A stretch of 64,000 nt of DNA, from the NCBI RefSeq assembly GCF_008728195.1, contig NZ_CP031601.1:80736-144735 (forward strand), written 5' to 3'. The DNA comes from Roseovarius indicus (GTDB lineage: Bacteria; Pseudomonadota; Alphaproteobacteria; Rhodobacterales; Rhodobacteraceae). The notes below the pieces were generated by a model. That model had not been told where the DNA came from and did not search any database. It saw only the letters and a program-made list of their open reading frames with translations. Below, one piece after another: positions 1 through 64,000 of the stretch. Numbering within the stretch: position 1 is the stretch's first letter; each line of letters begins with the position of its first letter. The position numbers and the translations under genes are program-made.

Positions 1-1
1 C

Positions 2-1426
2 ATCGCCCTCTTCCGCATGCGATTTGATGAACGATTTCCGGACGGACTAAAAGTTACCAAGCCTAGGAAGAAGCTCACGGCGTCCTATCGGGCCGCTTCC
101 AGCGAGTTTCAGGGGTCCGCCAACCCAACCTTGGATGGCAAGCCTGTCCCGGATATTTCCGGCCTGCGCAAACCGATCGAGATTGCTCAGGAGCTGGCTG
201 ATGAGGTGATGAACGATCTCGACAAGCTCAGTCGCTTCCTGGGCCGAAATCCTGAAGGTCGCGGAAGCGTTGAAGCGCATGCTTTGATGCCCACTGAACT
301 TTGGGAAGCCTTCCCATCTGAGGAAATGGACCGCTTGAAATTCTGGGCAAGCGATGTCGTCGATCGAGGGGGATTGGTGCCGCTCAAGGAGGTCATCGGA
401 CGGCTGGAGGGAGAAACGAACGAGAAGATCGCGAAAAGGCAGATGACAGGAGCGGCCGACGCGCTCGCGCGCCTGGGTTTTGGTCTCGCACCTGACCCTC
501 GGTTTGCACTCCGATCACCCAAGGCAGAGGAACCTGTTGTGCTGTTTAGCTTGGGTGAACCCATCGAAAGACTGGAGGAAGTTTCCGAAAGCTATCGAAA
601 CGCTCTTATGGAACTAGCGCTCGGGTCCTTCGTCGCCCATGCGGATGGTCGCATCGCGGAGCCCGAGCGCAGGGCGCTGGAGGATCAGGTTTCCGCCGCG
701 GCCCTCAGCGATCAGGAACGCCGCAGGCTGCGTGCAAACCTTGAATGGTTCTTGGCCGTGCCGCCGGACATGACGCTTCTGCGGCGCAAATTGAAGGATG
801 TGGGCCAAGACAGCCAGGCCGCTATGCGGGCAGCACTGGTTGGTGCAGCACATGCCGATGGCATTATTCACTCCGACGAAGTCGCAAGCATCGAGAAAAT
901 CTACAAGGCTTTGGGCCTCGATCCTGCGCTTGCCTACTCGGATCTGCATGCTGGCGAAGTCGCGGATGGTCCTCGCGCTGTTCGTGCCTCGCAACCGGGT
1001 CGCCCGGGCGAAGCGATACCCGATCTTGAAAAAGCCAGCGGACCCAAACTCGACGCGTCGCGGATCGCAGCAATCCGTTCGGACACTGAGCGCGTGTCGT
1101 CCGTCCTCGGTCAGATTTTCGATGTCGAAGAGGAAGAAAGTGGTGCGTCTGGGCCCGCCAGCCAAAGCCAGCTGGCGGGGCTTGACCCGAAACACGGCGC
1201 CCTTGTCCTCGAACTAGTTACTCGGGAGCATTGGTCTGACACAGAGTTCGAGACGATCTGCGCCTCGCATGGCTTGATGGCGTCCGGGGCACTGGAAGTT
1301 GTGAATGAATGGGCTTTTGAGACCTACGATGAAGCGCTTCTCGACGAGTATGATGGATATGACATGTCCCCGGAGATTGCGGAGGCGGTAAAAGAAAAGA
1401 TGAGTGCGGAGGGCAGGGATGTCTAA
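2..1426 (+). CDS. sngA: TerB-domain protein of a Shango-type defence system (5' end outside window)
   Basis: The frame is open to the left edge, so the N-terminus is missing; the first in-window ATG is at 17. Two TerB-like helical repeats carry the motif HADG, at residues about 208-211 and 279-282 counted from that ATG. The last 75 residues are acidic and resemble a TerB-C domain. TerB folds bind metal in tellurite-resistance proteins. The order TerB protein, P-loop ATPase, DEAD/DEAH helicase is the published composition of Shango, in which all three genes act together against phage. The stop overlaps the next gene by 8 nt, which fits one operon. The family call rests on domains plus order; the role is inferred. 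Confidence 0.75.
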   Translation: MALFRMRFDERFPDGLKVTKPRKKLTASYRAASSEFQGSANPTLDGKPVPDISGLRKPIEIAQELADEVMNDLDKLSRFLGRNPEGRGSVEAHALMPTELWEAFPSEEMDRLKFWASDVVDRGGLVPLKEVIGRLEGETNEKIAKRQMTGAADALARLGFGLAPDPRFALRSPKAEEPVVLFSLGEPIERLEEVSESYRNALMELALGSFVAHADGRIAEPERRALEDQVSAAALSDQERRRLRANLEWFLAVPPDMTLLRRKLKDVGQDSQAAMRAALVGAAHADGIIHSDEVASIEKIYKALGLDPALAYSDLHAGEVADGPRAVRASQPGRPGEAIPDLEKASGPKLDASRIAAIRSDTERVSSVLGQIFDVEEEESGASGPASQSQLAGLDPKHGALVLELVTREHWSDTEFETICASHGLMASGALEVVNEWAFETYDEALLDEYDGYDMSPEIAEAVKEKMSAEGRDV

Positions 1427-2726
1427 GTTGAAACCACGTGAACGCGATGCAATCGTACAGGCGCTTCGGGCCGGGGTCGTGCCCAAGCTAGGTTTGCGCC
1501 ATATTCAGGTCGGCCGCGTCCGGGAGATTGAAGAGCTCGTTAAGGACATGGACCGGATATCCGATGGCGGATCGGCAATCAGGTTCATCATCGGGGAATA
1601 CGGATCGGGCAAGACGTTCTTCATGAACCTGATCCGCCTCGTCGCCTTGGAGAAAGGCCTGGTCGTGATGTTCGCGGATCTGGCGCCGGATCGCCGCATT
1701 CACGCGACCGGCGGACAAGCTCGGGGGCTGTATGCGGAGATGGCCCGAAACCTCTCGACGCGGACAAAGCCCGATGGCGGGGCATTGGCCAGCGTGGTGG
1801 AACGGTTTGTCAGCCAGGCTCACCGAGATGCTGAAGAACGGGATTTGCCTACGGGGACCGTCATTCGTGAACGCCTTGGCCACTTTGAAGAACTTACCGG
1901 AGGGTTTGAGTTCGCGGAAGTCATCCGCCGATATTGGGAAGGCCATGAAACCGGTGACGACGAGTTGAAATCCGCAGCCCTGAGGTGGCTGCGCGGTGAA
2001 TTCGCGACACGCACCGACGCGCGCAAAGTACTTGGCGTACGAACAATCATCGACGACTCCAGTGTCTATGACCATCTGAAGCTGATGTCGGCATTCGTGT
2101 GCGAGGCCGGATATAAAGGATTGCTGGTCGGCCTTGACGAGATGGTGAACCTCTACAAGCTCACATCGTCGCAGGCCCGCAATGCAAACTACGAACAGAT
2201 ACTCCGGATCCTGAATGATGTGCTGCAGGGCAGTGCCGAGAACCTCGGATTTCTCATGGGCGGGACCCCGGAGTTTCTGATGAACACCCGTCGAGGGCTC
2301 TACAGCTACGAAGCCCTTCAATCACGTTTGGCCGAGAACACCTTCGCGCGAGACGGATTGGTCGATCTTTCAGGACCGGTTGTCCGGCTCGCCAGCCTGA
2401 CCCCTGAAGACCTTTTCGTACTTCTGGCCAATGTCCGGCGGATCATGCAGGACGACGCCGTTGCTCTGCCGGACGACGCGCTCGAGGCCTTCATGGCGCA
2501 TTGCTCGGACCGGATCGGTGAAGCTTACTTCCGCACGCCGCGCAATACGGTGACCGCATTCGTGAACTTGCTTTCCGTGCTCGAGCAAAACCCCGGTGTC
2601 GAATGGAGTGATCTGATCGAAAAGATCGAAGTCTCCGAAGACCTTGGCGAAGACATGACCGAGGTAGACGAGTCGACTGGTGCCCAAGACCCCGGTGACG
2701 ATGACCTGATCAGCTTCAAGCTCTGA
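1419..2726 (+). CDS. sngB: P-loop ATPase of the Shango-type system (DUF2791/BrxD-like)
   Basis: A 435-residue soluble ATPase. The Walker A motif GEYGSGKT is at residues 59-66 and a Walker B-like strand LVGLDEM at about 236-242. This layout resembles DUF2791 ATPases such as BrxD of BREX. The ATG at 1419 is preferred to the one at 1404 because a GGAGGG ribosome site lies just upstream. The gene overlaps the TerB gene by 8 nt and ends 5 nt before the helicase gene, so the three are almost certainly co-transcribed. The C-terminus is strongly acidic. A BREX origin is possible by family, but no pglX, pglZ or brxC is present here. Confidence 0.78.
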   Translation: MSKLKPRERDAIVQALRAGVVPKLGLRHIQVGRVREIEELVKDMDRISDGGSAIRFIIGEYGSGKTFFMNLIRLVALEKGLVVMFADLAPDRRIHATGGQARGLYAEMARNLSTRTKPDGGALASVVERFVSQAHRDAEERDLPTGTVIRERLGHFEELTGGFEFAEVIRRYWEGHETGDDELKSAALRWLRGEFATRTDARKVLGVRTIIDDSSVYDHLKLMSAFVCEAGYKGLLVGLDEMVNLYKLTSSQARNANYEQILRILNDVLQGSAENLGFLMGGTPEFLMNTRRGLYSYEALQSRLAENTFARDGLVDLSGPVVRLASLTPEDLFVLLANVRRIMQDDAVALPDDALEAFMAHCSDRIGEAYFRTPRNTVTAFVNLLSVLEQNPGVEWSDLIEKIEVSEDLGEDMTEVDESTGAQDPGDDDLISFKL

Positions 2727-2731
2727 CGTCG

Positions 2732-4903
2732 ATGAGCAGTGCGTTCGACAGACTGGCGAGGCCTGTGCAGAAATGGATACGCCAGAAAGGATGGCGCGAA
2801 CTTCGCGACATCCAGGCGCGATCCATCCGGACGATCTGCGAAACTAATGCCGATTTGATCGTTGCGGCTTCAACGGCGGGCGGAAAGACGGAGGCGGCGT
2901 TCCTGCCGTTGATTTCACAGGTGCTTGACGAGCCGTGCGACGGCACCGGCTTCGATCTACTCTACATCGGTCCGCTGAAAGCCTTGATCACGGATCAGGC
3001 CATACGGCTGGAGGGCATCTGCCAGGAAGCAGAGCTTCCGGTTGTTCCCTGGCACGGGGATGTCTCGCAATCGATCAAGACGCGCGCGTTGAAATCTCCA
3101 AAAGGGATCCTGCTGATAACCCCAGAGTCCCTTGAGGCACTTTTCATTCGTCGTGGTTTGGAAATCGCTCGCCTGTTTGGGGCCACGCGGGCAGTCGTGA
3201 TCGACGAATTGCACACGGTTTTAGATAGCGAACGTGGTGTCCAGCTTCGTTCACTGCTCACAAGGCTCGAGCTCGCGACAAAGCGCCCAATCCGTCGGAT
3301 AGGTCTGTCAGCCACTCTCGGCGACATGGACCTCGCCAAGGCCTATCTTCGCCCTGACGCAGCAAGCTCTGTCCAACTGATCGAAGCAGATGGCGGCGAG
3401 GCTGAATTGAGGCTTCAGCTTCGCGGCTACCTCTCAGGCGATGAAGATGGAAACAGTCCATCCGCAACGGATGCCATAGCAGCCCATCTTTTCAAACACC
3501 TTCGAGGCAGCGACAACCTGGTCTTCGCCGGAGCGCGCCAGCGGGTGGAGATCTACGCAGATCGGTTGCGGGAGCTTTGCGAGCGAGAACACCTGCCGCA
3601 GGAATTTTACCCCCACCACGCGAGCCTCTCCCGAGATCACCGTGACTTCGTGGAGCGGCGGCTCAAGGATCCTGCGAAGCCGACGACTGCGATTTGCACG
3701 TCGACCCTCGAGCTTGGAATCGACATCGGTGATGTGACCTGTGTGGCTCAAATAGGGGCACCGTTTAGCGTAGCAGCGTTGCGGCAACGGCTCGGGCGAT
3801 CAGGCCGGCGTGAAGGACAACCTGCTATACTCCGACAGTACGCCGTCGAAGCCAAATTGTCGCCGGAGAGCAGTTTCGTCGATCGACTTCGCTTGGGCCT
3901 GATCAGGTCTATCGCGATGATAGATCTGTTGCTGGAAGGCTGGTGCGAACCGCCAAAACCGCAAGCGCTTCATCTTTCGACGCTCGTTCATCAGATACTG
4001 TCGGTTATCGCGCAGCGCGGCGGTGCGTCCGCAAGCGTGGTCTACAATGTACTGTGCCGCGAGGGTCCTTTTCGAAGGGTCACGACTGAGGTGTTCGCCG
4101 ATGTGTTGCGTGCGATTGGCCATCCTGAAACCGGTTTGATCGAACAGGCCGGAAGTGGGCTGTTACTCTTGGGCCCGACAGGCGAGAAGCTGGTCGAGCA
4201 TTACAGCTTCTATGCGGTGTTCCAGACACCTGAGGAATTCCGTTTGGTTGCAGAGGGGCGGGATCTTGGAACCTTGCCGATCGACAATGTTCTTGCTCCG
4301 GGGATGCTGTTGATTTTTTCCGGGCGGCGTTGGGTTGTTCAAGAAATTCATGATCGTGAAAAGGTCATAATCGTCAAACCCGCGAAGGCTGGTGTGCCTC
4401 CAGTCTTCGGCGGCGATGCAGGCGACATTTATGACAAGGTGATAGACCGAATGTTCAGTGTGCTCGAGCGGGGTATCAGTCCACCCTACATGGAGGCCGT
4501 TTCGCTAGAGATGCTAGACGAAGCGCGCGCCCACTATGAGCAACTCGGGTTCCGGACCAAGAATATCTACAGTTTTGGCGAACGTACATCGATCATCGCA
4601 ACGCGGGTCGGAACGGTGAAGACGTCAACTCTCGCGCTCGCACTAAGAAGTAAGGGGTTCTTGGTTGAACAGCATGACGGGTTTCTGCTGGTGGAGGCAG
4701 GGGACGAAACCCCCGATCTTCAAACGGCACTAACGCATATTCGATCTGGCGAACCTGTCGATCTGTTCGCGGGAGCAGGGAACTTCGTGTCGGAGAAGTT
4801 TCATCCGTACCTGTCGAAGCCGCTCTTGGAGTTGGATGCAGCCAGTTCGAAGCTTGTTCCTCAAATTCTTCCAACGTTGGTTGAAAGGATCATTCAGGCA
4901 TGA
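2732..4903 (+). CDS. sngC: DEAD/DEAH-box helicase of the Shango-type system (Lhr-like)
   Basis: A 723-residue superfamily 2 helicase. Walker A is ASTAGGKT at residues 46-53, the DExH box is DELH at 158-161, motif III is SAT at 193-195, and motif VI (QRLGRSGRR) is near residue 350. The arrangement resembles Lhr and BrxHI helicases, which unwind nucleic acid using ATP. A C-terminal region of some 250 residues has no obvious match. It starts 5 nt after the ATPase gene. In Shango the helicase is one of three essential components. The helicase assignment is firm; the assignment to Shango depends on the two neighbours. Confidence 0.8.
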   Translation: MSSAFDRLARPVQKWIRQKGWRELRDIQARSIRTICETNADLIVAASTAGGKTEAAFLPLISQVLDEPCDGTGFDLLYIGPLKALITDQAIRLEGICQEAELPVVPWHGDVSQSIKTRALKSPKGILLITPESLEALFIRRGLEIARLFGATRAVVIDELHTVLDSERGVQLRSLLTRLELATKRPIRRIGLSATLGDMDLAKAYLRPDAASSVQLIEADGGEAELRLQLRGYLSGDEDGNSPSATDAIAAHLFKHLRGSDNLVFAGARQRVEIYADRLRELCEREHLPQEFYPHHASLSRDHRDFVERRLKDPAKPTTAICTSTLELGIDIGDVTCVAQIGAPFSVAALRQRLGRSGRREGQPAILRQYAVEAKLSPESSFVDRLRLGLIRSIAMIDLLLEGWCEPPKPQALHLSTLVHQILSVIAQRGGASASVVYNVLCREGPFRRVTTEVFADVLRAIGHPETGLIEQAGSGLLLLGPTGEKLVEHYSFYAVFQTPEEFRLVAEGRDLGTLPIDNVLAPGMLLIFSGRRWVVQEIHDREKVIIVKPAKAGVPPVFGGDAGDIYDKVIDRMFSVLERGISPPYMEAVSLEMLDEARAHYEQLGFRTKNIYSFGERTSIIATRVGTVKTSTLALALRSKGFLVEQHDGFLLVEAGDETPDLQTALTHIRSGEPVDLFAGAGNFVSEKFHPYLSKPLLELDAASSKLVPQILPTLVERIIQA

Positions 4904-4998
4904 GCGGTGGGAAGCAGAGGTTGTTTCCTTGCACGTTCTGAACCGCTAGGGCCAAATGCAATGGCCTTTGGGGGCGCAGAGATCATTTGGAGAATGTC

Positions 4999-7206
4999 GT
5001 GGCCGATAAGCTGAACATAAATCTAAGATATTGTTATGGAATTGGAAAACTTGAGTCAGAGCTGGAGTTTAAGCACAAAGGCTACGCGATCTACGCTCCG
5101 AACGGTGTTATGAAAACATCGTTTGCGAAGACAATGATGGACCTTTCGGAAGGCAATTCGCCGAAGGACCTGCACTTCCCGGATCGCGAACCTACTTGTG
5201 AGATCACCCTGAATGGCGAAGCCATTAAGAAAGAGGAAATTTTCGTCGTTAAATCCTACGATGACAAATTCTCTTCAAGTCAGGTGTCCACTCTTCTTGC
5301 GAACGCCGAACTCAGAACGAAGTACGAAAAAATCCATCAGTCGATTGGCGAAGCAAAAAAGGCTTTGGACAAAGCTCTCAGGAACGCTGCGGGGTTTGGA
5401 GAGAGATCACGGGAGAACTTAGACCCGATTATCGAGGATGTGTTCGGCGGCAGCTATTATGAGGCACTTTCTGCGATTGAGGACGAGCTCAACGAACTTC
5501 ATCAATCGGACCTCGGCAAAGCCGACTACAGAATCCTGTACGACCCAAAAGTTCAGCAATTCCTTGCCAGCGAAGATGTGGCGGCTGCGGTCGAGGACTT
5601 TGCGCAAAAGTATGACGAGATAACCGAACAATCGCCAATCCTTCGAAGGGATTTTCAGTATCACAATGTCGCCCAGGTTCAGCAGCAACTCGAAGCGAAC
5701 AACTTTTTTAACGCTGGACATAGCATCAGCTTGGCGGATGAAAACACGGATCAGAAGGAAGAGGTTTCATCGGACCAATCTCTTCGCGAGCGCATCGAAG
5801 AGGAGAAGCTTCGCGTCTTGAACGATGAGGCGGTGGCGAAGAAATTCGACACATTCAATTCAAAGCTCAAAAATAAGGAGCTGCAGGCTTTCCGAGACTA
5901 TATCACAGATAATAAACACCTTCTGCCTATGCTAAACGAACCGAAAGGCCTGAAACGTGACCTTTGGATGCAATATCTTCGGGCTGCACTTGATGAGTAC
6001 AAAGCGCTGGTATCCGAGTATCGAACTGGTCAAAGTGCTCTCGCTGAAATCATCGCAGACGCGGACAGCAGCAGAGGTGATTGGGATGCTGTAGTGGCAG
6101 ATTTCAATCGTCGCTTTCTCTACCTGCCATTTGAACTTTCCGTTGAGAATAAGGCCGATGCGATCCTCAAAGGAAGTGCTCCTTCGATTGCTTTTATCAT
6201 CAAAGATGCAGGTGATGAGAGGCGTTATGCTTCATCCGAAAAGCAAGAACTGCTCCGAGCGCTAAGCACAGGTGAAAGCCGCGCGCTGTACATACTTGAT
6301 ATTATGTATGAGGTATTCGTGCGATGGAAGAACCGCACCAAGACCCTCTTTGTCTTTGACGACATTTCTGACTCGTTTGACTACAAGAACAAGTTCGCGA
6401 TCATCGACTTCTTGGAGGATGTAACCAAGGTCGAAGACACCAATTTCCTTGCCATCGTCCTGACTCACAACTTTGATTTCCTTCGAACAGTTTCAAACAG
6501 AGATATCTGTCCAGCACATCAGTGTCGGCTGGCGTTTCGATCTGATGATGGGATCAAGTTTGAGCCATTCGAGCGGACGGATATCCAGAGTCCGTTTCGT
6601 AAGTGGCAGGGCAGATTGGCGGAACCGTCCGTTCTAATTGCCTATATCCCGTTCTTACGTAATTTGATCGAGTACACGCTTGGCCCAAAAGATGCCGATG
6701 GGAATCCTAATGCTGACTACCTTCAGCTTACCAGGATGCTCCACTACAAAGATGAAACTGAAGCCCTCACCATTGAGGACTACAAGGCTGTATTCGAACG
6801 CCATTTGAGCGGGTGTACTTTCCCTGATGTTGATCTGACGCAGCCAATTATTGAGCATCTTTTCGCCACGGCCGATGAGTGTGAAAAAGTTGCCGATGGC
6901 ATCAATCTTGAGCACAAGATCGCTCTGTCAATCGCGATCAGAATGCGAGCCGAGCGATACATGGTCGCGAAGATCCGTTCTGCGCAGGAAGAATTTGATG
7001 TTTCGAATAAGCAGACGGGGAAGATTTTTCAAAAATTCAAAGACTTGTTCAATAATGAAGCCGAAAAAATAGGCCTTCTACGCCGCGTTAATCTAATCAC
7101 GCCAGCGAATATACATCTCAATTCCTTTATGTATGAGCCAATCTTAGACATGGGCATGGCCGAGTTGGTGACGTTGTACCAGAACGTAAAGTCAGATTTG
7201 AACTAG
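4999..7206 (+). CDS. AAA_13-like (SMC/ABC-type) ATPase, candidate defence protein
   Basis: A protein of about 735 residues. The N-terminal P-loop reads APNGVMKTSF (residues about 33-42), where the glycine before the lysine of GxxGxGKT is replaced by Met. A middle region rich in Glu, Lys and Arg probably forms a coiled coil. A Walker B-like strand, TLFVFDDISDSFD, is near residue 450 and an ABC-type H-loop, LTHNFDF, near 488. ATPases of this kind occur in PrrC/RloC anticodon nucleases and other phage-exclusion proteins. The GTG at 4999 is chosen because GGAG lies 6 nt upstream; a TTG at 4987 is the alternative. Base composition is clearly more AT-rich than the neighbours, which suggests separate acquisition. 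The effector activity is not recognised. Confidence 0.65.
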   Translation: MADKLNINLRYCYGIGKLESELEFKHKGYAIYAPNGVMKTSFAKTMMDLSEGNSPKDLHFPDREPTCEITLNGEAIKKEEIFVVKSYDDKFSSSQVSTLLANAELRTKYEKIHQSIGEAKKALDKALRNAAGFGERSRENLDPIIEDVFGGSYYEALSAIEDELNELHQSDLGKADYRILYDPKVQQFLASEDVAAAVEDFAQKYDEITEQSPILRRDFQYHNVAQVQQQLEANNFFNAGHSISLADENTDQKEEVSSDQSLRERIEEEKLRVLNDEAVAKKFDTFNSKLKNKELQAFRDYITDNKHLLPMLNEPKGLKRDLWMQYLRAALDEYKALVSEYRTGQSALAEIIADADSSRGDWDAVVADFNRRFLYLPFELSVENKADAILKGSAPSIAFIIKDAGDERRYASSEKQELLRALSTGESRALYILDIMYEVFVRWKNRTKTLFVFDDISDSFDYKNKFAIIDFLEDVTKVEDTNFLAIVLTHNFDFLRTVSNRDICPAHQCRLAFRSDDGIKFEPFERTDIQSPFRKWQGRLAEPSVLIAYIPFLRNLIEYTLGPKDADGNPNADYLQLTRMLHYKDETEALTIEDYKAVFERHLSGCTFPDVDLTQPIIEHLFATADECEKVADGINLEHKIALSIAIRMRAERYMVAKIRSAQEEFDVSNKQTGKIFQKFKDLFNNEAEKIGLLRRVNLITPANIHLNSFMYEPILDMGMAELVTLYQNVKSDLN

Positions 7207-7208
7207 GC

Positions 7209-7910
7209 GTGATCGGAATGCGTTTTGCACTTTTGAATGGTCAACGAGTTGAGGCGACGCCTGGTGCCTTGGGCAACTGCCCAGGCTGCAATGCCGCCAT
7301 GCTAGCTCGATGCGGGACCAAGAAGGTCTGGCATTGGGCGCACAAAGGCCGCCGCCATTGTGATCATTGGTGGGAAAACGAAACCGAGTGGCATCGCGAC
7401 TGGAAGAACCGGTTTCTCACCGACTGGCAAGAGGTGCCAGCTCGCGATGAAACTGGCGAGCTTCATATTGCGGATATCAAAACACCCTATGGCCTTGTGA
7501 TCGAGTTCCAGCACTCTGCTATCAAGTCGGCTGAGGTAAGAAAGCGCACAGATTTCTACGGTCAAGTAATTTGGATTATCGATGGAACCCGCCGCCCAAC
7601 TGATCTGATCCAATATGAACGTATGTTGTCAGAAAACTATCCGGAACGGTTCGACGGCGTTGATATCTACACCGTTTATTGCGAGGAAACACGGCTTCTC
7701 AAAGAATGGGGATCATTGGGCAAGATCGTCGGATTTGACTTTGGCGGCGAAAATCTATGCTTGCTGACAGCCGCACAAGGCAGAAGCCGTTATCTCTTCG
7801 ACTTCCCAAAGGTGGAGTTCGCTAGGTTGATTAGTGAAGGGAGGCCGCTACCAGTGGTTCAGTTCGCAGAACCCACCCAGCGTGGCTATCGAAGGCGTAG
7901 AAGATTCTAA
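7209..7910 (+). CDS. CoiA-like nuclease (PD-(D/E)XK type) with zinc ribbon
   Basis: A 233-residue protein. An N-terminal CPGC...C cluster (residues 24-35) is followed by WHWAH (41-45) and EWHRDWK (60-66). The likely nuclease core is AD89IK followed by E99FQHS, a D...ExQ pattern typical of restriction-like folds. This is the architecture of competence protein CoiA-like nucleases, which are also found in mobile and defence loci. The start is GTG 7209 or ATG 7218. It begins 2 nt after the ATPase gene, so the two are probably translated from one message and may work as an ATPase-nuclease pair. That pairing is inferred from position only. Confidence 0.7.
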   Translation: MIGMRFALLNGQRVEATPGALGNCPGCNAAMLARCGTKKVWHWAHKGRRHCDHWWENETEWHRDWKNRFLTDWQEVPARDETGELHIADIKTPYGLVIEFQHSAIKSAEVRKRTDFYGQVIWIIDGTRRPTDLIQYERMLSENYPERFDGVDIYTVYCEETRLLKEWGSLGKIVGFDFGGENLCLLTAAQGRSRYLFDFPKVEFARLISEGRPLPVVQFAEPTQRGYRRRRRF

Positions 7911-7980
7911 TAAACTTCAGGTCGCAAACAGTCGTTTTTGGCGGCTATCCTGGTCTACTAAAATCAACGCTTTGGATATG

Positions 7981-8023
7981 AAAACCGCCCGTAGAAGTTC
8001 ACCAGCAGTACCTTTGCGGTTTT
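7981..8023. terminator. Inverted repeat between convergent genes, possible terminator
   Basis: AAAACCGC (7981-7988) and GCGGTTTT (8016-8023) form a perfect 8-bp inverted repeat between the convergent nuclease gene and the secretion operon. A T-run follows on the plus strand. The loop is long (27 nt), so the call is weak. Confidence 0.25.
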
Positions 8024-8047
8024 TGGAGGGTTGTTTTCATTAGCCCG

Positions 8048-9124
8048 TCACCGTCGCCCCAACCTTCCAAGCCTAGCCAGTTGCGTCAGCATCTGGGACC
8101 CGACCCCCGATGATCCTGCGCCGCTTGCCTGACCCGTCTGTCCCATGCCTTGTCGCACAGGCATCTGCTGTACCCCAAAAAACTGCCGAGCCCTGAGGGC
8201 TGCGTATTCCGCACCACTGGCGCCACCGATCAGGTAGCGGTTGTAGGCCTGCTGGCTGCCCATTGCGGCACGGGTGAAGCTGTAGCCGCCACCGAGACCG
8301 CCGGAGAGGGCGGGCATCATGATGTTGCCGGAGATTGCGCGGACGATGAAGGGTGTTGCGATGATGAATCCCTTGGCCATGAGCACCATCATGAAGAAGG
8401 GGATGAGCGCACCGATGTTTGAGGCCCCTTCGGGGTCGCCTAGTTCGCCGATGAGGGCTGAGGAGACCCCTGTGATCGTTGCGAACACGCCTGCGACGAC
8501 AATGGGGTAGAGCGCAAAGGAAATCAGCGCCGACAGCCAGCGCGCGAAATAGTCCTTGGTCACCTCGAACAGCGTCAGGAAAATCATCACCGGGGCGATC
8601 CCGATCAGGAGCGCGATCATCAGCCGAGAGGCTACCAAGATGAAGGCGGCCAGCCCGCCGAGGATCGAGAGCAGAAGCACACCGACGATGTCCAGCATGG
8701 CACCGGCCATCCAGTTCAGCTCGGAACCGGCGGCGTTCAGGTAATCGCCGAGTTCCGAGATCAGCCGATCGAACTCTTCCGCGAAAGTACCGGAGGGCCC
8801 GGGGCTGCCGCCCCCGACCGAAGCGACAAGTGCGCCGGCGATGCTGTCGATCCCGGCAAGGATGGCGGAAGACAGCGCGTTGAACTGAACCCAATTGGTC
8901 GCAAATATCCCGATGAGCCCGATCTTGACTGCAAGCCAAAAAGCCGTGCGCCCGTCCATCGCCTTGTACTGGTAGATCATGTTCAGGAAGACGAGGATCA
9001 CCACCAGCGTTGTTCCCAGCACCAGCAGCGTGCCAACCGTCGCCGCGACAGATCCGAACTGGGTTTCGGCGGCGGTATCGAGGTAGCCCTGTGAGGTTTC
9101 AACGAAATAGGTGACGACGCTCAT
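8048..9124 (-). CDS. virB6: Type IV secretion inner-membrane channel protein VirB6/TrbL
   Basis: A 358-residue polytopic membrane protein with several long hydrophobic segments and a glycine-rich, serine-rich tail. Family: VirB6/TrbL, an inner-membrane component through which substrate passes in type IV secretion. It is the last gene of the secretion operon. It starts 13 nt after the stop of the exported small protein gene upstream, which supports co-transcription. The hydrophobic pattern and position make the call good even though VirB6 proteins are poorly conserved. Confidence 0.85.
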   Translation of the reverse strand: MSVVTYFVETSQGYLDTAAETQFGSVAATVGTLLVLGTTLVVILVFLNMIYQYKAMDGRTAFWLAVKIGLIGIFATNWVQFNALSSAILAGIDSIAGALVASVGGGSPGPSGTFAEEFDRLISELGDYLNAAGSELNWMAGAMLDIVGVLLLSILGGLAAFILVASRLMIALLIGIAPVMIFLTLFEVTKDYFARWLSALISFALYPIVVAGVFATITGVSSALIGELGDPEGASNIGALIPFFMMVLMAKGFIIATPFIVRAISGNIMMPALSGGLGGGYSFTRAAMGSQQAYNRYLIGGASGAEYAALRARQFFGVQQMPVRQGMGQTGQASGAGSSGVGSQMLTQLARLGRLGRR

Positions 9125-9136
9125 CGGGGTTGTGCC

Positions 9137-9550
9137 TCACCAGTTGCCCGCGGCTTCGCAGATCGCTTTGGCCTCGAGACGGGCGTCGTTGGCGCGGCGG
9201 TTGTAGACATCCGAGGCTTGCAGCATTTCCCACCGTTCGGCGGTGGGGTGGTGATCGCGGAAGGTGGCCTCGGCCTCGTCCCAAGCTGGGAAGCGGATTT
9301 CACAGGCGCAGCTTCCGGTCTCGACGATCCGCTCAAGGTTCTGGGCGCGGTAGATGTCCTGGACCAATACGCGCTGATAGGCCTGGCGCAGGGGGATTTC
9401 TTGCATCCAGGTAGGTTCCGCCGGGCGGTCCGGACAGACGTTGAAACTGGGCTCAAGTGTCGGCACCAGGTTGCGCTCGGCGAAGGCGGGCGCGGCCGTC
9501 AGGCTCAGGGCCATCGCGATCAGGGCAATGAGACACCGCGCCTGCTTCAT
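9137..9550 (-). CDS. Small exported protein of the secretion operon, unknown function
   Basis: A 137-residue protein with a clear signal peptide (hydrophobic residues about 7-22, cleavage after AFA). The mature part has cysteines in NVCPD and in the CACE motif, which suggests a disulphide in the periplasm. It overlaps the DUF4177 gene by 4 nt (ATGA) and lies between virB11 and virB6. I do not recognise a named family. Position suggests an accessory periplasmic part of the secretion machine. Confidence 0.7.
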   Translation of the reverse strand: MKQARCLIALIAMALSLTAAPAFAERNLVPTLEPSFNVCPDRPAEPTWMQEIPLRQAYQRVLVQDIYRAQNLERIVETGSCACEIRFPAWDEAEATFRDHHPTAERWEMLQASDVYNRRANDARLEAKAICEAAGNW

Positions 9551-9741
9551 GCCGTTGCTCCGATGGCCGTGGTTTCGCGCTTCAAGAAGACCGTGTGTCC
9601 CACGTTGGCGAATTCCGAGGAGCTGATCGACACGACCTCCCAGCCTTCGGCCCCCTTCACATTTAGGCTGGCCTGCATGTCGGCAAGACTGGTTTTGCGG
9701 GTCATGGGAAAGGACAGGATATCGTATTCAAAGGTTTTCAT
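9547..9741 (-). CDS. DUF4177 small protein
   Basis: A 64-residue protein beginning MKTFEYDIL and containing a G-x-E-GWEVVSI core that matches the DUF4177 pattern of small alpha/beta proteins. It has no signal peptide. Both ends overlap their neighbours by 4 nt (ATGA), so it is translationally coupled between virB11 and the exported protein. Its role in secretion is unknown. Confidence 0.7.
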   Translation of the reverse strand: MKTFEYDILSFPMTRKTSLADMQASLNVKGAEGWEVVSISSSEFANVGHTVFLKRETTAIGATA

Positions 9742-10724
9742 TGGGAAGCTCCGATCTCATTGTTGCCGGGGAGGTAGAATTCGGTGATCCCGCGTTTGCC
9801 ATCATGGCGACCGGCCTGGATGATTACGTCGATGGAGTTCTCGATGTACTGGATCATGTCGGCATAGGTCATCGGGATCTCGGTCTTGAGTGCGGCGATG
9901 GCCAGACGCTGCACGGCAAGTTGCGGGGTTTCTGCGTGCAGCGTGGTCATTGAGCCGCCATGGCCAGTGTTGATCGCCTCGAGGAAGGTCATGGCCTCCT
10001 TGCCTCGCACCTCGCCCAGGATGATCCGGTCGGGGCGCATGCGCAACGTTGCGGTGAGCAGCACATCGGCGGTCTGGAATTCCGCGTCGCGATTGGCGAT
10101 GAGGGTCACGGCATTGGGCTGGGTCGGCAGAAGCTCGGCGGCTTCCTCGATGGTGACGATGCGTTCCTCGGATGGCACGTGCGAGAGGATCTTGCGCGCA
10201 GCCACGGTCTTGCCGGTGGAGGTGCCGCCAGAGACGATCATGTTAAGCTTGTTGTCGACGCAAAAGGCCAGCGCATCGTCGATCACGCCCGCGGCCACAA
10301 CGTCGCGCAGTTCCCGCGTCTTCTCGAGACGCAGTTCTTCGAGCTTGCGTTCTTTGCCATAGAGAAAGTCGAGTGCGATCCCGTCGAGTGGCAGGCTTGA
10401 AAAGAACCGAAGGCTGATCGACATGGCGGTTAGCACTGCAGGTGGAGTGATGACCTGCGCCCGGATCGGTCGCCCCTTGTAGGTGATTGAAACCGAGACG
10501 ATGGGGCGGTCCTTACTCATCGTGGTGTTTGCGGAAGAGGCGATCTGGTTGCCGAGGTCTTTGACTTCTGTTGCGGTCAGCCTCTGGTCCAGCTTTCGCA
10601 TGAAGTGATCGCCCTGGAATTCTCCCCAGCAGCTTCCGTCAGGATTTATGCAGATCTCGATGACATCGTCGCGGGTGGCGGCGGCGATCCTGTCGAGGGA
10701 GGTTTCGAGATAGCTCAGCGACAT
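9738..10724 (-). CDS. virB11: Type IV secretion traffic ATPase VirB11
   Basis: A 328-residue hexameric secretion ATPase. The sequence shows Walker A GGTSTGKT (residues 166-173), an Asp box near TIEEAAEL, Walker B ILGEVRG (about 235-241) and a His box GHGGSMTTLHA (254-264). VirB11 acts at the cytoplasmic face and switches the machine between pilus assembly and substrate transfer, together with VirB4. The length is normal. It lies 4 nt downstream of virB10 and overlaps DUF4177 by 4 nt. Confidence 0.95.
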   Translation of the reverse strand: MSLSYLETSLDRIAAATRDDVIEICINPDGSCWGEFQGDHFMRKLDQRLTATEVKDLGNQIASSANTTMSKDRPIVSVSITYKGRPIRAQVITPPAVLTAMSISLRFFSSLPLDGIALDFLYGKERKLEELRLEKTRELRDVVAAGVIDDALAFCVDNKLNMIVSGGTSTGKTVAARKILSHVPSEERIVTIEEAAELLPTQPNAVTLIANRDAEFQTADVLLTATLRMRPDRIILGEVRGKEAMTFLEAINTGHGGSMTTLHAETPQLAVQRLAIAALKTEIPMTYADMIQYIENSIDVIIQAGRHDGKRGITEFYLPGNNEIGASQ

Positions 10725-10728
10725 GGGC

Positions 10729-12108
10729 TCAGAAAATCTCCAGATCGCGGTCGACCATCACCGTGACGCGCGCGCCCTGGTCGACGTAGATGACGGGGCC
10801 GATCGAGAGGTAGTCGCCGATCACGCTGTCCGTGGCATCTGCCAGATCATCGCCCACGTCTTCCAGCACGTCCGCGGCGGTCTCATCCTGCACGTTTGCC
10901 GCGGCGGCGCTTGGCGCGGCGGAGATCAGAGAAATCAGCGCGGCCGAGCCGAAGCGCTCGTCAAAGCGCGTGTCGACAAAGCCGGTGACGCCGGAGCGAC
11001 CCAATTCATCGCCCCCAAAAGAACTGATCTGGATGGTCTGGTTGTCGGGCAGAATGATCCGGTCCCAGGCGATGGTGACCCGGCGCTGCGCGATATCAAC
11101 GCCCGAACGATAGCGCCCGATGAGGCGGGATCCACGCGGGATCAAGAGCCGAGAACCGTCGAAACTGAACACGTCTTCGGAAACAACGGCCCGGGTCTGG
11201 CCGGGCAGAGAGCTGTCGAGGGCGGTTTCCATGACGGCCTGGATCATCGTGCCCTGGATGATCGTGTTGGAGGGGTTGGCGATGACCTCAGCTTGCGTCA
11301 CCGAAGTGGGCAGCGCGCCGTTCAGAACGAAATCCGTCACTTCGCCAAAGGTGCGCTCGGTCAGCGCCGTCTCATTCGCACCGGACGTGCCGCCAAAGGC
11401 GATGGTGGGCGAGGTGATGCGGCGCTCCTGAAACGCGCGCTCCTCAGCAGCGCGGCGTTCAAGTTCCGCGAGCCGTCGTGCTTCTTCCTCGCGGCGCAGC
11501 CGTTCTTCTTCCCGCGCGCGCAACTCGTCCTCGGTGGGCCCGGTGGGTGCGGGGAGGGGGCGGTTGGCCTCGAGTTGGGCCAGTTCCAGATCCATGCGGA
11601 GTTGCTCAAGGCTGCGATCCCGCGCCGTCAGTTCGTCCTGGAATCGTTGCTGTGCGGCTTCCGAGGCGGCTTGGAGCGCAGCGATTTGAGCGGTCAGCGC
11701 GTCGATCGCCTCTGCGGCGGCGGTGTCTTCCTCGACGACCGGTTCAGGGGCGTTGCGCAATTCCTCGATCTGGGCCTGAAGGGCTGCGAGCTGTGCCAGA
11801 AGCTCAGCATTGGGCTCGACCGGATCGGGTGCGACGAACACAACCTCGGGCTCGGGCGGGGGCAAGGTCTCGATGGCGCCGAACCCGTCGCCTTCGTTCT
11901 GGAACACGTCCGGCGTGGCCGTGGGAAGGACTTCCTCTTCCTCGGGTTGGGACATGAGATAGAGCAACGCACCGCCCGCGCCGATCACGAGGACGACGAC
12001 CAAAGCGAGCAGCGGTGAGCGCCGTGGGGCAGGGGGCGAACCAGCGCCCTTGCCTTGTTCTAGAGCAGCGAGGCGTTTCTCGAGGTCTGCGTTTCCAGTA
12101 TCGCTCAT
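10729..12108 (-). CDS. virB10: Type IV secretion core-complex protein VirB10/TrbI
   Basis: A 459-residue protein with a short cytoplasmic N-terminus, one transmembrane helix (about residues 32-52), a Pro/Glu-rich linker, a long Arg/Glu-rich coiled coil and a C-terminal TrbI beta-barrel domain. VirB10 spans both membranes and gates the outer-membrane channel with VirB9 and VirB7. The ATG at 12108 is chosen because it overlaps the virB9 stop as ATGA; a longer upstream frame lacks support. The coiled coil is longer than in the Agrobacterium protein. Confidence 0.93.
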   Translation of the reverse strand: MSDTGNADLEKRLAALEQGKGAGSPPAPRRSPLLALVVVLVIGAGGALLYLMSQPEEEEVLPTATPDVFQNEGDGFGAIETLPPPEPEVVFVAPDPVEPNAELLAQLAALQAQIEELRNAPEPVVEEDTAAAEAIDALTAQIAALQAASEAAQQRFQDELTARDRSLEQLRMDLELAQLEANRPLPAPTGPTEDELRAREEERLRREEEARRLAELERRAAEERAFQERRITSPTIAFGGTSGANETALTERTFGEVTDFVLNGALPTSVTQAEVIANPSNTIIQGTMIQAVMETALDSSLPGQTRAVVSEDVFSFDGSRLLIPRGSRLIGRYRSGVDIAQRRVTIAWDRIILPDNQTIQISSFGGDELGRSGVTGFVDTRFDERFGSAALISLISAAPSAAAANVQDETAADVLEDVGDDLADATDSVIGDYLSIGPVIYVDQGARVTVMVDRDLEIF

Positions 12109-12902
12109 GAGCCTACCCCCGCAGGTGGGGTGGCCTCGATGCAGACCACCTCCTCCCCGATCCGCAGCACCCATTGTCGGTTCACGCCGCTGACGCGGAT
12201 CACGCCGTCTTCAGGGGTTTGCGTGTTGACCGTGCGCTCACGGCCATTGGCGTAGCGGAAGATCGCAGGCACCGGCGCGTTCCGCGGAAATTCGAAATAC
12301 GTAAACGTCCCGTCATCCCAGACACGGGTGGGGGTGAACTCGGTCCGGGCGCTGGCACCGTAATTATAGTTCGGCGCTTGGGCCGCGATGGCACGTGTGG
12401 GCCGCGTATTGTCTTCGGGGTAGCGGAACTGGACCACGTAAAAGGTCGGACTGCGGGTCTCCTCGACGTTAAAGTAATAACTGCGCCTGTTCGTGTAGAC
12501 GGTCACATTGGTATGCACCCCGCGCGCCACCGGCTTGATCGCGAAGGCCTGACCCCCGGGTACGCCGTCGATCTCGAAGCCTTCCGTGTCGCCCGCAATG
12601 ATCGAGCGGATGCTCTCGCCTTCCCCGAACTCGACCGTGGTCACATGGGTGAGCGACACGCTGAGCCGGTAGACCTGACCTTCTTGATATGTTGCCAGCC
12701 GCACCCGATTGTCATTGGGCCCGCCACGCGGGATGGCTTCGGCGAAAGCAAGGCCGGGCAACAGGGCAATCAGCAATATGAAAAGTCGAGCAGGGAACAA
12801 ACATGCGTTTCCGGAATGAGTTGGGTCGCCAATACCCTGCCACGCTGCGCGCTCTCGGGACATTGGCGACAAGATATTTTGAATTGAATTCCAGAAACGC
12901 AT
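12105..12902 (-). CDS. virB9: Type IV secretion core-complex protein VirB9
   Basis: A protein of up to 265 residues of the VirB9/TrbG/CagX family, a periplasmic and outer-membrane core-complex subunit. The hydrophobic signal (ILLIALLPGLAFA) begins only about 40 residues after the ATG at 12902. That ATG overlaps the virB8 stop as TAATG, but the stretch between ATG and signal coincides with an inverted-repeat-bounded 100-bp segment. The true start could instead be an internal TTG just before the signal. The C-terminal beta-sandwich (DGTFTYFEF, NRQWVLRIGEEVVC) is intact. Confidence 0.9.
   Translation of the reverse strand: MRFWNSIQNILSPMSRERAAWQGIGDPTHSGNACLFPARLFILLIALLPGLAFAEAIPRGGPNDNRVRLATYQEGQVYRLSVSLTHVTTVEFGEGESIRSIIAGDTEGFEIDGVPGGQAFAIKPVARGVHTNVTVYTNRRSYYFNVEETRSPTFYVVQFRYPEDNTRPTRAIAAQAPNYNYGASARTEFTPTRVWDDGTFTYFEFPRNAPVPAIFRYANGRERTVNTQTPEDGVIRVSGVNRQWVLRIGEEVVCIEATPPAGVGS
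12803..12902. repeat. 100-bp segment bounded by 15-bp inverted repeats at the start of virB9
   Basis: ATGCGTTTCCGGAAT at 12803-12817 is repeated in inverted form at 12888-12902 (ATTCCAGAAACGCAT), 14 of 15 positions matching. The segment covers the first 33 codons of virB9. No target duplication is visible. It could be a miniature insertion or a translational hairpin. Confidence 0.5.
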
Positions 12903-13558
12903 TAATTCTCCAATCTGTCGGAGCGGATGGAATATTCGAGGACCGTGAAGCCGAAGGGGTTGGTCCAGACCTCATCGATGGAGCGGCGGGTCTCGGGGCG
13001 GAACTCGAAGAGAAGCGTGGCGGTGAAAAGCCCGGTTTGGACGCCGTTGATAGATGTCAGGCGCTTGCGCAGGCGGACCGTCGCGCGGTTGGTTCCGATC
13101 CGGTTGATGCTGAGGATCTCCACGTCGAGCCGCGCATTGGGGCCATAGACCGTCGGCGGGTAGTTCTCATTGGCGCTGTTCCAGATCTGGCGCAGCCCGC
13201 TCTCGGCAGCTCCGTCCGAGCGGCGCAGGACGTTGCGGATGCGTAGATCGTTGTCGAGCTGGTTGTAGACCTCCCGGTCGGTCACATAGCGGAACACCTC
13301 CGCCTCGATGATCGCTTGGTTGGCGGTCACCGAGGAGGCGCCGACCGAGGCTTCGGGGAGTGCAAAGCCGGTGGCGGGATCATAGGGAACAACGACGGGG
13401 GGCGGGTCGACATCGAGGATCGAGACCGCCGCGGCGCTCAGACAGCCGATGCCACCGAAGACAAGGCCCGTCAGGCCAAGGCGTTGCCAGAGCCGTTCGC
13501 GGCGCAAGGCACCGTAGACCAGTTCTTCCTCGATGATTTCCTGTTCACTCGCCACCAT
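12902..13558 (-). CDS. virB8: Type IV secretion assembly factor VirB8
   Basis: A 218-residue bitopic protein with a short cytoplasmic N-terminus, one membrane helix (about residues 27-48) and a periplasmic NTF2-like domain of the VirB8 family. VirB8 nucleates assembly of the channel and contacts VirB9 and VirB10. It begins 14 nt after the VirB5-like gene and its stop overlaps the virB9 start. Confidence 0.92.
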   Translation of the reverse strand: MVASEQEIIEEELVYGALRRERLWQRLGLTGLVFGGIGCLSAAAVSILDVDPPPVVVPYDPATGFALPEASVGASSVTANQAIIEAEVFRYVTDREVYNQLDNDLRIRNVLRRSDGAAESGLRQIWNSANENYPPTVYGPNARLDVEILSINRIGTNRATVRLRKRLTSINGVQTGLFTATLLFEFRPETRRSIDEVWTNPFGFTVLEYSIRSDRLEN

Positions 13559-13572
13559 TCATGCCCCCACGA

Positions 13573-14382
13573 TTACTCGGCCCGAAGGTCCGGCAAGGTG
13601 AAATCCATGAAGCGCTGTTCTTCGGCGATTGTGGCGGCATCAATCACGCCGCCTGTGCCGTCACCCACGGTTTGCACGGCCTCAAGCTGCCACATGGCGA
13701 CGAGGGCAATTGCCAGCTCCGCCGTCACCCGCGTGTTGAGGTCGATACTTTCCTTCAGTTCGTCCATGTCATCGATCAGCCCGACCAACCGGTCGACGCG
13801 TTCCAGCGATTGGCCCGCGTCCTCGTAGCTGTTCTGGGCAGCGGCCGAGACGAGCGCGCCGGTTGTGGCCTGCGTCGCCACGCGGTTGGCCCCGGGATTT
13901 CCGCTGGTGGCCATTTCCGTGAGGGTATCGTCATCAAAGCCGAGATCGGCCAGCACCCGGTCCATCTGTGTTTCGATCTCGCCCGCGCCGGAGCCCGACA
14001 GGCCAGAGAAGTCTCCGGTCTTGATGGCCTCAATCGTGGCGAGGATGTCTCCGAACTCCTGATCGAGCAGGCCGTTCAGCTCGTCTTCCATCTCGGTGCG
14101 GATGATTTCCGGCAGTTCGGCGAGGCGGGTGAGGGCTTCGTAGGTCCGTTGCAGCTCCGCGAGTTGTTCCGTGAGAGTGGCAAGCTGTTCACGGAGCTGC
14201 GTCAGCTGCTCGTTTTGCAGGATCTCGTCCTCGATCATCTGCCGGAGTTGCTGGATGTTTTGCGCGATGTTCTGGGTATCGACGACGGGCACGCCTTGTG
14301 CCAGGGCAGGGGACAGGGTGCCAAGATGCAGGCCAATCCCAAGCGTCGTGGCCAAGGCCGTTCTCATGAGTAGATGTCTCAT
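13573..14382 (-). CDS. VirB5-like type IV secretion protein (minor pilus component)
   Basis: A 269-residue exported protein. A signal peptide (residues about 1-28, ending ALAQ) is followed by a long Gln/Glu/Leu-rich coiled coil (residues 35-85) and an alpha-helical C-terminal part, as in VirB5/TraC. VirB5 proteins sit at the pilus tip and aid adhesion. Its C-terminal 60 residues (pattern KESIDLNT...AEL and FMDFTLPDL) resemble the tail of the upstream transglycosylase, which points to an old duplication. It directly follows that gene with TGATG overlap. Confidence 0.75.
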   Translation of the reverse strand: MRHLLMRTALATTLGIGLHLGTLSPALAQGVPVVDTQNIAQNIQQLRQMIEDEILQNEQLTQLREQLATLTEQLAELQRTYEALTRLAELPEIIRTEMEDELNGLLDQEFGDILATIEAIKTGDFSGLSGSGAGEIETQMDRVLADLGFDDDTLTEMATSGNPGANRVATQATTGALVSAAAQNSYEDAGQSLERVDRLVGLIDDMDELKESIDLNTRVTAELAIALVAMWQLEAVQTVGDGTGGVIDAATIAEEQRFMDFTLPDLRAE

Positions 14383-15542
14383 CAGTCTATCTCCCTGATC
14401 GTGAATTCCATGAACGCGCCCTCGGCCATGCGGGCGCTGGCCTGTGCCAGCTCTTCGGCCGAGAGTACGCGGGTCCGCGCCGCCTGTAGCCGGATGCGGG
14501 CCGCGACGAGACGCACGAGTTCGGCGCGGGCATAGGTATTGAGCGCGACGCTTTCCTGTACGTCTTCCGTCGCGGAAATCCGCGTGACGATGTCTTGGAT
14601 ACGCAGGGCAGCTTGCCTGATCGCGGCGGGCGAGTTGTTGCCATAGAAAGCCGCGCCATGCCCGGTCATCGAGAGGTTAGCATTGGCCAGAAGCGCGGGG
14701 TCGATCGTGCCGAGCGCTTCGATCCCGCCGATTCGGCTGAGGTAGAGATTGTAGCGTTCGGGGATGACCTGGACGTAGTGCTGGGTCTCGCGGAAGGGTG
14801 GTACGCCCCCATATTCGAACACGCGACCGGGTCCGGCGTTGTAGGCCGCGAGGGCGTTGATGACATTGCCATCGAATGTGTTGAGCTGGGCCGCAAGATA
14901 CCGCGCGCCGCCATGCACCTGCAGATAGGGGCTGTTGTAGTATTCCGGGTTAATGCCGAGATCGCTGGCGGTCCCGGGCATGATCTGGGTGAGGCCGAAG
15001 GCCCCGACGGGCGAGCGCGCGCCGATGGTAAACCGGCTTTCCTGCCAGATGAGCGCCTGTAGGAGTGCGCGCCATTGAACCGGGGAGAGGCCCGCGCGGC
15101 CAACGCCGGCAAAGCCGCTGGTTTCCTGGGCGACGCGGATGATGAGTTGCTCGATGTTTTCTGCCGCATCCCCGAACATCTGTGCGCCGCCGGGATTGGG
15201 GTCGGTCTCGGCATTGCCGTAGACCGTTTCGACGGAACGGGCTGGATCGCCGCTTCCGTTTTCCAGCCCTGAAATCATCGCGGTCGGGCCCTGACCGCCG
15301 AAGCTGGTCTGGGCATCGAGGATGCGTTGCAGAGTTTCCAGCTGCTCCCGTTCGATCTCGGCAATGAGTTCGCGCACGGCAAGCTTGTCCGCCTGGACCG
15401 CGAGGTCAGCCTCGCGATCGCCGGTCTCGACGATATCGCGCGCAGTCAGCCCGCTGTCATTGGTCGGCACACCTTGGGACAAGGCGAGACCGGGCAGCAG
15501 GCAAAGGGCCAGGATATGGGGCAGCTTAGACCTCAATGTCAC
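14382..15542 (-). CDS. Lytic transglycosylase with VirB5-like C-terminal tail
   Basis: A 386-residue exported protein starting with GTG at 15542. A signal peptide is followed by a helical region and then an SLT domain (about residues 150-265) with the catalytic glutamate in WQESRF and the motifs GLTQIMP and [13 protein letters not shown] enzymes cut peptidoglycan to let the secretion channel through. The last 70 residues (ESVALNTYARAEL ... FMEFTIREID) match the end of the downstream VirB5-like protein. The start lies inside the end of the lipoprotein gene in another frame, so translation was probably coupled before the IS21 insertion. Confidence 0.85.
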   Translation of the reverse strand: MTLRSKLPHILALCLLPGLALSQGVPTNDSGLTARDIVETGDREADLAVQADKLAVRELIAEIEREQLETLQRILDAQTSFGGQGPTAMISGLENGSGDPARSVETVYGNAETDPNPGGAQMFGDAAENIEQLIIRVAQETSGFAGVGRAGLSPVQWRALLQALIWQESRFTIGARSPVGAFGLTQIMPGTASDLGINPEYYNSPYLQVHGGARYLAAQLNTFDGNVINALAAYNAGPGRVFEYGGVPPFRETQHYVQVIPERYNLYLSRIGGIEALGTIDPALLANANLSMTGHGAAFYGNNSPAAIRQAALRIQDIVTRISATEDVQESVALNTYARAELVRLVAARIRLQAARTRVLSAEELAQASARMAEGAFMEFTIREID

Positions 15543-15675
15543 CCTCCGGTGCGCCGATCGGCGTGAAGCTGCGCATTCCGGGCTTCGCGGACAGCCATTC
15601 CAACGGCACGCGGACAGTCATTCCGGGGTGCGCGGACAAAGTTCGCGCGGGATGCTGAGCGTTTGATTTGACATC

Positions 15676-16446
15676 TCAGGTGTCGGTTTGTTCGTCAACG
15701 GTTTTGGTCGCGGGGGCATCGCGGGTCTTGCGCATCGACGGGCCATCGAGAGGCAATCTGTGCGCATTGTGGATCAGGCGATCCAGGATAGCGTCCGCGA
15801 AAGTCGGTTCGTCGATGATGTTGTGCCAGGCATCGACCGGCAGCTGGCTTGTGACCAGCGTTGCGCCGGACCCGTATCGATCCTCGATGATTTCCATCAT
15901 ATCCCGGCGCTGTGGCGCGGTCATGCGTTCCGGCCCCCAGTCGTCGAGAATGAGCAAGTCCGCTTTGACAAGCTGGCGGAACATGCGTGGGAAGCGTCCA
16001 TCGTCATGCGCCAGTTGCAGTTCCGAAAACAGCCTCGGCAGGCGCTTGTAGATCACGGTGGCGTTGTCGCGGCAGGCTCTTTGTCCCAAGGCGCAGGCCA
16101 ACCAAGTTTTGCCGACCCCACAGGGGCCGGTGATCAGCAGGTTGCGCTTTTCCTTGATCCATCGGCCAGCGGCGAGCTGTTGGAACAAAGCCTTGTCGAG
16201 GCGGCGCGCGGCGCGGAAATCGACATCTTCGACGCAAGCGCCACCGTGACGAAGCTTGGCGGCGCGCAGCCGGGACTGGAACCGCTTGGTCGTGCGGTTC
16301 GCCACCTCCCGGTCGATCAGGAGGCCGAGCCATTCGGCATGGCCCATGTCGGCGGCGCTGTCCTGGGATTGCAGTTCGGTGAAAGCGTCCGCCATGCCGT
16401 CCAGCTTGAGCTGGCGCAGCAGGTCGTGGGTTGGATGATCAAGCAT
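15676..16446 (-). CDS. istB: IS21 helper ATPase IstB
   Basis: A 256-residue AAA+ ATPase with Walker A TGPCGVGKT (residues 106-114) and a Walker B strand LLILDDWG. IstB remodels target DNA and stimulates the IstA transposase. The length is normal for the family. It begins 12 nt after istA ends, the usual two-gene arrangement of IS21 elements. No frameshift or stop is seen. Confidence 0.96.
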   Translation of the reverse strand: MLDHPTHDLLRQLKLDGMADAFTELQSQDSAADMGHAEWLGLLIDREVANRTTKRFQSRLRAAKLRHGGACVEDVDFRAARRLDKALFQQLAAGRWIKEKRNLLITGPCGVGKTWLACALGQRACRDNATVIYKRLPRLFSELQLAHDDGRFPRMFRQLVKADLLILDDWGPERMTAPQRRDMMEIIEDRYGSGATLVTSQLPVDAWHNIIDEPTFADAILDRLIHNAHRLPLDGPSMRKTRDAPATKTVDEQTDT

Positions 16447-16458
16447 GTGTATCCTTTC

Positions 16459-17988
16459 TCAGTGGAAATAATCGGCGCCGCGAATGTTGGGGTGGGTGAT
16501 CGCCGGTTCCTCTGCGGGCCGATCCGGGGCCCGGCGATATCTCTTGTTCTTCAGGATGGATTGCAGGGAGCCGTAGGAATGGGCGCCGATGGTGAGCGCG
16601 TAATTTGCGGCCGCTTCAAACTCGGTTGCCGCGTATCCCTTGGACAACCGCAGGATGCCCAGGCAGGCGCGGAACCCCTGCACGGGGTGTTTGCGTTCGC
16701 GCATGATGACCTCGACGAGGGATGCCGTGTTGGGGCCGACCTTGGACGCCCACCGGCACAGGCGCTCCGGGGTCCAATCGGCATAGGCTCGGTGATTGGA
16801 CGGCATGTGATCCATCACCGTAGTGTGCTTGCGGTTGCCCGATGTCCGGACATGCGAGGCAACGCGCTGATCTTTATGGAATATCTCGATAGTCCGACTG
16901 GTGATGCGCGCCCAGACCTCGGCCTTCAGCAGGGTGTGGGGCACCGAGTAATAATGCCGGTCGATCTCGACGTGGTAGTCGAGCCCCACCTTGCGGCAGC
17001 GCCATTCCGCGAACTCGTATGGCTCCAGCGGAAGCGGCTGGAGGGCGTGGCGTTCGATCTGTTCGAACAGCTCCCGGCGGCTGGCCCCGAGATGACGGGT
17101 GCGCCGGTTGTTGAAGCGCTCCAGAAGCTCCCGGATCGCCGCGTTCAACTCCGCCAACGAGGAAAAGCGCCGGTTCCGCAGCCGCGCATGGATCCACCTC
17201 TGCGCGAGCTGCACGGCCACCTCGACTGTGGCCTTGTCGCGAGGCTTGCGCGGGCGGGCCGGGATGATGGCGGTGTCGTAATGTGCCGCCATGTCGGCGT
17301 AGCTGCGATTGATTTGTGGATCGTGGAAGCAGGCCTTGGTGACCCCGGATTTGAGATTGTCCGAGACCACCGTCGTGGGCACGCCGCCCAAGAATGCGAA
17401 GGTTCGCGTGTGACTGCCGATCCAGTCGGACAGGCCTTGTGTCCAGGTGGCTTCGGCATAGGTCAGGTTCGACGCGCCGAGGGCTGCGACAAAGAACTCG
17501 GCCTGGCGCACCTCACCAGTCTCGGGGTCCACTATCTCGAAGGTTTGCCCGGCGTAGTCCACGTAAAGCGCTTCGCCCGCCACATGATGCTGGCGCATCA
17601 CCGGGGCCAGCCTGCCCTCCCAGCGGCGGTAAAGCTCGCAAAAACGGCTGTAGCCATAGCCCTTGGGATGCGCCTCCCGGTATTCCTCCCAGAGCAGCGA
17701 CAGGGTCACTCCGGGCCTGCGCAACTCGCTATGCACATGCGCCCAGTCCGGCTTCGGGTAGGTGGTAGCTGCATCTGGCGGTGGGACCGGGAACAACAAC
17801 GCTTCCAGCGCAGCATCCGTCAGATCATCCGGCAGCGGCCAGGACAAACCCGCCCGCGCCGCCCGGCCGACATACTCGCTGACCGACGTACGGCCGACGC
17901 CGATGCTGTCGCCAACCTCCCGGGTCGTCAGGCCGCTTGCGCGCAGCCTCAAGGCTTCTCTGATCTTCCTCATCGGCAATCTCGCCAT
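16459..17988 (-). CDS. istA: IS21 transposase IstA
   Basis: A 509-residue DDE transposase. An N-terminal helix-turn-helix (residues about 5-40, LRASGLTTREVGDSIGVG) precedes an rve integrase core, with YVDYAGQTFEI holding the first catalytic Asp, VVSDNLKSGVTKA the second, and the glutamate in RDKATVEVAVQLAQRW. The C-terminus has the beta-rich Mu-type domain. It is full length and apparently functional. It carries out cut-and-paste or circle-based transposition together with IstB. Confidence 0.96.
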   Translation of the reverse strand: MARLPMRKIREALRLRASGLTTREVGDSIGVGRTSVSEYVGRAARAGLSWPLPDDLTDAALEALLFPVPPPDAATTYPKPDWAHVHSELRRPGVTLSLLWEEYREAHPKGYGYSRFCELYRRWEGRLAPVMRQHHVAGEALYVDYAGQTFEIVDPETGEVRQAEFFVAALGASNLTYAEATWTQGLSDWIGSHTRTFAFLGGVPTTVVSDNLKSGVTKACFHDPQINRSYADMAAHYDTAIIPARPRKPRDKATVEVAVQLAQRWIHARLRNRRFSSLAELNAAIRELLERFNNRRTRHLGASRRELFEQIERHALQPLPLEPYEFAEWRCRKVGLDYHVEIDRHYYSVPHTLLKAEVWARITSRTIEIFHKDQRVASHVRTSGNRKHTTVMDHMPSNHRAYADWTPERLCRWASKVGPNTASLVEVIMRERKHPVQGFRACLGILRLSKGYAATEFEAAANYALTIGAHSYGSLQSILKNKRYRRAPDRPAEEPAITHPNIRGADYFH

Positions 17989-18287
17989 TGGGTCCCTCCC
18001 GCTCTCAAAAGAGCGAAAGGCTACCCGCCACGTGATTGCTCAGCACCCCGCCAAAGGGCTCCGCGATCTTGTCCGCGAACCCCGGAATCTTGTCCGCGCT
18101 AAATCGGAATGCTTGTCCGCGTCAGATTGGAATCCTTGTCCGCGCTACCCCGGTGCGCGCATGAAGCTGCAATCAGGCGCGACAGGTGCCGTGGACGCGA
18201 GGAATGTGAAGCAGTTCGCCTGCGGTTCCTGGTACTGGGCGCAGGAGGCCAAAGCGCCGAGCGCGGTGAGAAGAAACAGAGTACGAA

Positions 18288-20678
18288 TCATGAAAGCCTC
18301 CAAAAGTCCGGGCGGTCGCGGTAATCGGCGCCGACCAGCGCCTCGCCTTTTTCCATGCCGCCGAGGATGGTGAGATTGGGCCCGAGGGCGCTCAGATCGG
18401 CATCGACGACGATCGAGCCCTGGTCGTCGCGGATGAGCGCAAGGCGGCTGTCGCTGCCGGTGTTGAGAAGCACATCGAGTTCCTTCTCATAGAGGTTCAG
18501 CATCGCGTAATCGGCGGCATGGGCGCGGATGTTCGGAAGCAGGATTTGTGTGGGCACCGCTTCGACGATGGTCTTGCCGGTTCGGGTGCGCTCGAGCTGG
18601 CTGGCGTATTGCGTCATCATTACCGCAACGGTGTTCTGCTTGCGCGCGGTCACGAGCCAGTTCGACAGCCGCTCGGCGAAATACGCGTTATCGAGCGCCT
18701 TCCAGGCCTCGTCGATCACGATGATGGTGGGGCGCCGATCCTCGATCTCGCGCTCAACCCGGCGGAAGAGATAGGAGAGGACGGCCATGCGTTCCTTCTC
18801 GGCCTCGCTGTCGAGAATGCCGGTCAGATCGAAGCCCACCACATCGCCCTTCAGCGAGAAGGTGTCTTCCAGCGTCTGTCCGAAAATCCAGCCGTAGCGG
18901 CCCTCTTCGGTCCACTCGAGCAGGCGCTGGTGCAGATCGCCGCCATCATCGGTGGACACAAAAAGAGATGCGAAGTCGCGCCAGTTCCGCAAGGCTGGGT
19001 TCGTGGCCTGCGCATTCTGGCGCACGACCTCCTGAATGCGATTTGTTTGCGCGGGCGTCAGCGGCTTGTCGGCACGATAGAGCAGGGTGGCGAGCCAGTC
19101 CGAGAGCCAGGCGGTGCCGCGCGCATCGGTCTCGGTCCAGAGCGGGTTGAGGCCCGTGGGTTGGCCGGCTTTGAGCGATGCATAACGCCCGCCATTGGCG
19201 CGGACCGCCATCTCCATACCGAGGCGGTAATCGAAGACGAAGATCCGCGACCCTGCTCGACGAGCTTGCGTCATGAGGAAGGCCGAGAGGACCGATTTGC
19301 CTGACCCGGGTCGTCCCATGATCAGTGTATGCCCGCTGGTGGGTTCTTTGTCGGGCGAGCCTTGCTCGTGATAGGAAAACCGATAGGCGCTCTGCTCGGG
19401 CGTGGGCAGATAGGTGATGACGCGGCCCCAAGGGGTTTTCGTGGCGGGTTTGCCGAGTTGGGTCCGGTGGAAGGCCGCGAAATCCGCGAAGTTGCGATTG
19501 GTGATGGCACTGGCGCGCACGCGCTTGGGCTGGTTGCCGGGATGCTGACTGAGGTAATGCGCCTTGGCCGCGACCCGCTCGCCGATCATCTTCACGCCTT
19601 CGGCGGCCGCGGCGTTCACGATCTCGGCGCTCAAGCTCTGCAACTCGTCCAGCGTATCGCAGAAAATCGTCACGACCATGTGGTGCTCGCCGAAGCTCTG
19701 CCGCTTGGCCTCCAGATCATCGGCAGCGATATCGAGGGCTTCCATGAGCGAGAGGGCCGCGTCCTGGCTGGCCTGCATCTGGCGCTTCTGGCGCTTGATC
19801 CGGCCCGCCATGAGGTTCGAATTGATCGGCGTGAAGGAATGCGTGACGATCATGTCGACCGGCAGGTTCAGCATGTCGAACATGGTGCAGGAGGTGCCTT
19901 CCGAGTATTCCCCGATGGTGAAACTCTTGCCGTACCGGTGTCCCACGACGCCTTCGGAGAGCTCGAAGTGATCGCCTTGAAACGTCACTCGCGTGTTGGC
20001 GACGTTGAAGGACAGGAAGCCATAGGTGTTTGCGGGATAGAGCGGCAGTTCCTGGCCAGTGTTGAGGGCCCCCAGAAAGCCGATCAACTCGCCGGACTTG
20101 GCCGAAAGCACACGTGGGTTAAGCTCCGTCAGGCCAGACAGGAACACGTTTACGGCCTCGCCTAATCGGCGAAGGCGCTTCTCGGTCGCTTCCTTGAGGC
20201 GATCCGGCGCGCTGCGGTTCAGGAATGGCAGGACGCTTTTTGGAGGAGGGCGATGGATGATCGTAAGGGTGAGCGTCTTGTCGCGCAGCCCGCTGGTCTC
20301 TAGCTTCTTGCGCCAGAGCCGGTCGACTTCTCCCGCGAAACTGTCCTCGCGCAGGGGCTCGAGGTCCGGCGTGATCGCCTTCGAGACCTTATGGACGTAA
20401 TAGCTGAACTCCGGCCCCAATTGCGCAATGATCCGAGCGAAGAGCGCGGTCACCTTGTCGAGATAGGCATCATCCGTCGTATAGCTGTTGACCCCGTCGA
20501 GCCGGATGCACTGAAAAAGCTCGTTCACCCGGGTTCGCACGGTGCGGTCATCGACCAGGCTGACGTAAGGTAGCATATGCGCGAGGCGGGTCTCGCGCGC
20601 ATACCAGTCTGGCGTCATTGTGCGGGCATCGAGCGCAGCATCACGGGCGTCATCACGGGGCATAGCTGTCCCCGCCAT
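18288..20678 (-). CDS. virB4: Type IV secretion ATPase VirB4
   Basis: A 796-residue ATPase of the VirB4/CagE family. Walker A MGRPGSGKS is at residues 454-462 and Walker B TIIVIDEAW at about 640; the region between 480 and 620 is the expected helical insert. VirB4 powers pilus biogenesis and substrate transfer at the inner membrane. The start could be this ATG or one five codons later; both lie inside the end of virB3. The stop overlaps the start of the interrupted lipoprotein gene. Confidence 0.95.
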   Translation of the reverse strand: MAGTAMPRDDARDAALDARTMTPDWYARETRLAHMLPYVSLVDDRTVRTRVNELFQCIRLDGVNSYTTDDAYLDKVTALFARIIAQLGPEFSYYVHKVSKAITPDLEPLREDSFAGEVDRLWRKKLETSGLRDKTLTLTIIHRPPPKSVLPFLNRSAPDRLKEATEKRLRRLGEAVNVFLSGLTELNPRVLSAKSGELIGFLGALNTGQELPLYPANTYGFLSFNVANTRVTFQGDHFELSEGVVGHRYGKSFTIGEYSEGTSCTMFDMLNLPVDMIVTHSFTPINSNLMAGRIKRQKRQMQASQDAALSLMEALDIAADDLEAKRQSFGEHHMVVTIFCDTLDELQSLSAEIVNAAAAEGVKMIGERVAAKAHYLSQHPGNQPKRVRASAITNRNFADFAAFHRTQLGKPATKTPWGRVITYLPTPEQSAYRFSYHEQGSPDKEPTSGHTLIMGRPGSGKSVLSAFLMTQARRAGSRIFVFDYRLGMEMAVRANGGRYASLKAGQPTGLNPLWTETDARGTAWLSDWLATLLYRADKPLTPAQTNRIQEVVRQNAQATNPALRNWRDFASLFVSTDDGGDLHQRLLEWTEEGRYGWIFGQTLEDTFSLKGDVVGFDLTGILDSEAEKERMAVLSYLFRRVEREIEDRRPTIIVIDEAWKALDNAYFAERLSNWLVTARKQNTVAVMMTQYASQLERTRTGKTIVEAVPTQILLPNIRAHAADYAMLNLYEKELDVLLNTGSDSRLALIRDDQGSIVVDADLSALGPNLTILGGMEKGEALVGADYRDRPDFWRLS

Positions 20679-20931
20679 GGATGGACCTGTTGCGCGTGGG
20701 CGGTGTCTCCTGCAGGGCCGTCATCATCACGTCGATGAAACGCGGGTCCCAATCTGCGGCCTTCCACAGCACCGGATAAAGAAGGGCGGCCACGCCCAGC
20801 ACCCCGATGTGCTGGACCCAGACGAACAAGAGCACCGAACCGAAGAGCCAGACCATCGCGTACATGATGGGCAGGCCCAGAAGCTTCGGCGGGCGCACGA
20901 GGCCGAGAAAGAGAGGCGCGCGCTCAGCCAC
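20653..20931 (-). CDS. virB3: Type IV secretion protein VirB3
   Basis: A 92-residue protein with a GTG start at 20931 that overlaps the last codons of virB2. It begins [20 protein letters not shown], typical of VirB3/TrbD, followed by two adjacent hydrophobic segments. VirB3 is an inner-membrane partner of VirB4. A longer frame that starts upstream in virB2 is a shadow. The overlap with virB4 (26 nt) indicates coupled translation. Confidence 0.88.
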   Translation of the reverse strand: MAERAPLFLGLVRPPKLLGLPIMYAMVWLFGSVLLFVWVQHIGVLGVAALLYPVLWKAADWDPRFIDVMMTALQETPPTRNRSIHGGDSYAP

Positions 20932-21217
20932 CGGCAAAGACCGCGGCAACGATGGTGGGGGCGGCGGCAACACCAGCGATGCCCACGAGGACCCAGAGCG
21001 CCTGGCGCAGATCGATGATGTTGAAGAACCAGCTGAGAAAGACCCCGAGAACGGCAAGCGTCGCGATGACAACGCCAAGTGGGCCGGTCAGCGCGTCGAC
21101 AATGCCCTGTAACAAGCTTTGGATCGGGGAGAGATCAATGCTCTGGGCGAGGGCGGGTTCGGCAATCAGCAGGAATAGCGCCAGCGAGGCGACAAAGACG
21201 TTTGAAATCTGTTTCAT
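20924..21217 (-). CDS. virB2: Type IV secretion major pilin VirB2
   Basis: A 97-residue protein with a signal peptide ending in PALAQ and two hydrophobic helices separated by a short polar loop, the classic VirB2/TrbC pilin design. It would form the conjugative pilus after processing. Its start overlaps the end of the transglycosylase gene by 4 nt (ATGA) and its end overlaps virB3. Confidence 0.9.
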
Positions 21218-21882
21218 GAATTTGATCCTTCCAATCGGGCCACGACGGCCATGACACGGGCCACGTGGTTCTGGGTTTCTCGGTAAGGGGGAATGCCACC
21301 GTGTTGGCGCACGGCTTCCGGCCCCGCGTTGTAGGCCGCCAGCGCCAGATGCGGATCGCCGAACGTCTCCAGCATCATCGCGAGGTAGCGGGCGGAGCCG
21401 TCGAGGTTCTGCAGCGGATCACGCGGGTTGACGCCCAGATCACGCGCCGTCGCTGGCATCAATTGACCAAGGCCAATGGCACCTGCACTTGAAATCGCAT
21501 CCTGCCGGTAGGCGCTCTCAACCTCGATATTGGCCCGATAGAGAGCCAGCCAATCCGTCACGGAAAGCCCCGCGCGACGCAGGCCGGGATGGCCGGCATA
21601 GCGCAAGGCCGTGGTCTGAATCCCGGAGAGGACATCGGCGCGGGGCAGGGGAGTCAGGCGAGCAAGGGCCGCGACTTGGACGCCCTCTTGCTCGGCCTCT
21701 ACCTCGCCGAAGATCGCGATCCCATCTGAGGCCGAACCCTGACCAATCCCGTCATTGTAGTTTCGAGCAAAGCTGCTTTGGGAGCGGGACGGGATCAGGG
21801 AGCCGTCGCTCTCCATGACCAGCACCATTTGCGCGGAGGCTGGCGCGGCGACCAGCCAGAGGCAGACGAGGTTAGTTGTCAG
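21214..21882 (-). CDS. virB1: VirB1-type lytic transglycosylase
   Basis: A protein of about 222 residues with an SLT domain: the catalytic glutamate is in IEVESAYR and is followed by [10 protein letters not shown] and [11 protein letters not shown] signal-like segment ([14 protein letters not shown]) sits just after a CTG codon at 21882, the only plausible start that keeps it. An ATG after the signal would give a cytoplasmic protein, and the open frame further upstream overlaps the previous gene. It opens the cell wall for the secretion channel. This is the second transglycosylase in the operon. Confidence 0.82.
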
Positions 21883-22252
21883 CGCCCTTGTCTGATGGGG
21901 CTTTGTCTGACGGCGGAAGTTTGTGGGTCCGGCTTGTCCCCGCCTCAAGCGGCAGGTCGACATGCGCAAAGCCAAGGCCAATGAAGAAAGACACCACGCC
22001 GGAGATCGTTTTGAACTCGCGGATCTTGATATCGTTGTAGGTCGTCCGCGTGCGGGCGGTGACGAGGAGCTTTTCCACGCCATCATCAGAGACAACGCGC
22101 ATGATCCAGACCCCGTAATAGCTGGGGCCTTTCTTATGTGCCGACTCCTGGCACAGGATTTCTGCGCTATAGCCGCTTTCCACGAGTTCGCGGAACCTGG
22201 CTTCCGTAACCACATTTGGTGCTTCGATGTCCCAGTTCATGGCCCGGCTCAC
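21872..22252 (-). CDS. First gene of the secretion operon, unknown function
   Basis: A 126-residue soluble protein starting at GTG 22252, with GGAG 6 nt upstream. The middle reads [17 protein letters not shown] and the tail is Lys/Asp-rich. No signal peptide or membrane helix is seen and I do not recognise the family. It ends inside the transglycosylase gene and is the promoter-proximal gene of the operon, next to a perfect palindrome that may be an operator. A regulatory or assembly role is possible but unproven. Confidence 0.6.
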
Positions 22253-22304
22253 GCTTTCTCCAATGGCGCGACCCCAGGCATTCCTACTTGAAGCCCAGAG
22301 TTAC

Positions 22305-22318
22305 GATAGTATACTATC
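22305..22318. promoter_or_regulatory. Perfect 14-bp palindrome in the secretion-operon promoter region
   Basis: GATAGTATACTATC is a perfect palindrome 53 nt upstream of the first secretion gene (minus) and about 90 nt upstream of the plus-strand gene at 22409. A TTGCGG hexamer lies just before it in the minus direction. A near copy lies at 24392-24406. It is a probable repressor or activator site. Confidence 0.5.
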
Positions 22319-22408
22319 AACCGCAAGATGTAATATCGTGCTTTAGCTGTAGTTTGGTCACGCAAACACTAGTCACGGCCAGTGTCTGCGATCAAGGAGA
22401 TAACAGGT

Positions 22409-22702
22409 TTGAGAAACCCAAGGTTGATATGCCTGCTCCCATTGCAAGCTATGGTCCTTCTAATCTGCGTTCCCGGGCCGGTTTTGGCGGAATCCTGCTT
22501 CGCCCCGGCCCGTCCTTTCGTGCCAAGCGATTCGCAGGCAGTGCGGGACTATGCAGACATCATCCGTGGCGATTTCGAAGATTACATTCAGGATATCCAG
22601 AGCTACTTCCGTTGCCTCGACGGTGAACGGGCCCGCGCGTTCGAGGAGGCGAGGGAGGTCAGTGAGGACTATGGCCGATTTCTGCAATTGGTAGGGGATT
22701 GA
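22409..22702 (+). CDS. Small exported protein, unknown function
   Basis: A 97-residue protein. The TTG at 22409 is preferred because AAGGAG lies 9 nt upstream; a GTG at 22382 is the alternative. An N-terminal signal peptide (cleavage near VLAES) is followed by a helical domain with three cysteines and a conserved-looking RDYADIIRGDFEDYIQDIQS stretch. It is divergently oriented from the secretion operon and shares its regulatory region, so a link to pilus or entry-exclusion functions is possible. Confidence 0.55.
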   Translation: MRNPRLICLLPLQAMVLLICVPGPVLAESCFAPARPFVPSDSQAVRDYADIIRGDFEDYIQDIQSYFRCLDGERARAFEEAREVSEDYGRFLQLVGD

Positions 22703-22766
22703 TGGGCAGCTTCGGGAGCATCAGACTTGCAGCCCATGGAAACCAGACGCCGATAACACCCTCAAG

Positions 22767-22783
22767 TATCTACTTTTTAGATA
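22767..22783. promoter_or_regulatory. Inverted repeat upstream of the Cro/CI-type regulator
   Basis: TATCTA-N5-TAGATA (perfect 6-bp arms) ends 43 nt before the regulator start codon. It resembles the AT-rich half sites at 22305 and 24392 only loosely and could be an autoregulatory operator. Confidence 0.3.
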
Positions 22784-22826
22784 ACAGATTTCATCCGCTA
22801 GCGACGTCACAAAAGGTATGTGACGC

Positions 22827-23084
22827 GTGGCGAATACAATTAGAAGCAAAGGGCAAGAGGCTTTGTGCCAGGCGTTGGTCGACGCGCGTAAAAACGCGGG
22901 TCTCGGTCAGGACGACTTGGCGGACAGGCTCAAGTGCCATCAATCTCTCGTGGCGCGCATTGAGAGCGGCGAACGCCGGATCGACGTGGTCGAGCTGGTC
23001 GTTTTGGCGCGTGCCATCGGCTTTGACCCATTCGAGGTTCTGGCGATCGTCGAAGCCGCCACGGAGCCCGACCACAGGATTTGA
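22827..23084 (+). CDS. Cro/CI-type (XRE) helix-turn-helix regulator
   Basis: An 85-residue single-domain DNA-binding protein. The helix-turn-helix is at about residues 27-47 (GQDDLADRLKCHQSLVARIE), followed by SGERRIDVVEL, the standard XRE pattern. The start is GTG 22827. It has no sensory domain. It sits between the secretion operon and the gene at 23599, both of which have GATAGTAT-type sites in front of them, so it is the obvious candidate to control them. Confidence 0.8.
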   Translation: MANTIRSKGQEALCQALVDARKNAGLGQDDLADRLKCHQSLVARIESGERRIDVVELVVLARAIGFDPFEVLAIVEAATEPDHRI

Positions 23085-23252
23085 ACCATTTGATTGATCG
23101 AAAACACCGGTGCTGAGCTCTCCCGGTGTGAAGAGCGCTATCACGAGGACAAACAGTAACCGATAATAACCAGGCTCGGCATGCGGTTGCAGCAAGCGAT
23201 TTAAGATCCAGGCTGCTGTCCACAACGCCGAATTGTAGGAAGTCAGTAAACA

Positions 23253-23492
23253 GTGAACGAAGATGAGGTCGAAGGCGTCGCGATCGCGAATTTGATCGGG
23301 ATGGATGAGCGTAGTGTTGTCGGGTGGGTGTATCGCTGGAATACGGGCGCGCTGGCGGTGATGTGGGATGTCAATGGCCCGCAGCGGGTTTCAAAGTGTC
23401 TGCCTGACCTCAGTGACGCTGAAAAGCGTGAAATCGACTTCGGTGGATTGACCCAAATTCCGAGGCGCGACAGCTGGCAAGATCAGTCATGA
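23253..23492 (+). CDS. Hypothetical small protein
   Basis: A 79-residue protein starting at GTG with AGGA upstream. It has no signal peptide. The stretch VVGWVYRWNTGALAVMWD is beta-like and aromatic-rich. I do not recognise it. It lies in the small-gene cluster next to the secretion operon. Confidence 0.45.
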   Translation: MNEDEVEGVAIANLIGMDERSVVGWVYRWNTGALAVMWDVNGPQRVSKCLPDLSDAEKREIDFGGLTQIPRRDSWQDQS

Positions 23493-23598
23493 CAACTCGA
23501 AGCCAATCGAGGGTATCTGTGCATAAAGCGGTACCCTGGGCAGAGTTGACTCGGAGAGTGTCTGCGGCGAATGACGTTTGACAGGCCACTGGAACGGG

Positions 23599-24354
23599 TC
23601 AGTAATCGACCTGTTCAAACCCATAGTTACCCGCGTAGTCGCGCCAATCCACGAATACCGATCGATTAAAAACGCTTGGGCAGTTCGACCCCCAGCCTTC
23701 GAGCCCGACATGAGCATCGGGTAGAGCCGTCGGCGCAGATACGGCCCATGAAAATTTGCCCTGCGTGCCGTAGGTGCCAAGATAGACCAGCGCATAGCGT
23801 CGGCATTGATTATTTTCTCCAGTTTCTTGCTGAGAGGCGAAGCGAACATCAAAAACTCGAATGGATCGGACAAAATTGAACTCTGGTCCGCTGATGTCGA
23901 TATCTGCACGATCTTGAACGAGTCGCAGGGCAAGTTCGACGGGAACGAACTCGTTTGATGTTTCGTCAACGCTCCAAACGGCCGTTTTTGCCATTACTTC
24001 AGGTGCTTGACGGGTCATGGGAAATGACTGGCGTGGCCGCACATTATCAATCCGGAAGAACGCGTCGAAGGTCCGATTTGTTCCGCTCGGTTGAGGTTCG
24101 ATCTCATAGGAGGCGCCCATGGGACAGCGCCAGATTTGTAGCGGCGGTTCCACCGGCCAAGGCGTAATTCGTCGGATGAATTCGGCACGGGCCCGGGCGC
24201 AAGGGACGGACGCGGGCCAGCCGCCAGACAGGCAGAGGAGGATCGCGCAGTCGATCGGGTATGTCTGCGCGCGGGCGGGCATCGGCAAGGAAACGCCCGC
24301 AAGGGCCAGAGCAACAGCGACCGAGGGGAGGAGCTTTTTGAATGAATAACGCAT
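23599..24354 (-). CDS. Exported protein of unknown function
   Basis: A 251-residue protein. The ATG at 24354 gives a normal signal peptide (LLPSVAVALALAGVSLPMPARAQ); a frame beginning 12 codons earlier would spoil it. The mature part has several cysteines (CAILLC, PCAR, CRRY, NCPS), which suggests disulphides in the periplasm. Its promoter region carries the same TACTATC half site as the secretion operon, so it is probably part of the same regulon. Function is not recognised. Confidence 0.65.
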   Translation of the reverse strand: MRYSFKKLLPSVAVALALAGVSLPMPARAQTYPIDCAILLCLSGGWPASVPCARARAEFIRRITPWPVEPPLQIWRCPMGASYEIEPQPSGTNRTFDAFFRIDNVRPRQSFPMTRQAPEVMAKTAVWSVDETSNEFVPVELALRLVQDRADIDISGPEFNFVRSIRVFDVRFASQQETGENNQCRRYALVYLGTYGTQGKFSWAVSAPTALPDAHVGLEGWGSNCPSVFNRSVFVDWRDYAGNYGFEQVDY

Positions 24355-24391
24355 GCTGAGGAGCCTTCGTGACAGGAGTTCAGCATACATA

Positions 24392-24406
24392 CAATAATAT
24401 ACTATC
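24392..24406. promoter_or_regulatory. Second GATAGTAT-type site upstream of the exported protein gene
   Basis: On the minus strand the sequence is GATAGTATATTATTG. The first eight bases equal those of the perfect palindrome at 22305-22318, and the second half is degenerate. It lies 38 nt before the start of the exported protein gene. Confidence 0.45.
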
Positions 24407-24594
24407 GCAACATTAAGTATAAAGTCGCATAATGAAGTTTATGTTACGTCTCTTGCTGTATCGACATCCGCATACGGTTTGCCAAGCCAAATCTGCTAAC
24501 CAGCAGAAACGTAGAGCAAATCAGTCCAATCCTTCAGGCCATCAATCCTGAGGGCTGTTGCCAGCATCGAAAGAAAATCCCTTCTTTCGTCTCG

Positions 24595-25479
24595 TCATCC
24601 AGGAGCGCGCGCCCCGGCATCTTCAAGATCCACGGATACTTCCATCGACAACACATCGCTGGGTCTGCCGTGGAAACTGCCCGTTACTGGAGCAACCTGC
24701 TCCATCCTTCTCGCGACGGCGACGGGTACGAGATTGGTGGAGCCGACCGACCTGTTGGTGGGATCAAACGGGATCCAACCCGCTCCGGGAACGAACACCT
24801 CGACCCAGGCGTGTGTGGAACCGCTTCCCACTGTTCCGACCCGGTCCCCCGAGGGATTGAACAGATATCCTGATACAAGCCTGGCCCCGAAGCCTAGTGT
24901 CCGGGTGGCCTCGGCGAACAGCACAGCGAAGTCCCGGCAGGATCCCCAACCCCTGTCGAGGGTCTCCAGCGGTCCTTGCGTTCCCTCGGTTTCGCGGCTC
25001 TGATAGGAAATGCTGGCCGTGATGCCGTTGCTGATGTCCTTCAGCAGTGACAGCGTGTCTGTTGGCCGTGACATGACATAACTTTCAACCCACGCGGACA
25101 ACCGCCCCGCGGCGTCCGCGTATTGCGGCTTCGCCAGCGAGCCGAGGTCGGTCCGGTCGTCGCTGGAATAAACAAATGGGTAGGAGGCAGCGTCGGCAGC
25201 GATCGGGAAAACCGGCCAGACAGGCGCGCTCAGGTCCACCCGCGCGCGCGACCGGATCGAAAGCGACTCCGTCATCTCGTCGAACTGAGCCGTCGCGATC
25301 GCATTGCCGGCAACGTCGTTTGACCAGTCGATGCGGGCCTCGGGACTGATCTTCAGGTCGAAAGACGTCAGACTGAGATCCCGGGTTTCCCGCGGACGCA
25401 ACATCAACCGATGCGGGCCGAGTGAAACAGCGATGCGATACCGATAGCAGGTTGTGTGCGTGAGGGTGATCGATGGCAT
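24595..25479 (-). CDS. Transglutaminase-like (bacterial cysteine protease type) protein
   Basis: A 294-residue protein. An N-terminal beta domain (residues 1-95) of the bacterial transglutaminase-like type is followed by a transglutaminase/protease core with the full catalytic triad: C181 in GSCRDF, H223 in THAWVEVF and D239 in FDPTN. No signal peptide is seen. Relatives are annotated as transglutaminase-like cysteine peptidases, often found next to alpha-E and circularly permuted ATP-grasp proteins, which are absent here. It follows the zinc-ribbon gene by 9 nt. Its substrate is unknown; cleavage or cross-linking of a protein or peptide is the family expectation. Confidence 0.85.
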   Translation of the reverse strand: MPSITLTHTTCYRYRIAVSLGPHRLMLRPRETRDLSLTSFDLKISPEARIDWSNDVAGNAIATAQFDEMTESLSIRSRARVDLSAPVWPVFPIAADAASYPFVYSSDDRTDLGSLAKPQYADAAGRLSAWVESYVMSRPTDTLSLLKDISNGITASISYQSRETEGTQGPLETLDRGWGSCRDFAVLFAEATRTLGFGARLVSGYLFNPSGDRVGTVGSGSTHAWVEVFVPGAGWIPFDPTNRSVGSTNLVPVAVARRMEQVAPVTGSFHGRPSDVLSMEVSVDLEDAGARAPG

Positions 25480-25488
25480 CGGTGAGAC

Positions 25489-25704
25489 CTACGACAAACG
25501 ACCGCCGGAACGTCGGCGCCCATGTCCGCTACCCTCGGAAATAGCCGCGCGCCAAACGGCAGACCCCTTGCAACGCGAACATATGCGCTCAACGAACCCC
25601 TCGCTCCAGAAGCGCGACCTGCACTTCAAACAGAAGCGCTCGGCGGCAACGTCGGCCGCTGCCCTCGGTATCTCGAGTTCCTCGTCCGCGAACTTGATCG
25701 TCAT
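25489..25704 (-). CDS. Small zinc-ribbon protein
   Basis: A 71-residue protein with CLKC (residues 25-28) and CSRC (42-45), a four-cysteine zinc ribbon, and a basic Arg/Gly-rich tail. It overlaps the upstream gene by 4 nt (ATGA). Such proteins bind nucleic acid or act as small adaptors; nothing more can be said from sequence. Confidence 0.6.
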   Translation of the reverse strand: MTIKFADEELEIPRAAADVAAERFCLKCRSRFWSEGFVERICSRCKGSAVWRAAISEGSGHGRRRSGGRLS

Positions 25705-25946
25705 TTCCGCTCCTCGCGTTTCCTCAGTCGTTCCATGTCGCCAAGGGCCCGTTTGATTAGTTTCTGAAGGCGTTCATCTCCAGCCTCGGGGGTCGATGCG
25801 TAGCGAACAAGAAGAAAGCGCCATTTCTCCATGACTTCGACCCATGTCCGCGCAGGCTCTGCCAGCATCTGATCTTCGAGACTTCCGAGGCCAAGTTGCG
25901 ACGAGAGCGTAGAGGGTGGCTGGCTGTTCGCAGGGCGCCGACGCAT
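25701..25946 (-). CDS. Hypothetical helical protein
   Basis: An 81-residue protein from the ATG at 25946 (the frame is open further, to an ATG at 26063). The C-terminal half is amphipathic and rich in Arg, Leu and Glu (LIKRALGDMERLRKREERK), with WVEVMEKWRFLL in the middle. It is coupled to the zinc-ribbon gene by an ATGA overlap. The family is not recognised; the motif is phasin-like in feel, but that is a weak impression. Confidence 0.45.
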   Translation of the reverse strand: MRRRPANSQPPSTLSSQLGLGSLEDQMLAEPARTWVEVMEKWRFLLVRYASTPEAGDERLQKLIKRALGDMERLRKREERK

Positions 25947-26079
25947 CTCTGTTTCGCGCTGGTCGGCAGCGGATCTGTGACCGTCGAGATTGATCGGGTG
26001 ATCGGTCAAAACCGAGCCCCTTCGATCCATTCGAACAACGCACTCGGTTGGATCGGGAAGCATCTGTCCAACAACGGCG

Positions 26080-26586
26080 TCATTCTCCTATGCCGGGACG
26101 AGAGCTTCCAGAGAGTGGGCCGGAAATACCTGCATCCGTCCCATTTCGTATCCCCTTCGGCTTGGAGGGGGCAACTTGCCCTGCCTGCCTATTGTCCGCC
26201 TCCGGCAAGCCGGGCCTGGAGTAAAGATGTCGCAAATGCGCCTCGGAGACGCCGTCCGCCTGCATAACGAGACGGATCATCGGGTCGGCAAGCATCTCCT
26301 CGAGGAAGAAATCCGTCAAGGCATTACCGGTCAGCTTGTCCCTCGCGCGTGCGTGGTCGAGGTCGGCAAGGGAAACAGTCAGGATTCTCTCCAGTCCAGG
26401 ATGCGATGTCCGGGGATGAAGCTTCACCAAGACGGAGGCTTTCCAAGCTTCGGGGTCCACTTGATCCGGGGGAGACGCCAGTTCCGTTTCAATCTCGTAC
26501 TCGCCCGCCGGAAGCGTTTCAGCAAAGCCTGGAACGGTGAACGGTCGGGAGAAAACCGCGATAGTCTTACTCGTCAGATCTTCCAT
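26080..26586 (-). CDS. Unknown protein with a paralogue in the same island
   Basis: A 168-residue protein from the ATG at 26586. The first 75 residues (FSRPFTVPGF...LPAGEYEIETEL) match those of the 104-residue protein at 32131-32445 (FSNPFTLPGY...LPAGDYEILVEE), so the two are paralogues. The C-terminal half here, with EMLADPMIRLVMQADGV, is not present in the shorter one and resembles small stress-island proteins. There is no signal peptide. The shared domain is probably a small beta fold; its function is unknown. Confidence 0.6.
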   Translation of the reverse strand: MEDLTSKTIAVFSRPFTVPGFAETLPAGEYEIETELASPPDQVDPEAWKASVLVKLHPRTSHPGLERILTVSLADLDHARARDKLTGNALTDFFLEEMLADPMIRLVMQADGVSEAHLRHLYSRPGLPEADNRQAGQVAPSKPKGIRNGTDAGISGPLSGSSRPGIGE

Positions 26587-26671
26587 TGGCGCTGTCCTTT
26601 CGCTTGTTTCTTTTGTTGCTATGGGTGGTCCGCGCCCCATTTGAGTATAAGATGCGTGGCCCGTGGACGTC

Positions 26672-26851
26672 TCAAGATGTCTTGGATTTCGCTGGTATGT
26701 CCTTGCCGGCAGGTTTGGACTCGTTCTCCTTGGCAAGAGTCTTAGCTATCTCCTCAGGCTTCGGATTCATTGCAGCCGCAGCCCGGTCAGTCAGGTCCTT
26801 GAAAGACATGTCATCGATCCTTTGATTGACCGACGGCAACTCCTCGTCCAT
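26672..26851 (-). CDS. 59-residue hypothetical protein
   Basis: An ATG at 26851 opens a 60-codon frame ending in TGA at 26672. The product begins MDEELPSVNQRIDD, is charged, and has an Ala-rich helix and a Lys/Ser-rich tail. Codon use is in keeping with neighbouring genes and it fills an otherwise empty gap of 350 nt. No family is recognised. Confidence 0.5.
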   Translation of the reverse strand: MDEELPSVNQRIDDMSFKDLTDRAAAAMNPKPEEIAKTLAKENESKPAGKDIPAKSKTS

Positions 26852-26937
26852 GTCGGACCGGAACGCTTGGCGTCGGTATTATGTATATGGGGACTGGCGA
26901 ACGGACTTACGATGTCCCGTCGCAAAAGAAACCAAGG

Positions 26938-27744
26938 TCAGGTCAACTCATCTGTCCAGACGTTGAATTGCGTCAGCGTATTCGGCCCGAATGTCTGGGT
27001 CAGAGGCACATCGGCGGCGTCCCGACCGCGCGCGATCAGGATCCTTCCCATGCGCGGGCTGTTGTTTCTTGGATCGAAGACCCACCAGCGACCACCCAGA
27101 AAGACCTCCATCCAGGCTGCGAAATCGTCGGGGGCGTGAGGCTCCGGTTGACCGAATTCGCTCAAATAGCCGGTGCAGTAACGCGCCGGGATGTTCATGC
27201 AGCGGCAGAAGGCGATGGCGAGATGGGAGAAATCCCGGCAGACGCCCTGCCGACCGGCCAGCGTTTCGGACGCGGTTCTGGTCGCGCTCGCCTGCATGTA
27301 ATCGAAGCGGACATGCCTGTGCACGAAATCGCAGATCGCCTGAACGCGTGCCCAGCCAGGCGGGGTATTCTCGAAGCGCCGCCATGCCTCTTCCGAAAGA
27401 AGATCGGTGTCGCAGTAACGACTGCCGAGAAGGTAGACCAAGGTTTCGAAGGGCAGGTCCTGAACGGCGTGCTGCGCGGCCTCGGTCGCTGACGGATCGG
27501 GCAATCCGGTGTCGCGAAAGATCCCGTCGGTGGACAGGGTGAAGTCCCCCGCCGGCGCCACCATCCGCGTGCACCAATTGCCGAAGCCGTCGCGATAGCT
27601 TTCCAGCGGCACGCTCGGTTGCGTCACGAGATAGTCTGCACGCTCCAGATCGCCGAACCGCGAATAGTGCACATTCAGCATTGCAATGAGCGGCGTCGGC
27701 TGGGTCAGCTGGTAACGCAGGCGACAGCCTATCCGCAACCGCAT
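26938..27744 (-). CDS. Transglutaminase-like protein lacking the usual catalytic histidine
   Basis: A 268-residue protein from the ATG at 27744. It has an N-terminal beta domain, then a transglutaminase core with C169 in GVCRDFSH and D224 in FDPRNN. The position that holds His in the paralogue at 24595 (THAW) is Ala here (FAAW). Related proteins with DFxAW at this place are common, so this is probably a subfamily trait with another base supplying the function. It starts 34 nt after the repeat-protein gene on the same strand. The biochemical role is unknown. Confidence 0.8.
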   Translation of the reverse strand: MRLRIGCRLRYQLTQPTPLIAMLNVHYSRFGDLERADYLVTQPSVPLESYRDGFGNWCTRMVAPAGDFTLSTDGIFRDTGLPDPSATEAAQHAVQDLPFETLVYLLGSRYCDTDLLSEEAWRRFENTPPGWARVQAICDFVHRHVRFDYMQASATRTASETLAGRQGVCRDFSHLAIAFCRCMNIPARYCTGYLSEFGQPEPHAPDDFAAWMEVFLGGRWWVFDPRNNSPRMGRILIARGRDAADVPLTQTFGPNTLTQFNVWTDELT

Positions 27745-27778
27745 GCCAGCCGTCTCGGCCGGACGCGATTTGGGGGCA

Positions 27779-28783
27779 TTATCGTCCAAGAACGCACGCC
27801 CCGTCAGAAAGTTGAAAGCTCCGGTCGCAACGCCAGCGGTTTCCGGATCGATCGAGATGGGCATTTGCGGGCAGGTCGATCGCCACACAGGCGTTGTCCA
27901 CCGCCTCGAAACCCCGTTCGCACCGCCATCCCGGACCGTAGGACTCTTGATCCAGAAAGGCGTTTGCCGGAAGCGCCACGGGATCACAGCGGCCATCGAT
28001 TTCGAAGAAGCCCCTTTCACAGGCCCATTCGGCACCATAGTCGGCATTGGTGAGATAGCCGTTTTCGGGAACCGAAATCGGAACGCAGGCGCTCGCCGAC
28101 GGTGTGAAACCGCGGTCGCATACCCACCCGGACCCCGACGTGTCTTCCGTGAGGTATCCATGTTCCGGAAGGACGATTGGCACGCATGTCTCACGATCCT
28201 GCCGGTATCCGCGCTCGCATTGCCAGTCGTAACCTGATGATCGCAGATAGGCATTCTCGGGCATGGGGATCGCTTCACAGGACGCATCGCCCACTTCTTC
28301 GTATCCTCGCCTGCACGCCCAGCCTGAACCATATGTCCGCCCTGTAGCATAGGCGTTGTCGGGGATGTTGAGAGCCAAGCATTCGGCACCGTCCATCCGA
28401 AAACCGAGATCGCAGTCCCAGCCCCCACCATAGTTCCGCGCCTCTGCGTTGTCTGGCATCGGTCCAGTGCCGTCTTGAGCAAAGACTGGGAAGGCCACAG
28501 ACGCAATGATACCGGCCACGACAGCCAGCCTAGAGATCAGTCGTGCTAGCGAATTGTTGTTTTTCTTCTTGTCCTGTCTGATCGGCTTTTCCCTTGCAGG
28601 CCAAGCTTTGCCAGTCGCCGTTTTTTCCTTCAAAGAACCCAGGCAGTGTGTTCCAGTTTGGCTCCCGGGGCGGGTGAAGCGCGGTTGCGTATCCTCGAAA
28701 TCGGGTCTTGGTGGCATGCCCTCGTTTTCTGCCGCCTGAATCGGGAAGTCTTGCGGAACTGTAAGGCGGGCGCGGTTGGTCAT
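27779..28783 (-). CDS. Exported protein with seven cysteine-containing tandem repeats
   Basis: A 334-residue protein whose ATG overlaps the stop of the upstream gene (ATGA), which fixes the start. Residues 1-77 are polar; a hydrophobic segment at 78-103 (LISRLAVVAGIIASVAFPVFAQ) is a signal peptide or anchor with an unusually long cytoplasmic lead. Residues 105-334 are seven repeats of about 31-34 residues with the pattern PxNAYL...GSGWxCxRGYxxxxxxCxxI. Each has two cysteines, so seven disulphides are likely. The protein is probably periplasmic or surface-exposed, perhaps binding envelope material. The neighbouring transglutaminase may act on it; that is inference. Confidence 0.75.
   Translation of the reverse strand: MTNRARLTVPQDFPIQAAENEGMPPRPDFEDTQPRFTRPGSQTGTHCLGSLKEKTATGKAWPAREKPIRQDKKKNNNSLARLISRLAVVAGIIASVAFPVFAQDGTGPMPDNAEARNYGGGWDCDLGFRMDGAECLALNIPDNAYATGRTYGSGWACRRGYEEVGDASCEAIPMPENAYLRSSGYDWQCERGYRQDRETCVPIVLPEHGYLTEDTSGSGWVCDRGFTPSASACVPISVPENGYLTNADYGAEWACERGFFEIDGRCDPVALPANAFLDQESYGPGWRCERGFEAVDNACVAIDLPANAHLDRSGNRWRCDRSFQLSDGACVLGR
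27782..28462 (-). repeat. Seven-copy coding repeat (about 31-34 codons per unit)
   Basis: In-frame tandem repeats inside the exported protein gene. Each unit encodes P-x-N/H-A/G-x-L, an aromatic-Gly-Trp turn, W-x-C-x-R-G-F/Y and a second Cys before the next unit. The units differ at many positions, so this is an old amplification rather than a recent slippage product. Confidence 0.8.
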
Positions 28784-29259
28784 TTTTGGGACAACTTTAT
28801 TAAAGCCGCAGCCGCAAGGGCATGTTCCTTCTGGTGGTAGTCGCCCCGGAACTTGCCATCGACCTGCACCTCCCAGATGCCGTTTCTTTCGCGCACCTGA
28901 ACCCCATTGCGCTGCGTCGGCCGGTTCATGGAAGAATCTTGTGCTCCTCTGCTTTTCGGCGGCACGGGTTTCATGTCGGTCATTTCCGGCTCCCTCTCGT
29001 TTGGCGCGCGCACGTCTACGAGGAGCATCACGGCGCGAATGAATTCTTCCGCATAATCATCGGTTTCGCGGTAGTCATGTTCATGCCGCGCCATGCGCAT
29101 CGGCTCGACGAACCGTTCTCTCAGATGATCAATAAATCGCGGCTCGGTGCGGGCCATGAAGGCGATCAGGGCTTGAAGCACCTTCTCATGGGCGAGCACA
29201 CGCCGTTCGAGATCGGTGGTCTCTGCGGCTGTCCTGGTTAGATGTTTGACTGATGTCAT
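28780..29259 (-). CDS. Hypothetical protein with DUF2188-like C-terminus
   Basis: A 159-residue soluble protein. The N-terminal half is helical and charged (LAHEKVLQALIAFMARTEPRF). The last 45 residues (VRERNGIWEVQVDGKFRGDYHQ...HALAAAALIKL) look like the small DUF2188 fold. Its stop overlaps the repeat-protein start. A repeated 14-bp motif lies about 130 nt upstream. Function is unknown. Confidence 0.6.
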   Translation of the reverse strand: MTSVKHLTRTAAETTDLERRVLAHEKVLQALIAFMARTEPRFIDHLRERFVEPMRMARHEHDYRETDDYAEEFIRAVMLLVDVRAPNEREPEMTDMKPVPPKSRGAQDSSMNRPTQRNGVQVRERNGIWEVQVDGKFRGDYHQKEHALAAAALIKLSQK

Positions 29260-29529
29260 AGCGTATTGTCCTCCTCGCTGCGCGGTGCGACGTTGGAAGT
29301 CGTGTCCTCGAGTGGGGGCAGGCAGGCCCTCGCCTCATCGCGATCCATCTCTTGCCATCCACCTACCAGCCAAGCGCAAATCGTGCGCTGACGCAGGTTA
29401 GGGGCACGGAAATTAAGTGGGTGTGTCTTGCTCAGAAGCGGAAAGAAACCGACCTCGGTGGTCCCGGTGTCATTGACGTGCTTCCCGCTTGATACCCTCT
29501 ATTCATGCTTGAAACCCTCCACCATGAAC
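29260..29529. other. Intergenic region upstream of the DUF2188-like gene
   Basis: 270 nt without a convincing gene. A minus-strand frame ending in TGA at 29256 (ATGA overlap with the next gene) contains an ATG giving 30 residues (MDRDEARACL...), possibly a leader peptide or the tail of a lost gene. The motif CTGACGCAGGTTAG is at 29388-29401. Confidence 0.35.
29388..29401 (+). repeat. Recurrent intergenic motif, copy 1
   Basis: CTGACGCAGGTTAG. Near-identical copies are at 32564-32577 and, inverted, at 33593-33606. All three are intergenic in the stress island. Confidence 0.5.
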
Positions 29530-30618
29530 CTATCGGCATGCTTCGACCTCCGTCTGTGTCACGATTGGCGTCGCGGGGTCTTGCGCTGGTCGGGCCCTGC
29601 CGATTGACGCCACGCCACCGTCGCTTGGAACGCTGCCTGGATCGCGGATCGGGTCTGCCTCGCCCTGCATGCCACGCAGGAACTGGAACAGATCGCTGTC
29701 CGTCGTCAGGACAAGCGTCGTGTCGTCGGAAATCATGTCGCCGTAGGCCTGCATTGTTCGGGTGAAATCGTAGAATTCGACCGAAACGGCATCAACATTG
29801 TAGGCGCCCGCATAGATTGCTGCTGCTGCGGCATCGGCGGCACCGCGGATTTCCTCGACGGCGCGATAGGCTTCGGACTGGATCTTGTTCAGATCCCGCA
29901 CCCTGTTGCCTTGAATACGGGCCGCTTCACCGTTGCCTTCGGACAGGAATCTTTCGGCGATCTGCCGGCGCTCCGAGATCATGCGGTCATAGATCTTGGG
30001 TCGCACGCTCTCATTGTAGTTTATGCGCTTGAAACGAATGTCGAGAAGCTCAATCCCGAAGACGCGCACCTTCTCCGCCGCCGCCTCGAAGATCTGCTGC
30101 TCGACCAGCGCCCGCCCCTTCGTGATGGGAACCAGTGCGCCAATGTCCTGGGCAAGCTCCTGATCAGTCAGAAGCGTGTCCCGAAGCGGCGTCCGGCCCC
30201 TGGTCGTGCGCACAATCTCGATGAGTTCGTGCTTGGCGACGGCGTTCCGCGTCTCGCTACCGAGGATATCATCGAGGCGCGACTGGGCGCTGCGTTCGTC
30301 GCGCAGGCGCAGAAAGTACTGCAGAGGATCGGTGATCTTCCAGCGCGCGAAGAGATCGACCGAGATATAGAGCTTGTCTTTGGTGGGCATGTCCGATGGC
30401 GAGCCGTCCCACTCCAGAACCCGGCTGTCGATCCGGTTAACCTCCTGAACGAAGGGGAGTTTCAGCTTGAGACCAGCCTCGGTGATCGGCGCGCCGACCG
30501 GCTTGCCGAACTGGGTGATGATGGCCTGTTCGACCTCGCCGACGGTGTAGACGGCGGATGACGCAGCGACGACCCCGGCAACCGCGATCCCCGAGGCAAT
30601 AAGCGAAAGGGTCTTCAT
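29530..30618 (-). CDS. hflC: HflC-like SPFH-domain protease modulator
   Basis: A 362-residue protein with an N-terminal membrane segment (residues about 4-24) and an SPFH/band 7 domain (20-220). Characteristic stretches are QAIITQFGKPVGAP, VLEWDGSP and IELLDIRFKRINY. HflC pairs with HflK to form a large periplasmic cage around the FtsH protease and controls turnover of membrane proteins. Its ATG overlaps the hflK stop by 4 nt. The C-terminal tail after residue 320 is longer than in E. coli. The plasmid copy is probably an extra set beside chromosomal hflKC. Confidence 0.92.
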   Translation of the reverse strand: MKTLSLIASGIAVAGVVAASSAVYTVGEVEQAIITQFGKPVGAPITEAGLKLKLPFVQEVNRIDSRVLEWDGSPSDMPTKDKLYISVDLFARWKITDPLQYFLRLRDERSAQSRLDDILGSETRNAVAKHELIEIVRTTRGRTPLRDTLLTDQELAQDIGALVPITKGRALVEQQIFEAAAEKVRVFGIELLDIRFKRINYNESVRPKIYDRMISERRQIAERFLSEGNGEAARIQGNRVRDLNKIQSEAYRAVEEIRGAADAAAAAIYAGAYNVDAVSVEFYDFTRTMQAYGDMISDDTTLVLTTDSDLFQFLRGMQGEADPIRDPGSVPSDGGVASIGRARPAQDPATPIVTQTEVEACR

Positions 30619-31682
30619 CGTTGCTCTCCTGTCTGTCGATCAAGGTTCAAAAGCGGGAGGATGCTTGCCGTGGACCCGTCGACAATGATCTTGGAACCAA
30701 TTCCCGGCAGAACATCCTGCAGGGTTTCGATGTAGATCCGGCGCCGGGTAACTTCGGGCGCCAGACGGTATTCCGTCAGGAGCGCCGTGAAGCGTGAAGC
30801 ATCGCCCTCGGCTTCATTGATCCTCCTCAAGCGATAACCATCGGCTTCGCGGATCCGTTGGTCCTTTTCGCCTTCGGCTAAAGGTATGACGCGGTTGTAT
30901 TCACGGCGGGCCTCGTTGATGATCCGCTCTTTTTCTTGCTGCGCCTGATTGACCTCGTTGAACGAGGCCTGAACGAGTTGGGGCGGATTGATATTCTTCA
31001 GCTGCACCTGATCGATGCTGATGCCCATCGCGTATTTGGTCGCGAGCGCCTGCATCTTCAACAGGGCTTCGCTTTCGATTTCCTGGCGCCCGACGGTGAT
31101 CACCTCGTCGACTGTGCGGTCTCCCACGACTTCACGCATGACGGACTCCGAGACGTAACGCAGGGTCGCGCTCGGCTCGCGCACTTCAAACAAGAACTTC
31201 CGGGGTTCGGAAATCCGGTACTGCACCACCCACTCCACGAGCGCGGCGTTGAGATCGCCAGTCACCATCTCGGTCTCGCGGCGACCGTCCGTCGGGCTCT
31301 GATAGGGATCGGAGGCACCCGGAGTCGTGAACCCGAACTCTTGTTTCAACTGGCGCTTGACCGGGACCAACGTGGTCACGTCGATCCCGAACGGGATCTT
31401 GAAGTGCAGCCCCGGAGGGACCTCGGCCGCGTACTTCCCGAACCGTTGGACAATCGCAACAGAGTCGCTCGGCACCGTGTAATATGAGGACCACGCCCCA
31501 AACGCCGCAAGCGCAATGGCGGCCCCGATTGCAAGACGCTTCACCGGTGGCAGACCGTCCGGCAGGATGCCGTGCAGCCGATCCCGGCCCCTCCTGAGAA
31601 TTGCGTCAACCTCAGGGGGAACGCGGGTCTGCTTGTTTTTCCAAGGTCCGCGATGTTCCGGTCCATTGTCATCAGATGGCAT
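30615..31682 (-). CDS. hflK: HflK-like SPFH-domain protease modulator
   Basis: A 355-residue protein. A polar N-terminus precedes one membrane helix (about residues 48-66) and an SPFH domain (67-270) with VQRFGKYAAEVPPGLHFKIP and YRISEPRKFLFEVREP. It forms the FtsH-HflKC complex with HflC in the inner membrane. The N-terminus is shorter and less glycine-rich than typical HflK. It is the first gene of the hflKC pair. Confidence 0.92.
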   Translation of the reverse strand: MPSDDNGPEHRGPWKNKQTRVPPEVDAILRRGRDRLHGILPDGLPPVKRLAIGAAIALAAFGAWSSYYTVPSDSVAIVQRFGKYAAEVPPGLHFKIPFGIDVTTLVPVKRQLKQEFGFTTPGASDPYQSPTDGRRETEMVTGDLNAALVEWVVQYRISEPRKFLFEVREPSATLRYVSESVMREVVGDRTVDEVITVGRQEIESEALLKMQALATKYAMGISIDQVQLKNINPPQLVQASFNEVNQAQQEKERIINEARREYNRVIPLAEGEKDQRIREADGYRLRRINEAEGDASRFTALLTEYRLAPEVTRRRIYIETLQDVLPGIGSKIIVDGSTASILPLLNLDRQTGEQR

Positions 31683-31789
31683 CGCAAGCTCCTATCTCAG
31701 TTTTGGCACTCGGGGCGATGCCTGGCTCGCGCGTTTGACGGTGCGAACCGTTTTGCGCCATCACATCGTCGGCTCTGAACAGCATGACC

Positions 31790-32134
31790 TCAGAGTTCCA
31801 GTTCCTTCAGGCAGGCTTGCGCAATGTCTCGGTCTGGGGCATCGGTTCCTGGCATCGTCGCCCAGCCGGCTGTCATGAGAGCGTCGCGCCTCTGGTAGGT
31901 TGAGGCTGCCCGGATCGTTGCAAGCTTGTCCACCCGAGCCGGGTCTGACCGCGCCATGTCGAGGCAGACCGGTACCATTGAGGCGACGACATCGTTACGG
32001 GACATCGCCACCGCCCGGTCATTCGAAGTGCCGCCGGTCATCCAGCCACCCCATGTAAATCCGACGACGCCGACAAAGACAGCACCGATCACGGCACCAT
32101 AGATGCCAGGTTTGAGCCATTCGGGAGTATTCAT
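31790..32134 (-). CDS. Single-pass membrane protein, unknown function
   Basis: A 114-residue protein with one N-terminal transmembrane helix (about residues 12-34, GAVIGAVFVGVVGFTWGGWM) and a periplasmic part with two cysteines (PVCLDMARSDPARVDKL, QACLKELEL). Its ATG overlaps the stop of the upstream gene by 4 nt. It lies just before hflK on the same strand and may be co-transcribed with hflKC. No named family. Confidence 0.65.
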   Translation of the reverse strand: MNTPEWLKPGIYGAVIGAVFVGVVGFTWGGWMTGGTSNDRAVAMSRNDVVASMVPVCLDMARSDPARVDKLATIRAASTYQRRDALMTAGWATMPGTDAPDRDIAQACLKELEL

Positions 32135-32445
32135 TTCAAGTCCTCCTGCGGGAAAAGCGCCGCCTCGCTGTGATTGTTCGTTTCGCTTGTGGTTGCATCC
32201 CGGCTCAGCGCCGCTTTCAGGTCGCTGTCGGAAATCGCCCGTAATTCTGTACGTCCCGCATGACCGCCCCTTCCGCGCACCGTCAGGTAGGTCGCCGTCC
32301 GGCGATACGCCTCAAAGCTGAGCCCCTGGAGAAGCTCTTCTTCGACAAGAATTTCGTAGTCGCCCGCAGGCAAATCGCCCGGGTATCCCGGCAAGGTGAA
32401 AGGGTTCGAAAACGTCACCGTCGATTTGGTCGACCGCATGGTCAT
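32131..32445 (-). CDS. Small protein paralogous to the 26080-26586 product
   Basis: A 104-residue protein that is nearly all the shared domain (TVTFSNPFTLPGY, LPAGDYEILVEEELL, AYRRTATYLTV). It lacks the C-terminal extension of its paralogue and ends in a polar tail. It starts a divergent transcription unit opposite the gene at 32719 and is coupled to the membrane protein downstream. Function unknown. Confidence 0.65.
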   Translation of the reverse strand: MTMRSTKSTVTFSNPFTLPGYPGDLPAGDYEILVEEELLQGLSFEAYRRTATYLTVRGRGGHAGRTELRAISDSDLKAALSRDATTSETNNHSEAALFPQEDLK

Positions 32446-32563
32446 CTCTGATCTCCGCGATGTTGGCAGATTCGTCGCTCATCACTGTCGAGGGCACCTT
32501 GGAGACCCGGCCTGACCAGTCGAACGCTTTAGTGTCTTGTACATCGGGATCGTCCGACTGGCG

Positions 32564-32577
32564 CTGACGCATGTTAG
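32564..32577 (+). repeat. Recurrent intergenic motif, copy 2
   Basis: CTGACGCATGTTAG, one mismatch to copy 1. It lies in the divergent promoter region between 32445 (minus) and 32719 (plus). Confidence 0.5.
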
Positions 32578-32718
32578 TCCCTGGCACCGAACCTGCTGCG
32601 ACCTTCCCGGGGTGCAGTCGCGCGCACTGACCTGTGTAAGGGCGGGGAGACCGACCCGCGCGTATCCTTTGGCAAACAGGGGCGATCTGCGTTCCTGCAA
32701 CCAAGGAATGGAAATACA

Positions 32719-33144
32719 ATGGCCGACCCCAATGTACTCAACCCGCACCCACCCGAGTTCGAGCGATTTCTCTATGCATCGGTCGGCGAGGACCGAAACG
32801 GATATATCGTGACGGTCCTCTCCACGCTCGCGCGGCTTGGCCTCGATCCATGGAAAGAAACCGCTGAACTGGTCATGCTGGGGCGCGACGGCGCGCGGGC
32901 ACGATTGGGAACGCTGCTTTCCGGATTTCGGGACGTTCCTGCGCTCGCCAGCGATTACGGCAGGATCGCACGAGACCTGAGCCAGCTGCTTCCCGAAGGA
33001 CCGACATCAGGTGCCCTGCAGCGCGCTGCCTCGACGGTGGCCGATGGCCGCCCGGGAACAAGCGGAGCGATCTGGGCGGTGCTCGCGATCATCTTTGTGC
33101 TATTTCAGACGTTCATGGTTGGCGGGTCGGGGTCAGGCGAATGA
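32719..33144 (+). CDS. Tail-anchored small membrane protein, unknown function
   Basis: A 141-residue protein with a soluble helical N-terminal domain (PEFERFLYASVGEDRNGYIV, DPWKETAELVMLG) and one C-terminal transmembrane helix (about residues 114-135) followed by a short Gly/Ser tail. This is tail-anchored topology. It overlaps the next gene by 4 nt (ATGA). No named family. Confidence 0.65.
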   Translation: MADPNVLNPHPPEFERFLYASVGEDRNGYIVTVLSTLARLGLDPWKETAELVMLGRDGARARLGTLLSGFRDVPALASDYGRIARDLSQLLPEGPTSGALQRAASTVADGRPGTSGAIWAVLAIIFVLFQTFMVGGSGSGE

Positions 33145-33554
33145 CCGTATCAACCGCGACCGAGAGGAGACCGGCACATGCTGCGCACAAGTCTGGTACG
33201 CTTTCTCCACACGAACAGGGCATACTCTGGGACATGGAGGAGCACTTCTGGACCAGTGGCGCCGAGAACGCGCGGGCAACGACAGCGACCAACGCCGTCA
33301 TGGTGTTCCCCTATCCGCCCGGCATCCTCCAGGGCGACCAGATCTGGACCCATCTTCGGGAAAGGACAGGCTGGCGCACCGTTGTCATGGCCGAACGGCG
33401 CGTCACGCGGTGTCGTGATATCGCAATTCTCACCTATCGCGTCTCGGCAGAGAAACCCGATGTGCCGATCTACAAGGCCCTCTGTGCCTCAACCTACCTC
33501 AACGATGACGACAGATGGCTGCGGATTTCCCACCAGCAAACTGCAGTGAATTGA
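33141..33554 (+). CDS. DUF4440/SnoaL-like protein
   Basis: A 137-residue protein with an NTF2-like pattern: WDMEEHFWTSG helix, then NAVMVFPYPPGILQGDQIW and a beta-rich C-terminal part with RWLRISHQQT. The DUF4440 family is common in small stress-associated operons; some members bind ligands, none is well defined. It is coupled to the tail-anchored protein upstream. Confidence 0.65.
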   Translation: MTVSTATERRPAHAAHKSGTLSPHEQGILWDMEEHFWTSGAENARATTATNAVMVFPYPPGILQGDQIWTHLRERTGWRTVVMAERRVTRCRDIAILTYRVSAEKPDVPIYKALCASTYLNDDDRWLRISHQQTAVN

Positions 33555-33592
33555 GAAGCGCATGGGCAACCGACCTGCCGCAGGCGTCGGGG

Positions 33593-33606
33593 CTAACCTG
33601 CGTCAG
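33593..33606 (-). repeat. Recurrent intergenic motif, copy 3 (inverted)
   Basis: On the minus strand this reads CTGACGCAGGTTAG, identical to copy 1. It lies between the DUF4440 gene and the 62-residue protein gene. Confidence 0.5.
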
Positions 33607-33765
33607 TGCGGCGGGGCGCCGACTCCGTTTAGGTGAGACGTGCCGCCGAACATTCGGTGGTGCATTTTTCCGAGTACCCGAGAAGCGTGTGGGCGTGTCG
33701 ATCTCCAAAGGACGGCATGTCGACACGCTTCTTATTCTCGGAGCGTCCAGGAAAGGACAATTCCA

Positions 33766-33954
33766 ATGACTCCCGAACAGAACAAGACTGCCGAGAAGAT
33801 GAAGTCCGTGAAGGCCGCGTGGGACAAGGCGCCCTCCGGCCCGAAGAAAGACGCGGCGCTGAAGCACTACCAGGCAGCCGAGAAGGCCCACACGGCGAAA
33901 AACGACGCCGAGACCAACAAGGAACTCGATGCGGCGAAACACGCCCTCGCTTAA
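33766..33954 (+). CDS. 62-residue charged helical protein
   Basis: The ATG at 33766 has AGGAAAGGA upstream. The product is Lys/Ala/Glu-rich (KMKSVKAAWDKAPSGPKKDA) and predicted to be wholly helical, like small stress or nucleoid-associated proteins of alphaproteobacteria. No named family. It is preceded by a copy of the recurrent motif. Confidence 0.65.
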   Translation: MTPEQNKTAEKMKSVKAAWDKAPSGPKKDAALKHYQAAEKAHTAKNDAETNKELDAAKHALA

Positions 33955-33979
33955 CCTCCGGCGTCTGATGTGATCACCG

Positions 33980-34010
33980 GGGCCGCCTGCCGAGCAAGAG
34001 AGGGCGGCCC
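33980..34010. terminator. GC-rich hairpin between convergent genes
   Basis: GGGCCGCC (33980-33987) and GGCGGCCC (34003-34010) form a perfect 8-bp stem with a 15-nt loop, right before the stop of the Crp-family gene. Only a short pyrimidine tail follows, so it is a weak terminator or an mRNA-end hairpin. Confidence 0.4.
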
Positions 34011-34012
34011 TC

Positions 34013-34750
34013 TCATTTCAGGAGCGGCCCGGCGGTCTGATCCAGATATGCCGGATCGAACTCGGCAAGTTCCACCAGCCCGCCATAGTCGTGAAACGTC
34101 ACGCGGCCGTCCCGAAAGGTCACCAAACCACTCTCGCGAAGCTGCCGTAGGACGCGGTTCACATGGACCGCGCTCAACCCCAGCGTATCGGCGAGGTGAT
34201 ACTGCGTGAGCGGGCAATCGAACCCTTCCTTGCTGCCTATGCCGACCAGCGCAAGCCTCGATTTCAGTTCCAGCAAGAAATGCGCCATGCGGGCGTCCGC
34301 ATCACGTCGACCGATCCCGACGAGATGCTCCACGACCATCGCCTCGTCACGCGACGCCGCCCAGAGGATGGCCGTCGCAAGACGCGGCGTCCGTGCGAAG
34401 GTACCGAGAAGATCGCTCGCCAGCACTTCGGCGGCCTCGATGTCCACGATAGGTTCGAAGCTGTGATCCGACGTGCGCAACAGGACGCTGCGCAGTCCCA
34501 GAAAATCCCCCGGCACCTGGAAATCGACGATCTGCCGGGTCCCGTCGGCCTGCAGCTTGTAGGAGCAGACCCAACCCGACGACAGAATGTATGCGGCCTG
34601 GGCCGATTGGCCCTGATGCACCATATCACGTCCCGCGACGAAGGAGCGGCGACGCTGGTGCAGTCGCTCAAGCACGGCCAGTTCGACCTCCGACAGAGCG
34701 ACGAAGGCCGAGAGCTTGCGGGTCAAAGGGCTGTGTTCTGCTGATGCCAT
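34013..34750 (-). CDS. Crp/Fnr-family transcriptional regulator
   Basis: A 245-residue protein from the ATG at 34750. An N-terminal cyclic-nucleotide-binding-like domain (residues 20-140; DFQVPGDFLGLRS) is followed by a long helix and a C-terminal winged helix-turn-helix (about residues 175-225; YHLADTLGLSAVHVNRVLRQL). There are no N-terminal cysteine cluster residues, so it is not an FNR-type iron-sulphur sensor. It is divergent from the gene at 34901 and probably controls part of the stress island. The ligand is unknown. Confidence 0.88.
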   Translation of the reverse strand: MASAEHSPLTRKLSAFVALSEVELAVLERLHQRRRSFVAGRDMVHQGQSAQAAYILSSGWVCSYKLQADGTRQIVDFQVPGDFLGLRSVLLRTSDHSFEPIVDIEAAEVLASDLLGTFARTPRLATAILWAASRDEAMVVEHLVGIGRRDADARMAHFLLELKSRLALVGIGSKEGFDCPLTQYHLADTLGLSAVHVNRVLRQLRESGLVTFRDGRVTFHDYGGLVELAEFDPAYLDQTAGPLLK

Positions 34751-34900
34751 GGAGGCTCCTGGCGTGTCGCGACCCAAGAGCGGAAATCGACTCGGACACT
34801 GCTCTGGATCAGTCCAGCATAGAGCACTTCCTGCGAGAAGTACGGATGTATTTGAACCTCACATTCCCGAGGGTTCACGATATCAAGGAAGGAAACCCGG

Positions 34901-35137
34901 ATGTCCACCGCGAGCGAACATGCAGGTCGGGCCGCCCTGTCAATCTGCGAAGCGCTCCTGCTTGCCATGAACGATCTCGGATTGCTGTCGGAGCACGAGA
35001 TTGTGGGGGTTCTTCGCGACGCCGCGGCGACCCATGAGAATGCCGTTGGCACCGAACTCGAAATAGAAAGCCACCGGGCCGTCGCCGAATTGATCAACGC
35101 GATCATCGCTGGCGGAAACTCGGTTCGACGCTCGTGA
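34901..35137 (+). CDS. Hypothetical small helical protein
   Basis: A 78-residue protein (ATG with GGAAGGAAA upstream) made of helices such as AALSICEALLLAMNDLGLLSE and HRAVAELINAI. It lies between the Crp-family gene and groES. No named family; such proteins recur in alphaproteobacterial stress loci. Confidence 0.6.
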   Translation: MSTASEHAGRAALSICEALLLAMNDLGLLSEHEIVGVLRDAAATHENAVGTELEIESHRAVAELINAIIAGGNSVRRS

Positions 35138-35270
35138 TGCAATACCGCGGCGGTCTTGATCCGCAATCTCGAAGAATAGCCCCACCAGGTTGTCGCCGCC
35201 TTGCGCGCATCCAAGCCGGGCATTCGAACAAGGTACTTACGCCCGACAATCCTCGACAAGGAGCACGTCG

Positions 35271-35558
35271 ATGTCATTCACTCCCCTCCACGACCGGGTG
35301 CTCGTTCGCCGCATTGAAGGCGACGAGACGACCAAGGGCGGCCTCATCATTCCCGATACTGCCAAGGAGAAGCCTCAAGAAGGCGAAGTTGTCTCCGTTG
35401 GTGCGGGGGGAAGGCGCGAGGACGACGAGCGTATCCCGATGGACGTCAAAGCCGGCGACCGGATCCTGTTCGGAAAATGGTCCGGCTTAGAGATCAAACT
35501 CGATGGCGAAGACCTTCTGATCATGAAGGAGAGCGACATTCTCGGCGTGATCGCCTGA
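35271..35558 (+). CDS. groES: Co-chaperonin GroES
   Basis: A 95-residue co-chaperonin: [14 protein letters not shown] at the N-terminus, the mobile loop [14 protein letters not shown], and the C-terminal [14 protein letters not shown]. It caps GroEL during ATP-driven folding. ATG 35271 follows AAGGAG. No CIRCE element is visible upstream. The gene leads directly into groEL. Confidence 0.97.
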
Positions 35559-35602
35559 GTCCGAAACCTTTCACATCAACCTCAGTCTCAGGAATTCACA
35601 TC

Positions 35603-37240
<1,638 letters not shown>

Positions 37241-37346
37241 AGATCTGCGTCCCTTGGTCACGAGCCTCAGGACGCGAAACCAAATTCTTGAAGGACTTGA
37301 ACACGGATCAATTCGTTAAGCAAATCCAGAACTAGGAGAAACTCAA

Positions 37347-37481
37347 ATGACCAAAGGTGACAAACGACGTGGCAACCGTGAAGCGAAGAAGCCTAAGAAG
37401 GTGAAGGAAAAGGTCGTTGCAACAGCCGACTTCACGAAGGGCAAAACCTTGACCAATCTAGGCGAGCACAAGAGGAAATAG
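37347..37481 (+). CDS. 44-residue basic protein
   Basis: ATG with AGGAGA upstream; the product begins MTKGDKRRGNREAKKPKKVK and ends in HKRK. It is extremely Lys/Arg-rich. Short proteins of this type are widespread in alphaproteobacteria and remain unnamed; nucleic-acid binding is plausible. It follows groEL by about 100 nt. Confidence 0.65.
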   Translation: MTKGDKRRGNREAKKPKKVKEKVVATADFTKGKTLTNLGEHKRK

Positions 37482-37751
37482 GTAGAGGGCCAAATGATTG
37501 GCTATCACTGAATACGGAGCCTGATGGCGGCGGGACACGACGCGCATAACACTTTGGCAGAGCTTCCGCTGCGCAAGGCTGCACCTCTGAGACGAGAAGC
37601 ACTGGAGATTTCTTTCATTCGCGGAGGCCCGGACGCTTGCCGCCTGAGCCGTACGCGACGCGGCTGAGGCGCCGGCAACTGCTTCTCGCGGTCAACGCAT
37701 CCGCTTTGCGATGACAAAGACTCTGTCGACCCCAAAAGGTATGCTTCTCCC

Positions 37752-39062
37752 GTGATCGATACTCATCAAGGCCTGCCCCACGAGGCAGCAGACAGCATAA
37801 CGAAACCCTTCGCACGCTTCCTGAAGATCGAAGCGGCAGCTGGTGGACTCCTGCTCCTGGCTGTTCTGCTGGCTTTGGGGCTGGCCAACTCACCTTGGCA
37901 AGAAGGCTTTCTGAGCTTCTGGGAAACCCCCATCGGTCTCACATTCGGCTCGTTGGATTTCACCCGCTCTCTGCGGCACTGGATCAACGACGGTCTGATG
38001 ACCCTTTTCTTCTTCGTGCTTTCTCTGGAACTCAAGCGCGAGTTGGTGCTGGGCGAATTGCGGAACCCTCGACAGGCCGCCCTGCCGTTCGCAGGCGCCT
38101 TGGGTGGCATGGTCGTGCCGGTCTCTCTGTATCTTGCGCTGATGTCCGGCCAGCCCGGCATACATGGCTGGGGAACCGTGATGGCAACCGATACGGCCTT
38201 CGTGATCGGGTGCCTGGCGCTCTTCGGAGGCCGGATCCCGCCCACCTTGCGATTGTTCCTGCTGTCTCTGGCCATCTTTGATGACGTCGGTGCAATCCTC
38301 GTGGTCGCCTTCGGTTACGGTGAGGCGTTAAACTGGTCGGCTCTCGGATTGGGCTTTCTGGGGATTGGTATCGTCGCAGGCGCCTCGCGACTCGGGATAA
38401 GAAGCGTACCGGTCTATTTCCTTCTGGGAGCGGCAGTCTGGTTATGCTTCGACGCTTCCGGCGTCCACGCGACTATTGCAGGCGTCATTCTGGGCCTGAT
38501 GACACCAACGCGCATATGGGTGAGCGATGCCCGCCTGCGTGAGATCCTTGGGCGAGTACTCGCCGTTCCGGCCGGCGATCGTCGACAAGGAGATGCCGCA
38601 AGCCACCGCGACCTGCGTCAAGCCGGCAGAGCGGTCACGGAGTCGCTCTCACCAGTCGAACGGCTCGAGATGATGCTGCACCCCTGGGTCGGCTTTGCAA
38701 TCATGCCGATCTTCGCATTGGCAAATGCCGGCATCACGATTCAGGGTGTCGATTTCGTACAACCGGTCTCGCTGGCGATCATTGTTGGCCTCGTGTTGGG
38801 AAAACCGATCGGCGTCCTCGGGTTCAGCTGGTTTGCCGTACGATCCGGCCTGGCGCTACTCGCGCCGGCCTTGTCGTGGCCCTTCATTCTGGCCGGCTCT
38901 TTTCTGACGGGGATCGGTTTCACGATGTCGTTGTTCATCGCAGGCCTCGCATTCGACAGTTCCGTCCTGAATGCGGCAAAGTTGGGTATTCTCGGCGGAT
39001 CGGCGCTCTCGGCGATACTCGGCATCTCGCTTCTGATTTGGCTCATATTGCGAATGAGGTGA
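37752..39062 (+). CDS. nhaA: Na+/H+ antiporter NhaA
   Basis: A 436-residue protein with about twelve transmembrane helices and the family landmarks GTVMATDTAFVIGCLAL and LFDD-like FDDVGAILV, which hold the paired aspartates that bind Na+. NhaA exchanges cytoplasmic Na+ for protons and gives salt and alkaline tolerance. The start is GTG 37752. A loop near residues 265-300 is polar and longer than in E. coli. It closes the stress island; an ISL3 element lies 170 nt downstream. Confidence 0.95.
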   Translation: MIDTHQGLPHEAADSITKPFARFLKIEAAAGGLLLLAVLLALGLANSPWQEGFLSFWETPIGLTFGSLDFTRSLRHWINDGLMTLFFFVLSLELKRELVLGELRNPRQAALPFAGALGGMVVPVSLYLALMSGQPGIHGWGTVMATDTAFVIGCLALFGGRIPPTLRLFLLSLAIFDDVGAILVVAFGYGEALNWSALGLGFLGIGIVAGASRLGIRSVPVYFLLGAAVWLCFDASGVHATIAGVILGLMTPTRIWVSDARLREILGRVLAVPAGDRRQGDAASHRDLRQAGRAVTESLSPVERLEMMLHPWVGFAIMPIFALANAGITIQGVDFVQPVSLAIIVGLVLGKPIGVLGFSWFAVRSGLALLAPALSWPFILAGSFLTGIGFTMSLFIAGLAFDSSVLNAAKLGILGGSALSAILGISLLIWLILRMR

Positions 39063-39235
39063 CGAAAATACTTAGCCGATGCGCTGCGCGACCTCGTTCA
39101 TGTACCCTTACTGTCCATCGTCGATTTCGACGCCGATCAGTTCTGAGATGCTTTGCTGCCCAATGTTGCTGCAACAGCCGACGACGCAGCGCAACGTGCA
39201 GCAACTGCCCGCAAGTGTCGCGTTGCCCTTTAATC

Positions 39236-40924
39236 GGCTCTGCCTCAATCTGTGTGGCGGAACGGTAGCATTCTCGCCCGCAACAATTCTGGACCGGCTC
39301 GACCGTACATGGCGCGTTTGAGCGTCTTCAGGCGATTGATCTGACCTTCTGCTTGGCCGTTGCTCCATGGCATCTCGATGGCGTTTTTGACTGCATCGAA
39401 GTCCCGGTTCAATGTGCGGGCAAAGCGCACGATGGGCGCCAGATCGGTTTCGATCGCGTTGTCGATCCATGCTGGGAGCGGGTCTGCTTGGCGGCTGCGC
39501 AGGATACCGTTGAACCGCATGGCGAGACTTCGCATCGTTGCGAAGGCGGGAGAACCGGCCTTGAGCGCGTCGACTTTCCGCGCTTGATCCGGGGTGAGCT
39601 TTCCGCGGGGTTTGATGCACAGCGCGGCTGCGATGACCGGGGAAATCGCGTGCCCCGTTTCCGGGTCCCGGACTGGCTTAAGGATTTCGTGCTCTACCTT
39701 GGAGTCGCTCCCTTGCTGTTCTGCTTTTCGCCAGCCCGCCAACAGACGCTGCAAATGCGACTGACTCCCCTCGTAACCGCGCTCTCGGATCAGACGGAAC
39801 AGGGCGCTGCCAGTTCGAATGCCCTCCTTCCAGCTTTGGCTCAGGAACTCTTCAAAGTACCACGGCGATGTCGGCTTCAAAGCGGCCCGCCTGCGGTCCG
39901 GTGGTGTCTCGAACTGCAGCCATTTCGCGATGCTGCGACGCGGGAACCCTGTTCGCCGCCCGATCTCGCTGCATGAAAGCCCCTGATTTCGGAGCGCATG
40001 AATGGTGGCGAAAATCTCTTCCCGAGACGTCCTATGCGCCAGGCGTGACTTCAGAAGGCTGCCGGCTGCGGTGATGTTGTCGGCGTCGGACAGCAGCGCC
40101 CTGCCGGTCGCACGGCCGTGAAGGTTCATTTGCTCCTCGATGGCCTGCCGCAGGTTTTGTACGATATGGAACCGGTCAGCGACCTGCTTCGCCTGCGGTG
40201 CCCCTTGCCGTGCTGCCTGGGCGTAGAGACCGCAGCGATCTCTGCTGATCACTTCCACCTCGGGGTGTCGCTTCAGCCAGTTGGTGCAGCTGACGACATC
40301 TCGATCCTCAAGAATGTCGATCACCACGCGACGCTCCAGATCCACAATGATCGTGCCGTAGGTTTGCGATTTCCGCCAACTCCAGTCGTCGATCCCGATG
40401 ACTGTCGGCGACTCGCCACTGTCTTGGGCACGGTTCTTCAGCTGCCTAAGCACCGTGTCATCGCTGACTCCAAGGCCCAAACGATGCAACAACCGCTCGG
40501 CTGGCCGTCCGCCGGTCGCATGCCCAAGATGGGTGACAATCTCCCCGACACGCGAAGTACGACGTGCAAATGGACGCGCAATCGAGGCGATTTGGTCTGA
40601 GAATGTCCGGCGTGGGCAAGCGGGTGCCTGACATCGCCAACGGCAAATTGCGAGATCAACCGTTACCTCGTCTCCATGCGCGGGATAATCCTGCAGCCGC
40701 CGACGCCGCCAGCCGTGACGTCGGCGTGAATGCAATCCACAGTCTGGGCAAATGCCGTTGGGAGCCAAGACGCCAGATACAATCCACCCGCCTCTTTCAC
40801 TTCGCTCAACGCTTTGAACGGCAACATCGCTCCCGGGCGACCAGTGCTTCTTCGAACTCACAACTATACCTCCTGAATTTTCCAGTTTCAGGATAGTTGC
40901 GCCACACAAAGTGAGGCAGAACCC
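39236..40924 (-). mobile_element. ISL3-family insertion sequence
   Basis: An element of about 1.69 kb carrying one transposase gene. Its ends are imperfect inverted repeats sharing CTGCCTCA and TGTGTGGCG at 39239-39260 and 40900-40920. I found no exact 8-bp target duplication. It lies between nhaA and a fragment of a related copy. Confidence 0.8.
39245..40909 (-). CDS. ISL3-family transposase
   Basis: A protein of up to 554 residues. A four-cysteine N-terminal zinc finger (CPDCGLH and downstream CxxxxCP) is followed by a helix-turn-helix and the DDE core, with GIDDWSWRK holding the first Asp, VISRDRCGLYAQAA the second, and a late Glu in NGQAEGQINRLKTLKR. This is the ISL3 signature. The TTG start at 40909 lies inside the terminal repeat, so a GTG a few codons later may be the real start. 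No frameshift is visible. Confidence 0.93.
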   Translation of the reverse strand: MCGATILKLENSGGIVVSSKKHWSPGSDVAVQSVERSERGGWIVSGVLAPNGICPDCGLHSRRRHGWRRRRLQDYPAHGDEVTVDLAICRWRCQAPACPRRTFSDQIASIARPFARRTSRVGEIVTHLGHATGGRPAERLLHRLGLGVSDDTVLRQLKNRAQDSGESPTVIGIDDWSWRKSQTYGTIIVDLERRVVIDILEDRDVVSCTNWLKRHPEVEVISRDRCGLYAQAARQGAPQAKQVADRFHIVQNLRQAIEEQMNLHGRATGRALLSDADNITAAGSLLKSRLAHRTSREEIFATIHALRNQGLSCSEIGRRTGFPRRSIAKWLQFETPPDRRRAALKPTSPWYFEEFLSQSWKEGIRTGSALFRLIRERGYEGSQSHLQRLLAGWRKAEQQGSDSKVEHEILKPVRDPETGHAISPVIAAALCIKPRGKLTPDQARKVDALKAGSPAFATMRSLAMRFNGILRSRQADPLPAWIDNAIETDLAPIVRFARTLNRDFDAVKNAIEMPWSNGQAEGQINRLKTLKRAMYGRAGPELLRARMLPFRHTD

Positions 40925-40944
40925 AATTAAGGGCTACGCGACAA

Positions 40945-41478
40945 CCGGTCAGCGACCTGTTCCGCCTGCCGCGCCCCTTGCCGGGCAGCCTGGGCGTAGA
41001 GACCGCAGCGATCTCTGCTGATCACTTCCACCTCGGGATGTCGCTTCAGCCAGTTGGTGCAGGTGACGACGTCTCGATCCTCGAGAATGTCGATGACCAC
41101 GCGACGCTCCAGATCGACAATGATCGTGCCGTAGGTTTGCGACTTCCGCCAGCTCCAGTCGTCGATCCCGATGACCGTCGGCGGCTCGGCGGTGCCTTGA
41201 GCACACTTCTTCAGCTGCCTGAGCACCGTGTCATCGCTGACCCCAAGGCCCAAACGGTGCAAGAGCCGCTCGGCAGGCCGCCCGCCGGTCGCATGCCCAA
41301 GATGGCTGACAATCTCCCCGACACGCGAGGTGCGCCGCGCAAAAGGACGCGCAACCGAGACGGTCTGGTCCGAGAAAGTCCGGCGCGGGCAAGCGGGAGC
41401 CAAACATCGCCAACGGCAAACCGCGAGATCAACCGTTACCTCGTCTCCATGCGCGGGATAATCCTGCAGCCGCCGACT
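40945..41478 (-). pseudogene. Fragment of a second ISL3-type transposase
   Basis: This stretch aligns with 40163-40696 of the neighbouring element, at about nine of ten bases by eye. It keeps the zinc-finger tail, helix-turn-helix and first catalytic motif (GIDDWSWRK) but breaks after QVADRLSRSP, where the intact copy continues QVADRFHIVQNL. Both ends of the original element are missing. It is a remnant of a related but not identical IS. Confidence 0.85.
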
Positions 41479-41670
41479 ACATGGATGGAAAAGTCGTCGG
41501 GTCTAGGATTTCCACGCACAAGGCCAAGCCGTCTGGATCGAACTAAGGGTTTGTTGATGCCGATGCTCAATTCGGATTGTAGCCATTCAAGTGCCTCAGA
41601 CAACCGTATAGCTCTATCGTTCGGGGGGCAAGCATACCGGCAACCCCCGCGCACCGCATCTTTGCGACCA

Positions 41671-42492
41671 TTACGCGCCCCGCCGTACCGTCAGAAGAAA
41701 AACCGGTGTTAGCACAAGCAGGAAGAGGACCGTATAGGCTGCCGCTACCCTGATTTCGAGATTGAGAAAACTTTCGAGCAGTCCCACTCCGACCGGATGA
41801 CTGCCCGCTGAGGCGAGGAAAAGCGACCCGTTGATCTCAGCAAATGACATGATGAAGGTCATCGACCAGGCCAGCAGGATCGCATTGCGCAGATTGGGCA
41901 GGATCACGCGGGTAAAGATCGCCCAATCAGACGCGCCGAGCGTACGCGCCGCTGCGGCAAGTGTCGGCGCATCAAGTGCCATCATGGCTGTCATCACCGG
42001 CCAGACCACAAACGGAAAGGTCCACACAAGGTGAGCCAGCATAAGGATTTCCCAGCTTCCGATCAAGCGCGGCCAGGCAAGGACCAGACCCATCGCCACG
42101 ATCATCGGCGGCAGCACTATCGGCATGCTCACGATGGCCTTGACCAGAACCTGCCCGCGCCGCCCGCCCTGCGCGAGGCGCACACCAAGCGGCACCCCGA
42201 GCAAAAGATTGATCGTGCTCACACCGATGGCGAGAAACAGGCTGAAGCCGATCTCACCCTGCGCCGTTGACCAGATCGTAGCATAGGCGTCGAGCGAGAG
42301 ACCCGAAAGGCCCCGACTGTCCCAACGGGCTGTGAACGACCCAATCGCGAGAAAGAGGAGCGGTATCAGTAGCAGCCCCGCCGGAGACCAGACGAGAACC
42401 GGCTCGACCCAGGCCCAAAAGCGTTCGGCTCGCGCTCCGGCGCGCTGCCGTCGCCGGGTCGGGATCGCGTACATGCCGGCCGAGGCGGTCAT
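41671..42492 (-). CDS. ABC transporter permease (phosphonate-linked)
   Basis: A 273-residue inner-membrane permease with six hydrophobic segments and the EAA-type loop AARTLGASDWAIFTRVILPN. It is the last gene of the phn operon and overlaps the ATPase gene by 4 nt. With the second permease, the ATPase and the binding protein it forms an importer of the PhnSTUV/Fe3+/polyamine class. The substrate is probably a phosphonate, by context. Confidence 0.85.
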   Translation of the reverse strand: MTASAGMYAIPTRRRQRAGARAERFWAWVEPVLVWSPAGLLLIPLLFLAIGSFTARWDSRGLSGLSLDAYATIWSTAQGEIGFSLFLAIGVSTINLLLGVPLGVRLAQGGRRGQVLVKAIVSMPIVLPPMIVAMGLVLAWPRLIGSWEILMLAHLVWTFPFVVWPVMTAMMALDAPTLAAAARTLGASDWAIFTRVILPNLRNAILLAWSMTFIMSFAEINGSLFLASAGSHPVGVGLLESFLNLEIRVAAAYTVLFLLVLTPVFLLTVRRGA

Positions 42493-43490
42493 GACCGTCC
42501 CGGAAGGCTGAGCAGAGGCGCGGCCGCACGGTCGCGGTGGCCCGGCGGCAGGTTGAGATGCAGAACATCGCCATCCCGCAAGCCGGTGGCCTTGGGCAGA
42601 TCGACGGTCACGCTTGTTCCGTCCGCCGTCAGCCCCATCACCCGTAACCGATCGCCAAGATAGAGCTGCCGCCCAACAGTGATCGTCAGATCGGCGCGCG
42701 CGGCGTTCTCGGCAAGGCGCAGATCCTCGGGCCGCAGGATAGGCCCGGTTCCACCTTCGCTCGCTGCATCGAACAGCGTGTTGACCGCGCCGAAAAACGC
42801 CGCCACCTCGATATGGGTTGGTCGGTCATAGAGATCGCGCGGCGTGCCCTCCTGCAGGATACGTCCACCCGAGAGCATGACGATCCGGTCGGCGAGAACG
42901 AAGGCATCGGCCTTGTCATGGGTGACGATGAGCGTGGTGATGTCGAGAGGCTCGAGCAGCGCGCGCAATTCGGAGCGGATATCGTCGCGCAGGACCGGAT
43001 CGAGCGCAGAAAGCGGCTCGTCAAGCAAGAGGATATCAGGCTCCGTCGCCAGGGCCCGCGCCAGAGCAACGCGTTGACGCTGTCCGCCGGATAGGGCATC
43101 GACACCGCGATCGGCAAAGCTGTCCATCCGCACGCGGGCAAGCGCCGTCATGGCCCGCTCATGACGCTCGGCACGTTTCATGCCGCGCATACGCGGCCCG
43201 AAGGCCACATTGTCGCGCACGTTCAGATGCGGGAATAACGCAAAGCTCTGGAACACATAGCCGATATTGCGCTCGGCCGCGTCAAGCGGCGTGACATCGC
43301 GCCCGTCAAAGAGGATGCGCCCGGCACTCGGTTCAAGCAAGCCTGCAATGATGTTGAGCAAGGTCGTCTTACCCGAGCCCGACGCGCCAATGAGCGCCGT
43401 CACACGCCCTGGCGCGAGAACCAGGTCGATCCCCTCGAGCACCGGTTTGTCGCCGAACCGTTTTTCAATCCCGTTCATCGTGATGGTCAT
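42489..43490 (-). CDS. ABC transporter ATP-binding protein (phosphonate-linked)
   Basis: A 333-residue ATPase: Walker A GASGSGKTT (residues about 35-43), signature LSGGQRQR, Walker B ILLLDEPLSALD, H-loop VTHDK and a C-terminal TOBE-like domain. This is the FbpC/PotA/PhnT type, not PhnC. It drives the importer formed with the two permeases around it. Confidence 0.9.
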   Translation of the reverse strand: MTITMNGIEKRFGDKPVLEGIDLVLAPGRVTALIGASGSGKTTLLNIIAGLLEPSAGRILFDGRDVTPLDAAERNIGYVFQSFALFPHLNVRDNVAFGPRMRGMKRAERHERAMTALARVRMDSFADRGVDALSGGQRQRVALARALATEPDILLLDEPLSALDPVLRDDIRSELRALLEPLDITTLIVTHDKADAFVLADRIVMLSGGRILQEGTPRDLYDRPTHIEVAAFFGAVNTLFDAASEGGTGPILRPEDLRLAENAARADLTITVGRQLYLGDRLRVMGLTADGTSVTVDLPKATGLRDGDVLHLNLPPGHRDRAAAPLLSLPGRS

Positions 43491-43512
43491 GTCTGTCTTC
43501 CTCTCTCAAGGG

Positions 43513-44349
43513 TCAGGTGGCGTCGGTCTGCGTGTGAAAGGGCGTCGCGCGTCCAACAAGAAGCCGCAGTACGCCCGCCAACGCCAAAGCGACAATCAAC
43601 AGCAGGATCGCCATGGCCGCGGCATTTCCAAAGTTGAGAAAGCCGGTGAATTCCCGGTAGATGACCGCGGGAAAGATCGTGACCGAGCGCGCGATCAGCA
43701 AGGCCGGCCCGAAGGAGGCCATCGCCAGAAGGAAGGAAAAGACCGCCGCCTCGATCAGCGCCGGGCGCAGGATCGGCACCACGACCAGAAACGTCACCGC
43801 AGGACCGCGCCCCCCCAGCGTGCGTGCCGCTGCCGGCAGGCCCGGATCCATCTTGGCGATCGCCTCGGCCAGAATGAGGGCCGAGCGCGGGATCTGAAAG
43901 CTCAGGTAAGCGACGCCGAGACCGAACGCCGTGAAGGCCAGGCCGCGCGTGGCCTCGGTGCCCAGAAGCCATGCTTCAAGCAGGGCAAGCACGCCGGCAT
44001 TGCCCATCAGCACGATCATCAACATGCCGTAGATGATACCGGCGAAGGCGAAGTTGATCTGGCTGAGGGTTTGCAGGAAATGCGCCCCCGCCCCGTTGCG
44101 CCCGATCCGCCAGGCCAGGGGCAGAGCCCACGCCGTCGCGATGAACGAGGTCACAAGGCAGAACATCACGGTCTCGGCCAGCGCCTGCATGAAGTAGCCG
44201 CTCGCAAAGACCCGGCGATAGACATCAAGCGTCGGCGCGCCACTCTCGCCGGTCAGGCTGACGAGGATCACAGTTGCCAGCGGATAGGCCAGGCCGAGGG
44301 CGAATATGCCCAGCAGGGCTATGGTCGTTACGATCATGAAGGCGCGCAT
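43513..44349 (-). CDS. ABC transporter permease (phosphonate-linked)
   Basis: A 278-residue permease with six membrane segments and the loop AARTLGGRGPAVTFLVVVPI. It follows the binding-protein gene after a 69-nt gap that holds a strong hairpin. It pairs with the permease at 41671 as a heterodimeric channel. Confidence 0.86.
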   Translation of the reverse strand: MRAFMIVTTIALLGIFALGLAYPLATVILVSLTGESGAPTLDVYRRVFASGYFMQALAETVMFCLVTSFIATAWALPLAWRIGRNGAGAHFLQTLSQINFAFAGIIYGMLMIVLMGNAGVLALLEAWLLGTEATRGLAFTAFGLGVAYLSFQIPRSALILAEAIAKMDPGLPAAARTLGGRGPAVTFLVVVPILRPALIEAAVFSFLLAMASFGPALLIARSVTIFPAVIYREFTGFLNFGNAAAMAILLLIVALALAGVLRLLVGRATPFHTQTDAT

Positions 44350-44383
44350 GGCAAAGACCCCGGTCGGTCAGATTGGAAAAGGG

Positions 44384-44410
44384 GCCGGGGGCAGGCAAGC
44401 CGCCCCCGGC
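44384..44410 (-). terminator. Strong hairpin between binding-protein and permease genes
   Basis: GCCGGGGGC (44402-44410, minus strand) and GCCCCCGGC form a perfect 9-bp stem with a 9-nt loop, followed on the minus strand by CCCTTTTCC. In binding-protein transport operons such hairpins stabilise the upstream message or partly terminate it, so the binding protein is made in excess. Confidence 0.6.
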
Positions 44411-44418
44411 GCGATGGT

Positions 44419-45468
44419 TCAGCTTCCCGCCAGACCGATTTCGCTCAGCGCAGCCTTGACATCGCCGCCTTGCAGCACGGCAGCGGTGAAGGCGCGTTTG
44501 AGATTGCCGACATTGGCGGCGGCATGGGGGATGTCCACAGGCACCTGACGGGCGATCTCGGGGAAGGCATCCGACATCTCCGCCGGGATCGCACTGGCGA
44601 TGACAGGCCGGAAATAGGAGCGCGCGATGATTTCCTGTGCCTCGTCGCTCAGCACCCAGTTCAGGAAATCGGCGGCCTTCTCGGGTTCGGGGGCACCTTT
44701 GGCAAACCCCATGCCGAGCGGCACCGCCGCCACACCTTCCGAGGGAACGACCACATCGACCGGCGCGCCATTGGCCCTTTCGATCAGGATGTTGCCCTCG
44801 GCATCAATGGTGATCGGGCATTCGCCTTGCGCCAGACGCGGTGCCACGATCTCGGTGCGGTAGCTGTGACCGTTGTCTTGGAACGCCTTGAGAAAGTTGA
44901 AGCCCGTGGTGAAATCGTCAGGCGTGCCGCCCAGGATCGCATTCATCGAATACATGAACACCGAGGCAGTGCCCGACCAGGTCGGATCCATCGAACAGGC
45001 AAGCCCCTTGTATTTCGGGTCGAGCAGATCGGCCCACGAGGTCGGCAGCGGCAGGCCGCGACGTTCCAGGACGTCCGTATTCACGCCGATCACGATATTG
45101 GCGGTTCCGACGCCCCACCAATAGTGTTCCGGGTCGCGCAGGTCTGCGGGGATCTCGTCAAAACGCGCAACCTTGAGCGGGGCAGTGACGCCGGAAGCCT
45201 TGGCCTCAGAGGCGATGTCGAGCGACCAGAACGCCGCATTGGCGATCGGGTTTGCCGCCTCGAGCTTGAGCGCGGCCAGCGCGGTGCTCGATCCGTTCTT
45301 GAGGTCGAGCGTGGGGCGAATGCCGGTCTTGGCCTCATAGGCCTCCACCAGACCGGCCCAGTTCATGTATTTGCTGGGCAGGTCATAAACGGTCAGTTCT
45401 TCGGCGACGACAGGGCCGGTGATGGCCAGCGTCAGCGCGGTGCAGGTCGCGGTAAGAAAGTTTTTCAT
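44419..45468 (-). CDS. Periplasmic substrate-binding protein (phosphonate-linked)
   Basis: A 349-residue exported protein with a signal peptide (cut near VVAEE) and the two-lobed fold of the Fe3+/spermidine/2-aminoethylphosphonate binding family (YDLPSKYMNWAGLVEAY, GVGTANIVIGVN, VVVPSEGVAAVP). It captures the substrate for the importer. Placement straight after phnM, with GAGG 5 nt before the ATG, argues that the ligand is a phosphonate, but the family alone would also allow a metal or polyamine. Confidence 0.82.
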   Translation of the reverse strand: MKNFLTATCTALTLAITGPVVAEELTVYDLPSKYMNWAGLVEAYEAKTGIRPTLDLKNGSSTALAALKLEAANPIANAAFWSLDIASEAKASGVTAPLKVARFDEIPADLRDPEHYWWGVGTANIVIGVNTDVLERRGLPLPTSWADLLDPKYKGLACSMDPTWSGTASVFMYSMNAILGGTPDDFTTGFNFLKAFQDNGHSYRTEIVAPRLAQGECPITIDAEGNILIERANGAPVDVVVPSEGVAAVPLGMGFAKGAPEPEKAADFLNWVLSDEAQEIIARSYFRPVIASAIPAEMSDAFPEIARQVPVDIPHAAANVGNLKRAFTAAVLQGGDVKAALSEIGLAGS

Positions 45469-45476
45469 GATATCCT

Positions 45477-46667
45477 CTAGCAGCGGTTGGTTGGGGTTTT
45501 CTCGAACCGGCGGTCCTCGTAAACGAGGTCTCCGGCCAGGAAGGTCCGGCGCACGACCGGATGGCCGAGCCGGGTCGAGACCTGTGCCAGATCGCCCCGC
45601 AAGCCGGGGGCGATGGCACCGCGATCAGTTAGGCCAAGTGCTGCGGCAGGGCCGCTGCTGACCAGCCGGATCGCGTCAAAGAGATCGGGGATATGTCCGT
45701 CCTGAACGAGTTTGAACGCGCCACAGACCAGCGCAGGCGGATAGTAGTCCGAGCAGATCGCATCCAATGCGCCCACTGCCAGCGCCTCGATCAGGTTCAG
45801 GTTGCCGCTGGCCGAGCCGCCGCGCAGCAAATTAGGACCTGCCATGCTGACAAACATACCCAAGGCGTGGGCGCGCTCTGCCGCCTCCAGACGGACGGGC
45901 ATTTCCGACAGGCGACCACCTAATGCGTACCATGCCTCGGCCCGAGCTGCGCTATTGTCGTCATGCGAGGCGATGATCAGGCCAAGTTCATGCGCGCGCG
46001 CGGCGACTAGGGCTTCATGCGCCGTCTTGAGATGGGCACGCGCCTGTTTCTCGGCGACCAGCCGTTCAAGCTCGTCATCATCGGCATCGGTCAACTGCCG
46101 GTTCAGGGCCTTGTAACTTTCCAGATCAGCAAACTGCCCCTCGCCGGGCGTATGATCCATGACTGAGATCATCCGCACAACCGGATGCGCCATCGCCTCG
46201 AGCGTATAGGCTGGATCGGCAGTCACCTCGTATCGCAGGTCCACCCAGTGCTCAACCAGTAGCCGCCCCGCCGCCGCGTGATCACGGATCGCGTCCATGA
46301 TCTGCCTCGAAAGCCGTTTGGAGCGGTTCTTGGCCTCGTCCTCGAAATAGGCGATGGCGTGCAGTTTCGTGGTGATCCCCCAAGCGGCGGCGTTCTTGTC
46401 GGATTGGATGAGCCCCAATTCGACCGGCATGCGCAAGGTGCCGGCACGCGGGCCAAGCGCGCCGATCTCGAATTCGATATCGTCGCCATGCAGGTCTATG
46501 CAGCCAGGGATAAGCCAATCGCCTTCGGCGTCTATCACCTGTCCGGCCCCGTCCGGTGCGCCCGCCCCCTCGCGGATGTCGGTGATGCGCCCGTCTTCAA
46601 GGCAAAGCGCCCCCTCGACAACACGATCGGGCAGAACGATCTGGGCGTTTTCAATAACAAGGGTCAT
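45477..46667 (-). CDS. phnM: PhnM, ribose 1-methylphosphonate triphosphate diphosphatase
   Basis: A 396-residue amidohydrolase-fold enzyme with DLHGDDIEFEIG as its metal-binding loop and SHDDNSAA and CSDYYPPALVCGAF later. PhnM releases diphosphate from alpha-D-ribose 1-methylphosphonate 5-triphosphate, feeding the C-P lyase. It overlaps phnL by 4 nt (ATGA). Length and motifs are normal. Confidence 0.95.
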   Translation of the reverse strand: MTLVIENAQIVLPDRVVEGALCLEDGRITDIREGAGAPDGAGQVIDAEGDWLIPGCIDLHGDDIEFEIGALGPRAGTLRMPVELGLIQSDKNAAAWGITTKLHAIAYFEDEAKNRSKRLSRQIMDAIRDHAAAGRLLVEHWVDLRYEVTADPAYTLEAMAHPVVRMISVMDHTPGEGQFADLESYKALNRQLTDADDDELERLVAEKQARAHLKTAHEALVAARAHELGLIIASHDDNSAARAEAWYALGGRLSEMPVRLEAAERAHALGMFVSMAGPNLLRGGSASGNLNLIEALAVGALDAICSDYYPPALVCGAFKLVQDGHIPDLFDAIRLVSSGPAAALGLTDRGAIAPGLRGDLAQVSTRLGHPVVRRTFLAGDLVYEDRRFEKTPTNRC

Positions 46668-47401
46668 AGGACAGTTTCCTCCTTGCGACAGATTGGCGTC
46701 TCGGCCATGATCCGCCCGTCGTTGATTTCGATTTCGCGATCGGCCAGCCGATCCACGGCAACGCGGTCGTGCAGCACGGCGATGGTCGAGGTGCCGGCGA
46801 CCTTGAGGTCCGCCAGTAGGTCGATCACGACCTCCCGCGTCGCGGGGTCGAGCGCGGCGGTCGGCTCATCGAGGATCAGCAAACGCGGGTGCCGCATCAG
46901 CGTGAGGCCAAGATTGAAACGCTGCTTCTCGCCGCCCGAAAACGTCACCGGATAGACCGGTGCCAGCGCCTCGGGCAGGCAAAGCCGCTCGAACAGCGCC
47001 AGCGCCTCGGCCTCGGCACGGGCGCGGTCGTCATGGAGTGCCGCCTCGATCATCAGATCAAGCGCACCGACCCGCGGCACAACGCTCAGATGCTGCGAAA
47101 CGTAGCCAATCTCGCCTTCGAGCAACGCGATGAGGTCGATCACCGGCAGATCGGCCAGCGTGAGCACCGTGCCATCGGCACGCCGATACCGCACAGACCC
47201 CCCGGTTGGTCGGTTGTAATGCAGCAAGGTCTTGATCAGCGTCGATTTCCCTGCGCCCGTGCGCCCCGTGAGCGCCAGAAACTCGCCTTCGGCAAGGGCA
47301 AAAGACACATCATTGAGCGCCACGATTTCGCGCGCGCCAAGAAGATGCAAGGTGAAGGTCTTGCTGAGGTTTGCCACCTCCAGAACGGGGGGGCATGTCA
47401 T
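46664..47401 (-). CDS. phnL: PhnL, C-P lyase system ABC-type ATPase
   Basis: A 245-residue ATPase with Walker A GRTGAGKST (residues about 45-53), signature FSGGEKQR, Walker B LLILDEPTAALD and H-loop LHDR. PhnL belongs to the C-P lyase core, where it assists PhnG-H-I in making ribose 1-phosphonate triphosphate. It is coupled to phnK upstream and phnM downstream by 4-nt overlaps. Confidence 0.94.
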   Translation of the reverse strand: MTCPPVLEVANLSKTFTLHLLGAREIVALNDVSFALAEGEFLALTGRTGAGKSTLIKTLLHYNRPTGGSVRYRRADGTVLTLADLPVIDLIALLEGEIGYVSQHLSVVPRVGALDLMIEAALHDDRARAEAEALALFERLCLPEALAPVYPVTFSGGEKQRFNLGLTLMRHPRLLILDEPTAALDPATREVVIDLLADLKVAGTSTIAVLHDRVAVDRLADREIEINDGRIMAETPICRKEETVL

Positions 47402-48234
47402 AGTGCGGAACTCACCAATAGTTGGGTATAGGGGGCTTGGGGGTCTTCCATGAGTTGCGTGACCATGCCGCTTTCCACGACGCGGCCCGCCTTGAGCACA
47501 ATCGCACGCCGCGCCAGAAGCCGCAGAACGCCCCAGTCATGGGTCACGAGGATCACCGTCAGGCCAAGCTCGCGTTGCACTTTGCGGATGAGATCGAGCG
47601 TGCGCGCCTGCACCGAGAGATCGAGGCCGGTTGTCGGCTCATCAAGCAAAAGCACTTGCGGACGGTTGGCCAATGCGCGCGCGATCTGCACCCGCTGGCG
47701 CATCCCGGCGCTGAGCGTCATGGTCTCGACATCCATCCGGTCGCCCAGTTCCATGTGATCTAGATGGCCATGCGCGCGGCTGCGCATCCTCCCGATATGC
47801 CGCTCGCCTGCGGCTAGCATCCGCTCGATCACGTTGCCGCCCGCGCTCATGCCCATCATCAGCGCGCGGCGCGGGTTCTGATAGACGATCCCGAGATCGG
47901 AATTGCGCAGCGCGCGCCGCTCCTCGGCAGAGGCATCGTGGAGCGGCTGCTTCCCTTCCCGCCAACCGTTGTAATAAATCGCGCCTGACGTCGGCTCGGC
48001 GCGGAAATCGAGCATGTCGATGAGGCTGGTCTTGCCCGCGCCGCTTTCACCGACAATGCCGAAAATCTCGCCCGGCCAAACCTCGAAGGACACATCGCGC
48101 AGCGCCCAGACCGCGCCGCAGACCGGGCAGACGGCACTTTGGGTCGTGGCCTCCATCGCCGGGCAATTCCCCGCGCAGGGTCGCGCGCCGTGGCGCAGCG
48201 ACAGGTTTTCGACCCGGATCACAGGGTTTGCCAT
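47398..48234 (-). CDS. phnK: PhnK, C-P lyase system ABC-type ATPase
   Basis: A 278-residue ATPase. Walker A is GESGAGKTS (residues about 62-70), the signature is LSAGMRQR rather than LSGGQ, and Walker B is VLLLDEPTTGLD. Before Walker A there is an insert with four cysteines (CAGNC and CPVC, residues 21-39) that could bind a metal; E. coli PhnK is shorter here. PhnK docks on the PhnGHIJ core. It overlaps phnJ by 16 nt. Confidence 0.93.
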   Translation of the reverse strand: MANPVIRVENLSLRHGARPCAGNCPAMEATTQSAVCPVCGAVWALRDVSFEVWPGEIFGIVGESGAGKTSLIDMLDFRAEPTSGAIYYNGWREGKQPLHDASAEERRALRNSDLGIVYQNPRRALMMGMSAGGNVIERMLAAGERHIGRMRSRAHGHLDHMELGDRMDVETMTLSAGMRQRVQIARALANRPQVLLLDEPTTGLDLSVQARTLDLIRKVQRELGLTVILVTHDWGVLRLLARRAIVLKAGRVVESGMVTQLMEDPQAPYTQLLVSSAL

Positions 48235-49106
48235 GTCATGTCCTCCAGCGTTTCACCGCGGCATTTGCGGCACCAGGCACTGTCTGAACAGGTCCAGGTC
48301 ATCTCGCCGTCCGGCCCGAGCGCAGGGGCGAGAAAGCTCTCGGTCGAGCCGCATAGACGGCAGGATCGCCCGGTCTGATCCTCGACGCGGAACGGATGAT
48401 CCTCAAAGCCCAAGGGCTCTACCGTGGTATCGGGCGGGATGGCGTAGATGCGCTTTTCCCGGCCGGCGCAGAAGATGAAGAGCGCCGGCGAATGATCGAG
48501 CTTGGGCAGATCCCAGCGTGGCACATGGGTGGGATCAAGCACATAGCGCCCCTCGATCATCACCGGATAGCGCCCGCCGATCATGATCTCGCCATGGGCG
48601 ATGACGCTTTCATAGAGCCTGAGCCAAAGCTTGCTGTAATCCCTCTCGGCGTGCATCTGCCGCGCAACCGCCTCGGAGCGTTCGAAAAACCGCAACGCAT
48701 CGGGAAAGGCGACCTGAAGGATCACGATCTGATCCTCGCGCAATGGCACCTCCGGCACCTTGTGACGGGTCTGAATGAGATCGGCACGTTCGGGATCTGT
48801 GGTGGCGACAGCCCCCGTCACCAGCCCGACCATGCGCCGCAGGTTGACGGCGTTCACCGTCTCGTCATCGCCCTCGTCGATGATCTTGTAACGGTCATCG
48901 GGGCCGATCAGCGACAGCGTGACCTGCAATCCGCCCGAGCCATAGCCTCGCGCAATCGGCACCTCCTCTGAGACATAGGGCACCTGATATCCGGGAATGC
49001 AGACTGCACGCAGCACCGCAAGCCGGACCGAGGCCTTCATGAACTCGTCCAGATAGGCAAAGGGCCAGGGCGCATCCCAGGCCCCGGTCGTGAAACGCTC
49101 GGTCAT
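48219..49106 (-). CDS. phnJ: PhnJ, radical-SAM C-P lyase
   Basis: A 295-residue enzyme that breaks the C-P bond of ribose 1-methylphosphonate 5-phosphate to release methane or the alkyl group. The C-terminus has the cluster cysteines in the pattern C-X2-C-X20-C-X5-C (CRLC...TCSDSAWC), one residue shorter in the long spacer than E. coli. The ATG at 49106 overlaps the phnI stop as ATGA; a longer upstream frame is not needed. Confidence 0.96.
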   Translation of the reverse strand: MTERFTTGAWDAPWPFAYLDEFMKASVRLAVLRAVCIPGYQVPYVSEEVPIARGYGSGGLQVTLSLIGPDDRYKIIDEGDDETVNAVNLRRMVGLVTGAVATTDPERADLIQTRHKVPEVPLREDQIVILQVAFPDALRFFERSEAVARQMHAERDYSKLWLRLYESVIAHGEIMIGGRYPVMIEGRYVLDPTHVPRWDLPKLDHSPALFIFCAGREKRIYAIPPDTTVEPLGFEDHPFRVEDQTGRSCRLCGSTESFLAPALGPDGEMTWTCSDSAWCRKCRGETLEDMTWQTL

Positions 49107-50293
49107 TCTCCGGCCTCCATGGGTTCGGTTTCGGGCGTCGCCACGGTGTCGCCGACAGCGTTCCGCCTGGTTGCATTTGCCGCGCTCATCCGATCCATCA
49201 CCGAAGCGAAGAGCATGTAATGCGGCTTTTTCAGATGCTCGACAAAGCCGAGGCTCTCGACACCGTCGCAATGGTAGAGCACGAACTCGGTATCGTCGGA
49301 CGGTCCGCCCTCTTCCGCGTCTCCCTCTTCGAGACAGCCATCGAGAATCGACATGGCGATGGCGCGCTCTTCCTGTTGACCGAGCGCCGCGCCGAAGCCG
49401 AGCGCCAGACGCAGCCCATCCTCATCATCACCGCTGGTCGAGATCGTGCCCACGCCGGAGATGATCGCATCAACCTGCGTGACAGGCACCTCGCCGATGT
49501 CCACGTCGAAATCCCATATTGGGTGACTCAGCCGCACGGGCACATGGCCGACGCGCAATTCACCGAGGGTGGGGTGCGAATGGCCATAGCCACGCAAAGA
49601 GGAATAGGCGAGGCCGATCAGCATCCCGCTCTCGCCTCGGGCCAGCGCCTGCAACCGCGCCGACCGGGCTGGGCGCGGAAAGCGCATCGGTGCCATGGTG
49701 ATATCGGCGGGCTCGGCCTCGGGGGCCTCAGCGGGTTGCTTGACCAGCCCAGCCTCGCGCAGCACCTCCACAACACGCAGCATCGCCGGAAGCGGAGCGG
49801 TTTGCCCGGCACCATCGGCCCCGAGCGCGGCCAAGGCCTCGGCTCGGCGCGTCTGCGGCACCTCGCGCAGCAGATCGTGACGCAGGAAATGCAGTGTATA
49901 ATCGCGCGTCGGACCAAGGAACTGCCCGCCTGGCACCGATTTGAACGCCGAGGACAGCCGCCGCAACACCCGCATCCGGTCCATGTCGAGCGGTTCTGCG
50001 GTTCCCCGGCGCGGCAGGCTTACCCGCAACGCGCGCAACACAAAAGAGGCATGGATCACGTCGCCTTCGGACTGGACGATCGCCAGCGCGGCCAAGCGCG
50101 GCGCATAAAGCCCCGCCTCGCACATCACCCGATCCACCGCATGGCGCTGCGCCGACAGGATCATCTCCACCTGCTGTGCAACTTCGGGCGCGGCCTCTGG
50201 TGCGGCGCGAAATGCGCCAAGGCGCACCGCATCGAGCATTTCCTCGGCCGCCAGCATCGCCCTCGTGCCGCCACGAACAACGGTATAGCCCAT
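49103..50293 (-). CDS. phnI: PhnI, C-P lyase core subunit
   Basis: A 396-residue protein starting MGYTVVRGGTRAMLAAEEML at the ATG at 50293, preceded by GGAGGAG. PhnI catalyses the displacement of adenine from ATP by phosphonate, with PhnG, PhnH and PhnL. The C-terminus (AANATRRNAVGDTVATPETEP) is polar and longer than usual. It follows phnH by 1 nt. Confidence 0.95.
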   Translation of the reverse strand: MGYTVVRGGTRAMLAAEEMLDAVRLGAFRAAPEAAPEVAQQVEMILSAQRHAVDRVMCEAGLYAPRLAALAIVQSEGDVIHASFVLRALRVSLPRRGTAEPLDMDRMRVLRRLSSAFKSVPGGQFLGPTRDYTLHFLRHDLLREVPQTRRAEALAALGADGAGQTAPLPAMLRVVEVLREAGLVKQPAEAPEAEPADITMAPMRFPRPARSARLQALARGESGMLIGLAYSSLRGYGHSHPTLGELRVGHVPVRLSHPIWDFDVDIGEVPVTQVDAIISGVGTISTSGDDEDGLRLALGFGAALGQQEERAIAMSILDGCLEEGDAEEGGPSDDTEFVLYHCDGVESLGFVEHLKKPHYMLFASVMDRMSAANATRRNAVGDTVATPETEPMEAGE

Positions 50294-50294
50294 C

Positions 50295-50864
50295 TCACTC
50301 CTCCCCGTGCGCAAGACGCACATGCCGCGGCAGCCCCGCGAGTCTGCCCGTCGTCTCATCGACAAGCAAAATGTCCACACCGAGCGGATAGTCGGCCGTG
50401 GCGGCAGCGCGAGCGGCTACGAAGCCGTCGGGCAAGCCGGTGACGCTCAGATCGCGTGTCCGCCCGCCGGCCGCGCCCCGGCTGACACGATAGCGGGGTC
50501 CGCCTTCGGCCTCCGCCAAACCTGCGACCATGACGATCAGCAAAGCCCCCTCTTCCGGGTGCAGCAGCGTGCCGCGCGGCAGGGCGGGCAGTATGATCGC
50601 GGCCCGCGCCGCCGGTGCCGCAGCAACCGTAGCGCGCTCGGGGCCGACAGGGCGCGCGCCGTCGGGGCCTGCCACGCCCGCAGCCTCGAAGGCCGGATCC
50701 AGATGCAGGCGTGTGCCGGTCGGCACGAAGGTGCGCAACAGACCGGCAAGGGCAGCATCACAGCCGATCACCCGGCCCGGATAGGCCAGCGCCGTCAGCG
50801 CGGCGCGACCCAAGGCCTGGGTCTCGAACGGGTCCGGCCCCAGCGGATTGATCTCATCTCTCAC
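50295..50864 (-). CDS. phnH: PhnH, C-P lyase core subunit
   Basis: A 189-residue protein. The GTG at 50864 is chosen because GGGAG lies 8 nt upstream and the phnG stop is 13 nt before it; a longer frame reaching into phnG is not supported. It has the family pattern LTALAYPGRV and PRGTLLHPEEGALLIVMV. PhnH is a scaffold subunit of the PhnGHIJ core. Confidence 0.92.
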   Translation of the reverse strand: MRDEINPLGPDPFETQALGRAALTALAYPGRVIGCDAALAGLLRTFVPTGTRLHLDPAFEAAGVAGPDGARPVGPERATVAAAPAARAAIILPALPRGTLLHPEEGALLIVMVAGLAEAEGGPRYRVSRGAAGGRTRDLSVTGLPDGFVAARAAATADYPLGVDILLVDETTGRLAGLPRHVRLAHGEE

Positions 50865-50877
50865 GCGTATCTCTCCC

Positions 50878-51351
50878 TTATCGATCAGTTGAATAGTCAT
50901 TGGCGTCATAGGCCTCGACCTCGCCGCCTTCGAAATCGATCTCGGTCGCGCGCACGGCAGCCCGCTCCCTTGAATGAGCTGCGGCGCGCGCACGCTCCAG
51001 GGTGGCAAGGGCCTTGGTCAAGGGCGGCACGAGCGTCGGGTCGGCTTCGATCGCAGCAAGGATGGTGGCCCCGGCGACAGCCGCTTCATGCTCATCGCCC
51101 AACCGCAGAAGACAGGCCTTGTACGCGCCGATCTCTGCCCAGGCCTCTATTGCAAGCGCCTCGGACATGTTGAATGCACTGCGGCTGACACCATCGGTCA
51201 TCTGAAGCATGACGCGCACGCGGCGCAGGCTGTGCCGGTCGGTGGTCAGGCCAAGGTCATCGCGCAGACGCAGCACGTCTTTCGCGGCACAATTCGCAAG
51301 CGTTGCATGAAACCTCGCGCGCTGTTGGTCTGTCAAATCGGGCTGGAGCAT
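50878..51351 (-). CDS. phnG: PhnG, C-P lyase core subunit
   Basis: A 157-residue protein with family stretches LRRVRVMLQMTDGVSRSAFNMSEAL and LGDEHEAAVAG. PhnG is the first gene of the catalytic part of the operon and forms the core complex with PhnH, PhnI and PhnJ. It begins about 200 nt after the regulator phnF, with a probable terminator between the two. Confidence 0.94.
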   Translation of the reverse strand: MLQPDLTDQQRARFHATLANCAAKDVLRLRDDLGLTTDRHSLRRVRVMLQMTDGVSRSAFNMSEALAIEAWAEIGAYKACLLRLGDEHEAAVAGATILAAIEADPTLVPPLTKALATLERARAAAHSRERAAVRATEIDFEGGEVEAYDANDYSTDR

Positions 51352-51380
51352 CTGGTGTGTCTTTCTTTCAGGCAGTCAGC

Positions 51381-51416
51381 AAAAAGGGGGATGCGGGAAA
51401 GATGGTGCCTCCCGCA
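51381..51416 (-). terminator. Rho-independent terminator between phnF and phnG
   Basis: On the minus strand TGCGGGA (51416-51410) and TCCCGCA (51398-51392) form a 7-bp stem with an 11-nt loop, followed by CCCCC and a run of five T (51385-51381). It would stop phnF transcripts before phnG, so phnG probably has its own promoter or the hairpin is an attenuator. Confidence 0.6.
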
Positions 51417-51547
51417 CTTGAAAAGGTTCGAGACCTCGGATTTTCGTTGTTAGTCGTGCGCAACCACCACGCTCTTGAGGGTTGGCAGTTTCGGCGCGGT
51501 TATGAGCGGATCAAATGACCGTCATGGGCGCGACCCTGGTGTTGGCG

Positions 51548-52372
51548 TCATCTGAGGCCCTCTTCTTGTTCGTTGATTTGACTGGGGAGTCTATCCAAAG
51601 CCTCCGATCCTTTGGGACGGGCCGGGCACGACGGAGTTTGCGCGGCTTCGCCAACTGCAAACTCAATCCGATCGCCGCGAAACTGACTGATGACATATTC
51701 CTGCACCTCGCCACTGGCGCGGCAGGCATTTACCCCCTTCACACGCAAGACTGGCTGGGTGCGGGGCATCCTAAGCGCAAGCGCATCCTCGCTCCTCGGC
51801 AGTCGCGTAGTGATCAGGCTCTCGATCCGGTCAAGCGTGATCCCGCCCACCTCGCGCAAGTGCCTCGTGAGCGAACCGCCTGTGTAAGTTTGCGCAGCCG
51901 TCGCCGCTGCGCCGCACAGGAAATGCAGCGACACGGCATACGCAATGTCCCCCTCGCCGCGCAAGGTCCGTAAACACAGAATCGGCGTGTCTTCAGCCAG
52001 ACGCAACTTTCGCGCCACCGACTGTTCGGCCACGATATCGGCCCGATCAAGAAGCATGACCTCCGCTGTGCGTCCCGAAGCCGCAAGCCGCTCGGTAAAT
52101 CGGGTGTCACGCCCGATCCCATAGACCAGTTCACGTGCCAGAATGCGCGTGCCACGTCCATGCACGCGCTCGACCAGCCCATCATCAACCAGCACATCGA
52201 CCGCCCGGCGCAATGTGTGCCGATTGACCCCGAAGCGCGCCGCCAACTCGATCTCGGAGGGGAGCCAGTCATCTGCCTCATGTCGCTCGGCAATATCGGA
52301 CCTGAGCGCCGCCGCAATCTGGGCCCATATGGCAATTCCCGCGTTCCTCGCTAGAGTCAGCATAAAAGTCAT
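51548..52372 (-). CDS. phnF: PhnF, GntR/HutC-family regulator of phosphonate genes
   Basis: A 274-residue protein from the ATG at 52372, which is preceded by AGGAGG at close spacing (an ATG at 52363 is an alternative). An N-terminal winged helix (LPSEIELAARFGVNRHTLRRAVDVLV, HGRGTRI) precedes a UTRA ligand domain. PhnF represses or adjusts the phn operon according to an inducer. The C-terminus carries about 30 extra polar residues compared with usual PhnF. An AT-rich, near-palindromic GTGTATACG at about 52393 may be its operator. Confidence 0.9.
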   Translation of the reverse strand: MTFMLTLARNAGIAIWAQIAAALRSDIAERHEADDWLPSEIELAARFGVNRHTLRRAVDVLVDDGLVERVHGRGTRILARELVYGIGRDTRFTERLAASGRTAEVMLLDRADIVAEQSVARKLRLAEDTPILCLRTLRGEGDIAYAVSLHFLCGAAATAAQTYTGGSLTRHLREVGGITLDRIESLITTRLPRSEDALALRMPRTQPVLRVKGVNACRASGEVQEYVISQFRGDRIEFAVGEAAQTPSCPARPKGSEALDRLPSQINEQEEGLR

Positions 52373-52957
52373 CCGCCTCCTGTTGTCGAGACGTGTATAC
52401 GTGATTCTTATGAATATGGTGTGACATCGCATGATGCGGGGTCTCCAGACAGACGGTAGAGCCATCCGAGATTATCGACGGGGGCGGATCCGTTGTCTGG
52501 GGGAACCTTGTTTCAGTCGAAATCCGCAGCATGTGTGAAGGTTGTTCGCTGCGTTGCCGGCAACCTGTTTCAGTTTGGAAGCAATGATACTCTGAGTCGC
52601 AGGAGAGAGTCGCAGGAGAATTTTTTTCATTTGCTTCCGGAGAGTCCTATATCTCCGTCGAGGCATCAAAATAGCTGAATATTGTCGGTGACTTTTCCGG
52701 AGATGGTCGAAAAACACCGAAGTTCCCGAAAACGTCTTCCCCATTAGCATTCGCGCGCTCCGGCGAACTCTATCTGTATGCGGCGCGACCATCGTCTCTT
52801 GATGCGTTGCAGCACGGCTGACAGCGCCATTTTCAGCGCTACAGCGGTTAAACAGCTGTTTACATGTGTAAATGACCATGCGCCTGCACATCGGCGCAAT
52901 GTGTATCGAGGCGATCCATTTCCATACTAGCTGCCGCCCTGCGCCCATGCGGAGCAG
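52373..52957. other. 585-bp region without a convincing gene, palindromes and small repeats
   Basis: More AT-rich than its surroundings. It holds a possible phnF operator (about 52391-52402), a 12-bp palindrome GTTGCCGGCAAC (52553-52564), a tandem 13-bp repeat of GAGTCGCAGGAGA (about 52594-52619), two GTTTCAG words and the overlapping palindromes at 52849-52872. A long minus-strand frame here has no protein-like features. It could be regulatory, a centromere, or the relic of a replication or transposon end. Confidence 0.5.
52849..52872. repeat. Two overlapping palindromes
   Basis: TAAACAGCTGTTTA (52849-52862) is a perfect 14-bp palindrome. TTTACA-TG-TGTAAA (52859-52872) has perfect 6-bp arms and shares its first four bases. 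The pair lies 85 nt after the stop of the DUF1612-like gene. Confidence 0.6.
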
Positions 52958-53917
52958 TCAGTTCGCGGCGCGCCACATCCGATACCGATCCTGCCCGGTC
53001 ATCTCGCGGATCAAACCCCGCGCTTCCATCCAGGCAAGGTTGCGCTGGACGGCGGCGCGACTGGCACCAGTCAGAGCCTCGGCCATCGGGGCGGAGACGA
53101 GTGGCCATTCGGTTAGAACAGCGCACAAGGCCGGGGGCGTGCGGCCCGAGAGCGGGGTCATCTCGGTTTCTGCCCGCGCTGACCATGCCTCGATATCGTC
53201 AAGGTGCCGCATTGCGGTCAGGCAGGCGGTCTCCATCCCGTCAAGCCAGCGCGCCAGACGGTCAGCGGGTGGGCCGCCGGCGCGCAGCCCCCCTGCCCCG
53301 CCCATGGCCAGAGGCGCAAAGACTGCGCCTCTCTCCTCGCTGGCCGCGATCCGCGCGGCCGTGACTGCCGCTTCCATTCGATCGCCCTGCTGCCCGAGGC
53401 CCGCGAGGCTCCAAAAGTGAAAGCCCACGCAGGCGCGAGTTATAGTGTGAAGATCGGCGGCTTGTGCCATCAGGCCTAGCCAACCGCCCGCACGGCCCGC
53501 GAAAGACTCGGCTTCATCTGCCATGTTCTCAGGATCGCGGCGGTCGAGGAAGCCAGACAGGTCCACCTCTGGGCCTGGCCCGCCTGTCAGACGACGTACC
53601 GCCCAACCAACCCGCGCGAGTGCAGCGGTGTCGTCTTGCAGGCCGGAAATGCGCATGGAAATCCAGAGCGCCAGCCGATCCGGGCCGATGCGGTCTCCCG
53701 CGAACCAGCTGAGATCAGCAGCCTCGATCAGGGCAAGCCTGTGCCGCCAGCCTTCCGGGCTGCGCTTCAGGCGGTCGTCCAGCGCGCCGACGCGACCGGC
53801 CACACGGGCAAGACGCGCGGCATGACCCGCCTCTGCCTTCCGCCAATCGTCGAGGACCTCGGTTTCACGCGGTTCGTCCCGCGGTCCGGGCGGCAGATAA
53901 TCCGGTTCCTCTTCCAT
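52958..53917 (-). CDS. DUF1612-like protein with C-terminal helix-turn-helix (RHE_PE00001 type)
   Basis: A 319-residue protein. The N-terminal 220 residues are Ala/Arg/Trp-rich helices. The C-terminal 100 residues (MRHLDDIEAWSARAE, SGRTPPALCAVLTEWPLVSAPMAEALTG, LIREMTGQDRYRMW) form a winged-helix-like domain, as in plasmid-borne RHE_PE00001/DUF1612 proteins. These are found next to ScpB and DUF1403 on rhizobial and rhodobacterial plasmids. Here the tni genes separate them. The end (LREMTG-D-YRMW) echoes the end of the DUF1403 protein (ELTGRDTFRLYG). Function unknown; plasmid maintenance is suggested. Confidence 0.6.
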   Translation of the reverse strand: MEEEPDYLPPGPRDEPRETEVLDDWRKAEAGHAARLARVAGRVGALDDRLKRSPEGWRHRLALIEAADLSWFAGDRIGPDRLALWISMRISGLQDDTAALARVGWAVRRLTGGPGPEVDLSGFLDRRDPENMADEAESFAGRAGGWLGLMAQAADLHTITRACVGFHFWSLAGLGQQGDRMEAAVTAARIAASEERGAVFAPLAMGGAGGLRAGGPPADRLARWLDGMETACLTAMRHLDDIEAWSARAETEMTPLSGRTPPALCAVLTEWPLVSAPMAEALTGASRAAVQRNLAWMEARGLIREMTGQDRYRMWRAAN

Positions 53918-54011
53918 GGGACCGGGCAGAACAACTGTCGCATTTTCTTCACCATTTCAGCACATGATTATTACGTGATTTCTGGATGATACGGGGTAAG
54001 CACACATCATT

Positions 54012-54032
54012 TTTCAGCTTAAGGCTTCAATT
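54012..54032 (+). repeat. 21-bp direct repeat, left copy
   Basis: TTTCAGCTTAAGGCTTCAATT. It matches 19 of 21 bases of the copy at 60511-60531 in the same orientation. Further TTTCAGC words lie close by, as expected for the transposase-binding end of a Tn5053-like element. Confidence 0.6.
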
Positions 54033-54103
54033 TTGGCTACGTATTTCAGCAAGTGGCCGCCCTGTTGGCGCATGACCCAGCCGGTCTCGGAAGTTTCATA
54101 TCG

Positions 54104-55738
54104 ATGACGTCCGGCGAAGCGCATGCCTCGGATGAAGCGTGGGCCAAGGCGACGCGTACCGCGCGCGAGTTGGACCGGATTCTTGACGGAGCGGCGCCGG
54201 TGCGTGAGGCCGTGATGCGCGCGGCATCCGAGCTGCGGCTCTCGACACGCCAAGTCTACAACTATCTGGCGCGGTATCGGGAAGAGCGCAGGGTATCGTC
54301 CCTTCTGCCGCGAAGGAGTGGAACAAGACAACCAAGGATCAACCCCGCAGTCGAGAACATCATCGCGGTGACCCTGCGGGAGATGTGGTTGCGCCCGGAG
54401 CAGCCGGACCTTACACCGATCGTTGAAGAGATCCGCACCCGCTGCGCAGAGGAAGGGCACACTCCACCCGCCTATGTCACTGTCGCCCGGCGGATCCCCA
54501 TTCTGTTCGCCCCGGAAGAAATTGCCCGCCGCCGCCTGTCGGATGGTAAACACCTGCACCGGCTGAAGCCGCGACCGGGCTACATCCGGGCTAACCACGC
54601 GCTCGACGTTGTCCAGATCGATCACACGCCGGCAGACATCCAATTTGTTGAGGTGATTGATGACCACGGTGTCTTCGTTGGTCGTCCCTATCTGACCATC
54701 GCTGCAGATGTGGCCACGAGCGCGATCATCGGCTTCTGCCTGACCCTCGAGCGGCCGTCACGACTGTCTGTCGCGCTTTGTCTGGCGCACGCGATGTGCT
54801 GCAAGATTGACTGGCTGGCAGAACGCGGTATCGATCATGCCTGGCCGATGCACGGTCGCCCGAAGCAAATCGTCGTCGATTCCGCCAAGGAGTTCCAGAG
54901 CAGCACCTTCAGCAGAGGATGCGCGGACTATGGCATCGCCATACGCATGCGGAACAAGGGCACCGTGCATCGGGGCGGAGTCGTGGAACGCCTGCTTGGG
55001 AAAGTGAACACCGCGCTACGCGCCTTGCCCGGCAAGACGGGGCGTTCCATCGCGGATCGGGGCGACTATGCCTCGGAAGCGCGGGCACGGCTCAGCTTCG
55101 CGGATCTTGAACGCTGCATCGCGCTCGCGATCATCGACCACAACCTGAGCCAGAATGCGCGCAGGCTGACCGTTCCGGCGAAAGAGTGGGAAGATCGGTT
55201 CCAGCCGAAGGACCGGCCTATCGATGCGCCTGTCGATGTGCTGCTGAATTTCCTGCCACGCAAGACGCGGAAAATTTCACCTCAGGGCATCAGTCTCTTC
55301 GCCATCGACTATTTCGAGCCCTGGCTTGGCCCGCTGGTTGCGCGTCGTGACCGGCTGGAGCCGCTCGATCTGTGCTATGATCCTCGCGACATCAGCCATG
55401 TCTACGTCAAGGATCCGGATACGCAGGCCTGGCGGCCGGTCAGGCGACGGGACGGACTGGCCGAGCCGATCACGCTTTGGCAGCACCAGGCGGATCGACA
55501 GCAGCGGCGTGAAATCCAGCGGCGCCCTGTGCAGGAGGCATCAGCCATCCGACGCGAAATCGCAGCCACTGCTGCCGCCGCCAAAACCCCCAAAAGCCGG
55601 TTGAAGGAGATGACCCGCGCCCGGCATGCCACCGAGGCAAAGAAGCCTTATGCCGACTTCGCCGCGCCTTCCGTCCCGACCCAAGAAAAGCTCGATCCGG
55701 ATCGCCCTCGGCGGGTCTTCCCTGTCGAGGATTGGTAG
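54104..55738 (+). CDS. tniA: TniA-type transposase (Mu/rve DDE family)
   Basis: A 544-residue protein from the ATG at 54104 (a GTG at 54053 is possible). N-terminal helix-turn-helix (ELRLSTRQVYNYLARY), then an rve core with the catalytic residues in VQIDHTPADIQ, VVDSAKEFQ and VVERLLGKVN, then a Mu-type C-terminal beta domain. TniA cuts and joins DNA in Tn5053/Tn402-like transposons together with TniB and TniQ. The DDE triad is intact. It ends 1 nt before tniB. Confidence 0.9.
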   Translation: MTSGEAHASDEAWAKATRTARELDRILDGAAPVREAVMRAASELRLSTRQVYNYLARYREERRVSSLLPRRSGTRQPRINPAVENIIAVTLREMWLRPEQPDLTPIVEEIRTRCAEEGHTPPAYVTVARRIPILFAPEEIARRRLSDGKHLHRLKPRPGYIRANHALDVVQIDHTPADIQFVEVIDDHGVFVGRPYLTIAADVATSAIIGFCLTLERPSRLSVALCLAHAMCCKIDWLAERGIDHAWPMHGRPKQIVVDSAKEFQSSTFSRGCADYGIAIRMRNKGTVHRGGVVERLLGKVNTALRALPGKTGRSIADRGDYASEARARLSFADLERCIALAIIDHNLSQNARRLTVPAKEWEDRFQPKDRPIDAPVDVLLNFLPRKTRKISPQGISLFAIDYFEPWLGPLVARRDRLEPLDLCYDPRDISHVYVKDPDTQAWRPVRRRDGLAEPITLWQHQADRQQRREIQRRPVQEASAIRREIAATAAAAKTPKSRLKEMTRARHATEAKKPYADFAAPSVPTQEKLDPDRPRRVFPVEDW

Positions 55739-55739
55739 G

Positions 55740-56621
55740 GTGCCGGATCACCTCATGCCCGCCATAATCCCGCTCTTGCAGGCCGATGACGCAGTGCGGA
55801 TCGCCCATGTTCGCGCGCCGCGCTGGATCAGCCATCCGGCCGCCGGCGCGGCGCATGACGCGATGCGACTGCTGCTCGAGCGACCGCCATCGCTGCGCCC
55901 ACGCGGTTTGCTGCTTGCCGGTCCCTACCACAACGGCAAGACCATGATCGCCGAACGCTTCGCCATCGAACATCTGCGTACCGCCGACCAGCAAAAGGTG
56001 TGGGTGATCCAGACCCGGGAAGGTGCAGGCCTGTCGCATTTCTATGCCAGCATCCTGTCCGGATTGCGCGCGCCACAAGCCGCGGGCTGGCGCAGCCTGT
56101 CCCGCGCCGGCGATCAGGTCGATCATCTTCTGGAGCGCCTGAAGCCGCGCCTTTTGATCTTCGACGAGTTCCACAGCGCATTGCGCGGGCGGCGCCAGGA
56201 TGTGAAGGCCATCTTCTCGTTCTTGCGGCGGATCGCACGGGTGCATGACATCTCACCAGTCCTTGTCGGCGAAATCGCGATCTACGATGCGGTGCATGAC
56301 ACCGACGAAATGGGCTCACGTTTCGATACGATCCCCATTCCACGATGGCCGTATGACGAGGAATTCGCGACGCTTCTCGACAGCCTGGAAGCCAGTCTGC
56401 CGCTCGCCGACACCTCCGATCTGTCGCGCGAACCCTTGGCGAAGATCATCCATGATCTGTCAGAGGGGCTGATCGGCGAGGTTGTCGAGATCGTCACCCG
56501 TGCCGCAGTGGCGGCAATCTCGCGCGGTGAGGGCCGGATCACGGGCGCAACCCTGTGGGACCTCGGCTATGTGCCTCTCTCGAGGCGCCGTAATTCCGCT
56601 TTGCGTCACGATATGACATGA
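55740..56621 (+). CDS. tniB: TniB-type transposition ATPase
   Basis: A 293-residue AAA+ ATPase from the GTG at 55740 (ATG 55755 is possible). Walker A is GPYHNGKTM (residues about 60-68) and Walker B LLIFDEFHSAL. TniB, like TnsC, selects target DNA and activates the transposase. It is tightly linked to tniA and overlaps tniQ by 4 nt. Confidence 0.9.
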   Translation: MPDHLMPAIIPLLQADDAVRIAHVRAPRWISHPAAGAAHDAMRLLLERPPSLRPRGLLLAGPYHNGKTMIAERFAIEHLRTADQQKVWVIQTREGAGLSHFYASILSGLRAPQAAGWRSLSRAGDQVDHLLERLKPRLLIFDEFHSALRGRRQDVKAIFSFLRRIARVHDISPVLVGEIAIYDAVHDTDEMGSRFDTIPIPRWPYDEEFATLLDSLEASLPLADTSDLSREPLAKIIHDLSEGLIGEVVEIVTRAAVAAISRGEGRITGATLWDLGYVPLSRRRNSALRHDMT

Positions 56622-57628
56622 GGTTTGGGCCGACCGAGATATCCGTCACATCTGCAGAGCGGTATGAAAGTGTGGCGGGAAGCCGTTGGCCAGTGAGCAT
56701 TATGCCCGCACCAGGTGAACTTCTGTCGAGTTGGCTGCACCGCCTCGCCTACGCGAACGGCATACCTCCGCACTATTTTGGCACGCTTCTCGGAGCGCCG
56801 GGTGAGAACTGGTCGGCGCGGCTTGATCGGGCGTTGCCCGATCGCATCCTGCAGTTTCTGCGAGAGCATACCGGCATACCCGTGGAAGACATCGCGGCTC
56901 TGACCATTGCCCCTGACCCTTTGGCTGTGCTGCGTTTGCCCCTGCGGGCATCGCCTCAGCAGAGTTGCGCACCCAGGAGGCAGGTTACCTGGCTGCAGTT
57001 CTGTCCCGCTTGTCTGACGGAAGACGAAACGCCCTATTTTCGCCGAGACTGGCGCCTCGCGACACGCGTTTCTTGCTTTCGCCACGGCTGCCGACTTCGG
57101 GACAGGTGCCCATCCTGCGGACAAGGATTGGCTCCGTTCAGCCAGAAGCGTCTTGTGCCGCATCAGATCTGCGCCTGGTGCGGCGCGGCCCTCTGCAAAC
57201 GCATCCGTCCTGCCACCAATGGGGTTCGGCGTCTTGAGCGTCTGATCGACGATCTGCTTCGTCTGCAGGCATCAGGGCATCGAATGGCAGAGGGGCGATC
57301 ACTCCCGGACCTTCTTGGATCAGCCTGCTTTCAATTTAGTCGACGGCCAATGTCCATCGCGCGCCTCTCTCATCGGGATCGCTATCAGCTGTTTCAGAAA
57401 TTGGCGGAAGGGCGGTCGACGCCGTTCGAAAAGAGAAGAAGTTCCGCGATTATCTATTGGAAACGCGTCGTTCAGGCTGCGCCAGCTTGGAGCGGACTGG
57501 TCACATCTTTCAGCGATGCCGTCCTGCCTCGGCCCAAAGCTGGGCCTTGCTCTACCACCGCTGGCCCGCATTTGGCGGATCTCGTTCAGGCGGCCGCGCG
57601 GCTCGATCAGCAGCGGCAAGCGCTGTAA
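56618..57628 (+). CDS. tniQ: TniQ-family target-selection protein
   Basis: A 336-residue protein with the TniQ N-terminal domain (ELLSSWLHRLAYANG) and two zinc-finger pairs (FCPACLTED...CFRHGCRL, CPSCGQ, CAWCGAALC). TniQ/TnsD proteins guide transposition to particular sites. It ends only 16 nt before the stop of scpB on the other strand, leaving almost no room for a transposon right end. The C-terminus after residue 250 is less family-like. Confidence 0.85.
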   Translation: MRFGPTEISVTSAERYESVAGSRWPVSIMPAPGELLSSWLHRLAYANGIPPHYFGTLLGAPGENWSARLDRALPDRILQFLREHTGIPVEDIAALTIAPDPLAVLRLPLRASPQQSCAPRRQVTWLQFCPACLTEDETPYFRRDWRLATRVSCFRHGCRLRDRCPSCGQGLAPFSQKRLVPHQICAWCGAALCKRIRPATNGVRRLERLIDDLLRLQASGHRMAEGRSLPDLLGSACFQFSRRPMSIARLSHRDRYQLFQKLAEGRSTPFEKRRSSAIIYWKRVVQAAPAWSGLVTSFSDAVLPRPKAGPCSTTAGPHLADLVQAAARLDQQRQAL

Positions 57629-57644
57629 AAATTCCCGGTGAGTT

Positions 57645-58301
57645 TCAGGCGCGCGCGGCCAGCCCGGCATCATTCAGCTGTTCAGCATCTGGCAGGTCGC
57701 GCAAGCTCTCCAGCCCGAAAGCTGCGAGGAACGCGTCTGTGGTCACGAAGGTATAGGGGGCACCACGACGCGGCGCGCGCGGCCCAGTTCCAATCAGACC
57801 CTGCGCATGCAGCCTTCCGATCAGGTCCCGGCTGATCTCTTTGCCAAAGATGTCTTTGAGCCCATCGCGGGTGATCGGCTGGTGGTAGGCGATGGCCGCC
57901 AAAATCGCGACGTCGAACTCGTTCAGGTCCAGCAACTGGTCTCCGACATCCGCTGCGGCGCGGATCGCAGGCGCGTAAACAGGCCGCGTCCGGAACATCC
58001 ACCCCCCTGCGACCATGGCAATCTCGAACGCCCGCCCTTCCAGATCAGCGGCAAGGTCTTCCAACAGCAGATCAACCGAAGTCCCCTGCCCCACTATGCG
58101 CGCCAGATCCTCGCGCGGTACAGGCGAGGCAGAGGCAAACAGCACCGCCTCGATCCGGCGCATCCATTCCCGCCAGCGCAACTCCGGTGGCAGGTCGAGC
58201 AACTCGCGATCAAGCTCAGCTTCTGGTCGATCCTTCGACTTCCTTTCCGGTCGCATGTCCGAACCGCGAAACCGGTTCCCACTTTCGCTGTCCATGCTCA
58301 T
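57645..58301 (-). CDS. scpB: ScpB-like segregation and condensation protein
   Basis: A 218-residue protein with two winged-helix domains (EWMRRIEAVLFASASPVPREDLARIVG, FDVAILAAIAYHQPITRDGLKDIFG, PYTFVTTDAFLAAFGLESL), the pattern of ScpB, which works with ScpA and SMC in chromosome condensation. No scpA is near. It begins 3 nt after the DUF1403 gene. The plasmid copy probably serves plasmid maintenance or is a diverged regulator. Confidence 0.85.
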   Translation of the reverse strand: MSMDSESGNRFRGSDMRPERKSKDRPEAELDRELLDLPPELRWREWMRRIEAVLFASASPVPREDLARIVGQGTSVDLLLEDLAADLEGRAFEIAMVAGGWMFRTRPVYAPAIRAAADVGDQLLDLNEFDVAILAAIAYHQPITRDGLKDIFGKEISRDLIGRLHAQGLIGTGPRAPRRGAPYTFVTTDAFLAAFGLESLRDLPDAEQLNDAGLAARA

Positions 58302-58303
58302 GG

Positions 58304-59188
58304 CTACACCCCGTAGAGCCGGAATGTGTCGCGCCCGGTTAGCTCACGGACCGCGCCGAGATCGACAAGCCGGTCACAGAGCCGCCGCGCCGCGCGGTCC
58401 GGCAAAGGCAGGGCACTGGGCGCCACGGCGTCCTGCGTCAGGAATATTTTCACCGCCGCCCCTGCCCCCTTGGCCCGAAGCTTTGGTGCAACTCCTTTCA
58501 AAAGCGAAGCCCGACGCGCGAGATCGACAGCCAGACGCGCGGCCTCGACCGCGGATGCGGTCACTGCGCGATGACAGGCTAGGCGCAAATCGTCACCCCG
58601 CTTGCGCAGGTCTGTGCGTTTCAAACCCGCGGCCAGCAGCGGCACGACATGATCCCAACCAAGCGCCTGGGCGAGGGCGGCGTCCGCGAGGATCAACGCC
58701 GGGACTTCGGCACGGGGTGCCTCCGTCAGGACAGCATCCAGCGCCATCGCGGCACGGGTCACCGGCGCTCCCTTCCCCGTATCGAGCCATGTAGCAATCT
58801 GGCCCAACTCCAAGATCGGCAAGGCTCGGCCCAGAGCCTTGATCGACACCGGCCGCTCCACCGCGCGACGCCAGGCAAGGTAAGTTTCCCCCGCGGGACC
58901 AGGTAGATCGCCAGGGCGCAGAAGATGAATCGCGTCGCGCAGCTCTGGGGCTCTTTCCGGACGACCAGAAAACCCGGCACATGCCTCGGCCGCTCGCAGC
59001 GCCAGCCGATCCCGCAACAAGGCTTTGGGGACCTCTTCGCGTCCCAACACAAGATGCAGGTGGTTCAGCGCCGCGCCTGATAAAAACGCCACATCTTCAA
59101 AGGCTTCAGGACGTGCCGAGGTGACCCATGCGGGCATCCGGGGTAGAGTGTCTGTGTCGATGGAGTGTTCCGGTCGGGCAAATGTCAT
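58304..59188 (-). CDS. DUF1403-family protein
   Basis: A 294-residue protein. The stretch WVTSARPEAFEDVAFLSGAAL is typical of DUF1403. The rest is Arg/Ala/Leu-rich helices with a possible winged-helix end (LCDRLVDLGAVRELTGRDTFRLYG). DUF1403 genes sit beside scpB on alphaproteobacterial plasmids. Function unknown. It is divergent from the recombinase gene at 59303. Confidence 0.7.
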   Translation of the reverse strand: MTFARPEHSIDTDTLPRMPAWVTSARPEAFEDVAFLSGAALNHLHLVLGREEVPKALLRDRLALRAAEACAGFSGRPERAPELRDAIHLLRPGDLPGPAGETYLAWRRAVERPVSIKALGRALPILELGQIATWLDTGKGAPVTRAAMALDAVLTEAPRAEVPALILADAALAQALGWDHVVPLLAAGLKRTDLRKRGDDLRLACHRAVTASAVEAARLAVDLARRASLLKGVAPKLRAKGAGAAVKIFLTQDAVAPSALPLPDRAARRLCDRLVDLGAVRELTGRDTFRLYGV

Positions 59189-59267
59189 GACTGAAGCCTA
59201 AACCATCGCGGCGCTTTGCTCCAGAAAATAGCACAGAAAACGCCTCGCTCTATCTTTTGCCATGATG

Positions 59268-59290
59268 TCCGATAATCTTGCATTATCGGG
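59268..59290. promoter_or_regulatory. Palindrome overlapping the recombinase promoter
   Basis: CCGATAAT (59269-59276) and ATTATCGG (59282-59289) are perfect 8-bp arms around a 5-bp spacer. TTGCAT (59279-59284) and TATGCT (59302-59307), 17 nt apart, form a plausible -35/-10 pair. Such an arm-spacer-arm site could be a recombinase core site or an operator. Confidence 0.5.
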
Positions 59291-59302
59291 CGTAAAAATG
59301 AT

Positions 59303-60454
59303 ATGCTCGAAAACATGAGCAGTCCTACGAATAACAGCACCAAAATCGAGGATTCCGACGCGTCTGGCGCAGAGATTTCGAGCTCAGCGTCCTATGACTC
59401 GTTGAACGGTGACGAACACGACAAGAGAACCTCTCGGGACCGAGCCTCAATCGCCCTGCCCGCCAATGTGGCCGGCTCCGGCGCACTCGACCGGCTGATC
59501 GATACCGCCCGTGGCTACGCCGAGGCCTCGACAGCCGGGAACACGAACAAGGCCTATGCGGCCGACTGGAAACACTTCAGCCGCTGGTGCCGGTTGAAAG
59601 GCACGGAACCTCTGCCCCCCGCGCCCGAGATGATTGGACTTTATGTGGCTGATCTGGCTGCACCAACCGGGAAGGCCCCTACCCTTTCGGTCTCCACGAT
59701 CGAGCGCCGTCTCTCGGGGCTTGCCTGGAACTACAGACAGCGCGGGTTCACTCTTGATCGCAAGGACCGGCATATCGCCACCGTTCTGGCCGGGATCAAA
59801 CGCAAGCATGCGCGCCCGCCGGTCCAGAAGGAAGCGATCCTGCCTGAGGACATCCAGGCCATGGTGGCCACCCTTTCCTACGATCTCCGCGGGCTCCGAG
59901 ACCGGGCGATCTTGCTTTTGGGCTATGCAGGTGGCCTGCGCCGGTCGGAGGTGGTCTGCCTCGATGTGCATAAGGACGATACACCGGACTCCGGCGGCTG
60001 GGTCGAAGTCTTCGACGGCGGCGCCCTGCTCACCCTCAATGCCAAGACCGGATGGCGCGAGGTTGAGGTCGGGCGTGGCTCAAGCGGCCAGACCTGTCCC
60101 GTCCACGCGCTTGAGCAATGGCTACACTTTGCGAAGATCGACTTTGGGCCGGTCTTCGTGCGCACCTCGCGGGACGGCAAGCGTGCCCTCGAGTCCCGCC
60201 TTTCCGACAAGCACATAGCGCGACTGATCAAGGCAACCGTTATGAAGAGTGGCATCAGATCCGATTTGCCGGAAGCCAAACGGTTGGCAATGTTCTCGGG
60301 GCATTCCTTGCGTGCCGGGCTCGCCTCGTCGGCAGAGGTTGATGAGCGCTATGTTCAAAAGCAACTCGGACATGCGTCGGCCGAGATGACCCGGCGCTAT
60401 CAGCGCAGGCGCGACAGGTTCCGGGTGAACCTGACCAAAGCCGCAGGGCTGTGA
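59303..60454 (+). CDS. Tyrosine site-specific recombinase
   Basis: A 383-residue integrase of the phage-integrase family. A SAM-like core-binding domain (residues 60-170) precedes the catalytic domain, with R213 or R214 in GLRRSEV, H334 and R337 in HSLRAGLA, H357 in QLGHAS and the nucleophile Y366 in RRYQRR. The start is ATG 59303 or ATG 59315; if the predicted promoter is real, the second would be nearly leaderless. On plasmids such enzymes resolve multimers or integrate elements. It is full length. Confidence 0.88.
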   Translation: MLENMSSPTNNSTKIEDSDASGAEISSSASYDSLNGDEHDKRTSRDRASIALPANVAGSGALDRLIDTARGYAEASTAGNTNKAYAADWKHFSRWCRLKGTEPLPPAPEMIGLYVADLAAPTGKAPTLSVSTIERRLSGLAWNYRQRGFTLDRKDRHIATVLAGIKRKHARPPVQKEAILPEDIQAMVATLSYDLRGLRDRAILLLGYAGGLRRSEVVCLDVHKDDTPDSGGWVEVFDGGALLTLNAKTGWREVEVGRGSSGQTCPVHALEQWLHFAKIDFGPVFVRTSRDGKRALESRLSDKHIARLIKATVMKSGIRSDLPEAKRLAMFSGHSLRAGLASSAEVDERYVQKQLGHASAEMTRRYQRRRDRFRVNLTKAAGL

Positions 60455-60490
60455 AGCTCAGGATTCTTGACCCATTGGTGAAGCGCTAAG

Positions 60491-60751
60491 GTGAAATTCC
60501 AGCGCTTCAGTTTCAGCTTACTGCTTCAATTGAAATCGGGAACTAAACGCGACAGCCGCCGCGAAACCGACGACCGCCTGCCCGCCATCGTCGCCGCCAT
60601 CAAGGGCGCGGATCCCGGCATTACGCTCCAGGCGATCTGTGAACGGCTGGAATCTATGCGCGAACGCACACCACGTGGCCGAACGAGATGGCAGCCGTCG
60701 TCAGTCAAGATGCTGTTGGAGCGGGCGGAGAGGCTGGGGCTGCTTGAGTAG
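60491..60751 (+). CDS. Short protein resembling the C-terminus of a serine recombinase, probable remnant
   Basis: An 86-residue frame. The second half (ITLQAICERLESMRERTPRG, then WQPSSVKMLLERAERLGLLE) looks like the C-terminal helix-turn-helix of resolvases; no catalytic domain is present. The first residues are encoded by the 21-bp direct repeat, so the present start is probably not original. Likely a truncated recombinase left by rearrangement. Confidence 0.4.
   Translation: MKFQRFSFSLLLQLKSGTKRDSRRETDDRLPAIVAAIKGADPGITLQAICERLESMRERTPRGRTRWQPSSVKMLLERAERLGLLE
60511..60531 (+). repeat. 21-bp direct repeat, right copy
   Basis: TTTCAGCTTACTGCTTCAATT, 19 of 21 bases identical to 54012-54032. 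Just upstream, GTGAAATTCC and AGTTTCAG echo the end of tniQ (GTAAAAATTCC, AGTTTCAG at 57626-57647). Confidence 0.6.
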
Positions 60752-60755
60752 CCTA

Positions 60756-60800
60756 ACAACCTTGCAAATCCTCCACTACAGGGAAGGATTACAAGGTTGT
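60756..60800. terminator. Long hairpin between convergent genes
   Basis: ACAACCTTGCAAATCCT (60756-60772) pairs with AGGATTACAAGGTTGT (60785-60800) apart from one bulge or mismatch. The loop is 12 nt. It lies between the recombinase remnant and the convergent toxin gene and probably ends transcription from both sides, although no T-run follows. Confidence 0.55.
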
Positions 60801-60829
60801 GGTCAGTTTCAGGCACAGAAGCCGTCCGC

Positions 60830-61225
60830 TCATGCAAAGGGGTTGACGATGCGAAGCTGGCCTTCCACCAGCAGGCCATCTTGCATGTCCTCGCTCCACA
60901 GCGTGGTACACCCCGCAACCAAAGCGCTGGCCACGATCATCGCGTCGTAGATCGAGAAGCCGTAGCGTTCCGCCAAAGCGCGGCCGACGTCATGGGTCTG
61001 CACGGAGAGATCTTCGACGGGACACAAGGCGCGCACGCCTTCGAGAAAGGCCGCTGCTTCCTCCCAACCGAGGCCAGCTTTGCGGCGGCAGTTCACCAGT
61101 GACTCGTTTAGAACCTGAACGCTGATCCGGGGCCCCTGCCCCAGGATGACCTCGGCGCGATCGGCCTTTGGGCCATCGTCGAGCAGGTAAAGAACGACAT
61201 TCGTGTCCGCGAACTCAGCGCTCAT
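60830..61225 (-). CDS. vapC: PIN-domain toxin (VapC-type)
   Basis: A 131-residue PIN ribonuclease with the acidic residues in FADTNVVLYLL, VLNESLVN and FSIYDAMIVASAL, and a final LWSEDMQDG. These coordinate Mg2+ for RNA cleavage. Its ATG overlaps the end of the antitoxin gene by 11 nt, so the two are coupled. As the pair stands next to repABC it is a probable plasmid addiction module. Confidence 0.9.
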   Translation of the reverse strand: MSAEFADTNVVLYLLDDGPKADRAEVILGQGPRISVQVLNESLVNCRRKAGLGWEEAAAFLEGVRALCPVEDLSVQTHDVGRALAERYGFSIYDAMIVASALVAGCTTLWSEDMQDGLLVEGQLRIVNPFA

Positions 61226-61442
61226 GTGCGTCGTCGCGGCTCAGACGTTCTGCTGCGGACAACTTGCCCCGGAAGCGGCGCAGGCCGGTAAGTACCTCAT
61301 CCGCACGAGCAAGGCGACGGACTCTGACCCGACCGTCGTCCTTGACCAGGTCGATCTGATCACCCTCCTTGAGACCAAGCTCTCGGACGAGCTCCGCGGG
61401 CAAACGGACGGCCAGCGAGTTACCCCATTTTGCGACCTGCAT
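61215..61442 (-). CDS. vapB: AbrB/MazE-type antitoxin
   Basis: A 75-residue protein. The N-terminal swapped-hairpin DNA-binding domain reads MQVAKWGNSLAVRLPAEL and LGLKEGDQIDLV. The C-terminus (LRRFRGKLSAAERLSRDD) would bind and block the PIN toxin. The ATG at 61442 follows GGGAGG; a long frame upstream of it is not coding. The operator at 61457-61484 suggests autoregulation. Confidence 0.88.
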   Translation of the reverse strand: MQVAKWGNSLAVRLPAELVRELGLKEGDQIDLVKDDGRVRVRRLARADEVLTGLRRFRGKLSAAERLSRDDAHER

Positions 61443-61456
61443 CGTGACCTCCCATG

Positions 61457-61484
61457 CGGATATACGTCTTGTAATGTATATCCG
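61457..61484 (-). promoter_or_regulatory. Operator of the toxin-antitoxin operon
   Basis: CGGATATAC (61457-61465) and GTATATCCG (61476-61484) are perfect 9-bp inverted arms separated by 10 nt, ending 15 nt upstream of the antitoxin start. The spacing places the arms one helical turn or two apart, as expected for an AbrB/MazE dimer pair. Confidence 0.7.
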
Positions 61485-61650
61485 AAAGGTTCCTAAGACA
61501 AGCCTGCCGCAAACCCTAGCTACTCTTGTGCATGACGCAGCGACTGACACCAAATCTAGAAAGAGCTTGCACGAATCTGATAGCTCGGGCAATAGTCTCG
61601 ATAAATAACGCGCGATCACATAAAAAACGCGCCCACGAATCGAGGCAGAG

Positions 61651-62844
61651 ATGAGCGAAGCTGAGCAGGACCTGGACATTGCCATCGGGCACTACGCAGA
61701 GCTTCTTGCGTCCAATCTTCATGCGCAACGTGCTGCCCACTTCCCTCCCGACGCCAAAAAAGTCATGCGCAGCCTGACCAGCGGCGAGGCGGCCGAGTTG
61801 CTTGGCGTCGATCATACCTACCTTCGCAAGCTTCATCGAGAAGGAAAGATCGCTGACGTCGAAACCACTGCGGGCAGCCACCGGCGATATACCCTCGATG
61901 ATATCTGGGAGATTCGCCACGCTCTTGAGGCAAACGCGAAGAAGCCTGGAACCTACGTTCCGGGGCGTCGTGCCGGTGACGAGCTTCAGATTGTTTCTGT
62001 TGTGAACTTCAAAGGCGGGTCCGGGAAAACGACAACATCCGCTCACCTTGCACAGCGCTTGGCTCTCAAGGGATATCGTGTCCTTGCGATCGATCTGGAC
62101 CCCCAGGCATCCCTTTCCGCGCTGCATGGCATCCAGCCTGAGCTGGACCTGATGGAGGGTGGCACGCTGTATGATGCGGTTCGCTACGATGAACCGGTCC
62201 CGATCTCGGACGTGATCCGCAAGACCTACATCCGTGGTCTTGACCTGATTCCCGGGAACCTCGAGCTCATGGAATTCGAACATGAGACACCGGCAGCCAT
62301 TCAGCGTGGCGGCGCCCGCGCATTCTTTGCCCGTGTGCGCGACGCGCTCGACAGTGTCGAAGCGGACTATGACGTCGTCGTCATCGACTGTCCGCCGCAG
62401 CTTGGTTTTTTAACCATGTCCGCCCTTTCAGCATCTTCAGGGGTGCTTGTTACCGTTCACCCCCAAATGCTCGATCTGATGTCCATGTCGCAGTTTCTGC
62501 GAATGACCGCTGATCTGCTTGGCGTCATCCGGGATGCTGGCGCAAACCTTCGCTTCGACTGGCTGCGCTTTCTGCCGACCCGCTACAAGGTGGGTGATGC
62601 CCCGCAGACCGAGGTCATTGCTTTCATCCGGGGTCTGTTCGGCAGGTCAGTCCTGACCAACCACATGGTTGAGTCTACTGCGATCTCTGATGCAGGGCTG
62701 ACGAAGCAGACGCTCTACGAGGCCGACAAGAAGGACTTCACGCGTCAGACTTTCGATCGTGCAATCGAATCCATGAACGCCGTCAACGACGAGATCGCGG
62801 CGATCATCCAGAACACGTGGGGACGCAATGGCAAGAAAGCCTAA
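61651..62844 (+). CDS. repA: RepA, plasmid partition ATPase of a repABC cassette
   Basis: A 397-residue ParA-type ATPase. An N-terminal MerR-like helix-turn-helix (residues about 43-62, SGEAAELLGVDHTYLRKLHR) is followed by the deviant Walker A KGGSGKTTT (121-129) and the Walker A' strand ALDLDPQAS-like IDLDPQAS. RepA of repABC plasmids moves plasmids apart with RepB and represses the operon. It overlaps repB by 17 nt. It defines the compatibility group, but the group cannot be named by eye. Confidence 0.96.
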   Translation: MSEAEQDLDIAIGHYAELLASNLHAQRAAHFPPDAKKVMRSLTSGEAAELLGVDHTYLRKLHREGKIADVETTAGSHRRYTLDDIWEIRHALEANAKKPGTYVPGRRAGDELQIVSVVNFKGGSGKTTTSAHLAQRLALKGYRVLAIDLDPQASLSALHGIQPELDLMEGGTLYDAVRYDEPVPISDVIRKTYIRGLDLIPGNLELMEFEHETPAAIQRGGARAFFARVRDALDSVEADYDVVVIDCPPQLGFLTMSALSASSGVLVTVHPQMLDLMSMSQFLRMTADLLGVIRDAGANLRFDWLRFLPTRYKVGDAPQTEVIAFIRGLFGRSVLTNHMVESTAISDAGLTKQTLYEADKKDFTRQTFDRAIESMNAVNDEIAAIIQNTWGRNGKKA

Positions 62845-63760
62845 ACTGGGACTGCCACTGCAGACCCTGCGCAACGCGCCCGACGCTCTTGAAGGGCGCA
62901 GGCTGCGCGGCGGCGTTTTCGAAATCGAGCCTGACCAAATCGAAATCACAGGTCGGCTCGATGACAGGCTGCAGATTGAGACTGCGGGCCTCAAGGCGTC
63001 AATTTCCAAGAACGGACAGCGAGTACCAATCCTCGTCCGGCCGCTTGATGGTGATCGCTACAGCCTGATCTATGGCCGTCGTCGACTGGAAGCTTGCAGA
63101 GAACTTGGGATCAAGGTCCGCGCCATTGTCACAGAGATGGAGGGCGATCAGGCACTTCGTGATCAGCTGTTAGAGAACCAAGAGCGGCGGGATCTAAGCT
63201 TCATCGAACGAGCGCTTGTTGCCGCAGCCTTGCTCGACGGTGACCATCTGAGCGCATCCGAACGCACTAACAAGGGTGTCGCCGAGGTTCTCAATCTGAC
63301 CGAGGCAGGAGTGTCGCAGCTGTTAAGCGTGGTCCGCACCGTTGGGGAGGACCTGGTCCTCGCCATCGGTGCCGCTCCGGGCATTGGTCGGCCCAGGTGG
63401 GAAGAGCTCAAGAAGTTGCTGGGGGCTACGGATGCCGATCGCGAACTGCTTGCAGCTTTGGCGGGTGAGGCCAAAACATCCTACCAAGGCGGTATTGACG
63501 AGAAATCCGATCATGCATTTTTGGCCGTCCTCTCTGCTGCAGGGAAGCCCGAACAGACCACATCCTCGTCTCGCCCTCGCGGGCGGCCCGGCACGGTGAT
63601 TCCGGGGGTCGGTGCCGCCACTGTCACGACCGGACGTCGTGGAAAGCAACTCAAGCTCGAGTTGAAGGCCGAGGAGAGCGATTTTGTCAGCTGGCTTGAG
63701 GGCAACGCCCCGCAGCTGATCGCCGAGCTTCACGAGCGCTGGAAGCGTTCGGAAGACTGA
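62828..63760 (+). CDS. repB: RepB, ParB-like centromere-binding protein
   Basis: A 310-residue protein with a ParB nuclease-like domain (about residues 30-130, YSLIYGRRRLEACRELG; LLENQERRDLSFIE) and a KorB-type helix-turn-helix (about residues 145-170, GVAEVLNLTEAGVSQLLS). It binds parS sites and works with RepA. It is co-transcribed with repA and followed by the counter-transcribed RNA region and repC. Confidence 0.95.
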   Translation: MARKPKLGLPLQTLRNAPDALEGRRLRGGVFEIEPDQIEITGRLDDRLQIETAGLKASISKNGQRVPILVRPLDGDRYSLIYGRRRLEACRELGIKVRAIVTEMEGDQALRDQLLENQERRDLSFIERALVAAALLDGDHLSASERTNKGVAEVLNLTEAGVSQLLSVVRTVGEDLVLAIGAAPGIGRPRWEELKKLLGATDADRELLAALAGEAKTSYQGGIDEKSDHAFLAVLSAAGKPEQTTSSSRPRGRPGTVIPGVGAATVTTGRRGKQLKLELKAEESDFVSWLEGNAPQLIAELHERWKRSED

Positions 63761-63798
63761 GGAAGAGCAACAATCAAAAAGGAGGCACGAGACAGGCA

Positions 63799-63888
63799 GA
63801 AAAGAAAAAGGCCCCGAGAAGCAAGCTTCACGAGACCTTTCTTAGGTTTCGCACGGGACCAGCCCGCTACAAAACTTCAGTTTTCGCA
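63799..63888 (-). ncRNA. Counter-transcribed antisense RNA controlling repC
   Basis: On the minus strand TTGCGG (63923-63918) and TACATT (63900-63895), 17 nt apart, make a good promoter. The transcript would start near 63888, form a small hairpin from AAAACT-GA-AGTTTT, and end at a 14-bp stem with a 2-nt loop (63838-63809) followed by a T-rich run. This is the structure of the ctRNA (incompatibility RNA) between repB and repC in repABC plasmids, which blocks repC expression. The start is predicted, not measured. Confidence 0.75.
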
Positions 63889-63894
63889 CCTCTG

Positions 63895-63923
63895 AATGTA
63901 GCGATCTGGCCCCTTTCCCGCAA
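63895..63923 (-). promoter_or_regulatory. Promoter of the counter-transcribed RNA
   Basis: TTGCGG, 17-nt spacer, TACATT on the minus strand. It is the only good sigma-70-like promoter in the repB-repC gap. It overlaps a GC-rich hairpin (TGGCCC...GGGCCA, 63907-63945) that could form in the repC leader. Confidence 0.6.
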
Positions 63924-63973
63924 GCGCAAAGCGATTCGCGGGCCAGGGAAATTTTGCCTTCGTGAATGACATC

Positions 63974-64000
63974 ATGGATTACACACCGATTTCGCCGTTT
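63974..64000 (+). CDS. repC: RepC, replication initiator (first nine codons)
   Basis: Only MDYTPISPF is in the window, but this is the usual beginning of RepC in repABC plasmids and it has the expected position, about 210 nt after repB. RepC initiates replication at an origin normally inside its own gene, so the origin should be just beyond the right edge. Confidence 0.75.

Follow-up and report, generated by a model that had tools for sequence, protein, structure and literature searches.

Our analysis identifies the two genes lying directly downstream of a Shango defence system in the window (the whole 64,000-nucleotide stretch of Roseovarius indicus DNA analysed here) as an exchangeable cassette of two stand-alone modules rather than a widespread two-gene system. 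The first gene encodes an ABC ATPase of PDC-S46, a single-gene phage defence candidate of PADLOC which probably works alone, and the second a CoiA-type nuclease, a common enzyme; both lie on a plasmid of a marine bacterium. The apparent new two-gene system thereby resolves into two separate testable units, and a catalogued candidate, PDC-S46, gains a concrete catalytic hypothesis involving three residues.

The sequence-only reading of the DNA assigned three linked genes to Shango, and PADLOC agrees: SngA, SngB and SngC adjoin one another in that order over positions 1–4903 (E = 1.4e-62 for SngA; see Table 1 for the others). The SngA match is partial (profile positions 193–526 of 528), as the start of the gene lies outside the window, approximately 1.1 kb upstream of it; the complete ORF is found in locus L003 (13577–16162). 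The PADLOC search for SngB used the ORF 1404–2726, with the start reset to the ATG at 1419 according to the annotated orthologue in L004. All five ORFs, including the ATPase and CoiA genes, were verified at their noted positions and strand. Since the annotated L004 orthologues of the latter two begin 12 and 9 bases later than the listed ORFs, at GTG 4999 and ATG 7218, respectively, the gap between them, originally given as 2 nt, becomes ~11 nt. The lower GC content claimed for the pair is genuine (48.5% for the block versus 57.7% for Shango and 62.2% for the type IV secretion system [T4SS] genes). Promoter and terminator scans yielded counts close to or lower than those from shuffled sequence (4 versus 3.2 and 1 versus 4.0, respectively). 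Among the repeats in 4700–8200, an imperfect 17-nt direct pair (82%) at 4701 and 8095 flanks the cassette; two-copy matches of this kind frequently arise by chance.

Table 1. Features of the Shango locus and the adjoining cassette in the window.
Feature	Position	Strand	Evidence or remark
SngA (Shango TerB protein), 3' part	1..1426	+	PADLOC SngA; Pfam TerB and TerB_C
SngB (Shango BrxC/D-type ATPase)	1419..2726	+	PADLOC SngB, 8.7e-176
SngC (Shango DEAD/DEAH helicase)	2732..4903	+	PADLOC SngC, 1.4e-269
PDC-S46–CoiA cassette	4928..7937		blastn block common to G161 C1 (L186), 84.8% DNA identity
PDC-S46: SMC/Rad50-type ABC ATPase head, helical arm, helical C-terminal region	4999..7206	+	listed ORF from 4987
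Candidate nuclease motif R558-N559-x2-E562-x23-H586-x-K588	6658..6750	+	numbering from 4987
CoiA-like nuclease, 230 aa	7218..7910	+	Pfam CoiA_N and CoiA_nuc; listed ORF from GTG 7209
CoiA Cys/His cluster C24, C27, C35, H45, C51	7278..7361	+	conserved; numbering from 7209
CoiA PD-(D/E)XK core D89...E99-x-Q101 (PD-EXQ variant)	7473..7511	+	conserved residues
virB6 of plasmid T4SS; right border of cargo slot, outside cassette	8048..9124	-	homology edge

The ATPase matches PDC-S46 along its whole length (residues 7–736 of 739; profile positions 2–717 of 719; E = 1e-240). The PADLOC entry carries no description and is a single-gene model without CoiA, and the exact term PDC-S46 did not occur in the open-access literature searched. 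The protein had been described as AAA_13-like, but the Pfam match to AAA_13 is local (residues 415–505) and below the cut-off (20.2 versus 36 bits), whereas PDC-S46 is the specific match. The ABC ATPase signature, Walker B and H-loop are conserved columns in the PDC-S46 alignment, and the head of the predicted model matches the fold of SMC/Rad50/RecF and also the PtuA fold known from Septu and retrons; the VIA search with the ATPase model spanned chiefly residues 5–534. In PHROGs, the ATPase matches a family of unknown function (E = 2.1e-143). Its one sequence match to a solved structure at E ≤ 1, alpha-actinin (E = 0.19), was taken as chance. PDC-S46 has relatives among bacteria and also in archaeal genomes (Methanohalophilus and a Micrarchaeota MAG), and within the pair, the gene is under purifying selection (dN/dS 0.065, window versus G161).

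The C-terminal region of PDC-S46 carries a motif, R-N-x2-E-x(15-23)-H-x-K, in which R, N and H are invariant across the 115 sequences aligned, with E kept in 112 and K in 114. The R sits 20–23 residues past the F537 column, and in the predicted model, a single helix of the all-helical region bears both R558 and E562. This arrangement recalls the triads described in PMC2610378, namely, R320-E324-H356 in PrrC and R-X3-E-X36-52-H in RloC, the alanine mutants of the latter being inactive. As outlined in PMC3710099, HEPN RNases have an all-helical fold, and in PrrC and RloC they form fusions with ABC ATPases, often within restriction–modification (R-M) operons. In our RloC-like control set, R-x3-E-x38-H was present in 25 of 25 sequences, following a PF that hhalign aligned opposite PF537. 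Set against the C-terminal triad R-x3-E-x(31-52)-H, R-x3-E...H is near-invariant in PDC-S46, but the E–H spacing is 15–23 residues, versus 31 in PrrC and 36–52 in RloC. Furthermore, the CxxC zinc hook in the arm, present in all 25 RloC-like proteins, occurs in 0 of 115 PDC-S46 sequences, and the HEPN motif Rx4-6H is not conserved, being found past residue 530 in just 39/115. When PDC-S46 was aligned to the RloC-like set with hhalign, only the motifs of the ATPase head aligned (34% probability, E = 4e-4), and the C-terminal pieces gave no match (0.0–0.3% probability); none of the three profile comparisons was positive for homology to the RloC C-terminus. The PADLOC PrrC model did not match PDC-S46 at E ≤ 0.01, and no recognised nuclease profile was found in the C-terminal region. 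Judging from the sequence, PDC-S46 may have a nuclease-like domain of its own; its RNase mechanism is putative, since the domain homology is unconfirmed, the zinc hook absent and Rx4-6H not conserved, and the invariant residues could instead serve in ATPase coupling.

The nuclease lies narrowly above both Pfam cut-offs (CoiA_N, 29.1 versus 26.3 bits; CoiA_nuc, 21.1 versus 20.3 bits). The plausible catalytic residues reported earlier were confirmed when their conservation was checked: D89, E99 and Q101 of the PD-(D/E)XK core are each present in 36 of 36 CoiA sequences, and the PD-EXQ variant of this core has been published for CoiA (PMC1189080). The cysteines and histidine of the N-terminal cluster are equally invariant (each 36/36) and likely form a zinc-binding site. 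The predicted model has a mean pLDDT of 84.6, and the dN/dS value of 0.063 (window versus G161) indicates purifying selection within the pair. Searches of PHROGs and, by sequence at E ≤ 1, of solved structures returned no match for CoiA.

The pair moves as one block, 4928–7937, and the suggestion that it travels separately from Shango was borne out by G161, in which the block has an ArdC-like region directly upstream, Shango does not adjoin it and SngC finds no match at E ≤ 1e-100. In G001, the same plasmid slot contains WYL-SbcCD-Shango, and homology to the window breaks off at 4719, still within the 3' end of sngC, to restart at 8046; Thoeris lies between these edges (ThsA, 8e-190, and two ThsB by PADLOC, with a third TIR protein by Pfam). 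At the right border, window homology begins at 8045 in six plasmids and at 8046 in G001. Two other plasmids carry PADLOC PDC-S06 proteins in the same slot, at least one of which is RloC-like and matches the PrrC model. Across plasmids, the slot contains Shango with PDC-S46–CoiA, Shango with Thoeris, RloC-like PDC-S06 or CBASS, and its varied defence contents therefore make it a useful place to seek further systems.

The ATPase and CoiA had been put forward as a possible unnamed ATPase–nuclease system, to be judged by counting their co-occurrence, with rare adjacency elsewhere set beforehand as the observation that would speak against it. Among the 80 best ATPase genome loci, nine of which were not judgeable, CoiA is present in three, all from one sequence cluster, and a weak CoiA-like gene in one more; 2 of 26 ATPase plasmids carry CoiA, the ATPase is found in 0 of 35 viral CoiA loci, and the flanks retrieved for 15 other Shango loci contained neither gene. 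The two-gene reading fails because the genes are so rarely adjacent, and the ATPase is, moreover, catalogued as a single-gene candidate. We accordingly regard as unlikely a true two-component system, in which the PDC-S46 ATPase would be the sensor and would license cleavage by the CoiA DNase, even though several observations fit it: the pair block occurs without Shango, both genes have dN/dS of ~0.06, and in the window and the six other loci with confident pairs (ATPase ≥89% identical in all, one probably the window's own strain), the junction is same-strand and spans 8–11 nt from the conserved CoiA ATG. A distant second adjacency exists in an Omnitrophota MAG (L119), where a PDC-S46 homologue is followed after 12 nt by a gene matching CoiA_N (2.7e-7), and in L188 another CoiA stands 17 nt behind an OLD/AriA-like ATPase. 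Nevertheless, ATPases at 76–83% identity have no CoiA (L055, L056/L187 and L042), L054 has only the first few CoiA codons behind a 92% identical ATPase before the sequence diverges, and in Sagittula P11 an IS66 element interrupts CoiA while the ATPase ORF is intact. Each gene also occurs alone, the homology stopping at or near the gene ends, for the ATPase in Brucella grignonensis (4947–7206, ending at the stop codon), a viral contig (4923–7159) and G228 (L187; 4988–7190), and for CoiA in Yoonia (7216–7913), R. litoralis (7216–7915) and R. xanthinilyticus (7218–7900).

Even if the two genes are separate, their individual roles can be construed differently. PDC-S46 might lack nuclease activity and act as an ATPase switch for an effector whose gene lies elsewhere, like PtuA in Septu and retrons, as its PtuA-like head and the lack of a recognised nuclease profile or conserved Rx4-6H would allow; we consider this possible but doubtful, given the invariant R, H and K of the C-terminal region and the lack of a constant partner (the most frequent Pfam family among the 143 proteins neighbouring the ATPase at 82 loci accounts for 4 of 69 and 3 of 74 in the respective sets). 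R-M proteins of types I, II and III are among the nearest neighbours in these loci, as a raw tally. CoiA, in turn, may have a plasmid or DNA-uptake function unrelated to defence, a proposal we entertain tentatively: the gene is often solitary on plasmids, adjoins tra genes in L050, shares its stretch with a resolvase and ArdC in L007 and L186 and, in L051, lies within a DUF3265-rich array that presumably resembles an integron. The family was also named for competence (PMC1189080); yet a CoiA-domain protein belongs to one of the 21 systems shown to be phage-defensive in E. coli, as presented in PMC9519451, and some relatives abut defence-type genes, namely, a multiubiquitin/ThiF operon (L009), the OLD-like ATPase of L188 and a PtuA-like ATPase (L048). 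Quite improbable, to our mind, is a young dual-attack unit, assembled at least twice (in roseobacter plasmids and an Omnitrophota lineage), that would couple the CoiA DNase to a self-contained ABC-ATPase RNase distinct from PrrC/RloC, with a new R-N-x2-E...H-x-K nuclease and no zinc hook.

We favour, at a probability of about 0.5, a defence slot with an exchangeable cassette in which PDC-S46 acts alone in a PrrC/RloC-like manner and CoiA is a separate DNase. The locus would serve a conjugative roseobacter plasmid as a slot for defence cargo; it lies between virD4 and virB6 and holds WYL-SbcD-SbcC-Shango followed by the exchangeable cassette, whose two genes are taken to be self-sufficient. For the ABC-ATPase head of PDC-S46, the infection signal to be sensed would be DNA ends, a nucleotide change or the failure of a partner restriction or helicase system. 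The ATP cycle would then free an RNase-like active site in the C-terminal region (R558, E562 and H586), which, acting on a presumed RNA target, would halt translation in the infected cell. CoiA, a PD-(D/E)XK DNase whose N-terminus probably binds zinc, would have joined PDC-S46 by chance and now be co-transferred, perhaps also co-transcribed, with it.

Comparison with known systems places each component. Shango is represented by SngA-SngB-SngC, all present, in order and adjoining, here with WYL-SbcD-SbcC upstream and the PDC-S46–CoiA cassette downstream. The adjoining ATPase and nuclease genes resemble the layout of PARIS, Gabija and Septu, from which the cassette differs in that the PDC-S46 and CoiA families have no conserved pairing in the loci examined. 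The nuclease unites CoiA_N, CoiA_nuc and the PD-EXQ core of CoiA-family PD-(D/E)XK nucleases, while being plasmid-borne and without a PADLOC model match at E ≤ 0.01. Finally, PDC-S46 shares with PrrC and RloC an ABC ATPase head, a helical C-terminal region, the R-x3-E...H arrangement, though at a shorter E–H spacing, and R-M genes nearby.

The opening open reading frames of the window, which covers bases 80736-144735 of a 144735-base contig, are the Shango genes SngA, SngB and SngC, an assignment by the sequence-only reading that PADLOC matches bear out, and they are followed by a PDC-S46 ATPase and a CoiA-like nuclease. Shango is a system separate from the last two genes. These had been placed 2 nt apart; since the annotated orthologues in locus L004 start 12 (ATPase) and 9 (CoiA) bases downstream of the listed ORF starts, the gap is instead about 11 nt.

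Features at and around the Shango-PDC-S46-CoiA locus and in related loci
Feature	Position	Remark	Basis
SngA (Shango)	window 17-1426	confirmed ORF; begins ~1.1 kb upstream of the window, in L003	PADLOC
SngB (Shango)	window 1404-2726	confirmed ORF	PADLOC
SngC (Shango)	window 2732-4903	confirmed ORF	PADLOC
PDC-S46 ATPase	window 4987-7206	confirmed ORF	PADLOC, E 1e-240, residues 7-736 of 739
CoiA-like nuclease	window 7209-7910	confirmed ORF	above Pfam cut-offs of CoiA_N and CoiA_nuc
WYL-domain gene and SbcD-SbcC pair	L003 8133-13218	upstream of the window
17-nt direct repeat	window 4701-4717 and 8095-8111	imperfect (82%), flanks the cassette
ArdC-type region	L186 58-1487	before the pair in G161
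CoiA with IS66	L005 14569-17706	Sagittula P11
PDC-S46 homologue and CoiA_N protein	L119 8932-12087	Omnitrophota MAG
First few CoiA codons	L054 3201-3515	MAG contig
AddAB-like genes	L191 10722-16759	directly after Shango

The proposal that ATPase and nuclease form a recurrent two-gene defense system fails on the counts: a confident CoiA gene follows the ATPase in 3 (L052, L053 and L061) of the best 80 of 280 confirmed genome loci, drawn from at least 592 stretches matched by alignment, and the ATPase is present at 0 of 35 CoiA loci on viral contigs (flanks up to 6 kb, some ended by contig ends), where the single ATPase locus is without CoiA. Nine of the 80 loci (L054, L057, L058, L059, L062, L066, L067, L073 and L095), with less than 700 nt behind the ATPase, are hard to judge; in L054, the first few CoiA codons follow a 92% identical ATPase before the sequence departs, which may reflect an insertion, a deletion or a misassembly. 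L084 has a CoiA profile match of 27.5 bits, but nearly 7 kb from the ATPase. In L119, a weak CoiA-like gene (22.4 bits with our own profile; Pfam CoiA_N, 2.7e-7) lies 12 nt downstream of the ATPase, possibly a second, independent pairing. By tblastn, plasmid records contain the ATPase in 26 cases and CoiA in 43, with both in 2 (Sulfitobacter THAF37 and Sagittula P11) among the 26 and the 40 of 43 CoiA records listed. Across 295 genomes of the same family (E <= 1e-10), CoiA was found in 5 and the ATPase in 9, including pieces of 66 residues only (G029) and 318 residues (G109); both genes occur in 2 (the window's genome and G161), adjacent in each. A class-level sample of 385 genomes (E <= 1e-15 and 1e-40) yielded CoiA in 3, the ATPase in 4 and both in the window's genome only.

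Because of these co-occurrence counts across genomes, plasmids and viral contigs, the confident pairs (window, L052, L053, L061, L004, L005 and L186 of G161) form one cluster, with ATPases 89-100% identical to that of the window. The window and L052 (Roseovarius pacificus DSM 29589, ATPase protein identical) probably represent the same or a near-identical strain. This protein identity makes R. pacificus, or a close relation of it, the probable host. All except G161 carry the pair behind Shango and ahead of virB6, with IS elements intervening in L005; in G161, an ArdC-like region, not Shango, lies directly upstream, its DNA 90% identical to an ArdC-type (ArdcN + zincin) region of R. litoralis pROLI18. 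No CoiA accompanies ATPases of 76-83% identity to the window's (L042, L055 and L056/L187), and L006, L007 and L008, further plasmids from Rhodobacterales, encode CoiA proteins of 80-91% identity (tblastn) and lack the ATPase. In Sagittula P11, an IS66 element sits inside CoiA, the two pieces overlapping by 8 window bases, and the ATPase ORF is intact. With window 4000-9000 as blastn query, ATPase-only matches stop at or before the ATPase stop codon (7206, 7190 and 7159), CoiA-only matches start at 7216-7218, and the pair is unbroken over 4928-7937 in G161. Selection has maintained both genes since the window and G161 copies split (ATPase, dN 0.058, dS 0.901, ratio 0.065, 735 codons; CoiA, 0.038, 0.606 and 0.063, 230 codons).

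The pair occupies a plasmid slot. Upstream of Shango lie SbcD-like and SbcC-like genes in the same direction, preceded by a divergent WYL-domain gene, with virD4 also upstream; downstream of the pair, virB6 and the remaining T4SS genes follow on the opposite strand. The virB6 side is matched by 113 plasmid records. Besides THAF37 and Sagittula P11, we compared six virB6-matching plasmids, in which homology to the window begins at the virB6 3' end (8045) and the cargo varies: defense-type in 3 of 6, namely PDC-S06 in pSMR1-7 (PADLOC PrrC model, 8.8e-13; RloC-like by eye), PDC-S06 together with a match to PDC-S73 in a plasmid of Thioclava and CBASS in pSD25, and metabolic or other genes in three. 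In conjugative plasmids of roseobacters, the stretch bounded by virD4 and virB6, leftward of window 8045, is a cargo hotspot (L195-L200 and L205). The WYL-SbcD-SbcC trio also adjoins Shango in G261, at 43-58% identity and in a different orientation, and in G001, in the same order, with Thoeris where the cassette would be; this replacement shows most clearly that the cassette can be exchanged as a unit of its own. The direct repeat copies (4701 and 8095) lie close to where homology to G001 is interrupted, and the repeat may be due to chance.

Family-wide, 16 SngC loci occur in 14 of 295 genomes, and PDC-S46 and CoiA are absent from the fetched flanks, some ended by contig ends, of the 15 non-window Shango loci. 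In L191 and L202, Shango is directly followed by genes for a PD-(D/E)XK protein and for a helicase of the UvrD type that also has a PD-(D/E)XK domain (AddAB-like), 93-94% alike between the two genomes. The window's genome has three Shango loci (contigs C1, C2 and C4; SngC 89-100% identical to the window's), and the C2 SngA match falls into two pieces, suggesting a broken gene.

From 82 PDC-S46 loci, four duplicates having been dropped beforehand, we took 150 nearest neighbors and removed 7 by hand (three pieces of the ATPase itself, in L071, L080 and L120, and four further neighbors, in L081, L095, L096 and L118). The remaining 143 were searched against Pfam (E <= 1e-5) in two sets, with the first 25 families listed for each. 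Among the matches listed were ResIII (4), N6_N4_Mtase (3), N6_Mtase, HSDR_N and Mrr_cat (2 each) and RE_endonuc (1) for the set of 69, and Methylase_S (3), DNA_methylase, N6_N4_Mtase and RE_endonuc (2 each) and N6_Mtase (1) for the set of 74, raw counts that would fit a defense role. Tentatively, PDC-S46 may act as a self-contained, ATP-regulated nuclease in the manner of PrrC and RloC (probability about 0.4 for this step by itself). CoiA would be an autonomous DNase co-carried with it. Since tests of PDC-S46 found neither the RloC zinc hook, nor profile homology to PrrC/RloC, nor a conserved Rx4-6H motif, we liken it to PrrC and RloC in action and do not assign it to their membership.
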